From: Blastobasis lacticolella
Taxonomy: Eukaryota; Arthropoda; Insecta; Lepidoptera; Blastobasidae
Direction: 5' to 3'
NCBI GenBank assembly: GCA_905147135.1
Contig: LR990067.1
Span: 4,030,001 to 4,094,000, forward strand
DNA length: 64,000 nt
Both the position numbers and the translations under genes were made by a program. Below the pieces are notes generated by a model that did no database searches, was not told the origin of the DNA, and saw only the letters and a list, made by a program, of their open reading frames with translations. This document shows, piece after piece, positions 1 through 64,000 of this stretch; positions within the stretch are counted from its first letter, which is position 1; every line of letters starts with the position of its first letter.

Positions 1-63
1 TCAAACTGCCATTCATCTGGTATTATGGTGCTTTTGTTATTTAGCGCCCTAATACAAAATGTA

Positions 64-205
64 GTAAATAAATAATAATCGAGGACAAATTCACACCGCG
101 CCATCTAGCCTCAAAGTAAGCAAAGCTTGTGTTATGGGTGCTAGATAACTGATAAACTACTATATATATACTTATTATACATAACACATACACATTATAA
201 ATGTA
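64..205 (-). mobile_element. SINE-C fragment (tail and body)
   Basis: The plus strand carries the reverse complement of the SINE-C tail and body: the block around CACACCGCGCCATCTAGCC, then ATGGGTGCTAGATAACTGAT, ending near TACTTATTATACATA. The tRNA-like head is missing, so this copy is 5' truncated. Full-length relatives lie at 32797 and 36129. Confidence 0.8.
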
Positions 206-585
206 CGTACCTACTTTGAATAGATACCGCAAAAAAAGAAAAAAGGCTTTATTCAGACTTTCGCCAGCATTCATCGCCTTCCGTGCCTCCATTAGACGAA
301 GCATCCCTCCCGAAGTCCATCGGTAAAATGACACTTTGTAATTTCCTCCAACTCCCGCTCGATCATTGCCTGACATTTCGTTGTACAGACTATGTTTCTA
401 GCGGATGTCTTCATCCACGATTGGGCCATCAATACCGTATTGGTTTGTCACGACGCTATAAATGGCATTTCGTGTTTTTAGTATTATTTTTAAACATATT
501 TGCGCGGGATATCCCACTCGAAATGGAGCCAAGGAGTCACCCAACTGATGAAGTAGGTCATTTGTATGCTAATCACGTAACTTTA
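206..585. other. No recognisable feature
   Basis: An open stretch of 101 codons at 283-588 resembles no family I recognise and has no gene-like context. I treat it as chance or as old repeat debris. Confidence 0.4.
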
Positions 586-800
586 TAGCCAACAATTCTT
601 TGGTTTCAATAATTGAAATTGTTACTTTTGCAATTACATATGATTGATTTAGTAGTTTTTTCAGTTTATTGCAATAGAGCTTTGTGCTAACATATCTCTA
701 AACTAAACTAAACTAAACTAAACTGAACTCATGAAATCGTTGATACGGAATCGCAAAAGTAGCCATTTTAATAATTGAAATCAGAGAATTGTTGCCAACA
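586..800. mobile_element. MITE-1 copy 1, inverted-repeat element
   Basis: The ends are inverted copies of one another over about 50 bp (CCAACAATTCTTTGG at the left, CAGAGAATTGTTGCC at the right, each followed inwards by a TTTCAATNATTGAAAT block and then ACTTTTGC). No coding capacity. The second copy is at 56662-57130. The middle holds a short AAACT pentanucleotide run (about 701-723). Target duplication not clear. Confidence 0.7.
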
Positions 801-1060
801 GCATCTTGGAATTAGAATCCAGGTTGTGCTCCCGCGCGCGAGGGTCCAAAGAAGCACTCAGTATTATCCATCTTTAGTCGGTGGTGACCACTTTCCATCA
901 CCCCCCCTTCCCAACTTGTCTGTGACATTACTGAAATATAAAAGTCGTTGACGAAAAAAGACGGATGTTACCTTACGTTTGACGTGTGTAGATATATCTG
1001 TGTCCGTCATATTTCTATTTAAGTAAACTTGATCGGGGATTAGCTGACTTTCTGTCGGTT
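801..1060. other. Repeat debris
   Basis: Around 825-850 is a short piece resembling the SINE-A tail (TTGTGCTCCCGCG). Around 880-905 is a piece resembling the LINE-G end (GTGGTGACCACTTTCCATCA). The rest is unrecognised. Confidence 0.35.
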
Positions 1061-1075
1061 TGGGTAGAGATGATT

Positions 1076-1441
1076 CATCATCTTGGCGTTAATGCCCCGG
1101 TTGTGCTCTCGCGCACGAGGGCCCGGGGTCCGCCTTGACCATGATCAGGTCAGGAAATTACAGTGGAGCGACTGCCATCTGACCTCCATGACCCTGCTAT
1201 CAGGGGAACCTGACCAGATTGGATCATGGTTACACATCCAGTCGCCTGAATGTGCAGGTTTCATCACGATGTTTTCCCTCACCGTAAGAGCATCGGTTAG
1301 TATTCAACTAATTAATGTACATAACTCAGAAAACAGTCATAGGTAGGTACATGGCCGGAGCGGGTTTCGAACCCGGGACTTCTGGCTTACGAGTTGCATA
1401 CTCTAACCGCTCGGCCACCGACGCTCTAAGAGAGTAGTATC
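1076..1441 (-). mobile_element. SINE-A, full length with target duplication
   Basis: The plus strand runs from the inverted tail (ATCATCTTGGCGTTAATG) to the inverted tRNA-like head (B box GGGTTTCGAACCC near 1366, A-box region CCGCTCGGCC near 1407). It is flanked by a perfect 15-bp direct repeat TGGGTAGAGATGATT at 1061-1075 and 1442-1456. This fixes both ends and shows target-primed insertion. The open frame at 1083-1346 is SINE sequence, not a gene. Confidence 0.93.
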
Positions 1442-1456
1442 TGGGTAGAGATGATT

Positions 1457-2455
1457 ATGGTAAAATTAATATCTCCCTATCGTACTTACAGAATACTTCA
1501 GAAGTTCTAACAATGTGGACAATGTGGGAATAGTGTAGGGATGATGGAAGGGGTCTCCCTTCCATCTATTGTCTATGCGGTAATAATAAATACCTTTGAA
1601 ATTGATAACTCTCATTGAAGACCGATTGCAGGGCGGAAATTAAATTGTATAAAAGCATTTTAATATATAGGAAATTAAATTGTTACGATCTTAAGACGAG
1701 TTTTCCCCGAGCGCCATACAAACGTGGTTTGATCATAATTTGAATATTACGCTATCAAAGCCAGTGAAATTTTGTAGACGTGATCCAGAAAACAATATCT
1801 ATGCATGTGGTTTGACAGATTTTCGTTAAAATATATTGTTTCAAAGTTACGTTGGATTTAAGATTTCTATTCAAATTTGACATACATTTTAAGGTTTCCT
1901 CCCGCGTAGATACCTTTGTTGACGAGTAGCCCGATATTTCGACACAGTTGCATGCATCATGGTCACGGGACGACCCCATACCCTGAACAACACCCTTAAA
2001 ATATGTGATAATAACCGCGATAGTTTAAAACATTAAATTTAACATATTATTATTATTCAAATTAGTATTTAAAAATGAATTTTATTTAATTTGAATAAGT
2101 AGAATTATTTTATTTCAAGTTGATGTATACAATATTTGTATGCGGATTACAGCGGTATCTCTTAATGTAATATCTTACTGTACCTGTGTTTCACAAATAA
2201 ATTATTTGATTGATTAATTAAGCTATTCGTAAATTAGCAGACTCGTGCCCCTGTAGCTCTGTACGCTCCCTTTTACAGGCTTAGCGGGCTGTGTGTTAAT
2301 TCTATTATTTCATTGTGCGGAGTGGCTGGGTGTGGTAATGGACCGAGCATGAGTCCCTTTGTAATTATGTCCGTACAGTTTGTGTACGTAGTGGCTTCAA
2401 AATATAATTGTCATAATTATTATTAGGAACAGAGACGTGGTTGCTTACTGTGGGC
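1457..2455. other. AT-rich, no gene seen
   Basis: Contains a perfect small hairpin at 1543-1566 (arms GATGGAAGGG / CCCTTCCATC, loop GTCT). About 1680-1980 is not AT-extreme but matches nothing I recognise. No supportable coding region. Confidence 0.4.
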
Positions 2456-2565
2456 CTTATAAGAAAGCTGTCACCCAAAGGGCAATGGAAGGGGCTATGC
2501 TCGGAGTCTCGTTGCGGTAGAATCAGAAATGAGGAGATCCGCAAGCGAACCAAGGCGATATAGCC
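2456..2565 (+). pseudogene. RTE-D reverse transcriptase fragment
   Basis: Translation gives KKAVTQRAMEGAMLGVSLR, a stop, then after a frame change RIRNEEIRKRTKA. This is the post-polymerase region typical of RTE-like LINE proteins (VTQRAMERAMLGVSLRDRI type). It is a short, frameshifted relic. The same region lies on the other strand near 24300-24345. Confidence 0.7.
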
Positions 2566-3004
2566 CGTAGTAAAGTAGTAAAGTAATAAATAATATAGTA
2601 CCTTTCGTCTCGTATCGTATTTATTTACTCATTAACTTTAATTCTAATGCCGAATTTTAGTTTAATTCAAACTGATAATTTTATTTTTAAATTTTAATAA
2701 CGCTTTTCTATTTTATTTATGTACTAAAAACTACCTGCATATTTCTTACTTGTCATATTTGTAATAGCAGTCGGGTCTCAGTTTTTTTACTAGGTACCTA
2801 AATACCGAGCTACATACTTTTTATTTATACTCCGCATCCGAATCGGCGATATGAGAATCCCTTTGCTTCTTCGGGCTACCGTGGGAATCGTGGGATCTCT
2901 TTGGCACGGAAAATTTGGGCACCAATTTTCCTACGTATCCATGTAATATGATACAATATTGTATCAATCCTCCTCATTCTAGCGGTAAAGTCCGGGTAAG
3001 TAAT
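2566..3004. other. AT-rich, nothing seen
   Basis: Low-complexity AT-rich sequence without repeats or open frames that I can assign. Confidence 0.4.
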
Positions 3005-3342
3005 AATCATCTTGGCGTTAATGTCCCGGTTGTACTCTCGCGCACGAGGGCCCGGGGTCCGCCGTGACCATGATCCCGGATTTGGCAGGTCAAGTAATTA
3101 CAGTGGAGCGACTGAGGACCCTGCTACCAAGGGAACCTGACCAGATTGCATCATGGTTACACATCCAGTCGCCTGAATGTGCAGGTTTCATCACGATGTT
3201 TTCCCTCACCGTAAAAGCATCGGTTAGTATTCAACTAATGTACATGACTCAGACAACAGTCATTGGTACATGGCCAGAGCGGGATTTGATCCCGGGCCTC
3301 TGGCTTACGAGTCGTATACTCTAACCGCTCGGCCACCGACGC
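3005..3342 (-). mobile_element. SINE-A, near full length
   Basis: Inverted tail ATCATCTTGGCGTTAATG at the left; inverted B box and A-box region (CCGCTCGGCCACCGACG) at the right. About 15 bp is deleted in the middle relative to the 1076 copy (the block with GACTGCCATCTGACCTCC is shortened). A LINE-E 3' end follows directly. Confidence 0.88.
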
Positions 3343-3384
3343 ATCTGTACCGACGACGGTAAGGTAAGTGGATAGCGATAAATC

Positions 3385-3590
3385 TGCCAGCGAGTCCGCT
3401 CTTTTACCTTTACAATGCATACGGATAAGAAATAGAACGCGTTCCTGCGTGTGTTCCCTGATCAATATAATCTGGATACCTTCAAGGCTAGAGTGAATAG
3501 GCTGATCCAAGACCTGCTCCATCTTCGGCCGCATCGTCACTTACCAACAGGTGAGATGGCGGTCAAATGTCTGCTTGGCTAATATGAAAA
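3385..3590 (+). pseudogene. LINE-E 3' end (Jockey-superfamily-like)
   Basis: Reads FPDQYNLDTFKARVNRLIQD near 3455-3515, the C-terminal signature shared with the longer copy at 14236. An in-frame stop sits upstream. The 3' untranslated part (TCGGCCGCATCGTCACTTAC, then AGATGGCGGTCAAATG) ends in an A-run. 5' truncated and dead. Confidence 0.8.
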
Positions 3591-3604
3591 AAGTATTCCA
3601 AAGC

Positions 3605-3762
3605 CTCAAGTCCGTTAATTTACGTGGCTCTATTGAATAGTAACAGGATCTCAATAGCAGTTTTGCAAGTAGCAGAATACCGAAAACGCGTAAAACTGCC
3701 CTAGAGCTGCTATTGCGATCCAGTTACTATTCAATTCTGTCCCATAAATTAACGGACTTGAG
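3605..3762. mobile_element. Short foldback MITE
   Basis: The two ends are inverted copies: CTCAAGTCCGTTAATTTA at 3605-3622 and TAAATTAACGGACTTGAG at 3745-3762. The similarity continues inwards (TTGAATAGTAAC, GGATC, CAATAGCAG against their complements). At 158 bp it is almost entirely palindromic. No clear target duplication. Confidence 0.75.
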
Positions 3763-3897
3763 AGCCAGGTAAGCGCTTCCAGATTTACTGAAAGCTGTTT
3801 ACCACCAAAGTCCCTGGTTAAAAATTGAGGTTTTGCCATTTTAAGTGCGGCGACGAGGCGGCTACTGCCATATTCTGACTAAGGGCGTATAGTGTAT

Positions 3898-4343
3898 ACA
3901 CGTAGAAAGCTGACCGATCAGCGCTGATCTGCCAGCGCCTGTACTGGTCCATTTAGATAAACTCTTCAAAACGCAAGCGGGTACAAGCATGGGCTGGCTG
4001 ACTGTCTGTCTGAGTAGCCTGCAAAATGTCAAGCTCATCAGACGAAGATATTTTTCTGCTAGAAAATGGGATTCGCAAAACAAAGTGTACGCCCCGTAGT
4101 AGTGTATAAATAAAAAAGGAAAGTTTTGGGAGAATATAATCAATTATTTTAATTTTTTCACTTGCAAATTTAGCAATAAGCCTACCAGCGCTGATCGAAG
4201 CAGGTCGGAACTTGTCGGCAACGTTCGGCGTTTATCGGTGCTGGTTCGGCATAAAGTATAGAGACTGCATGCACTGACATCTGCCCGGACCGGTTCCAAT
4301 AAGCGCTGGTAGATCGGCGCTGGTAGCCTTCTTTCTACGTGTA
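3898..4343. mobile_element. Inverted-repeat element with CACGTAGAAAG ends
   Basis: Left end ATACACGTAGAAAG and right end CTTTCTACGTGTAT are inverted copies. The subterminal parts share repeated AGCGCTGATC/CCAGCGC blocks in inverted order. No transposase-like frame. The 93-codon frame across 3862-4143 is not recognisable. Confidence 0.65.
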
Positions 4344-4928
4344 TGTTTCCTCACACTACCTTTTATGGAAAAGCCTATTCGCCAGAGCTTTCCCTGTCTG
4401 TTGTTATGGACCTATAGGCTGGGGCCCCTAAGATGGTGATGGGTGAAGCCCCGAAACCCATTGGGACGCACTGAAAACCAGTGCCACTGAGTCAGCCGTG
4501 GCCAGCCATAAAAATATAGTAGATAGGAAATAATAAAAAAAAATTTTTAGTATAAAATGTTTATTCTGTAAGTAGTTAGCTGGTGCAGGATTAATGTTTA
4601 ATTGAGTTATTTCTGAATTCTTAACATTAAAATTCAGGACGCATTCCGTTTTACGGTAAGTGATACTGATAAGCGACTTTGCTGATAATATATAGTACTT
4701 TCACCTACTATATTACCGCCTACCATTTAAATATAATGGTAGGCAGACATAAAAAACAGTAAGATACTATATATAGGTTGGCAACCCTAGCCGTGGCTTA
4801 TGCTGAGTGCGGCTAATTGCATTCCTCAATGGCACGGCTATGACAATGGCGTATTTTTGGTATTGTATTTTGTATTGTGTGCCTTGGAAATAAATGCAAT
4901 AAACATATTTTTGTTATTTTACTTTACT
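4344..4928. other. No gene seen; AT-rich
   Basis: 4380-4510 is a more GC-rich block of unknown origin. A short palindrome (CCTACCATT / AATGGTAGG) lies near 4720-4745. The rest is AT-rich. Confidence 0.4.
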
Positions 4929-5196
4929 ATTCATCATCATCATCACAGTCCATAACAGTCCACTGCAGGACTTTGGGCCTCCCACAAAAGGGGAGGTTAT
5001 TGCCATAATCTCCACGCTTGGCAGGCGGGTTGGATATCGCAGTGTTGCAAACATAACAATGGAAAACGCTGCTGCCCATTTTCCAGTTTACGGAGGATCT
5101 AGATCTTTTGTCTCTAAACATTAGTCGCCTTGTACGACACCCACGAGTGTAAGGGGTTGGTGCTATTCTACTCTACCGGACACCACGCGGCAACTT
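4929..5196 (-). mobile_element. REP-B, near full length
   Basis: The plus strand runs from CATCATCATCACAGTCCATA (inverted GAT-repeat tail) to GGACACCACGCGG (inverted head). All internal blocks are present, including CTCCACGCTTGGCAGGCGGG. Small open frames here are repeat sequence. Confidence 0.88.
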
Positions 5197-5712
5197 TACT
5201 ATTGCATAGTCGCAAATTGTGACAAAGCTCTTTAAATAAAGGTAAAAAGAAACCTTTAAAAACACTATTGCATCATAAATATTTTATTATCAATGTCGTA
5301 TATATTTTTCATTGTTTGCTTGTCTATTGTGCAGTGCCATGTGCCAATATAATATTGTTATTTTATTACATTTTATAATATAACAAATTCCCGGTCACGT
5401 TCATCGGCAATATGATCTTTAGTAAACATTGACTCTTGACTCAGGTCAATCGCACGTCATTTTTCTATTGAATAGTGGCCCTGGGGCCCAAGTCTGCTAA
5501 TTGTATTTAACTAACATGCTATTCTTATGGTTATCGATTGCCATTGCAGGCTACCAATAATTGGCTCGCTGATGTAGAGTTCTAAAATTTACCAAGAGAC
5601 TGCAGTCTTAGTCTACAATAAGGTTTCAATCACATTAGGAAATAGTCCAATGACAGTTAAATGGAATGTCAATGGAAAACCATTAGTCGTAAATTAGAAG
5701 TTTTTTTTTTTT
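5197..5712. other. AT-rich, nothing seen
   Basis: No repeat or coding signal that I can support. Confidence 0.4.
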
Positions 5713-5795
5713 AAATTAGACTGTCCATACATTTGACCGTCGTCTCGCCTTGTGGTAAGGGAAGATGGAGCATGCCTGTCTAGGAACAACCTTTT
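5713..5795 (-). mobile_element. LINE-E 3' end fragment
   Basis: The reverse complement contains the LINE-E terminal block: GGCATGCTCCATCTT near the right, then AGGCGAGACGACGGTCAAAT and an A-run (T-run at 5701-5712 on the plus strand). The same end, in the other orientation, is at 7352. Confidence 0.65.
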
Positions 5796-5880
5796 CTCTG
5801 GAATAGCAAAAATGTGTCAAACTTCCTATTGAGATTTACTTAAGATTCAGTTGAGGTATTCGTAAATAAGGCAGACTTGA

Positions 5881-5968
5881 AGCGTGCTTAGGAGACCGAT
5901 TACCAAAATTAAGCATCGCACTCTGAGGCCGGCAACTGGATGAGTAATCTTTTCGTGCTTTGTACCTA
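5881..5968 (+). repeat. 5S rRNA-like SINE remnant
   Basis: Order of motifs: CGTGCTTAGGAGACCGAT, AAAATTAAGCA, GGCAACTGGATGAGTAATC, TTTGTAC. This matches the internal promoter layout of 5S rRNA (A-box AAGTTAAGCA, C-box GGATGGGTGACC). It is too diverged and too short to be a working 5S gene. Three similar pieces lie at 39393, 44245 and 60286. Confidence 0.5.
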
Positions 5969-5984
5969 GAAGAGACAGCCGTCC

Positions 5985-6140
5985 ATTTGGTATCTATCAC
6001 ACAGTGACAACGCACCTGCGGTTCTGCATTTTTGTTGCCGGCAATCTAAACGTATGAATCGTAGATGGTATCTACGACAGTTACCGCTTAACATCAGGTG
6101 AACTGTCTACTCGTTTGTCCCTGCATAGCAATAAAAAACT
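5985..6140 (+). mobile_element. LINE 3' end fragment (ACAACGCACCTGCGG type)
   Basis: Shares ACAGTGACAACGCACCTGCG, TTGTTGCCGGCAA and the CATCAGGTGAAC...CTCGTTTG end with fragments at 20786 and (inverted) 24690, then runs into ATAAAAAA. Assigned as a LINE 3' untranslated end because of the shared end and A-rich terminus. Confidence 0.5.
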
Positions 6141-6514
6141 GAACACTTTAGTGGGGTACTTCAGGAGTCATGGCTAGTTCAAAATGTAAAAGAATTAAGT
6201 GGTGTAAAGAAGGGGCGTGGGTTTGAAAGTGGGGGGTCCTCGAGTATTTGCTGCCAGAGCAACGTTTTTTAAGGGGTTGTAGTAGTAGTGGAGTATAAAC
6301 AGTTTAATAGGAGGGATCCTGAAAAAAATATTTTTCGGACTTTTTATAATTTTTGACATTTTTTCAAGATGGCGGCCGAAAAAAGGTATTTTGTGAAACG
6401 ATACAGCCATATATTTTTAAGTATGTTGGTTAGGAGCATGTTACTCTATCGCCATTTTTACTAACAACTAGCTATCATTTTCATTGCAAATGTCCAGACT
6501 ACGGTAACAGTGCC
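6141..6514. other. Nothing recognised
   Basis: The 71-codon minus frame at 6195-6410 is rich in Pro and Lys and has no known match in my knowledge. Probably chance. Confidence 0.35.
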
Positions 6515-6905
6515 ATCAGACGGGCCTTACGATTTTTTGCCACCTTAGTGGTGTACAATGAAAATGGACCGGGCGGACGTGCAGCTGGAGGTGTCCTATT
6601 TTTTATAGTATACCAATTTGTACGTATTTCACACGAATTTACAAAGTTTGCACTTTTGACGAACTAGAAATTTGCGTAAAAATACTACGCGCAAACTAAT
6701 ATTACCACTTTCTTTTTTATACCACTAAGGTGGCAACAAGCTTGCGGCCTGCCTGATGGTAAGCAATCACCGGGGGCATCATCCACGCGTTGCCGACCCC
6801 GTAAAAACCTTTTAACCCCTTTCTTGAAGAACTCCATGTTGTACTCTCCAGGGAAAACCTAATTGCACAACCTTAGTGTGCGTGGGAGAAAATTCCTTTG
6901 GAACC
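6515..6905. mobile_element. LINE-F 3' ends in inverted pair
   Basis: 6515-6560 carries the sense LINE-F terminus (TTGCCACCTTAGTGGTGTA). 6718-6905 carries the same terminus on the minus strand (ATACCACTAAGGTGGCAACA), followed by the longer LINE-F 3' region with CTCCATGTTGTACTCTCCAG. They face each other across ~160 bp of unrelated DNA. Confidence 0.7.
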
Positions 6906-7107
6906 GCACAGTTACCTACGGTAGAACCGTAATCGATACAAAAATTTGCATACTGGAAAAAATTTACCTCTTTTTTACACTTTTAAACTTAATTTAAAGT
7001 ACGTTGCACAGATATATAATTCCTAATTTTGATATAGCTTACAAATCCCGACATCTAGGTAAACGTTTTGGCAGATTTGCACAATGTAAAAGATGGGACC
7101 GAGGATG

Positions 7108-7338
7108 GCCGTGTAGTGTCCGGCAGAGTAGAATACAACCCCTTACACTCGTGGGTGTCGTACAAGGCGACTAATGTTTTCGAGGCAAAAGATCTAGAGT
7201 CTCCGTATTCTGGAAAATAGGTAGCAGCGTTTTCCATTGTTATATTTATAACACTGCGATCTCCAACCCGCCTGCCAACCTCCTTCCCTGGGAGAGGCGT
7301 TAAATCCTCCAGTGGACAGTAATGGGTTGTGTTGATGA
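7108..7338 (+). mobile_element. REP-B
   Basis: Head GGCCGTGTAGTGTCCGGCAG, middle block CAACCCGCCTGCCAA, end CCAGTGGACAGTAATGGGTT. About 20 bp around the GGAGATTATGGCAATAACC block is missing. The 118-codon minus frame crossing it is a shadow. Confidence 0.85.
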
Positions 7339-7351
7339 AAACATGGGATGG

Positions 7352-7470
7352 GATGGGGAGTGAATAGGCTGTACCTAGACAGGCATGCTCCATCTTCGGC
7401 CGCATCGTCATTTACTACCAGATAAGATGGCGGACAACTGATGCATGGACAGTCTAATTAAAAAAAAACT
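7352..7470 (+). mobile_element. LINE-E 3' end
   Basis: Reads GTGAATAGGCTGTACCTAGA, GGCATGCTCCATCTTCGGCC, GCATCGTCATTTAC, and ends TCTAATTAAAAAAAA. This is the 3' terminus shared with the 14236 and 3385 copies. Abuts REP-B. Confidence 0.75.
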
Positions 7471-7660
7471 GTACTGCGAATGTACTGTCGCATCCGCCCT
7501 GTCCAAAAATAAACAGAAATAAATACAATGGTAGGGATCCATTGTCAGTCAAGCTCTCCGACGTTTCCAATAACGGACAAGCAATTGGAAAAACATTCCA
7601 GAGTTTTAATTACGACCAACAGAGAGTAATGGCTGGGAGCATTAACTATTCCCTCAGGAC
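7471..7660. other. Nothing recognised
   Basis: Short unique-looking spacer between a LINE-E end and an hAT-like end. Confidence 0.3.
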
Positions 7661-8152
7661 AGGGGTTCTCAAACTTTAGATCGTTAGACCCCCTATTCTA
7701 CAGACTTTATTTGACGACCTGTGCGGGACAGTCGACTAACATCTCTGTAACATTAACGGTTTCGGGAGGTTGCGGGGTCGATTCCCGACCGACCAGGAAT
7801 TGAAATGATGATTTTTTATTTCTGATACAAAAAATAAAAAATTATAGGGTTGCAAAATTATTAAAAACTTATTTTTATGTTACAGCTGTAATGAAAATAG
7901 TATGGGAAAAGCTGTATCATGAACTATTTTTTAATTTTATGCACCGTCGTCAAAAAAGGTGATCCTTAAACGACTGTTTTCGAATAAGTAATTAGAACAT
8001 TACGCTATGAGTGTAGATAAAATTTATTATCGATCTTGAGTTAGTGTTTAAAATTAATACTGGTTGAGCATCTTATCCCTAACCCTTTAGTAGACCTACC
8101 GCGAGCCCCAAACTGGGGGGGGGGGGCACCATCATATACTTTGAGAACCTCT
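7661..8152. mobile_element. hAT-like MITE remnant
   Basis: Left end CAGGGGTTCTCAAACTTTAG and right end ACTTTGAGAACCTCTA are imperfect inverted copies of the CAGNGGTTCTCAAA-type terminus typical of hAT elements. The flanks (CCTCAGGA / TCTCAGTC) agree only partly, 5 of 8. A degenerate SINE-C head fragment (GGTCGATTCCCGACCG) sits inside near 7777. A G-run occurs near 8117. Confidence 0.55.
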
Positions 8153-8333
8153 ATCTCAGTCTTCACGTATTCGCTCCGAATACAATCGAATAACGTCGTT
8201 TCATTTTATTTCTTATTCTAGTTTCGCAATACGGCACTGCGTGGTTGTAGGATACCTTCTCACTATCTTGAATATTTATTTATTGTTTTATCTACTTTTA
8301 AAGAGAAGTTTGCTCTCAGCTCAAACGTTGTTA

Positions 8334-8452
8334 CGGGGTCGGCAGCGCGTGGGTGACACCCCTGGTATTGCAAACGTCCATAGGCTGCGGTGACTGCTTA
8401 CCATAAGACAGGTCGTAAGCTTGTTTGCCACTTTAGGGGTATAAAAAAAAGC
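8334..8452 (+). mobile_element. LINE-F 3' end
   Basis: TACGGGGTCGGCAGCGCGTG through GTAAGCTTGTTTGCCACTTT and ends GGGGTATAAAAAAAA. Full match in order to the LINE-F termini at 47030 and 61788. Confidence 0.8.
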
Positions 8453-8553
8453 TTGTTCTACTTATTTGAGTGGCTAAGCCGCGGTTGCTGTTTACTGACA
8501 TATGTCGGTAAGCAGTAAAACACGTAAACAGTTTATTTATTGATTACCAAGGG

Positions 8554-8882
8554 CAGTCATCATCTTGGCGTTAATGTCCCGGTTGTGCTCTCGCGATTTG
8601 GCAGATCGGATACCGTGGAGCGACTGCCATCTGACCTCCATGACCCTGCTAGCAGGCGAACCTGACCGGATTGGATCATGGTTACACATTCAGTCGCCTG
8701 AATGTGCAGGTTACATCACGATGTTTTCCTTCACCGTAAGAGCATCGTTTAGTATGAAACTAATGTACATAACTTAGAAAACAGTCATTGGTACAAGGCC
8801 GAAACGGGATTCGAACCCGGGACCTCTGGCTTACGCGTCGTATACTCAAACCGCTCGGCCACCGACGACGCTCCTATGATGA
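8554..8882 (-). mobile_element. SINE-A with target duplication
   Basis: Bounded by a 13-bp direct repeat TGATTACCAAGGG at 8541-8553 and 8883-8895. Internally deleted near the CGCACGAGGGCCCGGGG block (CTCGCG joins directly to ATTTGGCAGATC). Head intact, with B box and A-box region inverted at the right. Confidence 0.92.
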
Positions 8883-8895
8883 TGATTACCAAGGG

Positions 8896-9390
8896 AGGTG
8901 TTTACAGAAAAAACTTTAAAACTAATGTCTACAAGTACCTCAAAGGCCGGCACCGCAGTGTTGCCACATTGGGGTATTACTTAGGGCAATGTTTACAGGA
9001 AGATCTATAAAACGTACCTCAAACGCTGGCACCGCACAGTTGCAAGATCGGGTATTTTTTTGCCAGTCTGGCGATATTTGGAGATTATGTGGCGTAATTT
9101 TTTTGTGTTTTTCGTACAAATATATTATTCGTATATTTTGACGATAAAGAAAATAAGAACTGGCGAAATTCTCAATGAGCGTTTCATGCAAATGTATCAT
9201 TTTGACGAGAAATTAATTAAGAACTGGTGAAATTTCGAAACACCTAAGCATCAGGCAACCATGGGGCACCGCATCGGCACTCTTAGGTTGCAGATGTCCT
9301 GGACGAAGGCCGCTTTCCAGGTAGGTCGTCCATCTGTGTGCCTCCCTAGGCAATGTGAATAAATTGTGTCTATTTTTTGTAATTGTATTG
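8896..9390. other. Unclassified, weak internal duplication
   Basis: Two related blocks, near 8938-8985 and 9015-9060, share CCTCAAANGC.GGCACCGCA and a GGGTATT end, about 75 bp apart. This suggests a small degraded tandem duplication. 9240-9350 resembles LINE debris on the minus strand but I cannot assign it. Confidence 0.35.
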
Positions 9391-9648
9391 GCCGTGTGGT
9401 GTCCGGCAGAGTAGAATAGCACCAATCCTTTACACTCGTGGGTGTCGTACAACGCGACTAATGATTTCGAGGCAAAAGATCTAGAGTCTCCGTAGACTTG
9501 AAAATGGTCAGCAGCGTTTTCCATTATTATATTTATAACACGGCGATCGCCACCCGCCTGCCAAGCGTGAAGATTATGGCAATAACCTCCCCTTTCGTGG
9601 GAGAGGCCCTAAGTTCTGCAGTGGACTGTTATGGGGTGCGATGATATA
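9391..9648 (+). mobile_element. REP-B, near full length
   Basis: GGCCGTGTGGTGTCCGGCAG head, all internal blocks, CAGTGGACTGTTATGGGGTG end followed by GATGATA. Minus-strand frames here are shadows. Confidence 0.88.
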
Positions 9649-9659
9649 ATATGTAATAT

Positions 9660-10014
9660 AAGAGTGTCGGTGGCCGTGCGGTTAGAGTATGCAACTCGTA
9701 AGCCAGAGGTCCCGGGTTCGAATCTCGCTACGGCCATGTACCAATGACTATTTTCTGAGTTATGTAACTTAGTTGAATACTAACCGATGCTCTTACGGTG
9801 AGGGAAAACATCGTGATGAAACCTGCACATTCAGGCGACTGGATGTGTAACCATGATCCAATCTGGTCAGGTTCCCCTGGTAGCAGGGTCACGGAGGTCA
9901 GATGGCAGTCGCTCCACTGTAATTACCTGACCTGCCGAATCTTGGATCATGGTCAAGGCGGACCTAGGGCCCTCGTGCGCTAGATCACAACAGGGACATT
10001 AACGCCAAGATGAT
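9660..10014 (+). mobile_element. SINE-A, full length
   Basis: Reads GTCGGTGGCCGTGCGGTTAG (A-box region), CCCGGGTTCGAATCTCG (B box), then body and tail GACATTAACGCCAAGATGAT. The open frame 9798-9983 lies wholly inside the SINE. Follows REP-B by 12 bp. Confidence 0.92.
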
Positions 10015-10394
10015 TTTATTTTTATTTTTTTATGTATTTGTTATATGGATAATAAGTAGCCTGAAATAAAGATTATTTTATTTCATTTATTTCTTTTAAA
10101 CTATTAACATACATACAACGCAGGACGCATACTATAACACTACCTAGGTATTTTCGTAGGCAGTATCGGTAGTGCTCTGACAAGGCATCGTCCTGACCTA
10201 GATCTGTCCAACAACAATGCCTGCTTTGTATTCCGTTCGAAGTTAATGCCATTTCAGATGAAGGTGGAAGGTACACGTAGTGTCTACGCACCTGTGGCTC
10301 TACATTTGTTTTTCTGTTACAAAGGCTCTACATATATCACGCTTTTGTGACACTGGCTGCAGATTAATTCGTAGCCTAGTTTTCATAGAATTTT
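10015..10394. other. Mostly unassigned; LINE-like trace
   Basis: 10255-10320 (TACGCACCTGTGGCTCTACA) weakly resembles the ACAACGCACCTGCGG-type LINE 3' end seen at 5985. Nothing else recognised. Confidence 0.35.
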
Positions 10395-10585
10395 TTTTAT
10401 AACTCAAAGGTGGCAAGCTTACAGCCTGATGGTAAACAGTCACCGCAGCCTATGGCCGTTTGCAATACCAGCTTGCCGACCCCGTAAAAGCCTTTTCACC
10501 CCTTTCTTGACGGACTCCATGTTGTACTCTCCAGGGAAAACCTCTCCAGGTAGTTCATTCCACAACCTTAGTGTGCATGGTTAGG
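10395..10585 (-). mobile_element. LINE-F 3' region
   Basis: Inverted LINE-F terminus AAAGGTGGCAAGCTTACAGC, then CGACCCCGTAAAAGCC, CTCCATGTTGTACTCTCCAG and CACAACCTTAGTGTGCATGG, which encode the LINE-F C-terminus on the minus strand in better copies. Confidence 0.78.
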
Positions 10586-10633
10586 TAGGCTGTTTGGATA
10601 AGTATGTTCCATCTTCGACCACATACGATCAGG

Positions 10634-10762
10634 TATAACCCGCGTCACGAAAGAAGAGACTTGTCAAATGGCAGTGGAGGGGATTTCGCGCAGGTAATCG
10701 TATGCAGCGCAAGTCGAACCACGTGCCCGGCAAGTCTCTTCTTATTTGACACTAGCTATAAT
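10634..10762 (+). mobile_element. MITE-2 copy 1 (AAGAAGAGACTTG ends)
   Basis: AAAGAAGAGACTTG at the left and CAAGTCTCTTCTTA at the right form inverted termini, with a CGCAGGTAATCG middle. The second copy, in inverse orientation, is at 35068-35198 with the same TATAA-containing outer ends. Size ~130 bp, no coding. Confidence 0.75.
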
Positions 10763-10881
10763 ATGATGGACTGTGAGAGCGCTTTAGGTTATTCAACGTC
10801 ATCGTGTACAAGAGAAAATCCATTTTGTAGCTATAGTAGAGGTTTAGGAAACCTACAAAACGTTAGTCTGCCCGTGTGTTT

Positions 10882-11240
10882 TTTTTTTATGGCATACTAT
10901 AGGCAAACAGGCAAGTGGTGACCACCTGATGGGAAGTTGTCACCACTGCCTATAGACATTAGCAACACCAAGAGTATCGCCAATGCGTTGCCCACCTCTA
11001 TAACACGTTGCTCTGGCAGCAAAAAGGCAAAAGCCCCTCCACTGCCAAAGCCACGGTTCCCCAAATCCCCACCCCATGGAGCACTGGAAACCTTACTCAC
11101 CGGCAGAAACACAATACTGTTTAAAAGAGTATTATGTAGCTGCGATATTCTGTAAGGTGGAGATACTTCCCCAGTCGGGCGGTTCCAATTCCAACGAGAT
11201 ACCCCGCTATGCCCTACCTCTCTTAAATAATGTACAACCT
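10882..11240 (-). mobile_element. LINE-G 3' region, long copy
   Basis: Inverted LINE-G terminus (TATAGGCAAACAGGCAAGTG) followed by the conserved region with AGCACTGGAAACCTTACTCA and TACTTCCCCAGTCGGGCGG. The 142-codon minus frame at 10897-11325 falls in this region. I read it as 3' untranslated or degraded LINE sequence rather than a protein gene. Copies at 18255 and 36748. Confidence 0.78.
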
Positions 11241-11280
11241 GGCACAAAAAACACATATTTTTTAAGGATCCAAATGGACA

Positions 11281-11336
11281 CCGTTGTCCAGGATGTCCTG
11301 GACAACGGTTGCCACTTTCCATCAAGTGGACCGTCC
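11281..11336 (+). repeat. Perfect hairpin plus LINE-G terminus scrap
   Basis: 11281-11308 is a perfect inverted repeat with 13-bp arms CCGTTGTCCAGGA / TCCTGGACAACGG and a 2-bp loop. It is followed by TTGCCACTTTCCATCA, a sense LINE-G end. The long LINE-G piece next door is in the opposite orientation. Confidence 0.6.
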
Positions 11337-11345
11337 GATAAAAAA

Positions 11346-12689
11346 AGTTACATTAAAGTCGGTCTATCAAATTGCCGCAATTTTAAAAAGTTCGTATGAA
11401 ATTCGCTGACCGCACACCTGAATGAAAAGCACACAGAAGTATAGCAAATAGTTGCCTTCGGTCCCTGTAAACATCCTAACAATAATTAAAGGAGAAATTG
11501 TGAAGCACTGTTTACATACAGCTACTAAAATGTTGGTTTAGGATTATGGGAAACCTCTCTGCTCTCTAGGGATGCGATGACTGGTACTTTAGCGAATAGA
11601 AACGAATAAAAAAATACAAACGTATAATAAAAATATCATTTAATGTTCCGGTGGACCACCTCGTTTCATGTTCGGCGTGACATCAAAAACTTGTACCATG
11701 GAGGACTTGTTCGAGGCCAGTTCAAACGCTGTATGCGTCGCCGAATACTGGGCGAATAAAGTGTAAGTCAGAGTTTAGTCCATCGACTCGATAAGAAGAA
11801 GAATGTTTCGGTTGCGCACGAGACACTTTAAGGTTTTTTGTATGAAGTTATCTGTTAAGTATCATTATAAATGCGTATAAGAATTTTGTGCAAGCCGCCC
11901 TTAGTGCTTGCCTACTGTAAGCCCAGTGGAATAGTGGATAAGATGGGTAAGATAGTGGGGGTGGTGGGCATACAGGTTTGGCACCATAGTAAATTTGTTA
12001 GGAATTTCTTATATCTGAATATTGCAATATTATTTTCTGACCGGCGCTTTCAACGTTTTGGTGCAAAATGAATGATATCCGCCCGCTGTCTTCTGTTTGA
12101 ACCTGTCTGATGTCGAAAATAGACTTTCGGTTCAAAGTCAACTGTGGACATTTAAATGGAAAGATACATTGCTGCGCCTTTATAGTTGGAATGCGTATCT
12201 GAACTTCGAAATACAAACGTGCAAAGAATTGGTTTGAAAGATCGTAGTTACGACAAACTGTTGGTCAACAAATTGCTTCTGCGATTAATGAAATTACGAA
12301 AGAATGGTAGTGAGATAAACTGTACAGCGACAAAATACTTCTTCGACGAACGCTAGTGCAAAAAAACGCCACTGCTATGAACAGGTCGAAACAACACATT
12401 GAACACATAAAAGAAGAAATGTTTAAGTTGGCAATAAATATCGGTAATCATTAAAATATTCTTGTGTGAACGGAATAAATTGTTTTCCTGGAATCCCGTT
12501 TTCATTTCAGTGCATTGGGCCCCGGATTCGAATTCCGTAAGGACAAAGTTTGTGTGATTGACACGGACATTTGTAAACGAATAGCTTAATAATTATCTTA
12601 ACCAAAGTAGGTCACCGCAAATGCTGTCTAAATAAACCGCAACCTAACCTAACAATGTACAAAAAAAACCTTACCGTAATTATAACTAA
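11346..12689. other. Largely unclassified; possible hAT remnant
   Basis: TAGGGATGCGATGAC near 11569 and TTTCGTTGCATCACTA near 12910-12926 resemble inverted hAT ends, but the flanks do not match, so I do not call an element. No coding region supported. Confidence 0.3.
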
Positions 12690-12875
12690 CAAGCAGCCGG
12701 CTTCGCACGGGTACCACTACGGGTACACGGGTATATAGCCTATGTCACCCGGGGATAGTGTAGCTTCCCAACGGTGAAAATTTTTTTAAAATCGGTCCAG
12801 TAGTTTCGAAGCCTATTCAATACAAACAAACAAACAAAAAATCAAAGTTTCCTCTTTATAATATTAGTATAGATA
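12690..12875 (+). mobile_element. LINE 3' end, GCTTCGCACGGGTA type
   Basis: CCGGCTTCGCACGGGTA, then ATAGCCTATGTCACCCGGGG, AAAATCGGTCCAGTAGTTTC, an ACAA run and CCTCTTTATAATATTAGTAT. This order is widespread in lepidopteran genomes as a LINE/SINE 3' end. The exact family is not assignable by eye. An antisense scrap lies at 46515-46555. Confidence 0.55.
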
Positions 12876-12966
12876 AAACTATTCGGAAAATCACGAATAA
12901 CAATATTTGTTTCGTTGCATCACTAATGAGGGAATGGCAAAGGGCTTATTTGTACATCATACTAGC

Positions 12967-13464
12967 TTGGGGTCGCAATACCGGTATATCTTTTCAAAAC
13001 CGGGATTTTCGGTATTAACAAGAGGTCAATACCGGGTCCCGGTATTTTCGGGATTTGCAGAAGTTGCTGGTAATTTATTATAAAATTTTAATTATTATAT
13101 TCTTTATTGCATAAAACTCATAGACAGACTTAAATAGTTAGAGGATTTCATATGAAAGGTTATTTTCCAAAAGAAAAATCTAATTTTAATTTCCCCTATT
13201 ATAGATCGCCCAACGATAAGTCTTATCTTCTGCTATAGTATTTAAGAAAATGATATTGAAGCAAACTTTTATGAGTTTTGTTAGTCTAGATGGTGATTAG
13301 AATATAAAATTTATTCTAATAGTGCAAAAGTATTGTATAATTTTATTTTAACTGAATTCCGGAAATCCCGGTTTTTGTAAAGTGAATACCGGTATTGTGA
13401 AGGCGTATTTTTCGTCCGGGATCCCGGTATTTTCGGTTTCCGGGATCCCGGTTTGCGACCCCTA
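12967..13464. mobile_element. hAT-like MITE with 8-bp target duplication
   Basis: Termini TTGGGGTCGCAATACCGGTA and (inverted) TAGGGGTCGCAAACCGGGAT. Flanked by ATACTAGC at 12959-12966 and ATACCAGC at 13465-13472, 7 of 8 identical. The interior is rich in CCGGTATT/CCCGGTATT units near both ends, a subterminal-repeat pattern common in hAT MITEs. No transposase frame. Confidence 0.8.
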
Positions 13465-13472
13465 ATACCAGC

Positions 13473-13801
13473 GCCCTCGGTTTTTAACCGCGTTCGTATG
13501 AAGCTCTCAAACATTTTACTATTCCGTTATTTTTACCATTTTCTATTATACTAGTTGTAATGTGTTATATGTTACGAAGAGAACACTTTTTATAATAGAA
13601 ATGACACTATTTTATTGCTCCTTCAGTTAAATTCAGAGCACATTTCAATGTTACAATCGAACAATTTCATTTCATTGAATAGCGCCTTCCAAGCAGGGAC
13701 ACCACAGATAATCTAGCTCAGCTAGCCCATAGATAATGTAATAGGCACTAGCATGATACACTAGTAGCTCACAACGTTTATAAGTATGTATATTCAGGTT
13801 A
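13473..13801. other. Nothing recognised
   Basis: AT-rich spacer without assignable sequence. Confidence 0.35.
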
Positions 13802-14053
13802 GCCGTGTGGTGTCCGGCGGAGTAGAATAGCACCAACCCCTTACACTCGTGGGTGTCGGACAAGGCGACCAATGTTTTCGAGGCTAAAGATCAAAAGTGT
13901 TCGTAGGTCGGAAAATGGGAAGCAGCGTTTTCCATTGTTAGATTTATAGCACTGCGATCTCCAACTCGCCTGCCAAGCGTGGAGATTATGGCATTAATGT
14001 ACCCTTTTGTGGAAGAGGCCATAAGTCCTGCAGTGGACTGTTATGGGATGATG
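13802..14053 (+). mobile_element. REP-B, near full length
   Basis: Head GCCGTGTGGTGTCCGGCGGA to end CAGTGGACTGTTATGGGATG. All internal blocks present with scattered substitutions. Confidence 0.88.
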
Positions 14054-14165
14054 TTCAGGTCAAACCTTGCAAGCCTAATTTGACCCTATCCCGGCGTTCA
14101 ATGGAGCTGTTTGAAATACATATCTATGTAACTTGGATCGCATACCTACATACAATGCATTGGTA

Positions 14166-14230
14166 TAGGAGCGTCGGGGTATCCGAATTGTAAGCGACAG
14201 GTACCGGGTTCGAATCCCATTGCAGCGAAC
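14166..14230 (+). mobile_element. SINE-A head fragment
   Basis: Only the tRNA-like part: GAGCGTCGGGGTATCCGAAT, GGTACCGGGTTCGAATCCCA. It joins within a few bases to LINE-E coding sequence, giving a chimeric junction. Confidence 0.75.
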
Positions 14231-14235
14231 ATCGA

Positions 14236-14870
14236 ATCCAAAGCAAAGACTGCAACAAAAAACACAATCCTCTCGAAGGTTAGGCGGTACTTCACTTCAA
14301 AGCAGTTGCTTCAAAAATATCAAACACAAGTGCGATCCTGCATGGAGTACTGCTGCCACCTCTGGGATGGATTAGCCAAATATCAACTGGCGGCTTTGGA
14401 TTAAGTGGAAAAACGTGCAAAGAAGATAATTTTTGACCCACGGTTGATTGAAGCTAGGCTGCAGAGCCTCGAACATCGGCGTAGGGTTGCGCGTCTGTCG
14501 GTCTTCTACAGATTACATTTCGGAGAGTGTGCGAAGCAACTGCACGAACTCATTCCGTCGGCCCCTTTCCGCCATCGGGAGACGCGATCCGGGCGAGCGT
14601 TTCATCCTTATTTCGTGGATCTTCCAGCTATCCGCACGAACCGCTTTGGCTCGACCTTTATAATGCGTACGGCTAAGGAATGGAACGCGTTGCCTGCGAG
14701 TGTGTTCCCTGATCAATATAATCTGGATGCCTTCAAGGCTAGAGTGAATAGGCTGTTCCAAGATGGGCATGCTTCATCTTTGCCCGCATCGTCACTTACT
14801 AACAGGTGCCATCTCACTTAGTCAAATGCTTGTCTCAGGTGGTCAAATTATTGTCTTGTCTAATAAATAA
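14236..14870 (+). pseudogene. LINE-E C-terminal coding region (Jockey-superfamily-like), broken
   Basis: Translation from ~14241 runs through LLQKYQTQVRSCMEYCCHLW and a DGLAKYQLAALD segment, then hits an in-frame stop (TAA at 14402-14404). It resumes in frame with VEKRAKKIIFDPRLIEARLQ (14405 on). Further along are LSVFYRLHFGECAKQLHELI, a HYFVDLPAIRTNRFGSTF-like stretch, AKEWNALPASVFPDQYNLDA and FKARVNRLFQDGH. This order is the C-terminal region of Jockey/CR1-like LINE polyproteins, downstream of the reverse transcriptase core. The core itself is absent, so the copy is 5' truncated. The 3' untranslated region holds GCATCGTCACTTACTAACAG and ends TCTAATAAATAAAAA near 14870. Dead copy, but the longest LINE-E piece in the window. 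Confidence 0.85.
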
Positions 14871-14884
14871 AAAAAGAGGTATCA

Positions 14885-15012
14885 GCAAAGTCTGACGCGA
14901 CATCCAATGGCCTACGACGCAAGAAGACCAAGGGAAAATGGAGGATAATGAGTCGGAAAGCGAACCCTGGCAGAAGCCAAGTCTGACCGCTCAGATGCTG
15001 ATGATGATGATG
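14885..15012 (+). pseudogene. RTE-D 3' end
   Basis: Decodes roughly as SDATSNGLRRKKTKGKWRIM followed by SRKANPGRSQV, then a GATGATGATGATGAC tail. Compare SDARANGLRREDAEDRAKWR at 26260 (minus). C-terminal end of an RTE-like protein with its GAT-repeat terminus. Confidence 0.7.
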
Positions 15013-15159
15013 ACTATAAGATAGTCTCAACGAACAAACTCCGTTTCTAGTCAACTGCGTATATATGTATAAATAACATTTAAAAACAGATATAAGTAAA
15101 CAGTTTAATGTGTAGGTGTCTCGGTGTAACAGGTTCCTGGAATCGGTAGAATTTTCAGA

Positions 15160-15201
15160 GCATAACAACAACAACAACATCCAAATAAATAAATAAATAA
15201 T
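15160..15201 (+). repeat. Microsatellite (AAC)n then (AAAT)n
   Basis: CAACAACAACAACA followed by AATAAATAAATAAATAA. Simple sequence only. Confidence 0.85.
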
Positions 15202-15399
15202 TCTCCTTTGTCCCACTGCTGCGTAGGCTGTGAGTGCGGTGTGGGCTAATATAATCTCTATAATTATAAACACACAGCGCATATAAAGGATATATGAATG
15301 GTGACGAATTGGTTCATGGTTATTGATCAACCAATATTGGTTAGGAGGTAGGCCTCGTGCAGCGGATTTCGTTGGCAATTTAGCGTGGCAACGCAGCTT

Positions 15400-15767
15400 C
15401 AATAATGCGATTAAGAGCGTCATAGCCGCACGGTTGAGTATCCAACTCGTAAGCGAGAGGTGCCGGGTTCGAATCCCGCTGCGGCCATGTACCAATGACT
15501 CTTTTCTGAGTTATGTACATTAGTTGAACACTAACCGATGCTCTTACGGTGAGGGAAAACTTCGTAATGAAAACTGCAAATTCAGGCAACTGAATGTGTA
15601 ACCATGATCCAATCTGGTCAGGTTCCCCTGGTAGCAGAGTCGCGGAGATCAGAAGGTAGTCGCTCCACTGTGTAATAGCCTGATCGCCAAATTCTGGATA
15701 ATGGTCAAGGCGGACCAGGGGCCCTCGTTCTCGAGAGCACAACCACAACATTAACGCCAAGATGATA
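15400..15767 (+). mobile_element. SINE-A, full length
   Basis: GAGCGTCATAGCCGCACGG head, GTGCCGGGTTCGAATCCCG B box, body, tail ACATTAACGCCAAGATGATA then T-run. The 211-codon minus frames covering this area are SINE shadows. Confidence 0.9.
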
Positions 15768-16251
15768 ATTTTTTTTAACGCAGTTGAATAATGGGCACTT
15801 TTAATACTACTTGGGGCTATTCGAATTGTCATTATTTGACGATTATGACTTATGCAGATACAAAACGGAAAGTATCGTACGCGTCGTACACCGCGTAGCA
15901 ACCGGATAGAAAACGTGCAGTCCCTATTGGGGCGCACACGACGCGGTGACTGTGCGGGTGCGATGCGATTTCTGTGCAGAGATATTAAGCTTTCTATCAT
16001 AAGAATATAAACCAAAATTGTATAAACATTTGGGACAAATCAGGCAAAAATAGAGTAAACTTCTGTATGGACTAACGCAGGTGTTGTTACCCGCCTCTCG
16101 CGCGCGATATACTTACGAAAAAAGGCGCGACATAGTTACTGCTCTCTTGCATCTTAGTATTGAGAGAAGGAAACAAACGCTCTGTCGCAGCCAAAGCTTT
16201 ATCGCAGGCACATTTTTGCCAGCTAGGGTTCATTGTAGTTATCTCTCTACG
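15768..16251. other. Nothing recognised
   Basis: Contains CG-rich blocks (GCGTCGTACACCGCG near 15880) without clear family. Confidence 0.35.
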
Positions 16252-16452
16252 ATCGGTAATTTAAATAGATAGCCTGTAATCCCTTGAGGACACCCCTACC
16301 CTCTTTCCCTGGGACGTGGACTTTATTTGACAGTTTACAACTTTTAAAACTACCCCCTTTTTATGGTTACGACGTGAACAGTAATTACGTGAGTTAATTT
16401 GTTTGTTGTAATCATTTAGCTGTCGTTGGGGTAAGGTACAGTTAGTCAACAG
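16252..16452 (+). repeat. REP-I copy 1 (~200 bp dispersed repeat)
   Basis: From ATCGGTAATTTAAATAGATA to TACAGTTAGTCAACAGTA. Very similar over its whole length to 17876-18085. Function unknown; orientation arbitrary. Confidence 0.8.
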
Positions 16453-16639
16453 TAGAACTACCAGTATAAGATGAGCTACAGTCTCTATAGATGCGCATAT
16501 TAATGTTAGCTCATTTTATGCTGGTGATTGGAATGTTTTCTGTGCAAATTACAAATTGTAATAGTCAGGGACTCTGTTTTTGAACCGCTTGCCTTGGCTT
16601 TCAATTTTGATTTTAGGCAGGTATGAAAAATATTCAGGA

Positions 16640-17126
16640 TTCCCGGCCGAGCAGAAATAGAAATTTTAAATTTTAATTTCTGTTATGGTTCTGGGTGTAG
16701 TAGGTATGTATAATAAGTACGTATTAAAAAAAGGTATATAATAATAATAATAATAATCGTGGACAAATTCACACAGCGCCATCTAGCCCCAAACTAAGCA
16801 ATGCTTGTACTATGGGTGCTAGCTAGCTGATATACTACTTGTATATTTTATAAATACATACTTATTATTCAAAGAACACCCAGACCCGTAACAGAAATTA
16901 AAATAAATCATTTAAATTTCTGCCCAGCCGGGAATCGAACCCGGAACCTCTTGCGTGGCTGACTGGCATGTTGACCACTAAACCACTCAGGTCGTCAAAG
17001 TATATAAGTAGACAAAGTATATAAGTAGTCGTCGAAATATAAGTAGTTTATCGGTTATCTAATACCCATAACACAAACATTGCTTACTTTGGGTCTAAAT
17101 GGCGCTGTGAGAATTTATCCAAGCAT
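16640..17126 (+). mobile_element. SINE-C, split by a second SINE-C
   Basis: Left piece 16640-16738 has the end of the tRNA-like head (ATTCCCGGCCGAGCAGAAAT) and the start of the body. The right piece, 17000-17126, has TAGTTTATCGGTTATCTAAT and GGCGCTGTGAGAATTTATCC. Between them lies an inverted SINE-C with a duplicated AAAG(G)TATATAA-type target. 5' truncated. Confidence 0.82.
16739..16998 (-). mobile_element. SINE-C inserted in SINE-C
   Basis: Full-length inverted copy: ATCGTGGACAAATTCACACA tail side at the left, GAATCGAACCCGGAACCTC (inverted B box) and ACCACTCAGGTCGTC head at the right. Bounded by AAAGGTATATAA / CAAAGTATATAA. The same AAAGTATATAAGTAG is then repeated once more at 17012-17026. 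Confidence 0.85.
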
Positions 17127-17384
17127 CATCATCACAGCCCATAACAGTCCACTGCAGGACTTAGGGCCTCTCCCACGAAAGGGAAGGTTATTGTCAAAAT
17201 CTCCACGCTTGGCAGGCGGGTTGGAGATCGCAGTGTTGTAAATGTAACAATGGGAAACGCTGCTGCCCATTTTCCAGCCTACGGAGACTTTAGATCTTTT
17301 GCCTCAGAAATATTAGTCGCCTTGTACGACACCCACAAGTCTAAGGGGTTGGTGCTATTCTACTCTGCCGGACACCACACGGCC
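17127..17384 (-). mobile_element. REP-B inserted in the SINE-C tail
   Basis: Complete inverted REP-B (CATCATCACAGCCCATAACA to GGACACCACACGGCC). Flanked by a perfect 12-bp duplication TTATCCAAGCAT at 17115-17126 and 17385-17396. It inserted into the outer SINE-C. Confidence 0.93.
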
Positions 17385-17396
17385 TTATCCAAGCAT

Positions 17397-17740
17397 ATTT
17401 ATTATTAACTTTGGCAATACCGTAAGCAAACGGTTTAAAATTTGGAATATTCTCTGTTTTTCGTGTCACCGCCGCCATCACCCATTTGTCTTAATTTAGT
17501 TACTGTATTTTAGTACATAGCCTACAAATCCTACAATAATATAATGATTCTTTCACCAGTTTCCGTAAAAACGGTTGTCTGGAAGAGATCGCTATTAGCG
17601 ATAAGGCCGCCCTTACCTATATTATATTATATTGTATCTTTTTAATAATTAATAAAACCACTGGTGACGGAAAGCTGGCTCGTTCCTCGGGCAACGGATT
17701 AGCTTCGCTATCCAGCGAGGCAACGCCATCTTTCTATGGG
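17397..17740. other. Nothing recognised
   Basis: AT-rich spacer; the block GGTGACGGAAAGCTGGCTCG near 17660 is unassigned. Confidence 0.35.
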
Positions 17741-18150
17741 CTGAGTGTAAGTTTTGCTTCGATTTTACTTAATACTATCGGTTTTGCGTTTATGTCGAGA
17801 TAAGTATGAAGAAAAAACTTCACTTACGCACAACTAGATGGCGCTATACATTTTTTCATACTAATTTAAATAATCGGTAATTTAAATAGATAGCCTTTAA
17901 TCCCTTGGACACCCCTGCCCTCTTTCCCTGGGACCTGGAGTTTATTTGACAGTTTACAACTTTTAAAACTACCCCCTTTTTATGGCTACGGCGTGAACAG
18001 TAATTACGTGAGTTAATTCGTTTGTTGTAATCACTTAGCTGTCGTTGGGGTAAGGTACAGTTAGTCAACAGTACACCCACCAATATTTCATACTAATGTT
18101 CACGTAACGCAAACGCAGTGAAGTAAAATCGAAGCAAAACTTACACAGCC
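17741..18150. mobile_element. Inverted-repeat MITE split by REP-I
   Basis: Perfect 24-bp inverted repeat at 17747-17770 and 18121-18144 (GTAAGTTTTGCTTCGATTTT followed by ACTT). Similarity extends outwards to GGGCTG-type ends. Without the inserted REP-I the element is about 190 bp. No coding. Confidence 0.8.
17876..18085 (+). mobile_element. REP-I copy 2 with 12-bp target duplication
   Basis: Flanked by TTTCATACTAAT at 17864-17875 and 18086-18097, so REP-I is a mobile unit and not just an old duplication. Its 12-bp duplication size is in the SINE/LINE range. The 75-codon minus frame inside it is shared with copy 1 (61-62 codons) but looks non-coding. Confidence 0.82.
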
Positions 18151-18254
18151 CTTTGGGCACTATTGCGGGGGGCAGCGGTGTGGACGACTTATTAAATTTT
18201 TTGTATGTATTTTATGTAACTATTTGTATAATTTTTTTGTATTTTATTGTTTTT

Positions 18255-18565
18255 ATATCGTACGGTAGGCAAACAGGCAAGCGGGCCACCTGAAAGTGGT
18301 CACCACTGCCTATAGACATTAGCAACACCAATAGTATCGACAATGCGTTGCCCACATAACACGTTGCTCTGGCAGCAAAAAGGCAAATGCTCCTCCACTG
18401 CCAAAGCCACGGGTCCCCAAATCCCCACCCTATGGAGCACTGGAGACCTTACTCACCGGCAGAAACACAATACTGTTTAAAAGAGTATTGTTTAGCTGCG
18501 GTATTCTCTAAGGTGGTGGTACTTCCCCAGTCGGGCGGCTCCAATTCGAACGCCCTACCTCTCTT
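18255..18565 (-). mobile_element. LINE-G 3' region
   Basis: Inverted LINE-G terminus GGTAGGCAAACAGGCAAGCG, then CATTAGCAACACCAATAGTA and the GAGCACTGGAGACCTTACTC block to GCCCTACCTCTCTTA. Direct relative of 10882. Confidence 0.82.
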
Positions 18566-18577
18566 AGTATTTTATAT

Positions 18578-18838
18578 GTAGAGCTCGTCTAATCTAAAAT
18601 GACGCGCCCCACTATCGCATTAACGCACACAAGCAAGTTTAAAATATGGACGCAAGTCATATACAAATGCCGTTGTAATTGGTCATTCAGTTGCCGGTGA
18701 GATTCAAACGTAGGAGCACGCGTCGTTCATTGGCTCCCACACAGATGAAGTGTCGTTATCAATATTTGCACTCACACATCGAAATCAACTAACTAAGTAG
18801 TGGGGCGCGTCATTTTATACTAGACGAGCTCTACATAG
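18578..18838 (+). mobile_element. MITE-3 copy 1
   Basis: Long inverted termini: left GTAGAGCTCGTCTAATCTAA then AATGACGCGCCCCACTA; right TAGTGGGGCGCGTCATTTTA then TACTAGACGAGCTCTAC. The termini are ~35 bp with 1-2 differences. A second copy, inverted, is at 48013. Target duplication unclear because the flanks are themselves part-palindromic. Confidence 0.85.
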
Positions 18839-18895
18839 GTATTAGTGTATATTTTTACTGTAACTATAAATATTTTATGCTAAAATCGATATAAT

Positions 18896-19217
18896 AATCA
18901 TCTTGGCGTTAATGTCCCGGTTGTGCTCTCGCGCACGAGGGCCCGGGGTCCCCCTTGACCATGATCCAGGATTTGTCAGATTAGGTAATTACAGTGGAGC
19001 AACTGCCATCTTACCTCCGTGACGCTACTACCAGGGGAACTTGACCAGATTGGATATGAATGTGTAGGTTTCATCAAGATGTTTTCCCTCACCGTAAGAG
19101 CATCGGTTAGTATTCAACTAATGGACGTAACTCAGAAAATAGTCATTGGTACATGGATTCGAACCCGGTACCTCGCGCTTACGAGCCGGATACCCTAACC
19201 GCTCGGCCACCGACGCT
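18896..19217 (-). mobile_element. SINE-A, internally deleted
   Basis: Inverted tail at 18896 and inverted head at 19217. About 30 bp around TCATGGTTACACATCCAGTC is missing (TTGGAT joins ATGAATGTG). Confidence 0.9.
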
Positions 19218-20366
19218 CCTATATATCATATAATATATTCATAATATCTTCCAATATATTTTCCTATAATGTACAATAAAGCGTTACAAAAAATACTCGT
19301 GTAACTCCCCAACTTTTGACATGGGTACTTACAATATTTTCAGGCCGTTTCATCCGTAATTCTCCATGTGAAAGAAAACTTATGTCAATTATACGTTTCC
19401 TCCAAGTATTCTCCGACGTACACGATCCAATTTAAAGTTGGTACGCGTAACTCGATGTAAGCAACTTCCCTTGGGCAGGGGTGGACAACCTTTTATACAA
19501 TGTGCCAAGGAATAGATTAATATTGTATGTATAGGGTAAGTTTGTTCTTATTGGATGTAGGAGGGGTGGTGTAGATAGATAGCTATTGTCAATAGGAAAT
19601 AGTAGGAAAAGTTTGTACGCTAGTAATTATAATTTTTGAGTTGGGGTTATCTCTGAAACCAGTAAACATATTTTGAAAATTGTTACACTAGCAGGAAGCT
19701 ACATGATTCACGAGTGTTATGAGGTATATTTTAATTGCGAAAAAGTATTATACTCTATTTAATAAAGTATTTTTTTTAAATAACGTTCTCTATTCTTATT
19801 GGTTACTCGCCGGCATTCACATACAAACATAAATCAGCAAGATTTTTTTACGATGATGTAGAGTTGCTATTGTAATATTCAAGATTTCCTGTGCACCATA
19901 ATTTATTTTATATTTTATTTATTTATTTATTGGTTTATAAGTTAGGTAAACATTATGAACCGTTACAGGCACTGCAATTATAAACTTAAAACCAAGTAAT
20001 ATGCATAAACAAAGGTGAAGTAATAAATTATGTATTAGTCACCTATAAATTAAAGTTTCGCTTTATACTTCTGTGAGAACTACGATAGTTTTAGGTAGTA
20101 AAAATACTTAAATAAGGAAGCAATTGCTCGACAAACAACAATCAATGTACAATATACCTTTAGTGCTGAGTGCTAGACTTTTAATAAATATAATAAATAA
20201 ATAAATAAACTAAAAGTGAAAGCGCTTTGCCGAAGTTGCTTTACTTCTACAGGAAAAAGGTGTAACGTTACGTCATGTTAAAACATTTTGAGATGTGTTG
20301 TCATTGTTAGATTAATCCTAAACAGGGTGTAAAAGGTCTGCCCGATTCTTTTTTAATTTTTATACA
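19218..20366. other. AT-rich, no gene seen
   Basis: A possible isolated hAT-like end CAGGGGTGGACAACCTTTTA lies near 19475, but no partner end was found. A TTTA-rich run lies at 19905-19935. No coding region. Confidence 0.35.
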
Positions 20367-20368
20367 GT

Positions 20369-20481
20369 AAATAATCTTGGCGTTAATGCCCCAGTTGTGC
20401 TCTCGTGCACGAGAGCCCGGAGTCCGGCTTGACCTTGATCCAGAATTTGGCAGATCAGATGATTACAGTGGAGCGACGTGT
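20369..20481 (-). mobile_element. SINE-A tail fragment
   Basis: ATCTTGGCGTTAATGCCCCA to ACAGTGGAGCGACG. The SINE does not resume beyond the REP-B that follows, so it was already truncated here. Confidence 0.8.
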
Positions 20482-20746
20482 CATCATCATCATCATCATC
20501 ATCATCATCACAGCCCATAACAATCCACTGCAGGACTTCGGGCCTCTCCCACGAAAGGGGAGGTCATTGCCATAATCTCCACGCTTGGCAGGCGGGTTGG
20601 AGATCGCAGTGCAGTTGATGTAAATCTACCCAGAAAGATGCTGCTGCCCACCTTTCGGATTTGTCCCTTAGTCGCCTCTTACGACACCCACGGGAAGAGA
20701 TGGGGTGGTGCTATTCTTTGAGGTGGCGGCACCACACACCACGTGT
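20482..20746 (-). mobile_element. REP-B, divergent subfamily, with target duplication
   Basis: Starts with a long (CAT)n run. Its head half differs from most copies (CACCTTTCGGATTTGTCCCT, CTCTTACGACACCCACGGGA, GAGGTGGCGGCACCACACAC). It matches only the 57527 copy in this. Flanked by the 10-bp duplication AGCGACGTGT at 20472-20481 and 20747-20756. Confidence 0.92.
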
Positions 20747-20785
20747 AGCGACGTGTAGTAAAGACAAATAGTTATACTATTATCA

Positions 20786-20930
20786 ATTCACAGTGACAAC
20801 GCACCTGCGGCAGTTTTGATGCCTGCAACCTAAATACATTAAACGCAGATGTTATGGGCGACAGTTACCACTTACCATCAGGTGGGCCGCTTGCCTGTTT
20901 GCCTACCGTATGATATAAAAAAAAATTATA
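20786..20930 (+). mobile_element. LINE 3' end
   Basis: CACAGTGACAACGCACCTGC, then GGCGACAGTTACCACTTACC, ending in the LINE-G-type terminus TTTGCCTACCGTATGATATA plus an A-run. Links the ACAACGCACCTGCGG-type region to a LINE-G-like terminus, so these are probably parts of related LINEs. Confidence 0.65.
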
Positions 20931-21439
20931 CGAATTGTTATCTAAAATACATACAAAAAATTAAAAAACTCGTCCACACCGCTGCCCCCCGCAATAGGCT
21001 GGCTGTCTGCTGGTTCAAAATGCCAAAAGCGTGCCACAGCTTGGGCGCCCCTGCCGACTTTTACAAGATTAATTTTTTATGCATTTTCCTGTCTTCAGAA
21101 ACTTCGTTTTCTCCGTTTGTTTAGCTAATTTAAGATTAAGGGACTAAGTACCTACGCTAATTAATTTCAGGCTTTCGTGTTTTTATTTTTTGTGTTTTAA
21201 TCATCGACGAAAAATATAGCGTGGGTGTAAATAAGGGGGTGTTATAGGTATGACATGTGTATCTGTGGATCTGTTGCGGTGTGTGTCTGTTTCATCGTAG
21301 CTCCCGAACGGATGGACCGATTTGGATGCGATTTTCTTTATTTTTATATATTAGCCAGTTTATTGGAGATGGTTCTTAGCTTTGTTTCATTAAAATCAGT
21401 TAAGTCGTTTAGAAAATATTTGAAGATATGTAAAAACTG
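20931..21439. other. Unclassified, with a LINE-like scrap
   Basis: About 21295-21430 (CTCCCGAACGGATGGACCGA, then AAATCAGTTAAGTCGTTTAG) looks like a common LINE 3' end. It does not share termini with the other families here. The rest is unassigned. Confidence 0.35.
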
Positions 21440-21572
21440 AATGTGCAGGTTTCATCACGATATTATTCCTCACTCTAATATACATAAGTCAGTACATGGC
21501 GGGACTGGCAATCAAACTAGGTACCTCTCGCTTACGAATCGGACCCAAAGCCATTAGGCCACCGACACTCAT
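21440..21572 (-). mobile_element. SINE-A, head half
   Basis: GAATGTGCAGGTTTCATCAC to GGCCACCGACACTC. B-box region degenerate (GGCAATCAAACTAGG). The tail half is absent. Confidence 0.75.
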
Positions 21573-21577
21573 GATAA

Positions 21578-22136
21578 CTAGACTACCTTAAATTGATATT
21601 ACCGTCCATACACCTCAATAAATAATAAATAAATAAATATTCGTGGACAAATTCACACAGCGCCATCTAGCCCTAAACTAAGCAAAGCTTGTACTATGGG
21701 TGCTAGCTAACTGATATACTGCTTATATACTTTTTAAATACATACTTATTATACATAGAACACCCAGACCCGTAACAGAAATTAAAATTCATCATTTCAA
21801 TTTCTGCCCGGCCGGGAATCGAACCCGGGACCTCTTACGTGGCACATGTTGGCACATTTAATGTTGATCATTGAACCACTCAGGTCGGCAATATTTCCGT
21901 CCGTCCAAAAGTCCAAAATAATCAACTCGGATTCCAAACTACTAAAATCTTAAATTAATATTACCGTCCATCAAAACGTCCAAAAAAATCAAATCGGATT
22001 ACTACAAAAACCTTACAAGTTAATATTTCCATCTATCCAAAAATCCAAAACAATCAAATCGGATGACTACAAAAACAACTTAATATTTCCGTCGGTCCAA
22101 AAGTCCGAAATAATCAACTCGGATTTGGCCTCATTT
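21578..22136 (+). repeat. Minisatellite, ~60-65 bp unit, split by a SINE-C
   Basis: Four units with the core AATATTNCCGTCNNTCCAAAA, then TCAANTCGGATT, start near 21890, 21957, 22022 and 22081. Part of a unit (TTAAATTGATATTACCGTCC) lies at 21590-21615, left of the SINE-C at 21617. The units are 75-85% alike by eye. No coding. Confidence 0.75.
21617..21890 (-). mobile_element. SINE-C, full length
   Basis: AATAAATA run, ATTCGTGGACAAATTCACAC, through the inverted B box GGGAATCGAACCCGGGACC, to CCACTCAGGTCGG. A short duplication (GGCACATGTT / GGCACATTTAATGTT) disturbs the head. Inserted in the minisatellite. Confidence 0.88.
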
Positions 22137-22659
22137 TTAATTCTATTACCCCGGGGATGCTCCCAAAGCGGATGTCCCGGAATACCCGAGATGTCCCGGG
22201 ACGAGTTGTGCTATTGTTTCCCCGGACTCTTGATTGGGGGTTGATTTTAATAAATAAAGTGGGTTTTAACCTGACAGGAAGGGGTTGGACTCGGTGCTGG
22301 GGACAGCGTTGAGCGGTGCGACGAGCGGGGTGGCTGGGTTTTACAGGTTTCGGTTAAGCTATTAAGAACCCCGAGTACAGAACCACATGGCAGAGTCTGG
22401 TACAGCAAGTGAGCAACATTTCAGACTAGGCACGGCCTTCAGCAATGAAGATGCCGACTAGGAAGAATATACATATCGATAAATACCTTTCGACTTGGTT
22501 ATCAATGAGGGTAAGGTCAAGTTTTGTTTGGACGCTAAAAATAGAGTGGTTAGGGTTTTTTTTATGACCTCAGCACCCCAAAGTTTGCAAGTGGGTTGCC
22601 AAATGTGTATTTATATCCGTTTTGCTTGTGTAACTATGCTGTGTGAGAAAAAAATGGAA
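22137..22659. other. Unique-looking, no gene recognised
   Basis: 22145-22400 is GC-richer than its surroundings (CCCGGGGATGCTCCC, ATGTCCCGGGACGAG) and unlike the other repeats here. No convincing frame or splice pattern. It could be old element sequence or host sequence. Confidence 0.3.
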
Positions 22660-22876
22660 TCATATTTTAATGTCCCGTTTGCGCTCTAGTGCGCGATGGC
22701 CCGCCTTGACTATGATCTAGGATTTGGCAGATCAGGTAATTACAGTGGAGCGACTGTCATCTGACCTCCGCGACCCTGCTACCAGGGGAACCTGACCAGA
22801 TTGGATCGTGGTTACACATTCAGTCGTCTGAATGTGGAAGTTTAATCACGATGTTTTCTCTCACCGTAAGAGCGAG
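22660..22876 (-). mobile_element. SINE-A, head missing
   Basis: TTTTAATGTCCCGTTTGCGC to CTCTCACCGTAAGAGC. The inverted tRNA-like head is absent. Body blocks are in order. Confidence 0.85.
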
Positions 22877-23605
22877 CACATTAATACTATCCTGCAATGA
22901 CCCCGGAATCCTGCAATATATTTATATATTTTATTTAAAACTTCATGCACGTTACAGTACAATGGCGGACTTAGAGCTACGTAGCTTTTTCTGTGTGAAA
23001 ATAGAAAAGATAAATAGATAATCACTTTATTGCTCATACAAAAACGTAATACAGTACAGTTTAAAAAATAAGAAAGAGACAGTTGAGCAGAGGCGGCCTT
23101 ATAGCTGCAAGTAATGAAAGAAATTGCTTGCAGCGATAAGATTTAATAATAAAAGTTAGGTACGTAAAGATAGGTACTCTACCAGGACAAATTCCAAGTC
23201 TACGCAAATAAAATAAAATGACGTAATAACGAAATTTGTTCTGTTATATTTCTCTGTATATCATTATTGTGTACAATAAACAGTTGAATAAATAAATAAT
23301 TTGTTTGCGTAATGTTATATTTACATTACATCGCTAAAAGTCTAATAAACCCACAGCCTTAGTTCAAAACAGGCCCAGCGGGTACCTGAATAAATAAAAC
23401 CAATCATGGCTCTTTATTTGTGGTGAAAATAGAAGGGATTTGCAAATTGTATGAGATGAGATGATGTTATTTTTACGGAATGCCTATCATTACTTGGCGG
23501 AATGGGATATGGGAAGCCAATGTTGGCAAGCGAAGATGTGGAGGTGTAAAAAGAGAATTACCTACAGACTTGACAGATGAAAAAAACATTTTTTAAGAAA
23601 ATTGT
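22877..23605. other. AT-rich, nothing seen
   Basis: No assignable repeat or coding region. Confidence 0.4.
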
Positions 23606-23708
23606 ACTATGTATAATAAGTATGTTTTTGAAAGAGTTTATCAGTTATCTAGCACCCATAAGACAAGCTTTGCTTACTTTGGGGTTTGATGGCGCTGTGT
23701 GAATTGTC
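23606..23708 (+). mobile_element. SINE-C tail fragment
   Basis: ATAATAAGTATGTTTTTGAA, TTATCAGTTATCTAGCACCC, ATGGCGCTGTGTGAATTGTC. Runs straight into REP-B without the usual TATT tail. Confidence 0.8.
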
Positions 23709-23955
23709 CAGCCCATAACATTCCACTGCAGGGCTTAGGGCCTCTCCTACGCAAGGGGAAGTCATTGCGATAATCTCCACGCTTGGCAGGCGGGTTGGAG
23801 ATAGCACTGTTATAAATATAACAATGGAAAATGCTGCTGTCCATTTTCCAGCCTACGGAGACTCAAGATCTTTTGCCTCAAAAACATTAGTCATCTTGTA
23901 CGACACCCACGAGTGTAGGGGGTCTAATCTACTCTGCCGGATACTACACGGCCAC
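23709..23955 (-). mobile_element. REP-B
   Basis: GCCCATAACATTCCACTGCA to ATACTACACGGCC. The GAT-repeat tail is missing, so its 3' end is cut at the SINE-C junction. Confidence 0.85.
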
Positions 23956-24025
23956 TCACAGTCTTGACAGATGAAATTATTTTTTCATCAATTAAGTACC
24001 TACTCACCCTGCCGAAATAAAACCC

Positions 24026-24345
24026 TTCATCATCATATCAGCCGAAAGACGCCCATCGCTGGGCATAGGCTTCCTCCAGAGATCTCCACCAAGGCCGGTC
24101 CTGTGCCTTCCGCATCCAGCTGGTACCTGCGATCTTAACCAGGTCGTCGGGCCACCTTGTGGGAGGCCTACCCACGCTGCGTCGTCCGGTACGTGGTCGC
24201 CGCTCGGGAACTTTACTGCCCCATCGGCCATCTGTTCTTCGGGCTATGTTTCCTGCCCACTGCCACTTCAGCCTGGCAATCCTTAGGGCTAAGTCGGTGA
24301 TCTTGGTTCGCTTGCGGATCTCCTCATTTCAGATTCGAAAAAGAT
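24026..24345 (-). pseudogene. RTE-D C-terminal coding fragment, longest of its subfamily
   Basis: The reverse complement ends in AGCAGTGGGCGTCTTTCGGC-like sequence and a GATGATG tail (CATCATCATATCAG on the plus strand). Reading inwards, the minus strand decodes the RTE-D C-terminus (WMRKAQDR, DDL and GRRPTRWSDD-like pieces). Upstream comes ITDLALRIARLKWQWAGNIA, where these LINE proteins carry their RIxxLKWQWAGHIAR segment, and EIRKRTK near 24320-24340. The frame is broken by small indels. No reverse transcriptase core is present. Confidence 0.78.
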
Positions 24346-24689
24346 CCCTTAAGCCCCCTTTTTTCATCAAGGGTTTCCTTGCTCGATGCTGATTTTCCCC
24401 TCATACGTACCCATTAAATCCAATGCGTCACTCAGTTCGGGTTATCTTAAATACGGTTTAACAGTCTATCCGCTGGTAAACAGATAAACATCGTAAATCG
24501 GAGCTTGCGTCGGGAGCCTAATTATAGGAAAGTGCCTTTCATTGCCGACCATACAGATTGTAGAAGTGAGTGCCACGTTTCGGGGATAATCTGTCTGCAG
24601 AATTAATTGAGACAGCATACAATAAATGTTTGGTAGAGGGGAGGTCAGTTCTGTCTGCAACTGACTGTATGGCAAAATATGTGTTTTTT
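24346..24689. other. Nothing recognised
   Basis: Small frames only; no repeat assigned. Confidence 0.35.
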
Positions 24690-24827
24690 ATGCTATTCAG
24701 TGATAAACGAGCAGACAGCCCATATGATGGTAAGTGGTAACTGTCGCCCGTAACATCTACAATTCATACATTTAGGTTGCAATTAACAAAAATGCAGAAC
24801 GTGCGTTACTCACCTATTATTTTGTTA
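24690..24827 (-). mobile_element. LINE 3' end (ACAACGCACCTGCGG type)
   Basis: The inverted terminus AAACGAGCAGACAGCCCATA, then GATGGTAAGTGGTAACTGTC and TTTAGGTTGCAATTAACAAA mirror the 5985 and 20786 copies. Confidence 0.6.
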
Positions 24828-24837
24828 GTTCGGAACC

Positions 24838-25173
24838 ATAGAGAAAATATTTACTAACGTAATAGAGGAGACACCGCAAGTATTTTCTTTGAACCACGCT
24901 TTGCGGTCCATGGACAACAGTGGCCGCAGTCAGTTCTGAGACATTGCGCGACGCGGACCAATCTGACAGTGGCTTGGATATTCAAAAAAACGCCATCTTG
25001 TGCATTAAAAACTGTACGAACCATTCGAGGGCCAAAAACAAAGAAAATGATAACATTTCATCGGTCATTCTATGACTTAGCAACCTCCCCCCGCACCTCC
25101 CGCACGTGATAGGTTGGTACAATATTTTTGTTTGTGATGGCTGCTCTATTACGTTAGTAAATATTTTCTCTAT
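24838..25173. mobile_element. 336-bp inverted-repeat MITE with 10-bp target duplication
   Basis: Perfect 30-bp termini: 24838-24867 begins ATAGAGAAAATATTTACTAA, and 25144-25173 ends TTAGTAAATATTTTCTCTAT. Flanked by GTTCGGAACC at 24828-24837 and 25174-25183. The 10-bp duplication and long perfect termini fit a Mutator-like (MULE) MITE best. No transposase. Confidence 0.87.
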
Positions 25174-26254
25174 GTTCGGAACCCTAAAGACGGGAATACT
25201 ACTACACACCTACCTGGTTTTTGTACAACAGTTTTGCTAGGCGGTAAACAACCAAGCGCATAGCAAGAAAGATGTACCGGATAATAGAACGCTTAAGTGT
25301 TTTAAAGATACCTAGGTATTTTAGTGATCGTTAAATGTGATGGGCGTTTAAAAGCGGAAGCTGCATCATGAAGCGTTAGTAGCTCTCCTGGGATGTCAGG
25401 AATATTTGGCTAGTGACTGTCGCTTTGGCTCAACCTTATTTATTTCTGATCATCGCAATAGTAGGTAATAGGCCTCGTCTCGACATCTCTCATCGAATGT
25501 TTTATTTCTTTCTTTCTTTCTTTATCTACAGCGACATTAGGGTGCGTTTAAATCTCGCGAACGTGCCGCGAATACGCAGATGTTGTAATGTGCCGTTTTC
25601 AAGAACAGGTTCTCAAAAATTCACATAGATGGCACGCTCTAACGGCTCAAACATTATTATCATCTTTTGAGTATATGGGGCTATTGTTGTAGTTATATAT
25701 GTAGCAAATCATATGTATGACTGTCATCATTCATTGCCTCAGAACAAATGAAACCGCGTAAAAACGCTAGTTATTATGTAATATTTGGTAAAACGCTACC
25801 ATTCTAACCTAAAGTTTGTTTATTTATTAAACTTCATGGAAAATAAGACACAAAGGCAGACATAAAGTTACACAGTTTTATCTTTCAGTGAACCAGGATT
25901 CGATTAATAAAATTTATGAAGTTGAGTGCCAAGGAGCGCTGACACTCAAAACCGTTAAATAGGTAAATTGCATCGAAATAAAGACAAAATAATATTAATG
26001 TCATACAGCCAAAAGATTATGATAATCTCGTCAGTCGTTAGAGCGCGCTATCTATGGGAATTAGTAGGAAACGAGTCATTGGAGCTTGCGAGCAGCTCGC
26101 TGCAACTCGTTGTTGCAACTGCACGTTCGCCTAATCTCGCTAATGCGCTGCGGCTTGAGCCAAATGGCGGGAGGCGATGGGTGTCTTTATGTGAACCGAA
26201 AATGTTGGTAAAGCTGAGGCCATGTCTTTAGAAAAATCACTAGCTTTTGCCCGC
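25174..26254. other. No gene supported
   Basis: Holds a (TTTC)n run at about 25503-25525. An 87-codon plus frame (25968-26231) has no family signature, splice context or similar copy in the window. The block around AGCAGCTCGCTGCAACTCGT is GC-richer. Confidence 0.35.
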
Positions 26255-26455
26255 GACTTTCATCATCTTCGTCGTCCTAGCGCTTATCCCGGCCTCTGCC
26301 AGGGTCGCTTTCCTACTTATTCTCCTCCATTTCGCCCGGTCTTCGGCATCCTCGCGTCGTAGGCCGTTGGCTCTCGCATCCGACTCAGCGATGTCAATCC
26401 ATCGCTTCTTAGGTCGCTCTTTTCTGACCCCGACAGGTTCAGGCACCTATTTCCC
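26255..26455 (-). pseudogene. RTE-D C-terminus with intact reading frame
   Basis: The minus strand encodes RPKKRWIDIAESDARANGLR, REDAEDRAKWRRISRKATLA and EAGISARTTKMM, then a stop in the GATGATG tail. It aligns by eye with GRPKKRWLDVVKSDMRANGL of the 42057 protein (KDAEDRAKW follows in both), so it is a sister subfamily. About 65 residues remain of a protein expected to be near 1000; the endonuclease and reverse transcriptase domains are missing. Confidence 0.8.
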
Positions 26456-26597
26456 ACGTAACCCTAGGGCTTACGTGACACGTGACCAACCTTTGCCCGC
26501 AACTTTGTCTATACTTTGTGAATTCAATTGTAACGTTCTAGACTCGTTCCTGCGAGAACAACATTGAACTACCGCCATTTTTCGAGTTCCAGTTTAT
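26456..26597. other. Nothing recognised
   Basis: Short spacer without assignable sequence. Confidence 0.3.
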
Positions 26598-26726
26598 AAT
26601 AAATAAATAATTGTGGATAAATTCACACAGCGCCATCTAGCCCAAAAGTAAGCAAAGCTTATGTTATGGGTGCTAGATAACTGATAAACTACTTATATAC
26701 TTTTAAATACATACTTATTATACATA
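26598..26726 (-). mobile_element. SINE-C tail and body fragment
   Basis: AATAAATAAATAATTGTGGA, GCGCCATCTAGCCC, TACATACTTATTATACATAG. The head is missing. Confidence 0.8.
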
Positions 26727-26763
26727 GTTTGGACCACTAAATAGTATTTTGAGCATCAGATAG

Positions 26764-26823
26764 TAAGTTTGTGGCACTGTAGCGATAACAAGCTCCCAAG
26801 AGCGATCGCAGGCAATGGCCGGT
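26764..26823 (+). repeat. Dispersed 58-bp repeat, copy 1
   Basis: AAGTTTGTGGCACTGTAGCG, then AAGAGCGATCGCAGGCAATG and GCCGG. Nearly identical to 27586-27645, 0.8 kb away; the palindromic element at 27104 lies between them. Confidence 0.8.
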
Positions 26824-26929
26824 GAATTCATCTCATCTATGCTCTATATCTAATATCTTTGGTTCCAATACATTTCCATTACATTGCAAACTGAGGTGCC
26901 GCCATTTTTCCAGCTCCAGAATTTTTAAA

Positions 26930-27095
26930 AATAGACTAGCCAGGCATTTGACCACCATCTCACCTTGTGGAAATTGACACAGTTGATGTATTGGAGTTGT
27001 GGATATATGCGAGGCTAGAGAGCTGTGTTCGGTCAGAGCAAAGTGGCGGTCCATAGTCTCTGCCTACCCCACTTCTGGGACATTGGCGTGAGCAT
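26930..27095. mobile_element. LINE ends in opposite orientations
   Basis: 26930-26985 is an inverted LINE-E terminus (GGCATTTGACCACCATCTCA). 26995-27095 carries GTTGTGGATATATG, GAGCAAAGTGGCGGTC and CTCTGCCTACCCCACTTCTG, GGGACATTGGCGTGAGC, a sense LINE 3' end shared with 41700 and 61930. Confidence 0.55.
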
Positions 27096-27103
27096 TATGT
27101 ATG

Positions 27104-27494
27104 TGTCGCAGCCGGATGGTTAAATTAGCCGGTTAACTAAATGGCTAGCCTTTTGAGCAATTATTTAGTTGAAAATTTGCCAGTTTCATAAGATTTTAAA
27201 GTGATGTTGAAATAACGATATTGCCTCGAGTTTACGCAGCTCTTTCACACATTGTTCCAATGCTAACCTACCCACAATAACTTCAAAGTATAATAATAGT
27301 TTGCATTAGGTTTCTATTCGGTTAGTTTAGGTTAGCATTATGACAATGAATGGAAGAGCTCCGTAAACTCGAGGCAATATCGTACATTTGACTTTACTTT
27401 CAAAGTTCATGAATTTGGCAAATTTTCAATAGAATAACTGCTTAAATAGCTAGCCGTTTAATTAACCGGCTAATTTAACCATTTGGCTGCGACA
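27104..27494. mobile_element. 391-bp near-complete palindromic element with 8-bp duplication
   Basis: The two ~185-bp arms are inverted copies throughout: TGTCGCAGCC ends, TGGTTAAATTAGCCGGTTAA, GATATTGCCTCGAGTTTACG, and GGTTAGCAT/ATGCTAACC near the centre. Flanked by TATGTATG at 27096-27103 and 27495-27502 (the target is TATG-rich, so a slip is possible). No coding capacity. Confidence 0.85.
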
Positions 27495-27585
27495 TATGTA
27501 TGTGCTGGAGACGTGTAACAACATAATATGTATTAATTTGTTTTTTTTTTTCAATAAAATTAATCTTATTTTGTATTTGTAGATA

Positions 27586-27645
27586 AGTTTGTGGCACTGT
27601 AGCGATTACAAGCTCCCGAGAGCGATCGCAGGCAATGGCCGGGAG
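27586..27645 (+). repeat. Dispersed 58-bp repeat, copy 2
   Basis: Matches 26764-26823 with about three differences and the same orientation. Confidence 0.8.
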
Positions 27646-28104
27646 AAATATCAATGTGCGTAACAAAGGCAATAGTGTTCGGTCGAAAAATAGATTGTTA
27701 GTACACAGTACGCCGAGCGCTCGAGTAGGGAGGGTCGGCAGAGGAATCTGGATCGAACTCTGGGTCAACCTGAAAATCAGCGCTGTGATTGGCTGCTGCC
27801 CTTCATAGCATTGCGCTGAGGCTGGTCCAGTTTGGTACGACGTCACATCGTCCTACTTTCCTTTTTTGTAAAATGAATTTTTAATTTGGTCCAAATAAAT
27901 ATTTGTCTATTTATTTATTTATTTAACAGTTTATTGTGCACAGGAAATAGATTGTGTCACATAGTGAATAACAGGCAAAGTAATAAATGGCACAACAGGC
28001 GCTACTTATTTCTAAAAGAAATCTCTTCCAGCAGGCCTTCGGAAGCGTGATGTGGTCATGAGATCTATGTTTATGTCTGTGTTCTTTGTTTTCTAATATC
28101 CGAG
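27646..28104. other. Unclassified
   Basis: A 123-codon minus frame covers 27475-27846, but it runs through the palindromic element end and the 58-bp repeat, so I do not accept it as a gene. TTTATTTA run near 27905-27925. Confidence 0.35.
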
Positions 28105-29010
28105 AAGAGCGTCGGTGGCGGGGTCCGACTCGCAAGCGAGAGGTACCGGGTTCGATCCCCAGTGCCGCCATGTACCAATGACTCTTATCTGAGTTCAACA
28201 TTTGTTGAAAACTAACCGATGCTCTTACGATGAGGGAAAACATTGTGACCACATACACATACACATTCAGGCGACTAGGGAATGCAATATCGGGATCCCG
28301 AAATTCCGGGATTCCGCATACATTTTGCGGGACTAATCTCAGTCGAAAATTTTGCGGGACTGGCAGGATTACAGAGAAGCGTGGTTCCTACCGTGGTGGT
28401 TACTGCGGGTAGCGTGGTGACTATGTCATACGTGTTACTTCATAAATACCGAATCGTTTTAATTCGGTAAATAAATCGTTTCCGCGGTTTGATAGTCAGT
28501 CTATAGAGGTGCATAGGAATGTTAGCTCCGTTTAAACTGGTTTATGTGTTGATTATTTGTGGTATATACGTAATTATGTCAATTAAATATTTATGATGTA
28601 GATTTAGTACCAATTTATGTCTTAATCTTACCATACGAACTTTAAACCATTCAAAATGTACCAAAAAGCTCTTTTAGTTTGAGTTAAAATTTAAACCATG
28701 AAACCGAGGCCTGTAAGGTTTTTATCATGATTGATTTCTGGGGTCTAAGGCCATCCTGCTGGATCCCGCGAATACTTGGATCCAGCGGGACAAAGATGGT
28801 TTAGTTCCGCAAATACCTAGATTGAAATTATTTTCCAGGATTGCATTGACTGAATGTGTAACCATGATCCAATTGGTCAGGTTTCCCTGTTAAACAGGGC
28901 CACGGAGGTCAGATCGCGGTCTGTCCATTGTAATTACCTAACCTGCCAATTCCTGGACTATGGTCAAGGCGGACCGCGAGAGCACAACCGGGACATTAAC
29001 GCTAAGATGT
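28105..29010 (+). mobile_element. SINE-A split by an hAT-like element
   Basis: Left piece 28105-28275: GAGCGTCGGTGGCGGGGTCC, ACCGGGTTCGATCCCC, up to CATTCAGGCGACT. Right piece 28851-29010: GAATGTGTAACCATGATCCA to GGACATTAACGCTAAGATG. The two pieces join seamlessly at GCGACT/GAATG. Confidence 0.88.
28276..28850. mobile_element. hAT-like MITE in SINE-A
   Basis: Left end TAGGGAATGCAATATCGGGA; right end (inverted) AGTCAATGCAATCCTGG. AATGCAAT is shared by both termini and is typical of an hAT subgroup. Interior GGGATCCCG/TTTTGCGGGACT repeats near the ends. The 8-bp duplication is not intact. Two ~60-codon frames inside are not transposase-like. Confidence 0.6.
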
Positions 29011-29163
29011 TTTTTTAATCGTCAAAACACAAACTGTAGTTATCAGTTTATACATATGTTTGTGTACCTTATCTGTCTGTTTATAGAATCGTAGCCATCA
29101 AACGGGTAGACCGATTACGATGTGCGACATGTAAAATAAAATAAAATTTGAGCAAATATGGGG
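29011..29163. other. Short LINE-like scrap
   Basis: ATCTGTCTGTTTATAGAATC and AACGGGTAGACCGATTACGA resemble the kind of LINE 3' end seen at 21295. Low certainty. Confidence 0.3.
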
Positions 29164-29340
29164 CGAAAAAACGCCAATCCCAGCCTCTGCCAGGGTCCGC
29201 TTTCCTAGTCATTCTCCTCCACTTCGCCCGGTCTTCGGAATCCTCGCGTTGTAAGTTGTTTGCTCTCGCATCCGGCTCAGCGATGTCAATCCATCGCTTC
29301 TTGGGTCGCCTACGGGCCTATTTCCTGATGCCGGCAGGGC
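29164..29340 (-). pseudogene. RTE-D C-terminus, broken
   Basis: Same subfamily as 26255: the minus strand holds RPKKRWIDIAE-like and EDRAKW-like segments (plus-strand blocks ATGTCAATCCATCGCTTCTT and CACTTCGCCCGGTCTTCGGA). It differs by small indels and the GAT tail is lost. Confidence 0.72.
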
Positions 29341-29404
29341 GAAAATATCACCATCGTCATACTTAAACCCCTATTTTTAGGTACCTACTCGTCAGGCTTA
29401 ACAG

Positions 29405-29545
29405 ATCATCATATCAGCCGAAAGACGCCCACTGCTGGGCATAGGCGTCCCCCAGAGATCTCCACAAAGGCCGGTCCTGTGCCTTCCGCATCCAGCCGGT
29501 ACCTGCGAACTTTACCTGGTCGTCGGTCCACCTTGTGGGCTTAAC
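29405..29545 (-). pseudogene. RTE-D C-terminus (WMRKAQDR subfamily)
   Basis: CATCATATCAGCCGAAAGAC, CCACTGCTGGGCATAGGCGT, CTGTGCCTTCCGCATCCAGC, TCGTCGGTCCACCTTGTGGG. Complement of the 35640 copy. About 45 codons. Confidence 0.8.
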
Positions 29546-29802
29546 AGAGACTTACATATATGTAAAATACTCATCCAAGCGGACTCTAAAAACCGGTAAT
29601 CTTTTCTGCCGACCCTACTTAGTACAGACGCAAATACTACGTCGCTGTTTGAGCAACAGAGTGTATTTTCGATACCGTAACGTGTATTGTCCTCTATGTG
29701 GGACGTGATGAGTGCATTATCGTATCAAATCAAATCAAATTTGTTTATTGAGTATCGGCTCCATTGTTATACATGGGATAACAATGTGCCCGACGATGAG
29801 TG
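29546..29802. other. Nothing recognised
   Basis: AATCAAATCAAATTTG short repeat near 29730. Otherwise unassigned. Confidence 0.35.
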
Positions 29803-30127
29803 GGCGTGTGGTGTCCGGCAGACTAGAATAGCACCAACCCCTTACACGAAAAAAAGTTTATAAGTAGTTTATCAGGTATCTAACACCCATAACACGAGCT
29901 TTGCTTACTTTGGGGCTATATGGCGCTGTGCGAATTTATAAAAAAATGCTTTCGAAGCAAAAGAGTCTCCGTAGGCTGGAAAATGGACAGCAGCGATTTA
30001 CATTGTTATATTTATAACACTGCGATCTCCAACCCGCCTGCCAAGCGTGGAGATTATGGCAAGAACCTCCCCTATCGTCGGAGGGGCCCTGCAGTGGACT
30101 GTTATGGGCAGTGATGATGATGATGAT
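29803..30127 (+). mobile_element. REP-B split by a SINE-C tail
   Basis: GTGTGGTGTCCGGCAGACTA to CTTACAC, then a SINE-C tail (29851-29940), then GCTTTCGAAGCAAAAGAGTC to GGACTGTTATGGGCAGTGAT and GAT repeats. About 25 bp of REP-B (the CGTGGGTGTCGTACAAGG block) is missing at the junction. Confidence 0.82.
29851..29940 (+). mobile_element. SINE-C tail in REP-B
   Basis: TTATAAGTAGTTTATCAGGT, CTTTGCTTACTTTGGGGCTA, TGGCGCTGTGCGAATTTATA. 5' truncated. Confidence 0.8.
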
Positions 30128-30154
30128 ATGGGATAGGGATAGTGATAGGACAGT

Positions 30155-30325
30155 ACACACAGTCACATTGACGTACCGGCCGCCCAGAGTTGGAGCACAC
30201 CCACCCAACCAGAAAGCCCCCCCCCCACCTGGCAAAGCCAGACCGTGCCCGACAATGCTAGGCAGAGCCGGGCAGCGCCTGCCGAAGCCAGGCATATCCG
30301 AACTGTGCCCGGAATTAATTATTGA
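30155..30325 (+). repeat. GC-rich dispersed repeat, copy 1
   Basis: CACACAGTCACATTGACGTA, CCAACCAGAAAGCC with a C-run, GACCGTGCCCGACAATGCTA, GGCAGAGCCGGGCAGC. 38470-38580 shares the order of blocks (CCGTGCTCGACAATGCCAGG, CAGAGCCGG). Inside, GCCAGRC-like units repeat imperfectly. Family unknown. Confidence 0.55.
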
Positions 30326-30384
30326 ATGGTCGATAAGGTTGCTTAGGATTTGCAAGTACAAGACAAACAAACTTACGGTGTTAG

Positions 30385-30500
30385 ACGTTTGCAATACCAG
30401 AGGCATCACCTACGCGTTTTCCACCCCGCAAAAACCTTTTTACCACTTTCTTGAAGAACTTCATGTTGCACTCTCCAGGGAAAACCTCTCCAGGCAGGTG
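30385..30500 (-). mobile_element. LINE-F fragment
   Basis: GCAATACCAGAGGCATCACC, CCCGCAAAAACCTTTTTACC, TTCATGTTGCACTCTCCAGG. The terminus itself is missing. Confidence 0.7.
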
Positions 30501-31387
30501 AATGACTGGCACTGAAATTTTCAGACAAGCAAATTTTCAATTTCTAGAAAATAGCCTATCCGATTACGATGAAATTTTGTAGGTATAATACAGACAACAT
30601 TAAGCTAACTGATGCATATCATATCACTTCTTAAAGTTACATACATACATAAAGCACACCCCAGTGTCCCAAAGTTACCTACATCTGGTTAAAGAGCCAT
30701 AACTGACGGCAAATGAAAAGGGCTACTTTCAAACCCATTTAAAAGCTTGAGAGCATACCCTATTACAAGTTTTTATTTACTTCCACATGTACCCCTGTCT
30801 GTTCGTAACAAAATCTTGAAAGTTAAAGACCCATTTCCCGGTTTCCGATTGAACTGAAACTTTGCACGCTCATGGAAGTTAGGTGACAATGCAATGTTAT
30901 GATACCATCGAGCTGATCTGATGATGGAGACGGAAGGTGACCATTGGAACTCCTAAACTACGCATGGTAAACCCATCGAGTTTGGGCTCGTTTGATTAGT
31001 CTTGACAAATACTTTGACTTATGATAGAGAACGCGCGATAAAAGCTTGCTGTGAAAACATATTTTTCATTTGAACGTGTCTAACGCTTAACAAAATAATT
31101 GGTATAATATTTTGGTAAATAAACTGATATTCAAATATTAATATGTCTTAAATTAATAACATTTAAATATTAAACTAATTTAATTATTACTGTTCCGATT
31201 ATTGCTTGATGTATTGCGCTGATCTTTTTGATTGATTGTGCAAACATAGTTACTATTTAATTAATAATAATAAATAATAAATAAAAGTTTATTTTCTCCC
31301 ATTAATTTACAGATCACAATTTACATTTCATTTAAACACTTATGGGAGACTGATGCCTAAGCTAGAATAAAAATTATATTATGATTA
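30501..31387. other. AT-rich, no gene seen
   Basis: 30650-30670 (AAAGCACACCCCAGTGTCCC) is an inverted scrap of the LINE end seen at 61930. The block around 30830-31010 looks repeat-like but has no second copy in the window. Confidence 0.35.
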
Positions 31388-31575
31388 TTATTTTTAGCCA
31401 TTTCTGTCCCACTGCAGGGCAAAGGCCTCCCTTTCGATCTTCCACGACTCATGCCCGGATGCTTTCCTCGGCCAATCCTTAGAAAAGGCGTCCAACTCGT
31501 CCCGCCATCTCCGTTTAGGCGTTCCGCGCTTCCTTGTTACGTTTTGTGGGGTCCAGTCAGTGGATAAAAATTAAT
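31388..31575 (-). pseudogene. RTE-D C-terminus (RRWRDELDAF subfamily)
   Basis: The minus strand reads TDWTPQNVTRKRGTPKRRWR, DELDAFSKDWPRKASGHESW and KIEREAFALQWDRNG without a stop. This is the C-terminal block of a third RTE-like subfamily. About 55 codons; the rest of the LINE is absent. Its DNA end (CCCTGCAGTGGGACAGAAAT) resembles the REP-B end. Confidence 0.75.
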
Positions 31576-31594
31576 TATATTATTATACGTAATA

Positions 31595-31672
31595 GTTGCC
31601 GGCACTAGGGATATATCTCAGTACCTCTCGCCTACGATTCAGATGAAGCCATTCGTCCACCGACACTCTGCG
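31595..31672 (-). mobile_element. SINE-A head fragment
   Basis: GTACCTCTCGCCTACGATTC and GTCCACCGACACTCTG. Degenerate inverted tRNA-like part only. Confidence 0.6.
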
Positions 31673-31984
31673 GCTTAAGAATAACCATCTTGAAAATAAT
31701 AAATTCAAACATCCACAAACACATTCTAAAAGTTATAAGTGTTAGGATAGTTTTCACATACAACATTCAGCACAACCAAAATACGGGTGTCGGTTATTTT
31801 GGATCAGCAATGAGTTTGTTATTCCATTCGTTTGAATTCAAACAATACTTGAAATGCCGGACGAGATTTATTTTTATATCTCTTTGAAATCCAACACTGT
31901 GTTTTTACGACTATTTTACAGTTTTTAATTTGTTTTATTGCCTGTTCGGTAAACGAGTCCGGGATAGGTGACTGTTGTACTAAC
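31673..31984. other. Nothing recognised
   Basis: A 65-codon plus frame (31690-31887) has no recognisable signature. Confidence 0.3.
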
Positions 31985-32090
31985 AGTCTACTGCAGGAAT
32001 TAGGACCGCTCCCACGAGAGGGGAAGTTATTGCCATAATCTCCACGCTTGGCAGGCGGGTTGCAGATCGCAGTGTTGTAAATATTGCATT
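31985..32090 (-). mobile_element. REP-B tail half
   Basis: AACAGTCTACTGCAGGAATT to GCAGATCGCAGTGTTGTAAA. The head half is absent. Confidence 0.8.
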
Positions 32091-32181
32091 GTTCGGTAAA
32101 CGAATCTAGACTAGTCGAACTTCAACTTTTCTGATTAGATGTGTCTCCAACTGATTAGATGTGTCTCCTAATAAAAACAAT

Positions 32182-32330
32182 TATCATCTTGGCGTTAATG
32201 TGCCGATTGTGCTCTGGCGAGGGCCCGGGGTCCACCTTGGCCATGGTCCATTATTTAGCAGATCAGGTAATTACAGTGGAGCGACTGCCATCTGAATTCC
32301 GTGACACTGTCTGATCCAATTGTGGTGGTT
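32182..32330 (-). mobile_element. SINE-A tail half
   Basis: ATCATCTTGGCGTTAATGTG to ACTGCCATCTGAATTCCGTG. The head half is absent. Confidence 0.8.
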
Positions 32331-32334
32331 AGAT

Positions 32335-32429
32335 CTGTCTCCTAATACTGTTGGCGAAACCAGGTTTACCAAGGTCTTCCGGTGGGGACCCTGCGACTGA
32401 CTGAACAGTCTTGGAAACCGATTGACTTA
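32335..32429 (+). repeat. Dispersed repeat paired with 60415-60505
   Basis: CTCCTAATACTGTTGGCGAA, CCAAGGTCTTCCGGTGGGGA, CTGACTGAACAGTCTTGGAA. 60415-60505 has the same blocks (CTAATACCGTTGGCTACGCG, CCAAAGTCTTCCGCTATGCA, TGAGTGAACAGTTTTGAGAG). In both places an RTE-D piece follows, in opposite strands. Perhaps another LINE coding segment. Confidence 0.5.
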
Positions 32430-32570
32430 GCATCATCATATCAGCAGGAAGCCTCTTCCAAAAGTCTCCTCAAAGACCGGTTCTGTACCCTTTGCATCCA
32501 GCCGGTACCCATAGGTAATATACAACCTACAGGTTTAACCGTTACCAGGTCGTCGGTCCACCTTTCTTCT
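32430..32570 (-). pseudogene. RTE-D C-terminus (WMRKAQDR subfamily), degraded
   Basis: CATCATCATATCAGCAGGAA, CGGTTCTGTACCCTTTGCAT, CAGGTCGTCGGTCCACC. A ~25-bp insertion interrupts the frame near 32515-32540. Confidence 0.7.
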
Positions 32571-32609
32571 GGTTGACAAACCTTTTCCTTGCGCGGGTCA
32601 CTTCTCTTT

Positions 32610-33137
32610 CATCGTCAGAGCCCATTACAGTCCACTGCAGGAGTTAGGGACTCTCTCACGAAACGGGAGGATATTGCCATAATCTTTACGCTTGGCAGGC
32701 GGGTTGGAAATTGCAGTGATATAAATATAACAATGGAAGACGCTGCTACCGATTTTCTAGCCTCCGGAAACTCTAAATCTTTTGCCTCGAAAATAATAAT
32801 AAGAATAAGTAAATAAATATTCGTGGACAAAATCACACAGCGCCATCTAGCCCCAAACTAAGCAAAGCTTGAACTACGGATGCTAGATAACTGATATACT
32901 ACTTAAATACTTTTAAATACATACTTATTATACATAGAACACCTAGACCCGTAACAGATATTAAAATTCATCATTTAAATTTCTGCCCAGCCGGGAATTG
33001 AACCCGGGACCTTTTGCGTGACAGACCAGACATGTTGACCATTGAATCACTCAGGTCGTCAAATATTAGTCGCCTTGTACGACACCCACGAGTGTAAGGG
33101 GTTGGTGCTACTCTAGTCTGCCGGACAGTACACGGCG
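32610..33137 (-). mobile_element. REP-B split by SINE-C
   Basis: 32610-32796: GAGCCCATTACAGTCCACTG to CTTTTGCCTCGAAAATA. 33058-33137: TCAAATATTAGTCGCCTTGT to CCGGACAGTACACGG. The SINE-C lies exactly in the GAAAA(T/C)ATTAGTCG block. Confidence 0.88.
32797..33057 (-). mobile_element. SINE-C, full length, in REP-B
   Basis: AATAAGTAAATAAATATTCG tail side; GCCGGGAATTGAACCCGGGA inverted B box; ATCACTCAGGTCGTC head. Younger than the REP-B host. Confidence 0.88.
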
Positions 33138-33609
33138 GGACTTCTCTTTACCCTGGCCGAATTGAAACCAAATAAAAACTTTTAACGGAGTCTCTTTGGT
33201 TGGAAATCGTTGTATTTTTGTTTGAATTAGCTTCGAGCATGGATTTAACCTTTATTCCGTAAAAAACACTTCGAGACCTTAATTTTATTCGCCTCTCTAC
33301 ACGACTAAAGCTAGAATCGGGTAGAAAATCAGCTAAACATAAACCTTGGTAGCGCCAGAAGGTAACAAGGCCCGTTTATGACCCAAAAAATAGACCAAAA
33401 TTTCAGCTGAATTTCAGCATCGCACAATTTCGGCTATTCCTGGCTATTGAGGACGAGTATTTTGAAAACATTGGAGCATTAAACCGCCTGTTCCCTTTGT
33501 CCATTAGTGTGCGCATTCTACCATATCAAAACGTTTGCGGGTAGCTGTGAAATTTTGCGACAAAAATTCTAATTTTGTAGGGTAGGTAGAGATTTAGAGA
33601 GTTATTATC
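33138..33609. other. Nothing recognised
   Basis: No repeat or coding region that I can assign. Confidence 0.35.
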
Positions 33610-33815
33610 ATCATCATATATTTAAGAGAATGACTCTTGTCGGTGGAGCAATCGCCACTCTTCTCTCCTATCTGCCAACCTCTTCATCTCTTTATAATCT
33701 TCGGCGCACACTTTTTTCTTCACGTCCTTCCAATATTCATATCTTGACCTTCCTCTTCCTCTCTTTCTATCAACTTTGTCTTCTATTATCAAAGAGTTAT
33801 GATGACCACAAAAAA
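33610..33815 (-). pseudogene. LINE C-terminus (YKEMKRLADRREEWRLLHRQ type)
   Basis: Minus-strand reading: LIIEDKVDRKRGRGRSRYEY, WKDVKKKVCAEDYKEMKRLA, DRREEWRLLHRQESF, then a stop and an ATGATGATGAT tail. GRGRPR...YLE/KD...YxExKxLADxRxEWRxLHRQ is a familiar C-terminal block of insect non-LTR retrotransposon proteins of RTE-like layout. About 60 codons open. The plus-strand frame 33630-33827 is its shadow. Confidence 0.72.
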
Positions 33816-33864
33816 CTAATTTTGTAGGGTAGGTAGAGATTTATGGTGACCGCAGAAAATGTCT

Positions 33865-34112
33865 AGCTTCTCGTCGATATCCCGGTTCTGCTCTCGCGCC
33901 CGAGGGTCCGGGGTCCGCCTTGACCATGATCCAGGAATTGGCAGATTAGGTAATTACAATGTAGAGATTGGAATTTTACCTCTGTAATGATGTTAACAAG
34001 GGAATTTACACATTCAGTCTGAATGCGCCGATTTCCTCACAATGTTTTCCCTCATCGTAAGACTTTTGGTTAGTATATGTGCATAACTCAGAAAAAGTCA
34101 TTGGTATACAAG
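33865..34112 (-). mobile_element. SINE-A, internally deleted, head missing
   Basis: TCCCGGTTCTGCTCTCGCGC to CATAACTCAGAAAAAGTCAT. Several deletions; no tRNA-like head. Confidence 0.78.
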
Positions 34113-34258
34113 TAGTAGTAGGGTAGGGTAGGAGAGAAGAACTCCACGCGAACGAAGTCGCGCCGGGTGCACTAGCATATCATATAACACTGTTAGTGCA
34201 TGCGCATATTTTTTTTATCATGACCGGAGTCATGTGTATCGTCCAATAGGATTATAAC

Positions 34259-35067
34259 TAGAGATGAAACGGATAGTGGTTTGGCCGGATACTGGATACC
34301 GGATATCCGGCCAGCCTCTTAGCCGGATAGCCGGATATCCGACGGCCGGATATTCGGCTGAACTTAGTCTCTGAAGAAGTTTGTGCAAGCTGTAATCGTG
34401 GGGTGGGACTTTAAACGACTGCATGTTTTTACGTGATTTCAAGTCCATGAAAATAATTTAAACGTTGAACTGAACAATTCTTTCGACCTTGAAAGGATTC
34501 GGTGTTTCGAAATACGGGCTTATACATGCCCCCAGCATATCGGAGGACAAACGACATCGTATATTACCTCCAATATATATATATATATATATAGAGAAAT
34601 TTGTACTTTTCTCCAGTATAAACCTTGATTGACTTTGGAAAAAATGTTATACTAAACAACACTTGTGAAAACAACACACGACTGCAAAGTACGTATCTAA
34701 TGTCCACACTCGTGGAAGTTACAAAGTCTCATATATCCCAGAGAAAATTAGAGAACGCCAAATGCAATGGTATGGGCATATACTCTGTCACCCCAAGACC
34801 ACTATGGTGCAAGTAGCCCTAAATTTGTCAACGACGACGCGCTGCCGCAGAAGGCCCCACACGCCACCTGGCTGACGGCGGTCCAACAGGACCTGAAGGA
34901 TAATATCATTGACGTGGCTACTGCTCAGAGAAATGAAGGAAGCCGATGAGTAAAATAATTTTATGGGATTTTCATAAATTTTTTACTATCCGGTATCCGG
35001 CCGGATAGTAAATTAAGGCCGGATAGGCCGAATAACGGATAGCAACCGGATATCCGTTTCATCTCTA
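34259..35067. mobile_element. hAT-like element, 809 bp, 8-bp duplication
   Basis: Termini TAGAGATGAAACGGATAG and (inverted) TAGAGATGAAACGGATATCC. Perfect 8-bp duplication ATTATAAC at 34251-34258 and 35068-35075. CCGGATA-rich subterminal repeats at both ends. The interior has a (TA)n run at about 34577-34594 and a LINE-derived piece instead of a transposase, so it is non-autonomous. It inserted into the terminus of MITE-2 copy 2. Confidence 0.88.
34715..34950 (+). pseudogene. LINE coding fragment inside the hAT-like element
   Basis: Recognisable pieces: RENAKCNGMGIYSVTPRPLW-like reading at 34750-34815 and, in another frame, APHATWLTAVQQDLKDNIID then VATAQRNEG. (R)PxxTWL.AVQxDLK is typical of RTE-like LINE C-termini. 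Frameshifted. Confidence 0.6.
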
Positions 35068-35198
35068 ATTATAACTAGTGTCATGTAAGAAGAGACTTGG
35101 CGGGTCACGTGGTTCGACTTGCGCAGTAGGCGATTACCTGCGCGAAATCCCCTCTACTGCCATTTGACAAGTCTCTTCTTTCATGACGCGGATTATAA
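35068..35198 (-). mobile_element. MITE-2 copy 2
   Basis: TGTAAGAAGAGACTTGG at the left and CAAGTCTCTTCTTTCATGAC at the right. Inverted relative to 10634. Its outer ATTATAA end is the target that the hAT-like element duplicated. Confidence 0.8.
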
Positions 35199-35639
35199 TC
35201 TAGATTAGCATACAGACGAGATAAGATTTTCCTGTATAGTCTAACGTGTTCGGAGTTCTTAATGTATATTATGTAATATTCGTATGTATCTCTGAGCAAT
35301 AAGGGCTAAAATGCTAAAACATACCTATATGTCGAAGTAGGGATTCTATTTACATTTTTAAACACAAGCCGTAACCTTTTTGTCCGCCGGATCTACTACG
35401 AGTTTACAGTACTAATTCAAACTAAAACAAAAGCTAGCTAACATAAACACACAGATTGGATTTATGTTAAGTTAAATAAAAGCAAGGATTAAACAACAAG
35501 AACAAACTATTTTTATTCTAAAATTGCAGAGGTAATGCTTGCGTGTTATCAAGCCGAAGGTTCGCAGTGATGTGTGCGTCAATCTACCTACCGACTCCAA
35601 TATTCGGCCCAGTTGTCCCCTTGTAACAGAAAAATCGCC
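35199..35639. other. AT-rich, nothing seen
   Basis: No assignable repeat or coding region. Confidence 0.35.
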
Positions 35640-35872
35640 TGGCGATATAGGCGATATAGAGCGATGGGGCAGTAAAGTTCTCGAGTGGCGACCACGTACC
35701 GGTAGACGCAGCGTGGGTAGGCCTCCTACAAGGTGGACCGACGACCTGGTAACGATCGCAGGTACCAGCTGGATGCGGAAAGCACAGGACCGGTCTTTGT
35801 GGAGATCTCTGGGGGAGGCCTATGCCCAGCAGTGGGCGTCTTCTGGCTGATATGGTGATGATGATGATGAAT
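35640..35872 (+). pseudogene. RTE-D C-terminus (WMRKAQDR subfamily), open frame
   Basis: Decodes VLEWRPRTGRRSVGRPPTRW, TDDLVTIAGTSWMRKAQDRS, LWRSLGEAYAQQWASSG and a stop, then GGTGATGATGATGATGA. This is the intact last ~60 codons and GAT-repeat terminus of this RTE-like subfamily. The endonuclease and polymerase are missing. Best-preserved copy of four or five in the window. Confidence 0.85.
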
Positions 35873-36128
35873 AGGGCGATATATTCCCGATGCTCTCCTT
35901 TATAAAAATGGATAGCTGGCCTGCGGACCAGAGAATGTACTGGGCGAGTTGTCACCCAAGGATCGTCTCTCCTGTTACAAGCTACAAGCTTGTTACAATG
36001 TTACAAGCTGTTGCTTAGTGTCAAAATATTATTAAAGGTAACGCTTTAAACGATTGAAATACGTAAACTGATCTTCAATTATCATTAATTGAAATAGCAA
36101 GACTCATTACTATTAAGCTATTTTAAAT
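35873..36128. other. Nothing recognised
   Basis: A TTACAAGCT unit occurs three times at 35975-36012 (CTACAAGCTTGTTACAATGT). Too short to name. Confidence 0.35.
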
Positions 36129-36370
36129 AATATAATAATAAATATTCGTGGACAAATTCACACACCGCCATCTAGCCCCAAACTAAGCAAGCTTGTGCTA
36201 TGGGTGCTAGATAACTGATATACTACTTAAATACATACTTATTATACATAGAACACCCAGACCCGTAACAGAAATTAAAATTCATCATTTCAATTTCTGC
36301 CCGGCCGGGATTCGAACCCGGGACCTCTTGCGTGGCAGACCAGATGTTGACCATTGAACCACTTAGGTCG
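36129..36370 (-). mobile_element. SINE-C, full length
   Basis: AATAATAAATATTCGTGGAC tail side; GGCCGGGATTCGAACCCGGG inverted B box; ACCACTTAGGTCGT head. Confidence 0.88.
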
Positions 36371-36747
36371 TATTTTGGAAGCAATATTGTCACAGATCAT
36401 TCTAATTGAATTAAAAGAATTTGTGCTATCGATTTGTCTGTCACAACAGACGCTAAAATAGAAATTAATCGTAAATTAATGTTACATCATAAATAGTGAA
36501 AGATAAATTGATAAATGAATTTTAGAATAAATGAATATTGATAATGATTTCAGTTTGGTTTTAATTGATAATTAGGTGGAATCGCGCGGCGACGTCTAAA
36601 CATAGGTATAAATTAATGTCGCTTCTATGTACGCTTACATGTATGTATGTATATATGTACTATATCTCTTAAACTACGCAACTGATTTGAATGCGGTTTT
36701 CAACAATCGATAGAGTAATTCAAGAGAAAGGTTTATGAACCGAGTAT
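36371..36747. other. Nothing recognised
   Basis: AT-rich with an ATGTATGTATGTATA run near 36640-36660. Confidence 0.35.
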
Positions 36748-37092
36748 CTAAGAGAGGTAGGGCATAGCGGGGTATCCCGTTTGAATTGGAGCCGCCCGAC
36801 TGGAGAAGTACCTCCACCTTACAGAATACCGCAGCTAAACAATACTCTTTTAAATAGTATTGTGTTTCTGCCGGTGAGTAAGGTTTCCAGAGCTCCATGG
36901 GGTGGGAATTTGGGGAACCGTGGCTTTGGCAGTGGAGGGATATTTGCCTTTTTGCTGCCAGAGTAACGTGTTATAGAGGTGGGCAACGCATTGGCGATAG
37001 TCTCGGTGTTGCTAATGTCTATAGGCAGTGGTGACCACTTTCCATCAGGTGGCCCGCTTGCCTGTTTGCCTATCGTATGACATAAAAAAAAA
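36748..37092 (+). mobile_element. LINE-G 3' region, long sense copy
   Basis: CTAAGAGAGGTAGGGCATAG, GGAGCCGCCCGACTGGAGAA, GTGGGCAACGCATTGGCGAT, and terminus TTTGCCTATCGTATGACATA then an A-run. Sense relative of 10882 and 18255, defining ~345 bp of the LINE-G 3' end. Confidence 0.85.
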
Positions 37093-37427
37093 GCCTAGAA
37101 ATAAAGAGAGGGCTATAACGCCAATCTACATAATTCGTTTCGATGAAATCGAAACCTGCCTCAATTTAATTTCTTTATCTCTCACTAAACTCTGTAGATC
37201 TGTAGGTAACTGTCCTGACTCCCGTACAGTAATTTGCATACACGATGGAACCTATCGTAAACGGTTGGCGGTTAGCCAAATAGTTGATGAGGTATATTGA
37301 AAACGGAGAAAAATCGAGCAAAAATTTCGAGGCGAATCGAATACGTTACATTGTAGGTACATTGTATTTTTCATTACCTTTTTAAGTTTTACTAACTTAA
37401 ACGGTTCGATAAGGTTGCAACGGTAGA
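37093..37427. other. Nothing recognised
   Basis: No repeat or gene that I can support. Confidence 0.35.
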
Positions 37428-37840
37428 GGCGACTGAATGTGTATCCATGATCCAATCTGGTCAGGTTATTCTAGTAGCAGGGTCACGGATGTTATGTGTC
37501 ATGGCAGTCGCTTCACTGTAATTATCTGATCTGCCAAATCCTGGATCATGGTCAAGGCAGACACAACTGGGAAATACACGCCATTTTAATGATTATGTAA
37601 TGATTCAAACTGGTCAGGTTTCCCCGTTAACAGGGCCACGGAGGTCAGATACATCAGGTTGAACACTCCCAGTGGACAAGTTTTATTTGTCTGTGTTGGG
37701 ACAGTTCGCTGCGATAACAGTCGCTCTTCTGTAATTAGGTATCTACTTACCTGTTGTGCCAAATCCTGGATCATGGTCAAGCGGGACCCTGGGTTTTTGC
37801 GCGCGAGAACACAACTGGGATATTGACGCTAAGAAGATTA
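37428..37840 (+). mobile_element. Two SINE-A tail halves in tandem
   Basis: 37428-37590: GGCGACTGAATGTGTATCCA to AAATACACGCCATTTTAATG. 37595-37840: AATGATTCAAACTGGTCAGG to GGATATTGACGCTAAGAAGA, with ~60 bp of foreign sequence (TACATCAGGTTGAACACTCC...) near 37650-37720. Both lack the head. Confidence 0.75.
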
Positions 37841-38140
37841 ATAAAAGGTAGGTTTGGTTTGGATTTGAACGATGGCCTAAGGGAAATCCCTACAGCAGTT
37901 CCGATGCTATCTGTATTGTGTATTGTTTACTGTCTGTAATTATATGTGTATTGTGTAATTATATGTGTGATGTGGTGTCCTGAGACAATAAATGTATTTT
38001 CATTTCCTTTTTTTTCATTTCAAATCTTTTCGAGTATATGCTGCGCGCCTGTGGAACTCCTGCCAGATGACATACTCATCGAACTCTCGAACACAGTTAT
38101 CCTTCGAAGAACTTCTGAAGAAGTACTTTTACAGCAGTCA
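37841..38140. other. Possible LINE 3' end with polyadenylation-like signal
   Basis: GTGTATTGTGTAATTATATG repeats and CAATAAATGTATTTTCATTT near 37985-38010 look like a transcript 3' end. The family is not identified. Confidence 0.3.
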
Positions 38141-38393
38141 TCGTCACAGCACATAACATAACAGGACTTAGGGCTTCTCCCACGGAAGGGGAAGTTATTG
38201 CCATGATCTCCACGCTTGGCAGGCGGTTTGGAGATTGCAGTGATCTGAATATAACAATGGAAGACGCTGCTGCCCATTTTCCAGCCTACGGAGACTCTAG
38301 ATATTATGCCTCGAACACATTAGGCGCCTTGTACGACATCTACTAGTGTAAGGGGTTGGTGCTGTTCTACTCTGCCGGACACCACACAGTCAA
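38141..38393 (-). mobile_element. REP-B, near full length
   Basis: CATCGTCACAGCACATAACA to GACACCACACAGTC. One ~8-bp deletion in the CAGTCCACTGCAGG block. Confidence 0.86.
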
Positions 38394-38469
38394 AATACAA
38401 AATTTCTTTATTGATTAGTACATTAAATATCTCTTTCAATCGTCAAAAAGGTAGGAAAGTAGGAAGGAA

Positions 38470-38580
38470 ACACACAGTGACACGCTGACCGCCCTATGGC
38501 CGCAGCAAACCCACCCCACGCCAACCACGACCGGACCGTGCTCGACAATGCCAGGCAGAGCCGGTCTCAATTAAACATTA
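38470..38580 (+). repeat. GC-rich dispersed repeat, copy 2
   Basis: See 30155. CACACAGTGACACGCTGACC, ACCGTGCTCGACAATGCCAG. Confidence 0.55.
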
Positions 38581-39014
38581 ATGTTCAAATAATTCGTTGG
38601 AGATTTAAAAATGTTATTTATTTTAAGTGCTTAATATTGCCCCCACCGCTTCTTAGATCCCCTTTCAGAGGGTCTACGGCTGGCTGGAAGCAACCCATTG
38701 TAGGATATGACCGGCTTTGCTATTTAAAATTATACTTTTATAACTCCTGTGCCTATTTATTAAGCAATAAAGAGTTTACATACATACATACATACATTCC
38801 AAACATACTCGTATATACATACAATGTACATGGCACCCTATGAAATCGTGAAAGTGAATTTTATTGATAAACTTTTACGATTTTATTATATTACGGGCGA
38901 TACCGTAATAAAAGATCAAAGGAGCCGGGATGAAGATATTAATATACAGTAGATGAGTATATTTGGGAATAGGGATTCGCTGACATTCTTTAACATTAAT
39001 AAAAGTAAATATAA
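38581..39014. other. Possible LINE 3' end, then AT-rich
   Basis: 38635-38785 (GGGTCTACGGCTGGCTGGAA, GCAATAAAGAGTTTACATAC) looks like a LINE 3' end with a (CATA)n run to 38800. Single copy here, so tentative. Confidence 0.35.
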
Positions 39015-39340
39015 TAATGGTGTTGTGTTCTTGGGCCCGGGGTCACCCTTGACTATTATTCAATATTGGGCAGATCGGGTAATTACAGTGGAGCGACGGC
39101 CGTCTGACCTCCGTGACCCTGTTACCAGGGGAACCTGACCAGATTGGATCATGGTTACACATTTAATTGCCTGAATTTGCAGATTTCACCACGTTTTCCA
39201 CACCGTATCTAGAGCATCGGATAGTGTTCAACTAAAGAACTCAGAAAATAGTCACTGGTACATGGCAGCAGTGGGATTACAACCCGCGACCTCTCGCTTA
39301 CGAGTCGGATCCCTTAATCACTAGGACACCGTCGCTCCAT
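39015..39340 (-). mobile_element. SINE-A, tail end missing
   Basis: TGTTGTGTTCTTGGGCCCGG to ACACCGTCGCTCC. The inverted tRNA-like head is degenerate (GGGATTACAACCCGCGACC). Confidence 0.85.
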
Positions 39341-39392
39341 AAATTTACAGCTAGGCTGATGAGAAACATAAACATAAAGTACAAAGCGGTCA

Positions 39393-39475
39393 CGCATCCT
39401 GTTGCCGGCATCGGCATGTGTACTTAACTTTTGTTATCGATATCGTAAGCACGCTGACTCGATAGGGCCGCTTTC
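39393..39475 (-). repeat. 5S rRNA-like SINE remnant
   Basis: The reverse complement reads CAGCGTGCTTACGATATCGA, AACAAAAGTTAAGT, CGGCAACAGGATGCGTGACC, GCTTTGTAC. AAGTTAAG and GGATGNGTGACC match 5S promoter boxes A and C. Confidence 0.6.
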
Positions 39476-39684
39476 CTGAAGCTAGTACAGTATACAGGTG
39501 GATACTGCAGGTCATCGGCCGCGCCGGTCACTCGATCCCCAAATAGATTATCCTATTTAGCTATATTTAGACTAGTTTTCAAACATACTGTCCTATCAGT
39601 TCGATCGTGGTTTATGTTTGTGGTTTCCGAAAAACACACCGTACGTAAAGTTACGTAATTGCCTACGTAAAGTAAAACAATAAA
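39476..39684. other. Nothing recognised
   Basis: Short unassigned spacer. Confidence 0.3.
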
Positions 39685-40247
39685 TAATCATCCGGCGCCT
39701 ACATCCCGGTTCGGTAGCCGTATTCACAATGATTCGAAACCGTTTCCGAACAATTCGACACGAAATTTGTGAGCGGCGAATCCGTGTCGATCGATTCGAA
39801 AACTGTTATTCAGAATCCCGATAGATTCCACGGAAACTCTACTCTCTATAACATATGAAAATTTCATCAAAATTAACTGAAACCACATTTTCCTAAGAAC
39901 TTTTGCAGGGTCCTTTGTCGATTCTGTATCCGAATCCGATTTCCGAGCCATTGTGAATACGGCTACGGGTGCGCGAGGGCTCGGGGTCCGTCTTGACCAT
40001 GATACATGATTTGACAGATCAGTTAATTACAGTGAACCGACAGCCATCTGACCTTCGTGATCCTGTTCACAGGGGAACCTGATAATATTTAATCATTCAG
40101 GTTACACACCTGAATGTGCAGGTTTCCTCATGATGTTTTCGCTCACCGTAAGAGCATCGGTTAGTGTTCAACTAATGTATATAACTCAGAAAAGAGTCAG
40201 TGGTACGTTGCGACATTGGGGTTCGAACCCGGTACCTCTCTTTACGA
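39685..40247 (-). mobile_element. SINE-A split by a TA-type MITE
   Basis: 39685-39714 holds a degraded inverted tail (ATCATCCGGCGCCTACATCC). 39966-40247 holds CGGGTGCGCGAGGGCTCGGG through the body to GGGTTCGAACCCGGTACC. The A-box end is replaced by an inverted partial SINE-A. Confidence 0.82.
39717..39963. mobile_element. 247-bp MITE with TA duplication (Tc1/mariner type)
   Basis: Perfect 15-bp inverted termini GCCGTATTCACAATG / CATTGTGAATACGGC, flanked by TA at 39715-39716 and 39964-39965. Interior has several ATTCGAAA/CCGATT blocks. No coding. TA duplication is the mark of Tc1/mariner transposition. Confidence 0.82.
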
Positions 40248-40445
40248 TGGAAAACATCGTGATGAAACCTGCACATTCAGGCGACTGAATGTGTAACCAT
40301 GATCCAATCTGGTCAAGTTCTTGTTAACAGGGTCACGGAGGTCAGATGGCAATCGCTCTACTGTACTTATCTACCTGATTCGTCAATTCCTGGATCCTGC
40401 ATCAGGTGGATCAGGACATTAATGCCAAGGTGACTATTATTTTTA
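40248..40445 (+). mobile_element. SINE-A tail two-thirds, inverted next to 39685
   Basis: GAAAACATCGTGATGAAACC to GGACATTAATGCCAAGGTGA. Forms a head-to-head inverted pair with the SINE-A on its left. Confidence 0.85.
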
Positions 40446-40449
40446 TGAA

Positions 40450-40690
40450 GGCTAAAGTGGCAGTGGGCAGGCCACATAGCTCGAAGAACAGATGGCCGAA
40501 TAATTACAGTTCTTTAGTGGCGACCACAAACCGGAAGACGCAACGTGAGTAGGCCTCACAAAAAGTGGACCGACGACCTGGTAAAGATTGAAAGACAGCT
40601 GCATGCGGAAGGCATAGGACCGGCATTTGTGGAGGTCTCTGCGGGAGGCCTATGCCCAGCAGTGCAGGGCGTCATGATATGATGATGATG
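40450..40690 (+). pseudogene. RTE-D C-terminus (WMRKAQDR subfamily), frameshifted
   Basis: GGCTAAAGTGGCAGTGGGCA (LKWQWAGH-like), GGCGACCACAAACCGGAAGA, AAGTGGACCGACGACCTGGT, GAGGCCTATGCCCAGCAGTG, then GATGATGATGACG. The C-terminal ~75 codons with several frame breaks. Confidence 0.8.
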
Positions 40691-40959
40691 ACGAGGTATA
40701 TACAACTGATAGTAGTAGATATAAATAACGTATAAGTACTGTACGCAGAAACAACCCACTCACACCAACGTAGTAAACAAAGAACTTAATAAAAATGAAA
40801 AATTTCACTCGAAACGCTAAATCTGAATTTTCGCCCATAAAGTTCCAGCAGTAAATTCGACGCTCCGTCATGATAATAAAGATATGCTTCTCTCATTTTT
40901 ATTTTATTTTCCTTTTTAGGATTCCGTGAAACGAAACTTTTAGTAGGAAAAAAGTTTTT
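40691..40959. other. Nothing recognised
   Basis: AT-rich spacer. Confidence 0.3.
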
Positions 40960-41214
40960 TAGTTTAGTTTTTTATTATACCACTGAAGTGGCAAACAAGC
41001 TTACGGCCTGCCTGATGGTAAACAGCCACCGCAGTCTATGGACGTTTGCAATACCCATTACCCACGCGCTGCCGACCCCGTAAAAACCTTTAAACCCCTT
41101 CCTTGAAGAATTCCATGTTGTACTCACCAGGGAAAACCTCTCCAGGTAGTTCATTCCACAACTTTAGTGTGCGTGAGAGAATTGGGATAATTTGCATCAC
41201 TAGGCAGGCTACCG
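40960..41214 (-). mobile_element. LINE-F 3' region
   Basis: TTATTATACCACTGAAGTGG terminus, then GCTTACGGCCTGCCTGATGG, CGACCCCGTAAAAACC, CATGTTGTACTCACCAGGGA, TTCCACAACTTTAGTGTGCG. The minus strand encodes the WNELPGEVFPG-type LINE-F C-terminus with breaks. Confidence 0.82.
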
Positions 41215-41446
41215 ACGTTCTAAGACCGTTTACATCTCACTGCCGCCATGTATTAATTACTCTTTTCTTTTCTTTTTCTTTACGTTGTGAACATTAGTTG
41301 ATCACTAACCGATGCTCTAACGGTGAGGGAAAACATCGTGACGAAACCTGCACATTCAGGCGACTGCCAAATCCTGGATCATGGTCAAGGCGGACCCCGG
41401 GCCATCGTGCGCGAGAGCGCAACCGGAACATTATCGCTATAATGAA
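41215..41446 (+). mobile_element. SINE-A, internally deleted
   Basis: ACTGCCGCCATGTATTAATT to GCGAGAGCGCAACCGGAACA. GGCGACTG joins directly to CCAAATCCTGGATCATGG: ~100 bp lost between the two parts. Confidence 0.85.
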
Positions 41447-41577
41447 TTTTTTCTTACATAGTTTAGAATAAAGTCGCGTTTCCGCGTCTGTCCATGTAAT
41501 CGATAACTCCTCCTAATCCAACGGATTTTGTTGCGGTTTTCACTATCATTTAACAGATAATCTATCTATCGTTTTAT

Positions 41578-41830
41578 AGAGGTGGGCAACGCATTGGCGA
41601 TACTCTTGGTGTTGCTAATGTCTATAGGCTGTGGTGACCACTTTCCATCAGGTGGCCCGTTGCCTGTTTGCCTACCGTATGTCATAAAAAAAACCCAAGA
41701 ACTGGCGGGTATTTGATGAGAGTGGTGTCAGAATCGTAGCTTGTGGTAGTCAATAGTCTTTGCCTACCCTTATGGGATACGGGCATGAGTGTCTGCGTAT
41801 GTATGTAGGTATGTATTTATGTAAATACAG
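41578..41830 (+). mobile_element. LINE-G terminus followed by another LINE end
   Basis: 41578-41695: GAGGTGGGCAACGCATTGGC to TTTGCCTACCGTATGTCATA and an A-run. 41700-41830: TCAATAGTCTTTGCCTACCC, GATACGGGCATGAGTG, GTATGTATGTAGGTATGTAT, the end type also seen at 26995 and 61930. Confidence 0.75.
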
Positions 41831-42074
41831 GTAATTGTTCCTACAGAACCCTTCAAATCGCGAGTCCGACTCGCACTTGACCAGTTTTTATGATAAACAC
41901 CCCTTTTTGGTGGAGTATTTGATGAGGAGCTCCCAAGTATTAACCACCCTGCATTTTTATAGCACAGCGGGTGCTGAGGCATAATTTTGCTCACCTACTA
42001 GTGATGAGTCAGGTTCAAATGTTGTAAACTTTGTCTCAAAACAATTATCCATCGATGTGGTGAAACCACTTAAA
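41831..42074. other. Nothing recognised
   Basis: No assignable sequence. Confidence 0.3.
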
Positions 42075-43421
42075 ATCATCTTGGCGTTAGTGTCCCGGTT
42101 GTGTTCTCGAGTACGAGGGCCCGGGGTCCGCCTTGACCATCATCCAGGATTTGGCGATCAGGTAATTACAGTGGAGCTCTTCGAACGCATTGTGGACTCT
42201 CGAATCCGACGGGAGTGTACAATCTCGGATTGTCAGTATGGGTTCCGGCCGGGTTGTGGGACCATGGACCCCGTATTTGCCCTAAGAACTCTCATGGAGG
42301 GATACAGATCAAGGAACACGCCCCTGTATTTCCTGTTTCTGGACATGCAGAAGGCCTTTGACTGTGTCCCTCGTGAGATGATCTGGTGGGCGTTGCGGTC
42401 CAAGTCAGTACCTGAGGCCTATATTGACATAATCCGAGACATGTACCGCGATTCCGATTCCATAGTTAGGACTGCTGTTGGCGATACCAACACTTTCCCG
42501 ATTACCGTTGGGGTACACCAGGGCTCTGTGCTCAGCCCACTTCTGTTCAACGTGATATTAGACGTACTGTCAGACAGCATCCGAGACTATCATGAGGTAC
42601 CTCCGTGGCTACTCATGTATGCTGACGATATCGCGTTGACAGACTCTGACAAGGGGCGTCTTGTCCAACGGGTGGAAAAGTGGAAGGAGTCGCTTGAGAA
42701 CGGCGGTCTGAAGATAAATGTGGCGAAGACAGAGTACATGGCTTGCAACAGTACAGACCCCCTACCCATCCGCATAGGTGAAGAGGAGGTGAAACGAACG
42801 GATCAGGCCAGATACCTGGGGTCGGTACTAAGCACAACTGGTGACATCGACAGCGACGTCAAAGCCCGAATATCCGCGGCTTGGGCAAAGTGGCGGGAGG
42901 TGACGGCTGTCATTTGTGACCCCAAGATGCCGATGAAACTGAAGGGACAGGTCTACAAGTCCATTATTAGACCTGTTCTCTTATACGGCAGCGAGACTTG
43001 GCCTCTACTAGAGCGACACAAGCAGGAGTTGCGAGTCACGGAAATGAAGATGCTGCGGTGGATGTGTGGGGTTTCCCGCAAAGATCGCGTGCGGAGCGCC
43101 CACATCCGCGGTAGCCTTCGTGTCCGTGACATCGCAGATAAGCTACAGGAGTGTCGCCTTCGATGGTATGGCCACGTCTTGCGCAAACCGGCAAATTATG
43201 TGGGGAACAGATGTCTGGCCATGCCGCCCCCACCAGGCACGAGAAGGAGAGGCCGGCCCAAGAAGCGATGGCTGGACGTCGTTAAGAGTGACATGCGTGC
43301 CAACGGACTCACTATGAAGGATGCCGAAGACCGAGCAAAGTGGACTAGACATAGCAGGAAGGCGGACCCCGGGCACCCGCGTGTAGCGCGGGGGCGCAAC
43401 CGGGATTTAACGCCGAGATGA
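42057..43421 (+). CDS. RTE-like reverse transcriptase, 5'-truncated, intact frame
   Basis: A 454-codon open frame. The first 40 codons are translated SINE-A sequence; the LINE protein proper starts near L41 (LFERIVDSRI). Motifs of a non-LTR reverse transcriptase follow in order: FRPGCGTMDPVFALRTL (template-binding region), LFLDMQKAFD with catalytic D96, GVHQGSVLSPLLFN around Q155, and the YADD active site at 188-191 (second and third catalytic Asp). Then come GLKINVAKTEYM, the thumb-like region with LLYGSETWPLLERHKQELRV and MKMLRWMCGVSRKDRVRSAH, and the C-terminal RLRWYGHVLRKP and RGRPKKRWLDVVKSDMRANG blocks. The N-terminal endonuclease and the start of the polymerase are missing, so it cannot retrotranspose itself. 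The start codon is an accident of the host SINE. The stop lies inside the terminal repeat, so the 3' untranslated region is almost nil, as in RTE elements. No frame damage: a young copy. Confidence 0.9.
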   Translation: MVKPLKIILALVSRLCSRVRGPGVRLDHHPGFGDQVITVELFERIVDSRIRRECTISDCQYGFRPGCGTMDPVFALRTLMEGYRSRNTPLYFLFLDMQKAFDCVPREMIWWALRSKSVPEAYIDIIRDMYRDSDSIVRTAVGDTNTFPITVGVHQGSVLSPLLFNVILDVLSDSIRDYHEVPPWLLMYADDIALTDSDKGRLVQRVEKWKESLENGGLKINVAKTEYMACNSTDPLPIRIGEEEVKRTDQARYLGSVLSTTGDIDSDVKARISAAWAKWREVTAVICDPKMPMKLKGQVYKSIIRPVLLYGSETWPLLERHKQELRVTEMKMLRWMCGVSRKDRVRSAHIRGSLRVRDIADKLQECRLRWYGHVLRKPANYVGNRCLAMPPPPGTRRRGRPKKRWLDVVKSDMRANGLTMKDAEDRAKWTRHSRKADPGHPRVARGRNRDLTPR

Positions 43422-43535
43422 TGATGAGATGATGATGATGACTACCATCTGACCTCCGTGATCCTGCTACCAGGGAAACCTGACCAGATTGGATCATGGT
43501 TACAAATTCAGTTGCCTGAATTTGCAGGTTTCATC
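42075..43535 (-). mobile_element. SINE-A split by the RTE insertion
   Basis: 42075-42177: ATCATCTTGGCGTTAGTGTC to TTACAGTGGAGC. 43440-43535: GACTACCATCTGACCTCCGT to GAATTTGCAGGTTTCATCA. The join GGAGC|GACT is exact, so the RTE left no long target duplication. The SINE head is missing; LINE-E sequence follows. Confidence 0.9.
42178..43440 (+). mobile_element. RTE-like LINE insertion
   Basis: Extent of the LINE itself, from TCTTCGAACGCATTGTGGAC to the GATGATGAGATGATGATGAT tail. The last ~65 bp (43359-43423, AAGGCGGACCCCGGGC ... CAACCGGGATTTAACGCCGA) resemble the SINE-A tail. The 60524 copy is ~97% identical over 285 bp. No target duplication beyond 0-2 bp visible. Confidence 0.9.
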
Positions 43536-43537
43536 AA

Positions 43538-43812
43538 GGATTTGAAAAACCACTAATCGTACTAAACGTGCAATGAAGATTATTTGTGACCCGCAATTGA
43601 TTGAAACTAAGCTGCTGGGCCTCAAGCATCTTCGTAGGGTTGCGCATCTGTCGGTCTTCTACAGGTTACATTTCGGAGAGTGCGAAGCTCTTGCACGATC
43701 TCATTCAGCCGGCCCCTTTCCGCCATCGGGAGACGCGATCTTCGGCCGCATTGTCACTTACTAACAGGCGAGGCGACCAAATGTATGACTTGTCTAATAA
43801 AAAAAAAAACTC
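43538..43812 (+). pseudogene. LINE-E 3' end, internally deleted
   Basis: Decodes RAMKIICDPQLIETKLLGLK, HLRRVAHLSVFYRLHFGECE, then a frameshift and the RHRETRS block. GGGAGACGCGATC joins TTCGGCCGCATTGTCACTTA, skipping ~200 bp that are present at 14236. Ends TCTAATAAAAAAAAAAA. Confidence 0.85.
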
Positions 43813-43872
43813 CGGACCCTTGTTTTGTCGAATGCTTATTTCACCGGAAATATCTAGTTACCGTAGGATTGT

Positions 43873-44131
43873 CTGTAAGATCAGGTGGCCGAGTGCTTAA
43901 GATATCCGAGTCCTAAGCGAGAGGTCTGGGTTTGAATCCCGTTGCGGCCATGTACCAATGTCTCTTTTCTGAGTTATGTACGTTAGTTGAATACTAACCG
44001 ATGCTCTTACGGTGAGGGAAAACGTCGTGATGAAACCTACACAATGTGTAATCATTCAATTCAATGTGTGATCCAATCTGGTAAGGTTCCCCATAGCACA
44101 GCCAGAACATCAACGCCATGAAGATTATTTT
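43873..44131 (+). mobile_element. SINE-A with 22-bp target duplication, deleted inside
   Basis: TCAGGTGGCCGAGTGCTTAA head, GGTCTGGGTTTGAATCCCG B box, then body with deletions, to ACATCAACGCCATGAAGATT. Flanked by TATCTAGTTACCGTARGATT plus GT at 43851-43872 and 44132-44153 (one mismatch). Confidence 0.9.
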
Positions 44132-44244
44132 TATCTAGTTACCGTAAGATTGTGAAAGATCCCTCTGAGAGAGACACCAAGACACACAGACAAGAGGCAC
44201 ACCTTAAGATCGTTGCGGTGTCGAACTTCGACTCGCCTCAAAGT

Positions 44245-44310
44245 AAGAAACGGTCACCCATCCAGTTACCGGGCTTAACCTTGGTTATCGGTCTCGCTGT
44301 CATTTGACCA
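44245..44310 (-). repeat. 5S rRNA-like SINE remnant
   Basis: The reverse complement reads GACAGCGAGACCGATAACCA, AGGTTAAGCC, CGGTAACTGGATGGGTGACC, GTTTCTTACTTTGAGGCG. TGGATGGGTGACCG is an exact 5S-type C-box. The 5' half of a 5S gene is not present. Confidence 0.62.
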
Positions 44311-44689
44311 GTGCCATTCCCCTATTCCACAACACATTCCTTTGCTTTCATCAAATCCCGTCGATTTTCTGCTAATTCATTAGAACGGATCAGTGGATGC
44401 CTCGCGTTAGCAAACACTGCCTCCGGTTGAATTTATTAAATTGCCGGCGAATTTATTTAAATCCAGCAGCTTATTGGATTTTCTGTGCACATTATTTTGT
44501 ATTTTGTTGTCTCTGTTTGAGTGAACACGATTGATTGTGCTCTAAATTATTCTAAATTGACTAGCGTGTCTGAAAATGTTGATGAATGTGGAAGAAAAGA
44601 GGAGGTCAGGACAATGTTAGAGTGTACTCTCACCTTAGACTCTGATAATTAACCTGACGATGTAGGACAGATTCTGAGGTAGCCAGTTT
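44311..44689. other. Nothing recognised
   Basis: No assignable repeat or gene. Confidence 0.35.
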
Positions 44690-44865
44690 CTTATTTTTTT
44701 TGTTCTTTTTTTTTGATTTCTGGAAAATAGTCAGATATTTGACTGCCATCACGTACATTCTGATTAGGTCGGGCGCGCTTTAACAGTACAACAGTACAGT
44801 AACAACGTATCCAATTGAATACGCGTTCCATTCCTTAGCCATACGCATCTCTACTACGCACTCAA
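44690..44865 (-). pseudogene. LINE-E 3' end, internally deleted
   Basis: The reverse complement reads ATGCGTATGGCTAAGGAATG, GAACGCGTATTCAATTGGAT ... GTGATGGCAGTCAAATATCT and a long A-run (T-run 44697-44715). Compare GCGTACGGCTAAGGAATGGA at 14667. Confidence 0.65.
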
Positions 44866-45292
44866 AATATCACGAACGCTCTAGAATACCACAAAAAGAA
44901 GGAAATGAGTCGGAAAAAATAATCATATTCGTATTATTGCCAGCACTAAATCAAGAACAGGCCGCCACGCAAAGAAACTTTAGCAATAAATCTCTGGAAC
45001 AATCCACTTGGTTCCAAAATTAATGAAACTTTGAGAGCCACTGACAACGCTTTCTCCAGTCAAGCGGTTGTCAAAGTGGCGTTCGGTGAGTGGTTCCGAT
45101 ACCGAGTTTAGACCAACGATCTGTTGTGTTTGTAAGTCTTCTTGGTAGACATTAGGAAGTTTAATAATTTTGAAATTGATTAACTTTTGTTGTTTGTCTT
45201 TTGGGGCCCTGAAAGATGGATTATGTTTGGGATTTTGTCCGTTATAAGGTTTAGACAAAGAATTATACTTGTAATACTTGAATTATACTGTT
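44866..45292. other. Unassigned; right edge duplicated elsewhere
   Basis: 45255-45312 is repeated in inverse near 60105-60160. The 92-codon minus frame 44980-45258 has no recognisable signature. Confidence 0.4.
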
Positions 45293-45312
45293 ATAGATTA
45301 AGGGCGCTGTAG

Positions 45313-45665
45313 AGCGTCGGTAACCGGGCGGTTGAGTATCCAACTCGTAAGCTAGAGGTACCGAGTCCGAATCCCGCTGCGGCCATGTACCCATGACTCT
45401 TTTCTGAGTTATGTACATTAGTTGAACACTAACCGATGCTCTTACGGTGAGGGAAAACATCGTGATGAAACCTGCAAATTCAGGCTATTGAATTTGTAAC
45501 CATGATACAATGTGGTCAGGTTCCCTTGTTAGCAGGGTCACGGAGGTCAGATGGTAGTCGCTCCACTGTAATTACCTGATCCCCAAATCTGGATCATGGT
45601 CAAGGCGGACCCCGGGCCATCGTTTTCGAGAGCACTACTGGGACATTAACGCCAAGTTGATTGAC
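45313..45665 (+). mobile_element. SINE-A, full length, 20-bp target duplication
   Basis: GAGCGTCGGTAACCGGGCGG head to GGGACATTAACGCCAAGTTG tail. Flanks ATAGATTAAGGGCGCTGTAG (45293-45312) and ATAGATTGAGGGCGCCGTAG (45666-45685) differ at 2 of 20 bases. Confidence 0.93.
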
Positions 45666-45683
45666 ATAGATTGAGGGCGCCGT

Positions 45684-45725
45684 AGGTTATCCTTACATCA
45701 GTTTTTACTGATGTAAGGATAACCT
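45684..45725. repeat. Perfect hairpin, 19-bp arms
   Basis: AGGTTATCCTTACATCAGT at 45684-45702 and ACTGATGTAAGGATAACCT at 45707-45725, loop TTTT. A related TTATTGATGTAAAGAATAAGG follows. Confidence 0.85.
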
Positions 45726-46918
45726 TAGGATAATTTTATTGATGTAAAGAATAAGGATAGCTACGAAGTAAACAGTAAAAGAAAAATTCGAAAAAAAAAA
45801 ACCGTTCTTCCTCTTGGCAGTTTCACAGCCATATTAAAATCACTGTTCATTTTGGTGAATATAATTTGGCTGAAAACTATACCGGAGGGTGCCCATTACC
45901 TTTGCGTTGGGCGCAAAAAAAAAATGATCTATGCTTTCAATCTATTTCTAAACAACAATAAACGTTGTGTGCCATTAGTACAGATGTTTTATTGCGCACC
46001 TTTGGGAGACCAGTGTAGTTTCAAGAGTAGATTTTTCAAGATGCGCTTTCCGCATCTGTCATCAACACCTAAACCTCTAAATCCGTTGTGTGGTTTCACT
46101 ATAATTTAGATAATTTCTTGCGGAAGGTTATATAGATAGGTATACCGATAAAGTACATTTTTTTTATATTCTATAATATAAGTGAAGTTCACTATTATTC
46201 ATTTATTCATTAACAGTTACACTGTGTTCGAATATTCATTAATGTCCTATCCATAATAATATTAAAATAAAATATAAAACTACATTTCACATTACAATGT
46301 CAAGATAACAAACACAAGTCAAGATCAACAATAATTACTGCCTACAATAACACTTAATTCTAAAAGAGAAGTGGTACAACATTTGTTCCGACAACATACT
46401 CTCTCAGCAACTCGTCAACCGAGTAGCATATAGCAAGCAATAGCAGTTTTTATCGAGTAGTAGCCCTTTCAGTTTTCTTTTAAATTTGTTTAAACTAAAC
46501 GAGAAACTCCAAGAATACCCGTGCGAAGCCGGGGCGGGTCGCTAGTGAAAAATAAAAATCGCGTTAAAATTGTTGTATATGTTATTAATCTAACTATCAA
46601 CAATAATTCGCGAGAATCCATTATTCAAATTGTTATCTCTTTTCTAAGAGACCTCTTCAAGACGCCACACTGGTGAACCGGATATCCACATTTTCATGGC
46701 CAGCTTCTTCTGGGTATACAGGGTAACCTAGTCGATATAAGGGTAGGGGCAAAGGCTTGGCTACTCCGCTGTCCAGTTTTCGGACTGCCATCACCCTGTG
46801 GACTGAGCACTCGACTGTCACAGCTAAGATTATTGTTACTAATATCTGAAAAAAAAAAAGAAATTCCACATAAGCACACACACACACTGATGAACTGTTT
46901 AAAATTATGCCTACAGCT
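45726..46918. other. No gene supported
   Basis: 46515-46555 holds an inverted scrap of the GCTTCGCACGGGTA-type LINE end (CCCGTGCGAAGCCGGGGCGG). The 85-codon frame at 45852-46109 and the 104-codon minus frame at 46657-46971 show no family signature; the latter includes a CA repeat. Confidence 0.35.
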
Positions 46919-46962
46919 ATGTCGGCTAGCGGTGCTATCATCGCACCGCTAGCCACCGACAT
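46919..46962. repeat. Hairpin, GCTAGCGGTGC arms
   Basis: GCTAGCGGTGC at 46925-46935 and GCACCGCTAGC at 46943-46953, with flanking TGTCG/CGACA also pairing. Followed by ATCATCATCA, so it might be the end of a GAT-tailed element. Confidence 0.7.
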
Positions 46963-47029
46963 CATCATCACCGTTCATCCTCACACTTTAAGCCAAATTG
47001 GTCGCGTACCTACTGTGCCGTTCCAAAGA

Positions 47030-47267
47030 AAAATTCCACACGAAAAATCTCCGACAAATCTCCCACGCATAGTAAGGTTGTGGAATGAACTACGTGGAGA
47101 GGCTTTCCCTGGAGAGGACAACATGGAGTTCTTCAAGAAAGGGGAGAAATGGTTTTTACGGGGTAGGCAACGCGTGGGTAATGCCCCTTGTATTGCAAAC
47201 GTCGATAGTCGCCTGCTTACCATCAGGCAGGCCGTAAGCTTCTTTGCCACCTTTGTAGTATAAAAAA
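47030..47267 (+). pseudogene. LINE-F C-terminus and 3' end
   Basis: Open frame encoding NLPRIVRLWNELRGEAFPGE, DNMEFFKKGEKWFLRGRQRV, GNAPCIANVDSRLLTIRQAV and beyond. RLWNELP...FP...FFKKGxxxFL is the C-terminal end of Jockey/CR1-like LINE proteins. The true stop is probably lost, because the frame runs into the 3' untranslated region (AGGCCGTAAGCTTCTTTGCC) up to TAGTATAAAAAAAAT. Best coding copy of LINE-F here; everything upstream is missing. Confidence 0.82.
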
Positions 47268-47431
47268 AATACAGGCGTAGGATACTGTAGGTAAGTATAG
47301 AGTTGAAAAAACTAAGTAGGTTTACGGGAGTTTAAAATTATAAACATGTCTCAATTTTGTAGGGCTGAGTAACGAGTCTAGAGCCGAGTCGAGCGCGAGT
47401 CATCGGCGCACGTGTGTAAAAATATTACTTT

Positions 47432-47535
47432 AAGGTGGCAAACAAACTTACGGCCTGCCTGATGGTAAGCAGTCAAAGCGGCCTTTGGACGTTTGCAGTA
47501 TCAGAGGCATCACCCTTGCGTTGCCGACCCCCATA
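47432..47535 (-). mobile_element. LINE-F 3' end
   Basis: TTAAGGTGGCAAACAAACTT, ACGGCCTGCCTGATGGTAAG, TTGCGTTGCCGACCCC. Inverted relative to 47030. Confidence 0.78.
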
Positions 47536-47754
47536 ATTGGCCTAGTGAAATAAATTACCTGCACTATTTCATACAGTTTCACAATAAGAAGAATTTTATG
47601 TATTAACTGCAGCAATATGCTGTCAACTATAAGCTTTTGCAATATCGGTTTAAGACTCGTGGTTACTCACTACACTTTCATCGCACTTTTTCGCAATATC
47701 GTTTTGCTTTGTCGGCCTAGGTTATTATGTTAATAAATAACCTTTTTATCGCAC

Positions 47755-47930
47755 ACGTACAAGATGTGGAATGAGCTCGTCTGAAGTCTTTCCTTTCCTA
47801 ACATGGGGTTCTTAAAAAAGGCATATTTACAAGTAGCTACTTGCAGATGTTCTAGGCAGTGGTGGCCACTTTCAATCAGGTGGCCCGCTTGCCTGTTTGC
47901 CTACCGTATGACATAAAAACAATTGTATTA
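47755..47930 (+). mobile_element. LINE-G 3' end, shortened
   Basis: AAGATGTGGAATGAGCTCGT (MWNEL-like coding scrap), then GGCAGTGGTGGCCACTTTCA and TTTGCCTACCGTATGACATA then an A-run. ~150 bp is missing between coding and terminus. Confidence 0.72.
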
Positions 47931-48012
47931 TATTGTCCGTCTGTCCGTGTCTTGTTAAGAAAAGTTGTACATACGAGAGACCTTAGTTCGAGGTCCACTC
48001 AAGACATAATGC

Positions 48013-48267
48013 AGAGCTCGTCTAGTCTAAAATGACGCGTCCCACTACTTAGTTAGTTGATTTCGATGTGAGTGCAAATATTGATAACGACACTTCATCT
48101 GTGTGGGAGCCAATGAACGACGCGTGCTCCAACGTTTGAATTTCACCGGCAACTGAATGACCAATTACAACGGCATTTGTATATGTATTGCGTCCATATT
48201 TTAAACTTGCTTGTGTGCGTTAAGGCGATAGTGGGGCGCCTCATTTTAGATTAGACGAGCTTTTTTC
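48013..48267 (-). mobile_element. MITE-3 copy 2
   Basis: Inverted relative to 18578. AGAGCTCGTCTAGTCTAAAA and TTTTAGATTAGACGAGCT ends; interior TGTGTGGGAGCCAATGAACG matches copy 1. The two copies look ~90% alike by eye. Confidence 0.87.
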
Positions 48268-48380
48268 TACTTAATACATTTTTTCTCGAAAAAAAAAAAA
48301 AACAGTCCCCATAATTTTAATTTTTTCTTTTCAGGTACGAGCACTAAGCTACCTAAATTACGTCGTACCAACCTAGACTA
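48268..48380. other. Flank of the foldback element
   Basis: Includes the left copy of the 9-bp duplication CCTAGACTA at 48372-48380. Confidence 0.7.
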
Positions 48381-49698
48381 ACGTCTGTAAAGCTAGCATA
48401 AGAAAGTGAGCAGAATCGTTTGTAATTCTGCTCAGAATTGAGTGCTAATTGAGTGCTAATTTAGTGCCAAATTCGCAAATTTGGTGCTCCATAAGATTTG
48501 CAGAAAATACAAATACTGCTACCTTTTGATCAAGCTAGCAGAGTACATGCCTAAATGCCTAAAACAGAATGACACAGCTTTACAATCAATGATATAATAT
48601 TTAGTGCTAATTAAGTGCTCTTGATATATAGAGATGAGAATTTCAAAAATGCGAAAAAATTTTTTTTTTTATTTTTTTTAATAAGAAAAGTGCTAGTTTG
48701 ACAGAAACAGCAAGTAATATCATCAGTATCGAGTATTTTGAGAGCATAACGATGGATGGACAGGGCGTAGGAATTAAGTGCTCAATAAGTGCTGTCGACA
48801 TGAGAAGGAAAAAGGATCAAAGAACATTTTTTTTTATGTTTTCAGCGGGTAACTGCTAGTTTAACAGAAACAGCAAGTAATATCTTAAAATCGAGTACTT
48901 TGAGAGCATAACGATAGATAGACAGGGCGTAGGAATTAAGTGCTCAATAAGTGCTGTCGATATGAGATGAAAAAACAATAGATTTTTTTTTTTGCATCGA
49001 GTAACTGCTCGTTTGACAGAAACAGCAAATAATATCTTTAAAATCGAGTACTTTAAGAGCATAACGATGGATGGACAGGGCGTAGCAATTAAGTGCTCAA
49101 TAAGTGCTGTCGATATGAGATGAAAAAACCATAGAAACATATTTTTTTTTATTTTTGCATCGAGTAACTGCTCGTTTGTCAGAAACAGCAAGTAATATCT
49201 TCAAAATCGAGTACTTTGAGAGCATAACGATGGGAGGACAGGGCGTAGGAATTAAGTGCTCAATAAGTGCTGTCGATATGAGAAGAAAAAAAGATCAAAG
49301 AAGGTGTTTTTCTAATTTTTCATTGGAATACTGCTAGTTTGACAGAAATAGCAAGTAATATCTTTAAAATCGAGTACTTTGAGAGCATAACGATGGAAGG
49401 ACCGAGCGTAGGAATTAAGTGCTCAATAAGTGCTGTCGACATGAGAAGGAAAAAGGATCAAAGAAGATTTTTTTTATGTTTTCAGCGGGTAACTGCTAGT
49501 TTAACAGAAACAGCAAGTAATATCTTAAAATCGAGTACTTTGAGAGCATAACGATGGGTGGAGCGGGCGTAGGAATTAAGTGCTCAATAAGTGCTGTCGA
49601 TATGAGATGAAAAAACAACCGTTTTTTTTTTTGCATCGAGTAACTGCTCTTTTTTCAGAAACAGCAAGTAATATCTTTAAAATCGAGTACTTTGAGAA
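48381..49698 (+). repeat. Left arm of the foldback element: unique end plus 7 subrepeats
   Basis: 48381-48627: terminal block with AGTGCT-rich sequence. 48628-48690: spacer GAGATGAGAATTTCAAAAAT and T-run. The ACAGAAACAGCAAG unit starts lie at 48701, 48864, 49016, 49179, 49342, 49504 and 49655 (spacing 163, 152, 163, 163, 162, 151). Junction types by the bases before each restart: A (CAGCGGGTAACTGC), B (GCATCGAGTAACTGC), C (CATTGGAATACTGC), in the order A B B C A B. Unit 7 stops after ~44 bp at the loop. Confidence 0.9.
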
Positions 49699-49777
49699 CT
49701 AGCATATTCTGTAATGACTTCCAATACCTGTTCTTTTGCAACAGATGGCTTTCGCCCTGGTTTTAAGTCTCTCTATG
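49699..49777 (-). other. 79-bp loop with protein-like minus frame
   Basis: The only sequence in the foldback core not repeated on the other arm. The minus strand reads without a stop as RDLKPGRKPSVAKEQVLEVI then TEYAS. It looks more like real coding sequence (basic PGRKP followed by a predicted helix) than like AT-rich spacer. Could be a remnant of an element protein or of a captured exon. No family named. Confidence 0.45.
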
Positions 49778-50840
49778 TTCTCAAAGTACTCGATTTTGAA
49801 GATATTACTTGCTGTTTCTGTCAAACTAGCAGTATTCCCATGAGAAATTAAAAAAACATATTTGATCTTTTTTTCTTCTCATATCGACAGCACTTATTGA
49901 GCACTTAATTCCTACGCCCTGTCCATCCACCATTATGCTCTTAAAGTACTCGATTTTAAAGATATTACTTGCTGTTTCTGTCAAACGAGCAGTTACTCGA
50001 TGCAAAAAAAAAATCGATTGTTTTTTCATCTCATATCGACAGCACTTATTGAGCACTTAATTCCTACGCCCTGTCCATGCATCGTTATGCTCTTGAAGTA
50101 CTCGATTTTAAGATATTACTTGCTGTTTCTGTTAAACTAGCAGTTACCCGCTAAAAAAAAAAATTTTTTTGATCCTTTTTCCTTCTCATGTCGACAGCAC
50201 TTATTGAGCACTTAATTCCTACGCCCTGTCCACCCATCGTTATGCTCTCAAAGTACTCGATTTTAAAGTACAAAGTACTGCTGTTTCTGTCAAACTAGCA
50301 ATATTCCCATGAAAAATAAAAAAAAATCTTCTTTGATCTTTTTTTCTTCTCATATCGACAGCACTTATTGAGCACTTAATTGCTACGCCCTGTCCATGCA
50401 TCGTTATGCTCTTGAAGTACTCGATTTTAAAGATATTACTTGCTGTTTCTGTCAAACGAGCAGTTACACGATGCAAAAAAAAAAATCTATTGTTTTTTCA
50501 TCTCTTATCGACAGCACTTATTGAGCACTTAATTCCTACGCCCTGTCCATCTATCGTTATGCTCTCAAAGTACTCGATTTTAAAGATATTACTTGCTGTT
50601 TCTGTTAAACTAGCAGTTACCCGCTGAAAACATAAAAAAAATGTTCTTTGATCCTTTTTCCTTGTCATGTCGACAGCACTTATTGAGCACTTAATTCCTA
50701 CGCCCTGTCCATCCATCATTATGCTCTCAAAATACTCGATACTGATGATATTACTTGCTGTTTCAGTCAAACTAGCACTTTTCTTATTAAAAAAATAAAA
50801 AAAAAAAAATTTTCGCATTTTTGAAATTCTCATCTCTATA
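49778..50840 (-). repeat. Right arm of the foldback element, inner part: 7 subrepeats
   Basis: Mirror image of the left arm. The CTGTTTCTGT unit marks lie near 49811, 49974, 50126, 50280, 50443, 50601 and 50757. Junction types from the outside to the loop: A B C A B C. The left arm has an extra B in place of this strict order. Ends TTGAAATTCTCATCTCTATA at 50840, where the mariner-bounded insertion starts. Confidence 0.9.
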
Positions 50841-51466
50841 CAGGGTGTTTCATAATACATGTATAAAGCCGTGAACTGGATGGAGTGCTAAACGTATTAA
50901 AACGATAGGTACAATTATTTTTTTCGTGCGTGGAATAGTTACCGAGAAAATGACTATCGAACTTTTTCTTTTTCAATGTCGATAATCACATTTTGAAAAC
51001 GAAAGACCGCATCTCTAGAAATCAGTTGTAATAGATCACTCAAGTTCATAATCAGGTCAATCAACTGAATAATACAATTTTACCAGTTACAGATAGGATA
51101 TAGGTTTTGTGCCTTTAAGTCTTTTCTACCTACCGTTTCATATGAGTTTTAAAATTCAATCAAAAGATCACTACGATCAATACCTCAAGTGGCTGGTTAA
51201 TAAAATTATTATTACAAGCAGCTCGTGAGCAGTCCGGCACAAAAACAAGACATTTCGATGTTTGTTTCTACTTTAATTTATTTGTTTTTTGTTGCCTTCA
51301 ACACAATGTTGCACCTAGATACATAGTCTTCAAACTAATTGCGAAAACACAATAAACATTAATAGGCAAAAAAGTTACAGCTTGATTTCGCGTCTGCGCC
51401 ATATCTTCTATTGTACTAGGCGGTCATGACTGAAGCAGGTGGACTATGTACGGGATACTGATATCA

Positions 51467-51645
51467 CAGGGTGTCCATAAAGTACATTCACTAGATTTTA
51501 ATATTTTTGGAAAGTGCAGCAAAACTACACGATATTGTTGTTATACTTTTTTGTCTATTTTTTCACTCAGTTTACATCCTGTTGAATGCATGTGGTGAGT
51601 CTTGGCACAAGTTTATGCATTTCTCGTTGAACTTTTCCGCCAGCT
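51467..51645 (-). pseudogene. Mariner-like transposase C-terminus and end (remnant)
   Basis: Plus strand CAGGGTGTCCATAAAGTACA at 51467 looks like a second mariner-type terminus. The minus strand just inside it reads VQREMHKLVPRLTTCIQQDV and N, then a stop, reminiscent of the last residues of mariner-type transposases (LxxRxxxCI). The DDE core is not found. Confidence 0.4.
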
Positions 51646-53557
51646 ACGAAATAAGGAAAGATGTCATTTTAGTACCTATCTAATAGTAATTATTAAATTC
51701 TACTCATGTTTGAATTCAAGAAGATGAATATTAAATTTGAATAGCTGAAAAAATACCTAGCAACACTATTTACGTACTAGGATTTAAGCATTTAGGTTGC
51801 AGGCAACAAACATGCAGAACAGCAGATGCGTTGTCACTGTGAGGACTAAGATGAAATGCGTCATGCCTGTATTTGCACTGGCTTATTTTATGGACACCCC
51901 ACGTACTAGGCGCAATATTAAGGAGGTCTACATAATCCGTTTTGTATTTTTTGGTTTCGAGGGTTCTGTACAAAAAAATATTGTAATCAATTATGATTTT
52001 AATTCAAAAGGTTCATTTATAGTTTTTACGAAAGTGCACCACCACCTAACTAATAGCAAAGTAGTCTTATTCAAATTACTGTAGCATATTAATGTAGCAA
52101 ACTCTAATTAATGTAACATCTTTGTCTTTTTACGAGTTTGCTTTCTCATGTCATGTCTGTCAGTCATGTTTCAGTGTCGCGTAGGTAATCGTACCTATCG
52201 TTTTCACGAACATTTCTTATCAACTAAAATTAACTTAATGATTCTTAGTTGATGGAGCTTTACCTGTAAATATCCCATGCTTCACCCAATTGGAGAACCT
52301 AGGTCACCTAGGTGGAGCACGGACCCAAACACAATTTTAGAAATTACTGTCTAGGTTACTGTCATTGTACCAAACTACCCGATAAAATCGTGATAAGCAA
52401 ATGTAGGCCATCGCCATAAGGATTATTATTAAGCCCACAGTTGGATTCGCTTGAGACTCACTTTAACAAATAAAAAAAAATCAACATTATGGTGCAACTA
52501 CCAGGAGAACATAAAACGAGAGAACATAAAAGGCGAAATAAGTTAGACCCCTAAAACACGGATCCCTAAGTACGAATCCTTTTGCACGTGCCGTCAAGGT
52601 CAAGGCCGGCGCCGGAGCTGTGGCGGCGCTTTTGACATCAAAATAGAAACTGAAAGCTACAAAATCTAAAAATAGAATACTTTGGCGGGCCGTTCTTTAT
52701 TTTGTGGTTTGACCCACGGCGCGACTTCCATTGACGAAATTTGCCTACTTTCGCGTCGTATTCGTTCATTCAGTTTTTAGCTTTTCGCGTGACCGAAATG
52801 ATTGTTGCGTTGTAGTTGTAGGATACCTAAGTACCTATTGTGAAGATAACTGTGATAAGAGTGTTAACGATGTGAACGAATGATTTATAGCTTCAGGTAC
52901 CAGTATTAACGTAGTCTTGTCTGTGTTCAGCGTTCAACGTTTAAGTATTGTGATAATCATGATTCTGTGTATGAATGCAAGCTAGCAGTAGGCCAAACAC
53001 CATGGTACCTACCTATTTACGTATTGCATAGCAACCAGAGCCTGCGTAGTGTTGTGTATCTGTGTGTATGGAGTGTACCTACCTAGCTACGCTACGATAC
53101 GAGTGCAAGCTTACTTGATAGTTAATACCTATCAGTCATCCGAGCCACAAGAAAGCAAGAAAGTATGGCACCTGACGCTGTTTGTTTTCATAAAATAACT
53201 TTAAAAAGGTACGTACCACCTACATGCTTTAAAGGTCTAGGTTCTAGCTAGACTTTAAGATATGCTACCTAGCTAGTACCTAATCGTAACGTTAGGAGGT
53301 TCTTTTCCGACGGGAAATAGGCAGAAAAGACAACGCTTTTATCTGTTCATGAAAACATGTAGGTATTTAGTAAAACCTGTCTGTAATCTGTTTCAACAAA
53401 ACTAGTCTCATAAGTGGTTCCCTACGCTACGTAGGTCCCTAGATGAGTGAACCATTTTAGTAGGACATAGTACCTACTTATTTGTGTAGAACGATTTATC
53501 AATTGAACGAATTCTGTTTTAGTTATGTAGCTATCTTTAGTATGTTTTTCAAGAACG
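51646..53557. other. Unique-looking DNA inside the 5.2-kb insertion
   Basis: About 51789-51845 (TTTAGGTTGCAGGCAACAAA, GATGCGTTGTCACTGTGAGG) is an inverted piece of the ACAACGCACCTGCGG-type LINE end. Other blocks (52590-52800, GC-richer) match nothing else in the window. No convincing gene. Confidence 0.4.
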
Positions 53558-55000
53558 TTGGTGGCTGGGCGGTTGAGTATCCGACGTAAGCGAGAGAGGT
53601 GCCGGGTTCGAATCCCGCTGTGGCAATGTACCAATGACTCTTTTCTGAGTTCAGTGGCGTTACTGTCATACAAGCCCAAAAGCCGGGCTTGCCTTATAAA
53701 AATAATTATCGATAAAAAATCAAAGATAATGCGAGCGCGAACTATTTAAAGTTCGCGCTCCTAATGCAATGAGCAGTTTTCCAATAGGTATCTAAAGCAT
53801 TCTTAACCACTCACTAGATGGCGCCCTGACAATTTTGGTAATTGATAATCGCTTGAAATAGGTTCTTAGCAAATAGGATATAAACACTGGGTACGTTGTA
53901 TTGGATAATATTGTATTTGTCAATAGTTTTCAACCATTTTAGAGGTTGTAATAATAATGGAACATAGTACCAACTTCAATAAATATATCTTTTTACACTT
54001 TGTTCAACCTTTAACAGTTATGTTTATATTAATAAACATTTTATTTTTAAGTTTAGTATTAGTTGGCTGCCTGAAATCACTGCCACCATCATACAGATTA
54101 TAAAAAAATTACCAAAATTGTAGGAGCGCCATCTATTGATGCTTTTTGAAACCAACTATCAATACCTACTGGAAAACTCCTCATTCAAACTGCCGCGCCG
54201 CAAAGCAGCGCCATCGTGCGCCCAGGTTACGAAACACGATCCGAACGCACACGCAAGTTGAGGAAATTGAGACTCGGTCAGTCATCTCGCTCGCACGCGC
54301 TGGCTTGTAAGCGGGCTTTGATTCCGGCCGGTATGTCTCTTTCTTACATATGAAAACTGTCCTATAATGAGATATAACTATACGTTTGTTTATATGGTAA
54401 ATTGTACGAGACTTTAAGCCCTGCATGCGTATGAAGTTGTACACGGATCTTTGAAATTGGCAACTTCGCGCATGCGCAGTAGGTACGTTTGTTGAATGCT
54501 GTAATACGTACCAACTTCACTATTGTTTTGTTTGAGCTGTTTGGGCGGATAAGTAATTAGTTTTTTGTTGTGTTTGTGTTGTGTTTTGTAGTAAAAGTGA
54601 TTTAATTAGATTGATTAACAATAGACGAAGTAGAGTCCCTTGTGATGGTTTAAAATGTGCACAAGTTTTGATTTGCATGGAAAAGGTAAAGTTTATAATC
54701 ATTTCTCAGAAAATAACAAATTATTTCCGTAATGTGGCAAGGGGATGGATTTATTTTTAATAACCGTAAAAACTACACAAACTTCATCTCTCGGCTTGCC
54801 TTACTCTGAACCCCTAGGCACGCCACTGTCTGAGTTATGTACATTAGTTGAAATTAACCGATGCTCCTATGGTGAGGGAAACATCATGATGAAATCTGCA
54901 AATTCTGGCAACTGAAATTGTAACCATGATCCAATCGAGTCAGGTTCCCCTGGTAGCAGGGTCATGGAGGTCAAATGGTAGTCGCTCCACTGTAACAAAT
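53558..55000 (+). mobile_element. SINE-A split by the hAT element
   Basis: 53558-53651: GTTGGTGGCTGGGCGGTTGA, GTGCCGGGTTCGAATCCCG, to TTTTCTGAGTT. 54829-55000: TCTGAGTTATGTACATTAGT to GGTAGTCGCTCCACTGTAA. Tail truncated. An inverted SINE-A follows 25 bp later. Confidence 0.9.
53652..54828. mobile_element. hAT element, non-autonomous, 1177 bp
   Basis: Termini CAGTGGCGTTACTG and (inverted) CAGTGGCGTGCCTAGGGG. 8-bp duplication TCTGAGTT at 53644-53651 and 54829-54836. CAGTGGCGT ends are classic hAT. Contains a 28-bp palindrome at 53733-53760 (GAGCGCGAAC / GTTCGCGCTC). Minus frames at 54181-54444 and 54520-54702 show no BED finger or hATC dimerisation signature, so no transposase. Confidence 0.92.
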
Positions 55001-55024
55001 TCTTTTCTCTCCACAAAATTATTA

Positions 55025-55345
55025 GACTATGGTCCATGATCTAGGATTTGGCAGATTAGGTAATTAATTGCAGTGGAGCGACTGCCATCTGACATTCCTG
55101 GCTCCTAACCCTGCTACCAAGGGAACCTGACCAGATTTGATCATGGTTACTTACACATTCAGTCGTCTGAACTGAATGTGTAAGTTTCATCACGATGATT
55201 TCCCTCACCGTAAAAGCATCGGTTAGTATTCAGCTACTGTGCATAACTTAGAAAAGAGTTAGTGGTACATGGCGGCAGTGGGATTCGAACCCGGTACCTC
55301 ACGCGTACGAGTCGGATACCGCAACCTTAGGCCACCGACGCTCCG
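55025..55345 (-). mobile_element. SINE-A, tail end missing
   Basis: CTATGGTCCATGATCTAGGA to GGCCACCGACGCTCC. Inverted B box GGGATTCGAACCCGGTACC. Two small internal duplications (TTAATTGCAG; ACTTACACATTCAG). Forms an inverted pair with the SINE-A at 53558. Confidence 0.88.
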
Positions 55346-55445
55346 ACTATTTAAGCATACCTACCTATCGAAAATAATTAGTGTAGGCAAGTTCCTAGTT
55401 AATTTGGTAGAGCCTATTCATAAGTAGGTAACATTTAGTACGACG

Positions 55446-55887
55446 CCTGGTAGTAAGATGAAGGAGGTTGGTTTGTTTTGATATGAATGGCACGAGGTTA
55501 TTACTCGTCCTTATGGTGTGTACACACTCAACGTACGCCAACGAAGGGCTGTCGGCCGAATTATTTGGACTTCTAAGGTCTAATACTTGCATTTCGTGGT
55601 CAAGCAAACGATCTTTGGGAGTTTTGGGAACCGATTCGGGCTCGTATTTGCACGTTTGTTTGTTGGCCTTCGGTATCCGCCCAAACTGCGATTGGATGAT
55701 TACTTCTATCCGTTTGATGTTACCGCCACGCTGCACTGCGGATTGCCGGCCGGCACACGCCAACGGGACAATCGTTGGCCGAAACGGGTGCGCGTTACAC
55801 ATCGCCCGGTGTGTACGCAGCATTAGGCTCCTGGTAGTAGGCTTGAGGAGGTTGCTTTGTTTCGATAGGGGTCGCACGAGGTTGTTA
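55446..55887. repeat. 58-bp direct repeats 384 bp apart, open on both strands
   Basis: 55446-55503 and 55830-55887 both start CCTGGTAGTA and end CACGAGGTTNTTA, differing at about 11 of 58 positions. Between them lies a GTGTAC-bounded, GC-richer block with AACG/CGTT elements in inverse order (ACGCCAACGA, AATCGTTGGCC). A 164-codon plus frame (55468-55962) and a 160-codon minus frame (55395-55877) overlap here. The minus frame repeats the peptide NNLV..(L/I)SKQ(S/T)NLL..TTR because of the direct repeats. I cannot name a protein; it is probably a composite repeat. Confidence 0.55.
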
Positions 55888-56054
55888 ACCTGTTTTTTAT
55901 ATGATCATCAACTTCAAATAGAGCTGCGCTTCAACGTAGTCGATATGGTTATTTATCTTTAAAAATTAATTTTTTTTATTAAAATTAAAATTCAATGTCC
56001 GGATAAAATGAAGTCGCCAGTGCACTCTTTGAAAGCTCTACTTTAACACCCTTT
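55888..56054. other. Right subterminal part of the 5.2-kb insertion
   Basis: A/T-rich run near 55960-55995, then sequence up to the 31-bp terminus. No gene. Confidence 0.4.
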
Positions 56055-56087
56055 CGGCTTTATACATGTATTATGAAACACCCTGTA

Positions 56088-56333
56088 TATCAAGAGCACT
56101 TAATTAGCACTAAATATTATATCATTGATTGTAAAGCTGTGTCATTCTGTTTTAGGCATTTAGGCATGTACTCTGCTAGCTTGATCAAAAGGTAGCAGTA
56201 TTTGTATTTTCTGCAAATCTTATGGAGCACCAAATTTGCGAATTTGGCACTAAATTAGCACTCAATTAGCACTAAATTCTGAGCAGAATTACAAACGATT
56301 CTGCTCACTTTCTTATGCTAGCTTTATAGACGT
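56088..56333 (-). repeat. Right arm of the foldback element, outer end
   Basis: TATCAAGAGCACTTAATTAG to TATGCTAGCTTTATAGACGT. Inverted copy of 48381-48620 with few differences, separated from its inner arm by the 5.2-kb insertion. Confidence 0.9.
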
Positions 56334-56342
56334 CCTAGACTA

Positions 56343-56469
56343 AGTCACGTCGTGGTAAGTATGCAAGACATTGCAAAATAATACATTGCACTTTCGTTCA
56401 CGGACGATGGATGTTTGATATGTCTAGTATTCCGCAACACTTCGCACTGGTGAAACACTCTTTTTAAAG
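56343..56469. other. Right flank of the foldback element
   Basis: The flanking duplication is at 56334-56342. Nothing else recognised. Confidence 0.4.
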
Positions 56470-57210
56470 AAGAAGCTTTTTTCATCGAAGGCGGCACTCT
56501 TGCAGCTTATTTACGATGTCACAGATGCCAAGGCTGCCACGAATGTCGGCGTTTCGGAAGCGATATTTATGTTAAATTCCACACATCCACCGCAGCATCT
56601 TTATTTCCGTGACGCGCAGCTCTTGCTTGTGTCGCTCTGGTAGGTTGTAGGCTAGTTATGTAACGTTGTTGCCAATAATTCTCTGGTTTCAATGACTGAA
56701 ATGGTTACTTTTGCGATTCCGTTAGATTTTATGGGGTCAGTTGCTTACAAAGTTCCATTGCAATAAACTAAAACTAAATACATACATACATAAAGCTCAC
56801 GCCTGTGTCCCACAGGTGGGGTAAGAAAGAAAGAAAGAGAGAAATAAGACATTTATTACACGCAGACACAACGATACGACAAATAGGTACAACAACAACA
56901 AAAAAAAAACAACGTAATAAAAGTACATAAAAAAACAAAAATTAAGTAGAAAATAAAAAAAACAGAATAATAATAAATGTACCTACCTACATTTAACTAT
57001 TCCCAGTGGCATTGTTAAAACTCTGTGTCGTGTCGTGGTAAGCAGATATTATTAAATCGATCATACGTAATCGCAAAAGTACCAATTTCAATCATTGATA
57101 TCAGAGAATTGTTGGCAACAGGGTTACGAAATTAGCATACAGGTCTAATGATGGTCTTATATACTTGTCCCTTCATCTTTACCGACATTTTAGGGTCACA
57201 AAAGATACAA
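56470..57210 (-). pseudogene. RTE-D protein fragment split by MITE-1
   Basis: 57141-57210 (minus) decodes CDPKMSVKMKGQVYKTIIRP, matching CDPKMPMKLKGQVYKSIIRP in the 42057 protein. 56579-56642 (minus) decodes ERHKQELRVTEIKMLRWMC-like sequence, and 56480-56545 the RGSLxxxDIxxKLQECRLR stretch. The MITE-1 between them sits where LLYGSETWPLL should be. Same subfamily as 42178, but older. Confidence 0.78.
56662..57130. mobile_element. MITE-1 copy 2, in RTE-D
   Basis: ~60-bp inverted termini: GTTGCCAATAATTCTCTGGT / CAGAGAATTGTTGGCAAC, then TTTCAATGACTGAAAT and ACTTTTGCGATT against their complements. The interior is expanded to ~470 bp by a LINE-end scrap (CACGCCTGTGTCCCACAGGT, 56795-56815), a GAAA run at about 56822-56845 and A-rich sequence. 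Confidence 0.78.
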
Positions 57211-57526
57211 ATTCCGAGATTTTTCGAGAATTTATATACTGACTGCGTTAGATTTAAAAACTCCATATAAAGGGATTTATAACTGTGGAGTATTTTTAAA
57301 CATCTCCGCTTACAAACCGCGTACGCGTTCCGACAATTTGGGCAACTACCAACGCGCGTGGCGTCCAATCCCTACACTACCCTACATTATCCTACCCCTA
57401 CACCTACTTAACCTACCCTTTTTTTCTTGCTTATAAACCTTCCTCTTGAATCACTCTATCTACGAGTATTGCTAAAAACCGCAATAAAATCCTTAGGCGC
57501 AGAGATCCAAGCGTACATAGATATAT
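57211..57526. other. Nothing recognised
   Basis: Repeated CTACCCTACA/CCTACCC units near 57370-57420; otherwise unassigned. Confidence 0.35.
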
Positions 57527-57772
57527 GTGGTGTGTGGTGCCGCCACCTCAAAGAATAGCACCACCCCATCTCTTCCCGTGGGTGTCGTAAGAGGCGACTA
57601 AGAGACAAATCCGAAAGGTGGGCAGCAGCATCTTTCTGGGTAGATTTACATCAACTGCACTGCGATCTCCAACCCGCCTGCCAAGCGTGGAGATTATGGC
57701 AATGACCTCCCCTTACGTGGGAGAGGCCCGAAGTCCTGCAGTGGACTGTTATGGGCTGTGATGATGATGATA
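57527..57772 (+). mobile_element. REP-B, divergent subfamily
   Basis: GTGGTGTGTGGTGCCGCCAC, CTCTTCCCGTGGGTGTCGTA, TAGATTTACATCAACTGCAC, then the standard tail half to GGACTGTTATGGGCTGTGAT and GATGATGA. Second member of the subfamily at 20482. Confidence 0.9.
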
Positions 57773-57860
57773 GATATATAGGGACAGACGGCGGGAAGCG
57801 ACTTTGTTTTACACTACGTATGTATTCTATGTATATTGTATATTATAAAAAATAATAATA
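57773..57860. other. Short AT-rich spacer
   Basis: Nothing seen. Confidence 0.3.
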
Positions 57861-58205
57861 ATCATCTTGGCGTTAATGTCCCGGTTGTGCTCTCGCGCAC
57901 GAGGGCCCGGGGTCCGGCGTGACCATGATCCAGGATTTAGCAGGTCAGGTAACAGTGGAGCGACTGCGATCTGACCTCCATGACCCTGCTACCAGGGGAA
58001 TCTGATCAGATTGGATCATGGTTACACATCCAGTCGCCTGAATACGCAGGTTTCATCACGATGTTTTCCCTCACCGTAAGAGCATCGGTTAGTATGCAAC
58101 TAAGTAATGTACGTAACTCAGAAAACAGGTACATGGCCGGAGCGGGATTCGAACCAGGGACCTCTGGCTTACGAGTCGGATACTCTAACCGCTCGGCCAC
58201 CGACT
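57861..58205 (-). mobile_element. SINE-A, full length
   Basis: ATCATCTTGGCGTTAATGTC to GCTCGGCCACCGACTC. Inverted B box GGGATTCGAACCAGGGACC. Frames at 57980-58327 and 58006-58200 are SINE shadows. Confidence 0.92.
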
Positions 58206-58542
58206 CTTTATATGTACTATTATATTGTATCTATCTATCTATAGATGTATATTGTATATTATATATACTTATAAATAGATTCAACATCACGAACCACAAG
58301 GCTCCCTCGAAAATGAATTTCAAATAACAAACAATGGGTAGCGATAATGTCTTCACTTACAATAAACAGATTTCCACAACCAAAATTTAAACATGAATAA
58401 ATTATCGAATACAACATTATTTTATCAAGATAAAGAGCAAAAGGTTTTTGAATAGAATTTCGCATTTAAATACTTCATTGTAAAGCAACGAGAACCTTAA
58501 AATAATTCTAGATAAATAACGCTTGCCAGCTATTATTGAAAT
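58206..58542. other. AT-rich, nothing seen
   Basis: ATCTATCTATCTATAG run near 58230; nothing else. Confidence 0.35.
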
Positions 58543-58930
58543 GTAATACGGCAGACTAACAGGCAGGTGGCCACCTGATGGAAAGGCGTCACCGCCGCCT
58601 ATGGACATCAGCAACACCAGGGGCGCTACAAATGAGTTGTTTGCGTCTGAAGCGACCCCTAATATACCTCTTGAACGATCCCATATCATAGTCCACTGTG
58701 TCTGGGAGCTCATTCTACATCCGAATCCTACGAGCGAGAAACGTTCTTTCGAATCTTCGCGTGGTGACCAAGGGTCTACGTAGTGAGGATGAGTACCCAG
58801 CCCGCGAGTGGTGCGATGACGGAATTGTGCTGTGGGCACCAGATCGAAAAGTTTCTCAGAACACTCCCCATTGTACAGCCGATAGAACACACACAGGGAG
58901 CCAAAGTCCCTTCGGTTAGCCAGTGGTTTT
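58543..58930 (-). pseudogene. LINE-G-like C-terminus and 3' end
   Basis: The minus strand reads VFYRLYNGECSEKLFDLVPT, AQFRHRTTRGLGTHPHYVD, then after a frame change RFERTFLARRIRM and NELPDTVDYDMGSFKRYI, then RGRFRRKQLICSAPGVADVH. These are the same blocks in the same order as LINE-E (LSVFYRLHFGEC...) and LINE-F (RLWNEL...FFKKG...). The 3' end (58543-58615) has the inverted LINE-G terminus (GGCAGACTAACAGGCAGGTG). This ties LINE-G to the Jockey-superfamily-like group. Two frame breaks at least. Confidence 0.8.
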
Positions 58931-59200
58931 ACTTGCTTGTTTGTATGAGATCGTCGACAATTTGTAAGTTTAAGTAGAACGCTGCCACTAAACCAGGGTC
59001 GTTAATTTGATTTTTTGTTATACATTGTACGTAGAATAAGACCACGCTAAGTCCGAATCGCTTATTAAAAAAAATATCTGTACGGCAACCTATGCCAAGT
59101 TTTTTAAACGTTTTAGAATATGTCATTCATAAAAGTCACAACAAATTTGTTTTCTGTGGGATTGTTTATTTTCGTGAATTATGAAAAATATTATTGAATA
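58931..59200. other. Nothing recognised
   Basis: Spacer before a small open frame. Confidence 0.3.
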
Positions 59201-59410
59201 ATGGGCAAAACAATTAAAAAAGAAGTGCGGGAGATGATTTTCAGCATGATTAATGATTTAGACAAACTAAAAGTACATGTTCAAGCTAATAGTGATCGAA
59301 TAACTGAATGTTTCCAAGAAGATTATCCCCAGATTATTGCCATATCCACACTTAATAATTTTTACTACTGGCAGTCGATACGGACTTATCCTATTCTATT
59401 TATATTCTAG
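59201..59410 (+). CDS. Small open frame, 69 codons, function unknown
   Basis: Starts MGKTIKKEVREMIFSMINDL, then DKLKVHVQANSDRITECFQE. The N-terminal half looks like an amphipathic, charged, protein-like segment of the kind that opens some insect DNA-transposon proteins (a helix-turn-helix start). After FQEDYPQII the composition changes to aromatic and hydrophobic and the frame ends, as expected if an intron or truncation follows. No repeat copy in the window. Either a truncated transposase N-terminus, a first exon, or chance; I cannot decide. Confidence 0.3.
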   Translation: MGKTIKKEVREMIFSMINDLDKLKVHVQANSDRITECFQEDYPQIIAISTLNNFYYWQSIRTYPILFIF

Positions 59411-59684
59411 GTTACATCTACCTGTTGCTTAATTTAAATTTTATTTTAATAATATAGAAGTTTTCTTACCAGTTTCAAGGCAACCATTTTCACAACGAAT
59501 TGTTATTTTCACTAAAAAACGCCAATGCTTGTGTGAAGGCAAATAATAAAATAATCATATTTATTAAACGAAGTCTTATATAAGCGCTTACTAATAATAC
59601 CAGGCTAATTAATAATATGTACTTAGCTATCATATAATCATTTGATCATAGTTAATAAATGAATTACTCATTTATAATAAAGAA
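59411..59684. other. AT-rich, nothing seen
   Basis: No repeat or gene assigned. Confidence 0.35.
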
Positions 59685-60105
59685 TATCATCTTGGCGTTA
59701 ATGTCCCGGTTGTGTTCTCGCGCACGAGGGTCCGGGGTCCCCTTGACCATGATCCAGGATTTGCTATCGCGACTGCTATCTGACCTACGTGACCCTGCTC
59801 CCTCACCGTAAGAGCATCGGTTAGTGTTCAACTAATGTACATAACTCAGAAAAGAGTCATTGGTACATGGCCGCGACGGGATTCGAACCCGGTACCTCTC
59901 GCTTACGAGTTGGATACACAACCGCCCGGCTACCGACGCTCTACGGCGCCCTTAATCTCGCGCACGAGGGCCCGGGGTCCGCCTTGACCATGATCCAGGA
60001 TTTGGCAGGTCAGATAATTACAGTGGAGCGACTGCCATCTGACCTCTATGACCCTGCTACCAGGGGAACCTGACCAGATTGGATCATGGTTGGATCATTG
60101 GATAC
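59685..60105 (-). mobile_element. SINE-A followed by a second partial SINE-A and duplicated flank
   Basis: 59685-59945: ATCATCTTGGCGTTAATGTC to CCGGCTACCGACGCTC, with the middle deleted (GACCCTGCT joins CCCTCACCG). Then TACGGCGCCCTTAATCT, then 59957-60090 CGCGCACGAGGGCCCGGGGT to GACCAGATTGGATCATGG, then TACGGCGCCCTTAATCT again at 60104. The direct repeat of the flank on both sides of the second piece marks a duplication event. Confidence 0.85.
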
Positions 60106-60165
60106 GGCGCCCTTAATCTATAACAGTATAATTAAAGTATTACAAGTATAAGTAATATTAACAAA
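60104..60165 (-). repeat. Segment shared with 45250-45312
   Basis: TACGGCGCCCTTAATCTATA, ACAGTATAATTAAAGTATTA, CAAGTATAA is the reverse complement of the sequence just upstream of the SINE-A at 45313, with about three differences. Confidence 0.8.
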
Positions 60166-60285
60166 TGAGTTATTCATTGTACACTTCAAATTGTCATTAA
60201 CTAACTCACACATTAAGTTAAATCAGCTCATCAATTTATTACGCATTAGCATCTAATTAATTAGTACAAAGTAGCCCCAGTTTTG

Positions 60286-60364
60286 TGGCAGCGTGCTTGC
60301 GAAACCGATAACAAAAGTTAAGCAACGCACACCGACGCCGGGGACTGGATTGGTGACCGTTTTT
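60286..60364 (+). repeat. 5S rRNA-like SINE remnant
   Basis: CAGCGTGCTTGCGAAACCGA, TAACAAAAGTTAAGCAACGC, GCCGGGGACTGGATTGGTGA, CCG. AAGTTAAGCA matches the 5S A-box exactly and TGGATNGGTGACCG the C-box. Best of the four copies. Confidence 0.65.
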
Positions 60365-60414
60365 TGAGGCTCATCGAAATTCAGCACCGGACGAGCTCGC
60401 CACTCAATGACTGT

Positions 60415-60505
60415 CTGCTAATACCGTTGGCTACGCGAGGTTGACCAAAGTCTTCCGCTATGCACCCTGAGGATGTCTGAGTGAACAGTTTTGAGAGCCG
60501 TTTGG
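60415..60505 (+). repeat. Dispersed repeat paired with 32335-32429
   Basis: See 32335. Sits directly upstream of the RTE 3' end. Confidence 0.5.
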
Positions 60506-60523
60506 CACCCTACAGTGATAGAA

Positions 60524-60812
60524 TACAGGAGTGTCGCCTTCGATGGTATGGCCACGTCGTGCGCAGACCGGCAAATTATGTGGGTAACAGATGTCTGGCC
60601 ATGCCGCCCCCACCAGGCACGGGAAGGAGAGGCCGGCCCAAGAAGCGATGGCTGGACGTCGTTAAGAGTGACATGCGTGCCAACGGACTCACTATGAAGG
60701 ATGCCGAAGACCGAGCAAAGTGGACTAGATATAGCAGGAAGGCGGACCCCGGTCACCCGCGTGTAGCGCGGGGGCGCAACCGGGATTTAACGACGAGATG
60801 ATGATGATGAGA
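60524..60812 (+). pseudogene. RTE-like LINE 3' end, nearly identical to 43144-43430
   Basis: Encodes QECRLRWYGHVVRRPANYVG, NRCLAMPPPPGTGRRGRPKK, RWLDVVKSDMRANGLTMKDA, EDRAKWTRYSRKADPGHPRV and ARGRNRDLTTR with a stop in the GATGATGATGATGA tail. About 7-8 differences from the 42178 copy over ~285 bp, most silent or conservative. Severe 5' truncation is normal for LINEs. Frame intact: recent insertion of the same family. Confidence 0.88.
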
Positions 60813-60940
60813 GTGATAGGTTAGGTATACAATTATCAATATAAAATAAATAAGCCCTTAAAAGAATGACCCAGAAAAACATTAACTGATCAGATCAGTA
60901 ATGTTCCCAATAAAGCTGGGGTCGGAAGTGGCAAGAATAA
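60813..60940. other. Spacer
   Basis: Nothing recognised. Confidence 0.3.
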
Positions 60941-61098
60941 TAAATAAATAAATAAATATTCGTGAACAAATTCACACAGCGCCATCTAGCCCCAAACTAA
61001 GCAAAGCTTAAAGCTTGTACTATGGGTGCTAGATAAACTGATATAGGTACTACTTAAATACTTTTTTTCTTTTTAAATACATACTTATTATACATAGA

Positions 61099-61632
61099 CG
61101 ACCTGAGTGGTGCAATGGTCTGCCACGCAAGAGGTCCCGGGTTCGATTCCCGGCCGGGCAGAAATTGGAATGATGAATTTTAATTTCTGTGACGGGTCTG
61201 GGTGTTCTATGTATATTAAGTACGTATTTAAAAAAAAAAAGTATTTAATTAGTATATCAGTTATCTAGCACCCATAGTACAAGCTGTTAAGCAACTAGAC
61301 TTGATCTAGGTTGAACTATAATAATTGATAATAAAACCAATTTGAACTGTTGTAAAGCCTATATTGTAAAAACACGGAACAATAAAAGCGGTCATCTGGT
61401 TGGTAGTTACACCATCGTCTTAAGCTAATGTAACGGACACATCGTTAGCGCGTTCTAAATGACTCGCAGAGCCATCTTGTGGTTCAACATGGAACATAAT
61501 AAACTAGATACGAAACTTGATACAGTTATAATTTGACTACGTTTGTAACACAAGCTTTGCTTAGTTTGGGGCTAGATGGCGCTGTGTGAATTTGTCCACG
61601 AATATTTGTTTATTAATTATTTATTTATTTAT
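61099..61632 (+). mobile_element. SINE-C (inner), itself interrupted
   Basis: 61099-61290: GACCTGAGTGGTGCAATGGT, CGGGTTCGATTCCCGGCCGG, to CACCCATAGTACAAGCT. 61552-61632: ACAAGCTTTGCTTAGTTTGG, GGCGCTGTGTGAATTTGTCC and a TATT/TTTA tail. Complete head with both pol III boxes: the best SINE-C promoter in the window. Confidence 0.87.
61291..61551. mobile_element. ~260-bp unknown insertion in the inner SINE-C
   Basis: Begins GTTAAGCAACTAGACTTGAT and ends CTACGTTTGTAAC. It sits between two copies of ACAAGCT, which may be a 7-bp target duplication, and has weak GTTA/TAAC ends. No match elsewhere in the window. Possibly a new short DNA element. Confidence 0.5.
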
Positions 61633-61787
61633 AGAACACCCAGACCCGTAACAGAAATTGAAATTCATCATTTCAATTTCTGCCCGGCCGGCAATCGAAC
61701 CCGGGACCTCTTGCGTGGCAGACGCTGTTGACCATGTTGACCATTGAACCACTCAGAATAAAAGGAGATGTATGAGGAGTTGTGGAT

Positions 61788-62030
61788 ATATAGGGGTTAA
61801 AAGGTTTTTACGGGTTCGGCAACGCGTGGGTGATGCCCCTGGTATTGCAAACGGCCATAGGCTGCGGTGACTGCTTACCATCAAGCAGGCTGTAAGCTTG
61901 TTTGCCACCTTGGTGGTATAAAAAAAATGGGAGACTAGGGAGTTGGGTCAGGACAGAGCAAAGTGGCGGTCTTATAGTCTCTGCCTATCCCACCTGTGGG
62001 ACACAGGCGTGTGCTTTATGTACTAGTTAA
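61788..62030 (+). mobile_element. LINE-F terminus followed by another LINE end
   Basis: 61788-61930: TTAAAAGGTTTTTACGGGTT to TTTGCCACCTTGGTGGTATA and an A-run. 61935-62030: GAGCAAAGTGGCGGTCTTAT, AGTCTCTGCCTATCCCACCT, GGGACACAGGCGTGTGCTTT, as at 26995 and 41700. Confidence 0.78.
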
Positions 62031-62109
62031 CTGATGACTAACCCAGAAAATGACGACGAAATTGACCTACTGAGAAGATGACTTTTCAAGAAAATGACCT
62101 GCCTCGCGG

Positions 62110-62215
62110 GTTAAACTACTTATATGTATACTTAATTTTTTTTAAATACATACGTATTATACATGCTACACCCAGACAATTCTACTCGGCCGGGCTACGA
62201 ACCCCGGACCTAAAT
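62110..62215 (-). mobile_element. SINE-C, degraded
   Basis: TAAATACATACGTATTATAC, then CACCCAGAC, TCGGCCGGGCTACGAACCCC, GGACC. Head part degenerate; tail absent. Confidence 0.65.
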
Positions 62216-62341
62216 AAATATAATTATACGAAAATTACTGACTTATTGTAGTAGATAATCGAAATCATTCCACAGATCCTATCAAAAAGCGTTTGTACAG
62301 TCGACAGCTTATCGATCTACCCACAACGAGTATAAAAGGAG

Positions 62342-62770
62342 TAGTGTCCGACTAATACTTCGGCTTCGGCTTCGAAAAAACTTCGGCCTTGCCCCGAAAC
62401 CGGCCGAAGTCGAAGGTTTCGTCGAATGCGGTTTTTATTACATTTAATCAATAAATTGCATTCAATTCAATTGCAATGCATCATCTCTAGATCATCTAGA
62501 GATGATTTTAATTGCCTTCCTGTATTATACAGTCAACTTAAGCCAATAAAAGTTAAATATGCTATGAAGCTTTAAGTATACGAAAGCCATTGTACGTGAC
62601 AGTGCATTAAGTTTTAAATCATATAAAAAATTCAAAGCCAATAGACGTTCAATAGCCAATTTTGAACATAATTTCTTTGACCTTCGACTTCGCTCGAAAG
62701 TTGTGGCGATAGTCGTTTAATCGGCTTCGGCTTGAGCCAGAAATTGTCTTCAGATTGTATTCAGATACTA
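62342..62770. mobile_element. Possible hAT-like remnant, CTTCGGC-rich
   Basis: TAGTGTCCGACTAATACTTC then repeated CTTCGGCTTCGGC near the left; CGACTTCGCTCGAAAG and CGGCTTCGGCTTGAGCC near 62685-62745. Subterminal CTTCGGC repeats of this kind occur in hAT elements. Right terminus and target duplication not found. Confidence 0.4.
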
Positions 62771-63392
62771 AAAAGGAGCTAACGTTACTAAGTGCGTCCA
62801 TAGAAACGATAGGTCATCTTATACTAGTATTAACTTCAATCTTTTTTCCTTTTTCACTAGATTTTTTTTGTATTTTTGTGTCGTTGAGTCCTTGGTGTAA
62901 TTAAACATTTCAATTTCTAATTCTATTGGGTAGATAGCTATGCTGTTGATTGTACAATCGAACGCGATATCCAAAACCGCTTTTTCACGCAAACCCTTGT
63001 GCGGTGATCATCAAAGTTTAGTATCTGACCGAGTCTGTGGGTCTGGGGGAGAGAGAGGGCGCTATACGGCTCTGACGTCACAGAGCGAGACGGCTCTATC
63101 GTAAATCTACAAGACGACACCCGTTCCGTGGCCCAACTAAATGCTGGGCCTATGTGGGGTTTGGTCCAAGTTGGAGGTGTTAGCGGGTATAAGAGTCCGT
63201 ACAGATTACAGACGTATGTGATTTCTGCAGGATTTAGTAAGTATGTACAACTTTACTGTGTGTTCTGCACTAAGATCGACTTGTGTCGCTGGTTTACAGA
63301 GAGCGAGTTTTACGAAAAGCCAAAGTTATTATAACTCTTTATTTTGCCTCGGTAGAATCGTACATTTGTATAAACGAATGATAATGGAAACT
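62771..63392. other. No gene supported
   Basis: A 68-codon plus frame (63128-63334) and a 60-codon minus frame (62938-63120) show no recognisable signature. 63040-63120 is GC-richer. Confidence 0.35.
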
Positions 63393-63656
63393 GACCGTGT
63401 GGTGTCCGGCAGAGTAGAATAGCACTAACCCCTTACACTCGTGGGTGTCGGACAAGGCGACTAATGTTTTCGAGGCAAAAGATCAACAGTCTCCGTAGTC
63501 AGGAAAATGGGCAGCAGCGTTTTCCATTGGTATATTTAAACACTGCGATCTCCAACCCGCCTGCCAAGCGTGGAGATTATGGCAATAACCTCCCCTTACG
63601 TGAGAGAGGCCCTAAGTCCTGCAGTGGACTGTTACGGGCTGTGATGATGTGATGAT
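63393..63656 (+). mobile_element. REP-B, near full length
   Basis: CGTGTGGTGTCCGGCAGAGT to GGACTGTTACGGGCTGTGAT and GATGTGATGATGA. Confidence 0.9.
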
Positions 63657-63792
63657 GAATGGAAATTACTTTGTTTACTTAAATTGTTTGTCCCAAATAT
63701 TTATGAAATTTTGGATTCTATAACTACTAATGACAGAAAGCTTATTCTTTATTAGTAAACAAGCGCATGTCGCTCGCGTCGCACCCGTAGAC
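63657..63792. other. Spacer
   Basis: Nothing recognised. Confidence 0.3.
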
Positions 63793-63898
63793 TAATGTAC
63801 ATAACTCAGAAAATAATTATTGGTATCTACACGGTGACACTGTAGTTCGAACCCGGTACCTTTCGTTTACGAGACCCTTTAATTACCTCTGACGCTCT
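63793..63898 (-). mobile_element. SINE-A head fragment
   Basis: ACTAATGTACATAACTCAGA to CTCTGACGCTC. Inverted B box GTAGTTCGAACCCGGTACC; the A-box part is mutated. Confidence 0.75.
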
Positions 63899-63905
63899 TC
63901 ATAAT

Positions 63906-64000
63906 TGCAGCCTATAACAGTCCACTGCAGGATTTAAAGGCTCTCCCACGATATGGGAGGTTATTGCCATGACAATGAAAAACGCTGCTGCCTCTTTTTT
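63906..64000 (-). mobile_element. REP-B, cut by the window end
   Basis: CAGCCTATAACAGTCCACTG, ATATGGGAGGTTATTGCCAT, then a ~55-bp deletion to AATGAAAAACGCTGCTGCC. Continues beyond the window. Confidence 0.82.

Follow-up and report, generated by a model that had tools for sequence, protein, structure and literature searches.

The element at positions 48381 to 56333 of the window (the whole 64-kb stretch of DNA analyzed here) is very probably a member of a young, non-autonomous family of foldback DNA transposons, and the transposase evidence points toward the Mutator-related (Rehavkus-type) group. A first-pass annotation had proposed a foldback or MULE-type element at this location, and this assignment stands: many copies with the same ends and 9-bp duplications are present in the genome, empty targets exist for one copy, and the transposase evidence leans the same way. 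The annotated arms, loop and duplication are also real, but the 7.9-kb extent is not; the structure is a 2.7-kb foldback split by a 5,245-bp insert (Table 1).

Table 1. Features of the foldback copy and its nested insertion, in window coordinates
Feature	Positions	Strand	Remarks
Target-site duplication, left copy CCTAGACTA	48372..48380	+	
Foldback left outer end, ~260 bp, outside the array	48381..48640	+	starts ACGTCTGTAAAG
Left subrepeat array, ~160-bp units	48691..49697	+	six units with seed motif plus partial innermost unit
Loop, transposase-start-like remnant	49698..49769	-	codons 2-25 of MDLKPGRKPSVPKEQVLEVITEYAS
Right subrepeat array, inverted	49774..50800	-	six units with seed motif plus partial innermost unit
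Right outer end, inner stub, severed by the nested insertion	50801..50840	-	final two bases are the insertion's TA
Nested 5,245-bp element, CAGGGTG...CACCCTG	50841..56085	.	31-bp inverted repeats and TA duplication
Foldback right outer end	56086..56333	-	finishes CTTTATAGACGT
Target-site duplication, right copy CCTAGACTA	56334..56342	+	

The 9-bp duplication CCTAGACTA was found exactly where it had been reported (48372-48380 and 56334-56342) and has no further occurrence within the 64-kb window. The inverted outer ends were likewise borne out, being 99% complementary between 48381-48631 and 56083-56333, and the left one has 40 scored matches in the genome (98-100%). We ruled out the 7.9-kb span as a single element: the inner 5,245 bp are a separate, TA-flanked element and no part of the foldback, with their own 31-bp inverted repeats and the TA duplication at 50839-50840 and 56086-56087. 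Removing this element restores the interrupted arm as CTCTATATATCAAG, as still present in the opposite arm, and leaves a foldback of 2,706 bp. Several repeats inside the nested element recur elsewhere in the window. Its three longest frames have no Pfam match, and a comparison of the element with 19 transposase relatives at E 1e-3 gave no match.

Searching the 577-Mb genome for the terminal 26 bp with up to 3 mismatches returned 68 foldback ends, compared with 0 for the reversed control. These resolve into 31 two-ended copies, 650 to 4,403 bp long (counting the window copy without its insert), and six single ends. A perfect 9-bp duplication flanks 29 of the 31; the two imperfect cases are L051, in which 8 of 9 positions match, and L045, with an 8-bp duplication. 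The ends lie a median of 0.8% from their consensus, and the family is therefore young. For one copy (L043), empty sites, a kind of check proposed in the first-pass annotation, do exist: the target stands only once in repeat copies that lack the insert. The family thus combines mobility, seen as dispersed copies, target duplications and, for L043 only, empty sites, with a short loop flanked by long inverted repeats that consist of tandem subrepeats. Two exact patterns used to search viral contigs returned 0 foldback copies.

The arrays vary far more than the ends. The two inverted arrays of ~160-bp subrepeats in the window copy were borne out at 48691-49697 and 49774-50777, and Tandem Repeats Finder (TRF) gave them copy numbers of 6.3 and 6.4. 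Each arm carries six units with the seed motif, so the seven originally counted are reached if the partial innermost unit is included. The claimed mirror order is only approximate: read from outside, the left arm has the unit types DABBCA and the right arm DABCAB, and an exact mirror was accordingly rejected. Across the family, the numbers of recognized units differ between arms in 27 of the 31 two-ended copies, with 2 to 23 units per copy. The short copies L043, L053 and L054 have units in one arm only, and L027 has 5 and 18 units in its arms. The outermost subrepeat type is fixed in 58 of 59 arms. Further in, the types are shuffled, and a single pair of copies has an array in common, although the ends differ by ~1%. 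A stretch of ~40 bp in the subrepeat also occurs in the terminal domain, on its inner side. At most tips, including the left tip of the window copy, the pair AGTGCT-N5-AGTGCT lies 61 and 223 bp inward; it also occurs in most subrepeats, where its conservation is partly built in by the seed used to pick array units, which contains this motif.

We next consider the source of transposition activity. The loop encodes the whole or part of a peptide, MDLKPGRKPSVPKEQVLEVITEYAS, in 15 of the 31 two-ended copies and no such peptide in the other 16; its ATG is kept in 14 other copies, the window copy being shortened. This peptide resembles the N-terminus of a transposase family occurring in the same genome. 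Taken by itself, the match is modest evidence, given the shortness of the peptide and how common KxGRxP motifs are. The peptide had no match in Pfam, nor did a fusion of the loop with the first exon of a relative in the protein collection searched, and the loop DNA led to 15 places in the genome, all of them foldbacks. Beyond the short remnant in 15 copies, the 31 two-ended copies contain no recognizable transposase. A search for an autonomous copy by long end-to-end distance found none, all pairs except the window copy being at most 4.4 kb, and no intact transposase with ACGTCTRTAAAG-type family ends was found in this genome. The single ends L037 and L047-L050 and the pairs L051-L056 were likewise compared with the 19 transposase relatives, without a match at E 1e-3.

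One broken member of the transposase family (C8) has the end of this foldback family downstream, no left end and broken frames. It matches the Pfam zinc finger Znf_SCAND3 (E 5.5e-07), as does the relative L058; Pfam does not call a PHD finger. A C-terminal ubiquitin-hydrolase-like part of C8, suspected by eye, was set aside after its pieces gave no Pfam match; P0016 is the only relative with a UCH match, which is below the cut-off (E 2.1e-04). NCBIfam returned no match for four relatives. Two further relatives, L059 and L060, keep both ends, with long inverted repeats and 9-bp duplications; their tips differ from the foldback tips, and they have no arrays of ~160-bp units. Around L058 and L061, neither inverted repeats nor matching ends were found.

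Based on these observations, we consider it highly likely that the foldbacks are non-autonomous derivatives of a Rehavkus-type, Mutator-related transposon, a name based on published features and not on comparison with Repbase sequences. The 9-bp duplications of 29 of the 31 copies, and of L059 and L060, agree with this assignment, as do the long inverted ends, in both of which a minisatellite of ~160-bp units lies inside the arm. A P-superfamily foldback resembling Galileo would have the same architecture with a THAP-domain, P-type transposase as its mover. For the predicted fold of a relative, the top-ranking hit is the P element by Foldseek alone but ISCth4 by VIA-align; the model is of middling quality (pLDDT 67). 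However, the duplications here are 9 bp in 29 of 31 copies, rather than the 7 bp flanking Galileo (PMC3573991), and Pfam finds no THAP domain in the C8 pieces or the scanned relatives, though the C8 gene is without its N-terminal part; we regard a P-type mover as very improbable. The family could instead be a foldback of Phantom/NOF or another classical MULE (FLYWCH and MULE domains), with the Rehavkus-type C8 copy merely sharing captured ends. The precedent is Tm1 of nematodes, in which a Phantom-type transposase goes together with 9-bp duplications and variable composite inverted ends (PMC3169594). This origin appears quite unlikely, as the sole transposase gene found beside the family's end (C8, again in pieces and missing its N-terminal part) and the scanned relatives have no FLYWCH or MULE Pfam match.

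We also weighed whether the structure is non-mobile, that is, an assembly artefact or an inverted satellite block spread by segmental duplication. Tandem repeats make up most of its length and can be mis-joined by assemblers, and array order varies among copies. Yet each of the 31 two-ended copies occupies a locus of its own; the tips are common to them, the 9-bp duplications and flanks differ, and insert-free repeat copies carry the target once. This explanation is already refuted in the main and has almost no probability left. The same 31 copies far exceed chance expectation and show that this is no one-off assembly inversion, and they dispose of one outcome named beforehand as fatal to the interpretation, the lack of any other copy with these ends.

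To account for the Rehavkus-type derivation, we propose that an autonomous transposon of this type (related to Mutator/IS256, with a DDE transposase that has a D(2)H motif) gave rise to the family by internal deletion. The deletion would have spared the two long inverted ends and their subrepeat arrays, together with no more than the first 25 transposase codons in 15 of 31 copies. Transposase supplied in trans would bind the ends, with the AGTGCT-N5-AGTGCT pairs as plausible candidate sites, excise the element and reinsert it at a cut staggered by 9 bp. In the intervals between moves, inner units may be gained, lost and shuffled, mainly by local slippage or unequal exchange and more rarely by exchange with the opposite arm, while the tip would remain fixed, as would the outermost unit, type D.

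In silico folding pairs 93% of the 2.7-kb window copy, making the foldback a possible source of double-stranded RNA (dsRNA). A more speculative idea is that the foldbacks restrain the source element that gave rise to them, acting as transcribable hairpins of the family's ends that would feed dsRNA into the small-RNA pathway while titrating transposase on AGTGCT-N5-AGTGCT sites. Arrays would then be rebuilt faster than point mutations accumulate, and read-through from flanking promoters could yield the dsRNA, comparable to Mu killer in maize, for which such a role in the small-RNA pathway has been proposed. The 31 two-ended foldbacks and the failure to find an intact source element fit this idea, which we nevertheless think unlikely to be correct. 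The young set of 31 copies is well suited to watching tandem arrays change inside inverted repeats. With ends ~1% different and yet a single array-sharing pair, it therefore becomes possible to test two things: the way in which foldback arrays grow and are reordered, and the role of their repeats as transposase sites or as a dsRNA source.

Foldbacks as a kind are already known. Titles and abstract openings in the open-licence literature gave no account of the present family, which may yet be described in Repbase or in supplementary tables (e.g., those of PMC13359780); its hallmarks are common ACGTCTRTAAAG-type tips, 9-bp target duplications and many dispersed copies. Published accounts allow comparison with several systems. 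Galileo of Drosophila has variable tandem repeats in its inverted ends, unequal arms and multiple transposase (THAP) sites in the repeats (PMC3688188, PMC3573991), with a P-type transposase and 7-bp duplications in place of the 9 bp and putative Rehavkus-type transposase here. Drosophila Foldback4 is described as having modular copies (PMC2955051). Tm1 of root-knot nematodes and Drosophila Foldback resemble the present family in their variable-length, repeat-bearing ends, 9-bp duplications and Mutator-type transposase (PMC3169594, PMC2955051), but Tm1 has ~14-bp motifs and a FLYWCH Phantom transposase, in contrast to ~160-bp units and scanned relatives without FLYWCH. Tetris of Drosophila virilis is a non-autonomous foldback with ~220-bp tandem repeats in its inverted ends and 8- to 10-bp duplications, and its repeats and terminal domain have a 37-bp stretch in common (PMC4079207), much like the ~40-bp stretch reported here. 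That account gives only three structurally complete copies and no identified transposase, whereas our family has 31 two-ended copies, a transposase-like loop remnant in 15 of them and a degenerate transposase-bearing relative. Through this coding remnant and the relative sharing its end, the family would tie foldback architecture to the little-studied Rehavkus transposase group of insects, of which there were very few descriptions, as of 2019 in Repbase only (PMC6446971). The 9.5-kb Rehavkus-1_TC of Tribolium castaneum is described in the same source as having 9-bp duplications, long inverted ends, a near-end minisatellite and a zinc (PHD) finger in its transposase. The copies here are 0.65 to 4.4 kb long, with at most 25 transposase codons and 2 to 23 shuffled units, and resemble it, by description rather than by Repbase sequence, in their 9-bp duplications, long inverted ends and minisatellite.

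The first-pass annotation had read 48381..56333 as one foldback or Mutator-like element flanked by a 9-bp duplication. The inverted outer ends, the two inverted arrays of ~160-bp subrepeats (units), the short loop and the 9-bp direct duplication are all found in the window; the interval is not a single element, as a large nested element with its own inverted repeats is foreign to the foldback (see table). With the nested element removed, the interrupted arm reads CTCTATATATCAAG, identical to the reading of the uninterrupted arm, and the foldback itself measures 2,706 bp. Because its left 360 bp match at least 40 genomic places at ~100% identity (40 scored of 974 candidates), we assign the nested element to a very abundant young repeat, whose sequence points to a very recent burst; a Pfam scan of its three longest frames gave no match. 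Elsewhere in the window, the long open frame that encodes a reverse transcriptase domain is probably a non-LTR retrotransposon remnant. The short repeats, some of which contain GGTTCGAATCC, which we take to resemble a tRNA B box, are perhaps tRNA-derived SINEs.

Features located in the window and in two fetched loci with transposase relatives (L059, L060)
Feature	Position	Length	Strand	Description
Nested element	50841-56085	5,245 bp		starts CAGGGTG, ends CACCCTG; perfect 31-bp inverted repeats; within TA duplication
Window copy loop			-	codons 2-25 of MDLKPGRKPSVPKEQVLEVITEYAS
Open frame	41985-43421			reverse transcriptase domain (Pfam RVT_1, E 5.8e-28)
Short repeats	53552-53651, 54829-55343		both	many times in 64 kb, at many other places
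L059 transposon	1034-5812	4.8 kb		both ends, long inverted repeats, 9-bp duplication
L060 transposon	1502-6302	4.8 kb		both ends, long inverted repeats, 9-bp duplication; frame contains a stop

The insertion of the window copy has its own support in a perfect 9-bp duplication and in family membership. In the 577-Mb assembly (45 contigs), its 260-bp end recurs at 98-100% identity at 40 scored places (68 candidates), and a whole-genome search with the tip 26-mer (up to 3 mismatches) gave 68 ends, against 0 for the reversed control. All of these ends were fetched; 6 are single (L037, L046-L050) and the others pair up as 31 two-ended copies, so that the other copies with the same ends on which the earlier reading hung do exist. 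Identical 9-mers flank 29/31 two-ended copies (24/24 in the first set, 5/6 in the later set); the duplication matches at 8/9 positions in copy L051 and is 8 bp instead of 9 bp in L045, and no strong consensus was found among the target 9-mers. Empty sites, by which an insertion can be checked, are seen for copy L043, which lies in a common repeat: the element is present in 0/18 other copies of this repeat aligned across the insertion site (from the window and fetched loci), and the target GTAGAATAG occurs exactly once in 10 of them, with altered letters or gaps in the other 8. At two separate loci, copies L024 and L045 are inserted at overlapping positions in host repeats of one kind (GAGCTCTTATAGCAGGACCTAAACAG), with target starts 7 bp apart. 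The ends diverge from their consensus by a median of 0.8% and a mean of 1.5% (61 ends, 31 copies), the mean being raised by the right end of L053 (17%), which is probably rearranged. Copies L030 and L042 perhaps form a second subfamily: their tips read ACGTCTGTAAAG, and their loop (around GTGTTTCCATAAATAGTTATAC) is a different one. Both kinds of tip occur in the window copy, one at each end.

The loop codes for all or part of MDLKPGRKPSVPKEQVLEVITEYAS in 15/31 copies, 14 of these with ATG and seven of the 14 letter for letter; the peptide is altered or shortened in L027 and L032. It has been lost or exchanged for a different loop in the other 16, and in L044 other sequence, which resembles a repeat common in the genome, has replaced or invaded the loop. 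A search for the loop DNA gave 15 genomic places, every one of them in a foldback, the 1,231-bp L045 included. Apart from the loop, the foldback copies have no match to the proteins of 19 transposase relatives.

Two-ended copies span 650-4,403 bp (array lengths as assembled, the window copy counted without its nested element). Recognised units number 2-23 per copy (median 12), and the two arms have equal counts in only 4/31. Units were picked with a 21-base seed (up to 3 errors), which misses strongly diverged units and partly builds in seed conservation. When the 375 units are grouped with a cut of 9%, five main types account for 359 of them and 13 rare types for the remaining 16. Type D is the outermost unit in 58/59 arms and appears in 0/316 inner units, and the order of inner types A, B, C and E differs in nearly every copy. 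Because only the pair L023/L033 shares an array (2513/2529 identical, with different duplications), an array can pass unchanged through one transposition, yet array turnover is as a rule faster than divergence of the ends. Of 294 inner units in the first 25 copies, 42.0 have their nearest neighbour in the same arm, where label shuffling predicts 6.6 (s.d. 2.7); for 16.3 it lies in the opposite arm (expected 6.4, s.d. 2.5), and the remaining 235.7 are closest to a unit of another copy (expected 281.0). These counts suggest that inner units would turn over mainly by local duplication and loss, with some exchange between arms.

The motif AGTGCT-N5-AGTGCT is a candidate transposase site. All 16 of its occurrences in the window fall inside the foldback; with any other spacing between 0 and 12, AGTGCT pairs match once in total, outside it. 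The 31 copies contain 458 occurrences (415 in the first 25), and 66,181 bp of flanks from 23 copies contain none. Measured from the tip, the motif is found at 61 bp in 51/62 ends and at 223 bp in 42/62; it is also present in most units, where its conservation is partly built in by the seed. A stretch of ~40 bp is common to the unit and the inward portion of the outer end (local score 34; 500 shuffles reached at most 30), so the sites in these two places probably share a single origin; the 61-bp site may be independent.

The hairpin proposed in the first-pass annotation is possible by folding prediction, with 93% of bases paired and -1988.8 kcal/mol for the foldback without the nested element, versus -599.0 kcal/mol for one base-shuffled control. 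A transcript, if made, would be a long hairpin. In maize, Mu killer, with a proposed hairpin RNA, is reported to silence a Mutator family (PMC3440606).

The THAP domain of Galileo is described as binding both within the tandem repeats and at ~70 bp from the tip (PMC3688188), a placement similar to that of AGTGCT-N5-AGTGCT, here a candidate site. Matches to lepidopteran proteins, together with the first-pass annotation, place the host among moths or butterflies. Complete Mutator-like elements are reported in 88 lepidopteran species, in a survey with Rehavkus as outgroup (PMC13359780). The 715-codon open frame of the L059 transposon has no Pfam match. Because it was made from published features, not Repbase sequences, assignment to Rehavkus is a strong lead and not proof. 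Rehavkus elements are described (PMC6446971) as duplicating 9 bp at the target, with inverted ends of 26-400 bp, a PHD finger and, ahead of the 3' end, a minisatellite; by this description Rehavkus is the closest match found for architecture, unit length and duplication length.
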